DNA from: Entrophospora sp. SA101
Lineage: Eukaryota; Glomeromycota; Glomeromycetes; Entrophosporales; Entrophosporaceae
NCBI GenBank assembly: GCA_958430865.1
Contig: CAUDNR010001657.1
Span: forward strand, 66,302 to 77,683
Direction of reading: 5' to 3'
Length of the DNA: 11,382 nucleotides
In this document: positions 1-11,382 of the stretch, in pieces
Position numbering within the stretch: position 1 is the stretch's first letter
Layout: every line of letters starts with the position of its first letter
Notes under the pieces: generated by a model
Seen by the model: only the letters and a program-made list of their open reading frames with translations
Databases searched by the model: none
What the model was told of the DNA's origin: nothing
Translations under genes and position numbers: made by a program

Positions 1-129
1 TAAAATGAATGATTCAATATTCAGTAAAGTCAAAAATCCTGAACATGCAATCTATCATACTAAACCAAGTCTATTTCTTTTCTTTATAAATGAATTTCCA
101 GCTGATAAAAACAACCTCTCAGATGGTAC

Positions 130-255
130 CAGGGCTGGCTGCGTAACTCAAATGAGCACTTGGCTAACTGACTAAACTATTTAGTCATATGTTAAGTCAA
201 GTTTAGTTAATTATTACTAAATTAAGTTTTTAACCCCTTTACGTTGCCAGCCCCG
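130..255. mobile_element. Non-autonomous hAT-type MITE (126 bp)
   Basis: A short element with imperfect terminal inverted repeats: the left end reads CAGGGCTGGCTGCGTAA and the reverse complement of the right end reads CGGGGCTGGCAACGTAA. It is flanked by a perfect 8-bp direct repeat GATGGTAC at 122-129 and 256-263. CAGGG-type ends with an 8-bp target duplication are the hAT superfamily signature. There is no room for a transposase, so it would have to be mobilised in trans. The interior is AT-rich and carries TTAGTCA/TGACTAAA-type short inverted motifs. The intact duplication suggests a fairly recent insertion. Superfamily assignment rests on ends and duplication length only. Confidence 0.8.
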
Positions 256-439
256 GATGGTACTGAGTTTGCTAGTATTGCCAAGTAAATTCTTGCTTGC
301 AAGTGGATCTTCACAATAATATTAAATAAATAAAATCTACCTCTGATTTTATTTTCAAAAGATAGTTTTTAAGAAAATCAGCCAGCCAAGCTGTTTTAAA
401 AATTCATTAGCCGACTGACATCACCAAAAAACTCACCTT
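256..439. other. AT-rich stretch, no gene seen
   Basis: After the right target duplication of the MITE I see no coding signal, RNA gene or convincing repeat. A GC-richer patch around 380-415 (TCAGCCAGCC and TTAGCCGACTGA) could be a relic of another transposon end, but no partner end was found. Confidence 0.4.
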
Positions 440-858
440 TGATCTGCAAAGTAGGCGGATGATTGATAATATTGCAAGTAAGAGCTCTTTCTCTTTGCGA
501 ATGCGTGAAATGCCAAAAATAATCAAGAAACTGGTAAGCATGTACCTAAAGACAGGATCATCTTTGATTTTATGATTCGTCCCCACAATGACAATGCATT
601 TGTCGTAAACAGTCCTCTCTTACTTGTCCTGGAACTAGAGCCATCAAAAACTATTAACAAAGATAATGAAAATGTATATGTCGCTCGAAACAAAAAAAAA
701 ATATCACTATCATTGTCATCGTAGATGTTTCTCTTGGTGCAAGAAACCTTGTTCGATTGCTCAAAGGATCAGATGGAGACCATGAAAAGAATCTTCCAAT
801 ATCCATGAAATTACTCATTATGGATACAAACGATCATTTTGCGCATGGGATTTATTAA
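440..858 (+). pseudogene. Frameshifted remnant of an unrecognised protein
   Basis: A stretch of ordinary, non-repetitive amino-acid composition can be followed across three frames. A first part (about 440-526) gives residues such as MREMPKIIK. A second frame starts at 527 (ETGKHVPKDRIIFDFM...) and runs about 65 codons to a stop at 722-724. A third frame picks up right after a run of ten A (about 693-702) and continues as ITIIVIVDVSLGARNLV... to a stop at 856-858. The switch at a homopolymer and the continuing coding-like composition suggest one gene broken by small indels. I do not recognise the family. The GTAAGC at 534-539 could instead be an intron donor, but no matching acceptor is evident. 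It lies between the MITE and repeat DR, so it may be a fragment of a larger decayed element. Confidence 0.4.
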
Positions 859-929
859 ATGTGTGTACTTCAAATAAAAAAATATTCTCGTGTCAAAGTT
901 TATGAAGCGACTCAGGAAAAGGTTGAAAG

Positions 930-1218
930 TAATGATGTATGATGAGGCTTTTAACTTTAGTCATTGGCGTAATTAAAGTATTTGACTAAAAGTAGCTTCT
1001 CACCAGGGCCATTTTTGACGATATGACTAAAGTAAAAGCCCTTGATGTAAGTAAAAACACTTGATGTAATTAAAAACACTTGACATAAGTGAAAACGCTT
1101 GATACAAGTGAAAACACTTGATACAAGCAGCAATAATGATAATGATAAAATAGGATTATCAAGTGTAAAAATGTGTGTCCCAAGACGAATAAAGAATTAT
1201 TATATCATTCGCTGTATA
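930..1218 (+). repeat. Dispersed repeat DR, copy 1
   Basis: This segment is a diverged direct copy of 10208-10490. Shared landmarks in the same order are TAATGATGTATGA at the start, CTTTAGTCATTG, TTTGACTAAAAGTAG, CTCACCAGG, a block of 19-bp tandem units, AGCAATAATGATAA, AAATAGGATTATC, and AATAAAGAATTATTATATCA near the end. Similarity stops at GTATATTG. Here the next sequence is the helicase remnant; in copy 2 it is inverted repeat B. No open frame of note and no clear terminal inverted repeat. Class unknown; it might be the non-coding end of a larger helicase-bearing element, because it abuts the helicase C-terminus, but that is inference. Confidence 0.8.
1041..1130 (+). repeat. 19-bp tandem units inside DR copy 1
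   Basis: Four full units and a partial fifth begin at 1041, 1060, 1079, 1098 and 1117. They follow the pattern CTTGAyrTAAGTrAAAAca; the last breaks off after CTTGATACAAGCAG. The matching array in DR copy 2 begins at 10317. Where copy 2 has TGACGTAA three times, this copy has TGATGTAA, TGATGTAA and TGACATAA, so every CpG has been lost by a transition. Confidence 0.8.
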
Positions 1219-1609
1219 TTGATCAATTTTATACAAGAAAAGTTGAAACCCAAGATCTCAAGCAAATCCCAAGAAGGCACACTGCTTATAGCTACGTATA
1301 CTTGACCAGGCGTAAACATTTTTTCATCAATGTTGACAGTTTTGTGAGTTAATGTCAATCCTTGGGCTTTGTGCACGGTAAGAGAGAAGGCATTATCAGA
1401 GGAAATTGTTGCCTTGATGCAAGGCTTCCATTGATATCAAAGTAAGTGGTTTCTTTTTGCACAGTCACCTTTGTGGTATTGTGGGTTGTCAGAAAGGTCA
1501 CTTCAACGTTTTGAGGATCAGTAATTTTGATTATCATGACCCATTGCAAATTCCATGATCAAACAACTTGTTGTTGAGGAACATCATTTTTGCATTTTCT
1601 TGAAGAATG
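1219..1609 (-). pseudogene. PIF1-type helicase C-terminal remnant
   Basis: Read on the minus strand, three frames together give the C-terminal part of a PIF1/RecD-like superfamily 1 helicase of the kind carried by Helitrons and expanded in some fungi. Segment 1 (1608 down to 1540) includes NAKMMFLNN and HGICNG. Segment 2 (about 1539 to 1400) includes KITDPQNVEVTFLTT and ETTYFDING. Segment 3 (1397 to 1219) includes VHKAQGLTLTHKTVNIDEKM and PGQVYVAISS. The last two match helicase motifs V and VI, but the expected motif VI arginine (VAxSR) is serine here. A small deletion separates segments 1 and 2, and one missing base separates segments 2 and 3. The N-terminal Walker A part is absent: repeat B begins at 1610, and I found no helicase sequence past its right end at 5222. 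Dead gene fragment; family call firm, Helitron origin uncertain. Confidence 0.85.
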
Positions 1610-2059
1610 ATTGAATGAATGACGTGAAACAAACAATTTTTTCGTACAACATTTTTTGATTAATATCAATATTAATTGATAAGGATGCATTATTTAAAGA
1701 ACAATCATGATTCAACAATAAAAGAAGTTCTTTGAAGATTTAAAAGTGATAAAAATAGAAACAAAATTAAAGCTTACAAAATATGTATCAAAACCTGTCT
1801 TATGTGTTATGTAAAGGTCGCTTTAAGTACTAATATTGATAAACCTATGTTATTTCAAACTCAGACACCAAAGACAGCTCAAGCATACTATCAATATTAT
1901 TGCGTATTACTATTATAACTAACTTCAAAGTTAAAATTTTGAAAAAACATTTACATTTTATGAAATGTAATAATAAAAGAATGGTTTTAATTTGTAAAAA
2001 AGAGGAAAAAATAAGTAGTTTAATGAAGTAAAATTTCTAATTCAAATTATAACATTTAT
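1610..2059 (+). repeat. Repeat B, copy 1, left part (split by piggyBac)
   Basis: This is a close inverted copy of 10531-10998. Shared blocks, read on the plus strand here, include ATTGAATGAATGACGTG at the start, TCGTACAACATTTT, AACAATCATGATTCAACAAT, CTTATGTGTTATGTAAAGG, CACCAAAGACAGCTCAAGCA, ACTTCAAAGTTAAAATTTTG and AGTAGTTTAATGAAGT. The rest of the repeat resumes at 5180 after the piggyBac element. Together the two parts make about 490 bp. The outer ends resemble each other inversely (ATTGAATGA against ATTGCAATGA), so B may be a MITE-like element with weak inverted ends; no target duplication around B could be recognised. Confidence 0.85.
2058..2059. repeat. 2-bp AT left target copy of piggyBac element
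   Basis: The bases AT lie directly before CCCTTAAA and again directly after TTTAAGGG at 5180-5181. In the uninterrupted B copy the corresponding place reads TTTATAAA, with a single AT at 10531-10532. This makes AT the apparent duplication. Confidence 0.6.
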
Positions 2060-2071
2060 CCCTTAAATGAA

Positions 2072-2095
2072 ATTGCGTCCAAATCTGGACGCAAT
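2072..2095. repeat. Left subterminal palindrome of the piggyBac element
   Basis: A 24-bp hairpin-forming sequence with 10-bp perfect arms ATTGCGTCCA and TGGACGCAAT around a 4-base loop AATC. The reverse complement of the right-end palindrome is identical to it, and identity extends to 29 bp when neighbouring bases are included. It starts 12 bases from the left tip. It is probably a transposase-binding site, by analogy with the internal inverted repeats of the moth piggyBac. Confidence 0.85.
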
Positions 2096-2836
2096 TTACA
2101 ATTGTGACTCAAAAATTATAAAAAAAGATATTTTCCTGCAGTCTCACCACAACCTTTCTTATTTCATAAATGATATTCAAAACCCTCTACTTCTATTAAA
2201 AAAATGTATTTTGGGGTTACATATTACAAATAAAGAAATAACATGTGTAAAAACAAAAAAGTTTTCTTTGCTGATCATTTTATAATAAAATGAAATTCCG
2301 ATGGAGTTTGAAATCCTATATGCAATACTAATTAAAGAATGTTTCTAAAACCATCGTTGTTAATTAACTGCTTGTGGGACTCATTATATTGATATTTTTG
2401 TGTTTTGGAAAATAGACATAATAAAATATGGAATATATTAATAGAAATAAATGTATTTTCGATTTCAATATTAATATTAATATTAGTAAATACATACGGA
2501 AAAGACATTTATACTATTACTGTCTTAAATATGGAAATGGTAATGAAAAAGCATTCTCTCCTATGGGCGATCCCATATTAGTTATTAATTATGAGTATTA
2601 CTTGAAGGAATTAAATTCCTGAAAATTGTAAATAACTTTGATCTAAATTTTTTATAAATACCAGGACCTTCAGACAAATAAAATCCAACTCAAATTATTT
2701 ATTTGAAAATCAAACTCAATATTTGAATAAAAAATAAAACAATTTTTAACAATTTATTTTTAATCTTGAAATAATTGTTTTTAATAAAAGTCAAATTTTA
2801 ATTTAACAATAAAAACTACTTTTAATAAAAATCAAA
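2096..2836 (+). other. AT-rich 5' region of the piggyBac element
   Basis: About 740 bp between the left palindrome and the transposase start. It contains two short open frames (2067-2285 and 2428-2622) with AT-driven composition, rich in Asn, Ile, Lys and Tyr, and no family signature; I do not regard them as genes. A 17-bp near-identical direct repeat, TTTTAATAAAArTCAAA, occurs at 2779-2795 and 2820-2836, the second copy ending at the start codon. The region presumably holds the transposase promoter, but no specific element can be picked out of the A+T background. Confidence 0.5.
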
Positions 2837-4741
2837 ATGAATCCTGAACAAAATATTAATATTTTTGAAGATTCCAACGATCCCAGCAATGGATATTATA
2901 TTGCTAGTATTACAAGAAGGCTGGGTGGTTTTTATGATAATGAATTATCTGAAGATTTTAATGATCCAGAAACAATCAATGATAATGAAGATGGCGAGGA
3001 TGATGAAGGTGAAACTTCAAGTTTTAGTAAAATTAGGAGCAGTAGAGAAATCAGAAGCAACTGTGGAAGAAGAGAAGGAACTAGAGGTGGTAGAGACACA
3101 CAACAAATTGATCTTCCAGATCCACCATATTTTAATCAATTTAATCATCAATTACCATTGCATGATTCTGAAACAAATTTGCCATACGAATTTAACAATC
3201 TTGATCTTGTCAATCCTATCCAAATTTTTAAATTATTTTTTACAAATACTATTTTGAGGACAATTGTAAGCAATACCAATATCTATGGTAAAAGTAAAAA
3301 CGGAAACTTATGGATAGACATTGACTTGTTTGACTTGCACATTTGGCTAGGAATAATCATTTATGCAGGTTTATTTAAAACACCATCAATTCGGGACCTT
3401 TGGAATAAGGATATAAAAATGCCAATACACCCCATTGCATCATATATGCAGATTAGAAAATTTGAAAAAATAAAAAACTTCCTACATATTTCAAACATAG
3501 AGGAGGCTCATCCATTTTGGTATTCTAAACTTGAACCATTAGCATCCCATATAAACACAATATCGCAATCCATTTTCACTCCATCATCTAATGTTTCTGT
3601 AGATGAAATGATTATAAAATTTTGTGGCAGAAGTGCACATACCTTTAGATTAAAAAATAAACCAACACCAGAAGGGTATAAAATCCTAGCTTTATGTGAT
3701 GCAGGATACACTTTCTCTTTCATATTTACTTCTAGAACTGAAAAAGAAGGTGAAGTTCAATCAATTGGAAATCTTGGTAGAATAGGAAGTCAAGTTGCAC
3801 ATTTAGCTTCCAGATTACCATCACATAAAGCATTTAATATTTACATGGATAATTATTTCACAAGTATCCAGTTATTTAAATTTTTACGTGAAAAGGGGAT
3901 TGGTGCATGTGGGACCGTTCGTACAAATTCTTCAAGATTCCCCTCTGTTCTTAGAATAAAAAATAAAAAGTTAGATTGGGACACACTCTCTGGTGTTGTT
4001 ATTGATAATGAAGTATTGGCAATATTGTGGATAGATAATGGTCCTGTTACAATGCTATCCACAATACACAATATTGTTGGTGATGAAAATAAAATAAATA
4101 GAAACAGACGTCGCCCACGTCTAACAAGTACCAATGCAGCCAAAGTAAACAAAGTCTTCGGTAACAGCACAAGAAAGATATTGTCAATCCCCAAAATAAT
4201 CAATGATTACAATCACCACATGGGTAGTGTGGACATTGCAGACCAGTTGAGGTGTTATTATTCAACGCAACAAAAAGTCAGAAGAACCTGGATGCCTATA
4301 TTTTTCTGGTTGTTGGATATTGTAATCATCAATTCTTATTTAATATATAAAAAATGGTATAATAATGAAATGACTCATAAAGAATTCAGTTTAAAACTTT
4401 CATGGGAATTAATTGAAGAAGGATTAGATAAAAACAATGAAAGAGAAACCCGCGGACATACCATACTTGAATCATCTTCATCTTCATCCAGAGCTTCCTA
4501 CATTAAGCAAAGATCAGAATTAATCACGGAAAGGTTAGTGATTGAAAATAATCATCTTCCAGAATATAGAGAAAATAGAATTGCGTGTGAATGGTGCAAA
4601 TTTGAGACCCAAAGGGACGAAGGAAAATCTCATAAGTCTCAAAATCGTTCTTATATTTATTGTACAGCATGTAATGTTGCATTGTGTTGTTCTCAAGCTA
4701 GAAACTGCTATATAGATTACCACACAGAGACAGATTGCTAG
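2837..4741 (+). CDS. piggyBac-type transposase, intact
   Basis: 634 residues, about the usual length of the family (roughly 550-650). Residues 1-90 are acidic (E/D-rich at 37-60) and then basic and Gly/Arg-rich (66-86). The transposase core (DDE_Tnp_1_7-like) spans about 120-510. The catalytic aspartates stand in the expected motifs: D256 in SVDEM, D338 in YMDNYFTS and D466 in GSVDIADQ, with D469 matching the extra conserved aspartate of the moth enzyme. GRSAHTFRLKNKPTPEGYKI after the first aspartate and the RRTWMPIFFW and NSYLIYK stretches after the third are also typical. The C-terminus (584-634) has a cysteine-rich zinc-binding domain with C584, C587, C609, C612, C617, C618, C624 and C634, used by the family to bind the transposon ends. 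No frameshift, internal stop or intron is seen. It cuts and pastes its own element in the nucleus. ATG 2837 is chosen as the first methionine of the frame, in an A-rich context. Confidence 0.93.
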   Translation: MNPEQNINIFEDSNDPSNGYYIASITRRLGGFYDNELSEDFNDPETINDNEDGEDDEGETSSFSKIRSSREIRSNCGRREGTRGGRDTQQIDLPDPPYFNQFNHQLPLHDSETNLPYEFNNLDLVNPIQIFKLFFTNTILRTIVSNTNIYGKSKNGNLWIDIDLFDLHIWLGIIIYAGLFKTPSIRDLWNKDIKMPIHPIASYMQIRKFEKIKNFLHISNIEEAHPFWYSKLEPLASHINTISQSIFTPSSNVSVDEMIIKFCGRSAHTFRLKNKPTPEGYKILALCDAGYTFSFIFTSRTEKEGEVQSIGNLGRIGSQVAHLASRLPSHKAFNIYMDNYFTSIQLFKFLREKGIGACGTVRTNSSRFPSVLRIKNKKLDWDTLSGVVIDNEVLAILWIDNGPVTMLSTIHNIVGDENKINRNRRRPRLTSTNAAKVNKVFGNSTRKILSIPKIINDYNHHMGSVDIADQLRCYYSTQQKVRRTWMPIFFWLLDIVIINSYLIYKKWYNNEMTHKEFSLKLSWELIEEGLDKNNERETRGHTILESSSSSSRASYIKQRSELITERLVIENNHLPEYRENRIACEWCKFETQRDEGKSHKSQNRSYIYCTACNVALCCSQARNCYIDYHTETDC

Positions 4742-5138
4742 TCTTGTTTTTTTAATTTTATTATTTTATTATTTATTTTGGTTACACAATACTTGAAAAT
4801 CTATACGTAAGTTCTTTCTTTATATTTAAAAAAAAATCGTAGCCTAAATTAGCATCATTTTTCTAAATAAAGTTGTTAAATGGAACATGTATTATTACAT
4901 ATCTTACGGTTTTAGGCCTGGTTTCAAATGGTGAAATTTTTTACTAATCACAACTTACAAAAAACCAAAAATTAGTTTTTTTTTTATTTTAGTATCAATA
5001 AAACTTCTACAAAAAATTTTTTTTATTAAAAACGAATGTTTATACATAAATTTCATAACCTTTTCTATCGAAAAATCAAAAAAAATTGGTATTAGTTAGT
5101 GATTTTTTTTGTCTAGTGGGGTCTACAATTTTTTGAAA
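4742..5138 (+). other. AT-rich 3' region of the piggyBac element
   Basis: About 400 bp between the transposase stop and the right palindrome, with long T and A runs and no open frame of note. AATAAA at 4865-4870 is a candidate polyadenylation signal for the transposase transcript, but such hexamers are frequent by chance at this base composition. Confidence 0.4.
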
Positions 5139-5162
5139 ATTGCGTCCAGATTTGGACGCAAT
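5139..5162. repeat. Right subterminal palindrome of the piggyBac element
   Basis: Same 10-bp arms as the left copy, with loop GATT, in inverted orientation. It lies 17 bases from the right tip, against 12 on the left, so the two ends are asymmetric by about 5 bp, reminiscent of the unequal spacers of the moth piggyBac. Confidence 0.85.
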
Positions 5163-5179
5163 TTCTGTTCGTTTAAGGG

Positions 5180-5221
5180 ATAAACTTCCCATGATAATTA
5201 TTCTTCTTGTATCATTGCAAT
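5180..5221 (+). repeat. Repeat B, copy 1, right part
   Basis: Begins with ATAAACTTCCCAT immediately after the piggyBac tip and ends with ATTGCAAT. It matches the inverse of 10491-10532 in the uninterrupted B copy (GAATAATTAT and ATTGCAAT shared). Beyond 5221 the two loci differ. Confidence 0.85.
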
Positions 5222-5354
5222 CCATTATTTGAGAATACACAAGATTAAAAAGCGTGAACCAGAGAGATCTTGGCCAAATTAAAAAGTAGCAAAAGCAATT
5301 AATCAATAAAAGCTCACTGCGCGTTCCCCGGTGAAATCTTGTTAATAGTTTCAA

Positions 5355-5636
5355 TCAGTTTATATTGCACAATTGACTTTTTTTGAATATTGACATGTAT
5401 TTGTTTTATTGTTATCTATAATAAAAGGTGAAATTAAAATAACATCATTATTGTCGTTTATTTCATCTACTCGGAATAAGTCATCATCATTCATATTATT
5501 ATATATACATCAGAATCAAATTCTTCTTCTGAACTTCGTATTTTCAATTCGAGCAGTTTTGTAAAGTTGAAAATTGTTCTTCGTCTTTGCATCCAGCACC
5601 CTTTGCATGATGATTTAAGTAATCTTTACCCAGCAT
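5355..5636 (-). pseudogene. Possible decayed acidic coding remnant
   Basis: On the minus strand an ATG at 5636 opens a frame reading LGKDYLNHHAKGAGCKDEE and stops after about 33 codons. Other frames then continue with acidic, coding-like stretches (SSEEEFDSD; NDDDLFRVDEINDN). The sequence is more complex than its surroundings, and the pieces run on with shifts, as in a broken gene. No family is recognised. It could also be chance; confidence is low. Confidence 0.25.
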
Positions 5637-5882
5637 ATATTAAACTTAATTGTTTTACCACAAAATGCAAACAATTTCCTTAGCATGAATAATATGGTAA
5701 AAAAGATCAAATTTAAAAGTACTTTTACCTAACATAGTGATAATCTACCCAATTTATTTGATAAAGCCAATTCACTTTCTAATCTTAATATATATATATT
5801 GCTCTGGCACTCGGAAAAAGTATCCTTTTTACAATAAAGTAATTTACACATTATCCTCTTTTTTAATGGTGTCAAAATAACC

Positions 5883-6071
5883 TTGGTTGATTTACAAGTT
5901 TATTTGCAAGATCAAATCGTTGCAGAACGTTTTATTTAGATTGATGATGAAGTATCAGTACAAGAACTAACTGACGAAGAAATAGTTAGAGCAGTGAAGC
6001 CAAATCCTGAAGTTGACAATTCTGATGAAGTGGATGAAGTGGAAACAGTATATAATTATCAGATAGTTTAG
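5883..6071 (+). pseudogene. C-terminal tail of a pogo/Tigger-like transposase, decayed
   Basis: One frame reads LVDLQVYLQDQIVAERFI, an in-frame TAG, then IDDEVSVQELTDEEIVRAVK and an acidic end (NPEVDNSDEVDEVE) to a TAG at 6069-6071. The pattern of a short helical segment followed by an ELTDEEIV-type stretch and an acidic tail resembles the C-terminus of CENP-B/pogo-type transposases, in which this tail follows the DDE domain. The internal TAG replaces what is probably a glutamine codon. No DDE core or DNA-binding part remains upstream. Downstream, CTCGTTGTAAGGG (about 6201-6213) and GTTCGCTATAAAG (6236-6248) look like the subterminal motifs of such elements. Family call from memory of the pattern only. 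Confidence 0.5.
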
Positions 6072-6199
6072 ACAAATAATTTTACAATTAGTTTCCAAGA
6101 ATTAAAAACAATTGATAGTTTAAAATCAAAAATTCATAGACAATTTTATTTTCTTTGTTATATATATATATATTGTGCATAATTTGTTAAAAAATTCAT

Positions 6200-6290
6200 C
6201 TCGTTGTAAGGGACTTTTCAATTTATTTATAATAAGTTCGCTATAAAGAAATTTTTTCTTTATAATTATTGTGGTGTACCATGCCTACTA
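6200..6290. repeat. Possible terminal region of the pogo/Tigger-like element
   Basis: Contains CTCGTTGTAAGGG and TTCGCTATAAAGAAA, followed by a local inverted repeat AAAGAAATTTTTTCTTT (about 6245-6261). Repeated TTCGyTATAA-like motifs are common at the ends of pogo/Tigger elements, and the position just past the transposase tail fits. The opposite end is not seen in this window, so the assignment is tentative. Confidence 0.3.
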
Positions 6291-6990
6291 CATTATCACT
6301 AGTACGTGTTCCAATTTTAAGAAATAATCTACAAAGTCATTTATTCAGGCTGATTGTTCTATATTAAAACTATTATGTGTGACGTAGGTCAATTGGAAAG
6401 GCTGTAATGATGGCTATATGTGCTCTTTTAGGATATGCGAAACACAGTAACGCCTAATTCATGTCGTCGCTAATAGCATAGTGACGATTTTGTGTGTGAA
6501 AATTAAAATTTATACGTGAAAAATTAAATTGGCCAATCAAAAGGGAATTTCAACCCGTGTTTATGTAAAAGAATCATCATATTAAAAACCATTTATGGGA
6601 AGCAATCATTAATAAAAAAAAATTATGTAAATAATATAATAATATTAATAATATTAAATATTGTTTGTTTACGTTCCATCCTAAAAAAGAAATAAATTAT
6701 TTTCATATATATACAGTTATTATTCATTTTTTTTTCATTTTTTTTTTATGACCCATTAAATTATTATTATTAATTGGGCATAAATATATCCAACTCAAAC
6801 GATTACAACAACCAGCTCAACCAACACAACAATGCATGCTGGTCAACCTCCCTCCTCCTTCAGCTCAAACAACACTTGTTCAACGGTATTCAACTCAACA
6901 ATAATTACAACAAATATCAAAAAAACATACCGAATGGTATCAAATAGAGTTTACTGATTCTGTTGTCCTGCTGAGTAAAAAGATTAACTT
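6291..6990. other. Intergenic stretch, no confirmed gene
   Basis: Mostly AT-rich. An imperfect hairpin TCGTCGCTA...TAGTGACGA lies at about 6463-6487, and a CCAAT motif sits at about 6532-6536. From about 6788 to 7050 a plus-strand frame has a glutamine-rich reading (LQQPAQPTQQ...) broken by a TAA near 6902; this looks like low-complexity CAA repeats and not a gene. Nothing else stands out. Confidence 0.4.
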
Positions 6991-6994
6991 GAAA

Positions 6995-7348
6995 TCACAA
7001 AGTCCTGGAGACCAAGTGTCCCGTAGAGTATGTGAAAGGAAGATGCACGGGGTATGACGGGGACTCTGGGCCTGTTTGCCTTTCATCCGAGCCTCTTTGA
7101 TTAGGTAAGTATTCGTCAATCAAAGAGAAGGGCTCGACCGAAATCTTGGCCACAGGAGTGTTTAAATACATGGTGGTTAAAGTGGATGCTGACTGACATG
7201 TATACTTCGAGTCGTTTGAGACCTGGTTTTCAAGATTTTCAGTCTTGCTGGCCAGGAGCCTCGCGGTGGTATCAGCGGACAATTTTAATAATTCTGACAC
7301 CAAATGATAAAATATCAGAATTATACAATTAAAAATTTTTTTAAACAC
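6995..7348 (-). pseudogene. GC-richer open frame of unknown origin, fragment
   Basis: A minus-strand frame of about 117 codons, without an ATG at its left edge, holds a core of balanced composition (LSADTTARLLASKTENLENQ, then VEPFSLIDEYLPNQ and ERQTGPESPSYPVHLPF). The block from about 7000 to 7290 is clearly richer in G+C than the flanking DNA, as coding sequence is in such AT-rich genomes. The AT-rich, Ile/Phe-rich first 16 codons are probably not coding. I recognise no domain. It may be an exon fragment of a transposon-borne or host gene; the plus strand has no comparable frame. Confidence 0.35.
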
Positions 7349-8276
7349 TGAAATTCACTTCCCTATTGACGGGAGTAATAGAGTGACCTTTTTTATTTTG
7401 AGCGTGTTTAAATTTTTCTGCATGGTTTTTGTTCTTAGAAAACACGAGCGATGCAATTTTTTGTTGTACCAGAATTAAAAAAAAAAAATAATGATGATGA
7501 AGGAATCATGGCTAATAGTAATACGCGTATATCTTTCAAGTAGTAGGCGGGTATGATTATTTATTGTATTGCGGGTTTGGTATATATTCTTAGAATACAT
7601 GAATTAATTAATAAAAAATCTTTAATATTAATAATATTAAAGCAAAGGAAGTTGAAACAGTCGTCTTAGATGTTCTTGTATTTCAAAATGGTGAATTTTA
7701 TTTTTTTGTTTTGTTTAAATTTTAAATTAACATATAACTTAAGATCATCATCATTTATGTATATATATGCAGATTATTCCCATTATATCATCTAATTCTA
7801 CGAAACAGACATGGTTCTGATGGTTCTCTAGGCATTTTCTTAAAGTATCTCGGTTTGGAACTATAGTTTATTAAGAAAACAAATCCCATGGAAAACAACT
7901 CTATAAACAGGTTATAGCATAATTTCAACAAATAAATAGTATTCCATGTCGCAACCCAAAAAAGGGGACAAAGTGGTCGCAACCAGGTGTCATAATCATT
8001 TTTATACGATGCAAAGGTGATTGGAAACATCATCAAAAGTTACAGCCGGTATCCTTAAAATCACACGTTTTGCAATCATTTGCCAATCAATTTTCACGGA
8101 CATATGATTTTTATGATTTTTTTGTACAAGTATCATAGTACAAAATTTAAACTAAGTAACAATGGCAGTCCTCGATATATTTATTTGCCCATAGAATTAA
8201 TATCTTCTCCAAAAAGATTATTGTTCCAACGAACGCTATTTCCTACTGCATTTCTATTTATATCATAAGTATTCTC
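7349..8276. other. AT-rich stretch upstream of the lysozyme locus
   Basis: I see no gene here. A near-perfect 23-bp palindrome CTTTAATATT...AATATTAAAG lies at 7620-7642, and TA dinucleotide runs occur near 7757. A minus-strand open frame at 7788-8036 has no homology I can name. A CCAAT motif at about 8082-8086 and TATATTTAT near 8175 could belong to a promoter of the lysozyme gene, but both are weak given the base composition. Confidence 0.35.
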
Positions 8277-9115
8277 ATCAAGATAATTATACTCGCTTAA
8301 TCACCTTGACAATGGTCAACAATGCAAAAGCGTTTCCTGTCACAGCAAACCTTACTGTCCGCACAGCTCCTTCTTTGAGTGCTAAAAAAGTTCGTACTGT
8401 TCCTATCGGTTCACATGTTGATATAGTTTGCCAAACCACTGGTGACACTGTTCAGGGCATCAACATCTGGGATAAGTTGATTGATGGAAACTTTGTCTCC
8501 GATGTTTTCGTCAAAACTGGCACTTCTGGTTTTTCTCCGGACCTTCCACGTTGTAAAAACACTTCATCTTCCAATATTGGTTCCCCCAACAATGGCAAAA
8601 TTAATAACGAGGGCCTTGAGCTTATTAAAGATTCGAGAAATTCGAAGAAAATTTTTACAATGATCCTGTGGTAAGTTTGTCCATTCTTGTTTTATTTACA
8701 CTGACAACAATTGAATATACGATTAATAACTAATTAAATATAACATAAGGGTATCAAAACCATTGGTTATGGTCATGCTTGCCATGTCAACAATGTTGAT
8801 GACATCAAACCACCCATAACTATTGCCCAAGGCGAAGCTTTACTTAGGAAAGATTTAGTTACGTTCGAAAAGGGTATTAGCTCACTCACCAATGTCAGTC
8901 TCACTTCCAATCAGTTCTCCGCTTTGGTTTCATTTGCCTTCAATCTTGGCTGTAATACCTATAAAAAATCTACATTACGCAAGAAAATTAATGAAAGTGA
9001 CATTGAGGGCGCTTCCCTTGAGTTTGGAAAGTATATTTATGGTGGTGGAAAGATATTACCCGGTCTGGTGAGACGCCGTGAAGCTGAGAGAGCATTGTTC
9101 TGTAAGGATAATTAA
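8277..9115 (+). pseudogene. GH24 phage-type lysozyme with SH3-like domain, two exons, broken
   Basis: Lysozyme that cleaves peptidoglycan between N-acetylmuramic acid and N-acetylglucosamine, probably secreted. Counting from ATG 8312, residues 12-71 form an SH3-like (SH3b) domain (LTVRTAPSL, GINIWDKLIDGNFVSD), followed by a Ser/Asn linker and the GH24 domain. The catalytic E, D and T occur with the T4-lysozyme spacings (9 and 6) in EKFEENFYND and DPVGIKT, followed by IGYGHACH and, near the end, PGLVRRREAERALF. Exon 1 ends at 8670, a GT-AG intron spans 8671-8749, and exon 2 runs 8750-9115. Exon 1 from ATG 8312 is 359 nt: one base is missing near 8632-8635, where GATTCGAG would be in frame as GATTTCGAG, just before the catalytic glutamate. 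Upstream, KIIILA (8280-8297) and LITLTMVNNAKA lie in two frames that would form a signal peptide; again one T is missing, and the start position (8277-8279) is ATC. Either a young pseudogene or homopolymer sequencing errors. Confidence 0.85.
8671..8749 (+). other. Intron in the lysozyme gene (79 bp)
   Basis: Begins GTAAGTTT and ends AACATAAG. A fungal-type branch site ACTAAT lies at 8729-8734, about 15 bases before the acceptor. Joining CCTGTG to GGTATC gives DPVGIKTIGYGH, the conserved GH24 motif, so both splice sites are well supported. The intron is phase 0 if the upstream one-base loss is allowed for. Confidence 0.88.
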
Positions 9116-10207
9116 AAGATATATGAAAAGTGAACTATTTACTATTATTTAAATAAATCTTGTAACAAACTTTTTATAAACCCTGCAACTAATTAAATTT
9201 TTTAAAAAATCTAAAATATTTAGTTTTTTATTTTTTTTTTTGTTTAATAAATGTATATTATTGAAATGTGAATATTTTACCTATAAAGGAAATACATTGC
9301 ATTCTTTGATTTATCTTAATGTTTCATTCTCCATCCCAAATTTCCGAACCATTTGCTTATTTGGGTAAATTCTTAACCCTTGAAAACATGAAGAAGAGCG
9401 CACCTGGAAATAATCAAACCAAAAGGAATAATTAAAAGTGCATATCCCTCCCTTTTATTTTAAATGATATTACTGTACCAAAATTCACAAAAAATGTAGA
9501 TTTCCCATAATCATTGAAATCCATCTTGGAAATCTACATTCCCGCCGGTTAAATGTATATACCATTTCGTACTAATGCGAACCTATTATCATTACATGAG
9601 GATGCTGCAACAATAATGCCATAAAGAAATTATCTGGTTTGATGTGGCGGTAGACATGTCGATCGCATGAAATGTCGTTGGACCCTGAATAAGATGATTA
9701 AAACTTCATTCATATAGTAATCGCATATAATTAGTCAAATTGATACAGATTTTTACTACGTGGGTTTGTTTATAAAATAATATCTTTTGAGGCGGTGAAA
9801 TATCTGTCAAGTGATATAAATTCAGCTTGAAAACAATATAACCCTTATCATTTAATATGAGTAATATGATAACTTTGAGGAGTCAACCTCCAAATTAATG
9901 AAATAATAATGTGCATGTTATTTAACGTTAGTTTGAACACACGCCTCCAGAATAAATTATTACAAATAAATTAAAAAAAGGTTGGGATTTGGTAATTGAA
10001 TTCACAGCTTTGTATAAATTCCCCCATTTTACATGACAAAAAATTATCACAAGTAAATCTTTTGTATGATTAACCTTTTTTTTTCAGCCAGTTTAGTTAA
10101 CACTCTAATAGATAATTCCAAACAAACAAAATTAGTTTCAAAATAAAAAAAAAGAAATTGATGCAATATTGGCTCATATGATTTTGGTGTAGTTTACCAT
10201 TATCACT
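9116..10207. other. 1.1-kb AT-rich intergenic stretch
   Basis: No open frame, RNA gene or transposon end could be supported here. A T-rich patch at about 9215-9245 and AATAAA at about 9246-9251 may mark the 3' end of the lysozyme transcript. The only distinct structure is the inverted repeat at 9493-9540. Confidence 0.45.
9493..9540. repeat. Hairpin-forming inverted repeat, 13-bp arms
   Basis: AATGTAGATTTCC (9493-9505) is followed after 22 bases by its exact reverse complement GGAAATCTACATT (9528-9540). Perfect 13-bp arms at this spacing are unlikely by chance. It could be a very short MITE relic or a transcript hairpin; no target duplication is evident. Confidence 0.7.
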
Positions 10208-10490
10208 TAATGATGTATGACGATTTTTTTGACTTTAGTCATTGACGTAAATAAAGTATTGACTAAAAGTAGTCTCTCACCAGGATTATGTTGACGTTTT
10301 GACTAAATTAAGAGCCCTTGACGTAAGTAAAACTACTCGACGTAATTAAAAGTACTTGACGTAAGTAAAAATGTTTGATACAAGTAAAAACACTTGATAC
10401 AAGCAAGCAATAATGATAAAATAGGATTATCGAAAGTGTAAAAATGCGTGTCCCGAGGATAATAAAGAATTATTATATCATTCTGTGTAT
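10208..10490 (+). repeat. Dispersed repeat DR, copy 2
   Basis: Direct, diverged copy of 930-1218, with the same order of motifs from TAATGATGTATGA to TATATCATTCTGTGTAT. It runs straight into inverted repeat B at 10491, whereas copy 1 runs into a helicase remnant at the same point. The upstream flanks of the two copies are unrelated, so this is a dispersed repeat and not a simple duplication of the locus. Confidence 0.8.
10317..10408 (+). repeat. 19-bp tandem units inside DR copy 2
   Basis: Units begin at 10317, 10336, 10355, 10374 and 10393 with pattern CTTGACGTAAGTAAAA. The first three keep TGACGTAA, which resembles a CRE/ATF-type bZIP site; the last two read TTGATACAAG as in copy 1. Confidence 0.75.
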
Positions 10491-10998
10491 ATTGCAATGG
10501 TGCAAGAAGAATAATTATGATGGGAAGTTTATAAATGTTATAATTTGAATAGAAATTTTACTTCATTAAACTACTTATTTTTTCCTCTTTTTTACAAATT
10601 AAAACCATTCTTTTATTATTACATTTCATAAAATGTAAATGTTTTTTCAAAATTTTAACTTTGAAGTTAGTTATAATAGTAATACGCAATAATATTAATA
10701 GTATGCTTGAGCTGTCTTTGGTGTCTGAGTTTGAAATAACATAGGTTGATCAATATTAGTACTTAGAACGACCTTTACATAACACATAAGACAGGTTTGG
10801 TACATATTTTTGTAAGTTTTAATTTTGTTATCACTTTTAAATCTTCAAAGAATTTCTTTTATTGTTGAATCATGATTGTTCTTTAAATAATGCAATTTTC
10901 GTTTTCAATTTACATCCTTATCAATATTGATATTAATATTGATATTAATCAAAATCAAAATGTTGTACGAAAAAATTGTTACACGTCATTCATTCAAT
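10491..10998 (-). repeat. Repeat B, copy 2, uninterrupted and inverted
   Basis: 508 bp, the reverse complement of the B copy split at 1610-2059 and 5180-5221. It lacks the piggyBac element; the insertion point reads AAGTTTATAAATGT at 10525-10538. There is no coding content. Its far end lies 70 bp before the start codon at 11069. Differences from copy 1 are scattered substitutions and small indels, e.g. extra bases near 10890-10915. Confidence 0.88.
10525..10538. other. Empty-site equivalent of the piggyBac insertion
   Basis: AAGTTTAT here corresponds to the inverse of ATAAACTT after the right tip, and ATAAATGT to the inverse of ACATTTAT before the left tip. The two overlap by only AT at 10531-10532, giving the uninterrupted target TTTATAAA. 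Confidence 0.8.
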
Positions 10999-11068
10999 TC
11001 ACCGCTTTACACAGTTATTCTCATTTATTAAAATACCAAGTCGACTTTTATATTTTATATTTTATATA

Positions 11069-11382
11069 ATGTCATATAATAAATTATTATTATCATTATC
11101 ACTAGAAAGAAAGGAATTTGTACTTAAAATTTATAATGAAATGCATAGTAATACTAGTATTAATAATTCTGATAGAGAAAGTAGAAAAGATTATTTTTTT
11201 TCATTAGTTGAGAAAAACAAGGAGCTTTCTGAAAATGAAAAAGAATATTGTAAGGAAAGGTTTATTTATAATTTTGAATTAAATAGTGCAATAAATAAAG
11301 AAGGTAAACCAAAAGAATGTAACAAGTGTAAATTGACAAGATACTCTGATAGGTTCTGTGAAGGTTGTATTAGTTTACAATT
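11069..11382 (+). CDS. 5' part of a kinase-family-like protein (runs off the window)
   Basis: An open frame of 104 full codons begins at ATG 11069 and is still open at the window end. The first 80 residues are helical and charged (SLERKEFVLKIYNEM, ENEKEYCKERFIYNFEL). Residues 84-100 form a small zinc-ribbon-like module, C84-x2-C87-x9-C97-x2-C100, within KECNKCKLTRYSDRFCEGC. The same spacing, at a similar distance from the N-terminus, is familiar from the very large set of tyrosine-kinase-like proteins of Rhizophagus, in which a protein kinase domain follows. The kinase domain itself would lie beyond this window, so the function is inferred. Upstream, TATATTTTATATTTTATATA ends just before the ATG, and repeat B ends 70 bp upstream, so the promoter may lie partly in B. 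A later start is possible but less likely. Confidence 0.6.
   Translation, partial: MSYNKLLLSLSLERKEFVLKIYNEMHSNTSINNSDRESRKDYFFSLVEKNKELSENEKEYCKERFIYNFELNSAINKEGKPKECNKCKLTRYSDRFCEGCISLQ

Follow-up and report, generated by a model that had tools for sequence, protein, structure and literature searches.

Insertion at TTAA is treated as a signature of piggyBac transposons, both for annotating elements and for explaining from structure how targets are chosen and how excision leaves no trace. An element in Entrophospora sp. SA101 (Glomeromycota) raises the question of whether a member of this superfamily may use a different target. It lies in a window of 11,382 nucleotides (assembly GCA_958430865.1, contig CAUDNR010001657.1, positions 66,302 to 77,683), to which all coordinates below refer. 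The initial annotation proposed that the element is flanked by a duplicated AT, and offered two readings: a TTATAA palindrome with a 2-bp duplication, or borders that in fact lie at the TTAA immediately inward of the terminal CCC.

Comparison of the junctions with an unoccupied copy of the interrupted host repeat (hereafter B), together with genome matches to queries made from the element's ends, delimits a complete piggyBac-like transposon of 3,120 bp at 2060..5179 on the plus strand; the span of 2058-5181 annotated earlier is this element proper plus both copies of AT. The left junction (2051-2062) reads AACATTTAT followed directly by CCC, and the right junction (5177-5188) reads GGG followed directly by ATAAACTTC. 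Over a longer distance, with a slash marking the border, they read ACATTTAT/CCCTTAAATGAA and TTCGTTTAAGGG/ATAAACTT, respectively. The left AT copy (2058..2059) lies inside TTAT (2056-2059) and the right copy (5180..5181) inside ATAA (5180-5183), both being placed by the junctions, the alignment with B, and the two-ended copies described below. The left flank (1686..2059, plus strand) and B are members of one host repeat family, as indicated by inverted repeats I1 and I2 and the B alignment, and the interrupted repeat continues in the right flank (5180..5221, plus strand; inverted repeat I3 and B alignment). B, identified by alignment and genome search, is an uninterrupted repeat of these flanks on the minus strand (10491..10894) with the unoccupied target TTTATAAA; its TTATAA is at 10529-10534, and the minus strand of 10525-10538 reads ACATTTATAAACTT. 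When the flanks are joined with a single AT and aligned with B, 403 of 431 aligned columns are identical and the junction is free of gaps, which confirms the proposed duplication: the element is inserted in TTTATAAA and AT is duplicated.

The junction is spanned, with at least 10 bases on each side, by 38 of the 47 returned genome matches of the host repeat, B among them (the 47 rows come from 40 scored of 137 candidates). Twenty other repeat copies were fetched, some of them in duplicated segments and therefore not independent; 19 match the one-AT join exactly in length, and one is without one base. Their target is exactly TTTATAAA in eight copies, carries GT for AT in ten (mostly TTTGTAAA), and has CT in one. 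The unoccupied state is thus best regarded as ancestral.

Queries made from the left and right ends returned 43 and 42 genome matches, respectively, the weakest of which are cross-matches of a shared palindrome. The tip CCCTTAAAYGAA gave 77 genome matches, versus 22 for a reversed control pattern; one match (C2000:29415) was left out, and the rest collapse to 56 distinct flank-plus-end pairs. TAT stands directly before the tip in 49 of these 56 distinct ends, the 4-mers being TTAT (39), CTAT (7), ATAT (2), GTAT (1), and others (7). This is more than chance: of 2187 further CCC triplets in the loci retrieved for the count, 47 have TAT before them. The seven ends without TAT comprise one decayed copy (C28/C1761) and six others that, by eye, are without an element-like interior, in line with the 22 reversed-control matches. 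Ends with the tips CCTTAAACGA or CCCTTAAACGAT are outside this count, and C254, also outside the counted pattern, reads ACT/CCTTAAACG. In place of a 4-bp TTAA target and duplication, we thus find AT duplicated in NTATAN; TTAA outside CCC, named in the initial annotation as an observation that would speak against an AT duplication, occurs at 0 of the 56 ends. The core of the target is TATA, and the outer base follows a preference rather than a strict rule.

Both ends were found for 24 copies, after removal of three chance pairs (left ends L028:833 and L070:6, and L082) and duplicates (C257 and the second C1728 copy). These copies are only partly independent, with 20 distinct left and 21 distinct right flanks; 21 of the 24 are bordered by TAT at the left end and ATA at the right end, and in none of the 24 do the two flanking 4-mers coincide. 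The three that break the rule (C28, C1761, and C1540) are decayed in appearance. The right border of C1455 was placed one base further in than the pattern match, so that its tip ends in GG; the tip of C156 ends in GGA, and the left flank of C1485 is N apart from TAT. Flanks are mixed between some full-length copies, either by recombination or by assembly error, and a few pairs are consequently not original insertions.

Joined flanks of 14 other two-ended copies were queried against the genome (40 of 411 and 40 of 63 candidates scored). The C1455 site has an exact one-AT junction: C1739, C1015, and C724 are identical there and C1435 has one substitution, with these paralogs differing from the occupied copy by 5-10 bp slightly to the right of the junction (small insertions nearby). 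An exact one-AT junction is also obtained with the left flank of C2101 and the right flank of C538/C1756; C951 and C398 are clean there and carry 22 extra bases slightly further right, and C1101 is noisy at the junction. The unoccupied site of C1782 agrees within microsatellite variation, and that of C424 agrees in length, its paralogs carrying substitutions around the target. For the other queried sites, no clear unoccupied copy was present among the candidates scored. Overall, five sites could be read in the unoccupied state, of which three give an exact junction and two are consistent with it; together with the 21 two-ended copies, they support a palindromic TTATAA target of which the 2 bp AT are duplicated. 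An empty allele reading CCCTTAAGGG, also listed at the outset as contrary evidence, is not among the unoccupied sites printed.

The enzyme places the element in the piggyBac superfamily. A stop-free frame at 2837..4741 (plus strand) encodes a 634-aa transposase, recognized by Pfam, by the PDB entries of piggyBac and piggyBat, and by an alignment (A1) of the query with 30 proteins hand-chosen from the best 120 of 214 matches. PF13843 covers residues 126-501 at 201.6 bits, versus a cut-off of 22.4, and the catalytic Asp triad is present as D256, D338, and D466 (plus D469); these three align with piggyBac D268, D346, and D447 and are kept in 31, 29, and 29 of the 31 rows. The piggyBac transposase fold is matched with a Foldseek E value of 3.6e-26, versus 2.8e-3 for the best Mos1 row. 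A putative C-terminal cysteine-rich zinc domain of the Cys/His-rich kind begins at C584, and C584, C587, C609, C612, C617, C624, and H629 are at least 90% conserved in the 31 rows and align with the piggyBat C-terminus. When piggyBac residue numbering is mapped by reading a gap-free stretch of the structural-relative alignment, all 31 proteins retain the equivalents of D268, D450, Y439, and N440, and those of D346 and D447 are each present in 29 of the 31. At the omega-loop equivalents, the 31 aligned lineage proteins have S at 275 in 22, R at 283 in 26, and P at 290 in 27.

The ends are of the corresponding type, with short inverted repeats, CC[C/T]-type tips (CCCTTAAAYGAA), and a palindromic internal repeat. 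Junction reading and tip comparison place the left terminal inverted repeat, CCCTTAAATGAA, at 2060..2071 on the plus strand and the right one (CCCTTAAACGAA on the minus strand) at 5168..5179. A 28-nt subterminal palindrome, AAATTGCGTCCAAATCTGGACGCAATTT, starts at element nt 11 on the left (2070..2097), its arms co-changing between subfamilies; the right palindrome (5137..5164) starts at nt 16, 5 nt further in. A script allowing one mismatch found arms of at least 11 nt (11-15 nt) in 38 of the 49 TAT ends. Among eleven palindromes, hand-picked from ends having one, which raises the paired percentage, 95.4% of 131 cells pair and 22 carry changes on both arms. For these eleven hand-picked sequences, covariation is 0.495, versus 0.110 after shuffling and no more than 0.107 after sliding. 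Two of the five measures are less decisive: pairs with changes on both arms number 6 versus 4.1 (a value reached in 49 of 500 shuffles), and pair types number 11 versus 7.6 (reached in 19 of 500). A dimer site co-evolving with the protein seems likelier than an RNA hairpin. In Trichoplusia ni piggyBac, a palindromic 19-bp repeat is described as bound by a dimer of the C-terminal domain (PMC7351741), and by analogy a dimer of the Cys/His-rich domain presumably docks on the subterminal palindrome. By enzyme, fold, tips, and internal repeat the element is a piggyBac member; by target it is a variant.

The same arrangement extends beyond close copies. Three further transposase families, each represented by one copy, have TAT/CCCTTAAAC at both ends, their identities to the window's transposase being 68% (C1910), 50% (C896), and 53% (C1444, partial); no clear ends were found at a fourth locus, C609. 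A distant relative (C1110/C1521), which the Pfam model detects but which is absent among the matches listed for the window protein, reads TTAA/TGAGTATCCGTTA...TAACGGATACTCA/TTAA. Its two copies share flanks and were thus counted as one insertion, and it is a TTAA contrast within the same genome. Profile scans with A1 of a collection of genome contigs and one of viral contigs confirmed no relatives with DNA context outside this genome. A separate scan of the viral contigs for TATCCCTTAAACGAA returned 38 stretches, assumed to be chance.

The reading that best accommodates these data, based on sequence from a single genome, is that a fungal branch of piggyBac takes NTATAN (mostly TTATAA) as its integration target and duplicates the AT in the middle, and that the element is a full-length representative of this branch, probably active in the recent past; we assign this reading a probability of roughly 0.87. 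Observed directly are the flank pattern, the unoccupied sites that fit one AT, and the recurrence of the pattern in one copy of each of the three further transposase families. Mechanistically, each transposase protomer would link the transposon's 3' GGG with the phosphate on the 5' side of one ATAA half-site, the two 5'-ATAA half-sites overlapping by 2 bp (TT^AT^AA) rather than by the 4 bp of TTAA. The 2-bp gap left after joining would then be filled, and excision would presumably leave complementary AT overhangs. In T. ni piggyBac the joint is made to 5'-TTAA with a 4-base overlap, whereas the window lineage would use 5'-ATAA with a 2-base overlap, so that the first base of the half-site differs.

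A 2-bp offset is unexpected, since the active-site position and dimer geometry of T. ni piggyBac are described as mandating a 4-bp offset (PMC7351741). According to the same account, a T0-A3 hydrogen bond most likely underlies the choice of TTAA, and three residues of the omega loop touch the hairpin: R275, Y283, which stacks on target A3, and K290 (PMC7351741). Within the half-site of the window lineage, the position corresponding to A3 is the least strictly kept (79% of 48 distinct flanks, which were selected for TAT). Replacement of these omega-loop residues is a suggestive correlate of the target shift. We consider it somewhat probable that in an entire fungal piggyBac branch the offset of strand transfer was reduced from 4 bp to 2 bp, with the half-site nearly kept (5'-ATAA for 5'-TTAA) and a 2-nt AT hairpin or overhang at excision, and that this shift is tied to the replacement of R275, Y283, and K290.

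Several other readings of the flanks have to be weighed. The tips could be T-CCC...GGG-A, placed bluntly between TA and TA of TTATAA (TTA^TAA) with nothing duplicated; the sequences before and after insertion would be identical to those of an AT duplication, a constant T would account for the TAT beside CCC (49 of 56 ends) just as well as a constant target would, and for the ATon elements of Aedes aegypti the same ambiguity is left open (PMC3422177). A copy with a clearly different core could separate the two, and none was found among the copies examined. We nevertheless regard blunt insertion as unlikely, given that T. ni piggyBac, which has the same fold, uses a 4-bp offset in joining its ends and hence duplicates its target (PMC7351741) and that piggyBac elements are reported to have CC[C/T]T tips (PMC2872659). 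An ordinary 4-bp duplication of relaxed sequence, with TTAT or ATAA for TTAA, would find a parallel in about 10% of the insertions of Daphnia Pokey, whose TTAT/ATAA duplications indicate that ATAA half-sites are tolerated in the superfamily (PMC3849761). Here, however, TTAT on the left and ATAA on the right flank the same insertion, identical 4-mers on both sides are absent from all 24 two-ended copies, and clean unoccupied sites read TTATAA or CTATAA; this reading is highly improbable, and for the copies examined it is refuted by the flank 4-mers and unoccupied sites.

The alternative borders of the initial annotation (CCC-TTAA...TTAA-GGG, with CCC and GGG derived from the host) have in their favor that the tip does contain TTAA, yet CCC adjoins many unrelated flanks and is absent from the unoccupied sites read, by which these borders are refuted and left with almost no probability. 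It is also conceivable that excision produced the unoccupied copies and left TTATAA as the footprint of an original TTAA, as piggyBac excision is precise and excised and never-occupied sites would look alike. An origin in TTAA would predict TTAA flanks, however, and with 38 of 47 rows spanning the junction and ten of 20 fetched copies carrying GT for AT, so many excisions are implausible, even though some copies lie in duplicated segments; we reject this reading as very unlikely on the number and GT variation of those copies. A 2-bp TA duplication of the Tc1/mariner type would need TTTAAA where TTTATAAA is read, and is discarded, as the unoccupied sites fit AT.

With the AT duplication thus preferred, the element can be compared to known systems. 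It shares with T. ni piggyBac and piggyBat the fold, catalytic triad, C-terminal Cys/His-rich domain, and CC-type tips, and with the former a palindromic subterminal repeat and left/right asymmetry (PMC7351741); it differs from both in its target and duplication (TTATAA/AT, 2 bp, versus TTAA, 4 bp), in the replacement of omega-loop R/Y/K, and in a palindrome that is longer and varies between subfamilies. A 2-bp duplication in a fungal piggyBac has published precedent in Ti_tr1 of the truffle Tuber indicum, where it replaces TTAA around a piggyBac-like transposase gene; unlike here, TA rather than AT is duplicated and the inverted repeats are 52 bp long, and an unoccupied site is not among the features described in the account of that element (PMC3864998). 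Pokey resembles the window element in its minority of TTAT/ATAA insertions, but makes 4-bp duplications, with TTAA in 88% of insertions (PMC3849761). ATon elements share insertion at AT, by duplication or between A and T, but are non-autonomous, with ATAGGCC tips in ATon-I and -II and no known transposase; a link to the window lineage is speculation, and PMC3422177, as far as it covers these elements, shows no piggyBac connection. PiggyMac-dependent excision of Paramecium IESs likewise relies on a piggyBac-derived enzyme at TA-centred, mostly non-TTAA sites, but the enzyme is domesticated, overhangs are 4 bases, and the reaction is excision rather than integration (PMC3408717). A Rhizophagus transposable element study mentions piggyBac once in its accessible text, as an HMM used (PMC11075540). 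No piggyBac with an AT duplication in TTATAA was found in the literature searched, with subscription papers and Repbase Reports outside its scope.

A common fold with a TTATAA target and a 2-bp duplication offers a natural comparison for the residues that set offset and target, and a shift of offset, if true, would show that 4 bp is not fixed by the fold. Searches requiring TTAA flanks would miss AT-duplicating elements, and the lineage may become the source of an integration tool directed to another target.

The transposase reading frame of the piggyBac-like element is full-length and free of stop codons in four genomic copies (C1253, C2101, C1756, and C424), and recent activity of the element is suggested by these frames, given that their predicted proteins are 99-100% identical. 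The near-identical, full-length 3.1-kb copies (C1253, C1756, C538, C424, C931, and C2101) show shuffled combinations of flanking sequence: on its left side C1756 has the flank of the window copy and on its right side that of C538, and in the unoccupied site C951 the left flank is that of C2101 and the right flank that of C538. This shuffling reflects either recombination between copies or chimeras of the assembly. In contrast to the AT-duplicating lineage, a distant element with a PF13843 transposase (locus L171, C1110:9972-12574, and C1521) is flanked by TTAA and carries the terminal inverted repeat TGAGTATCCGTTA; its reading frame is interrupted and lies in several pieces.

The window also contains direct and inverted repeats (996-1221 and 10291-10494; 1686-2039 and 10550-10894), with partners approximately 9 kb apart and 19-bp tandem units among them; the inverted pair is the host repeat containing the element's target. 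A minus-strand reading frame (1203-1436) bears a helicase-like motif, AFSLTVHKAQGLTL, reminiscent of PIF1/Helitron helicases, and its sole Pfam match is a helicase model, below that model's cut-off. A two-exon-like gene on the plus strand (8306-8674 and 8750-9112) encodes a phage-type lysozyme domain (PF00959, 119 bits) preceded by a weak match to SH3_3 that, at 20.5 bits, falls below Pfam's threshold, and the closest named relative of its product is from Rhizophagus irregularis (66%).

A subterminal palindrome (2070-2097 and 5137-5164) also occurs at element ends genome-wide, where both of its arms vary together from subfamily to subfamily; this joint change suggests that the palindrome co-evolves with the DNA-binding domain of the transposase.
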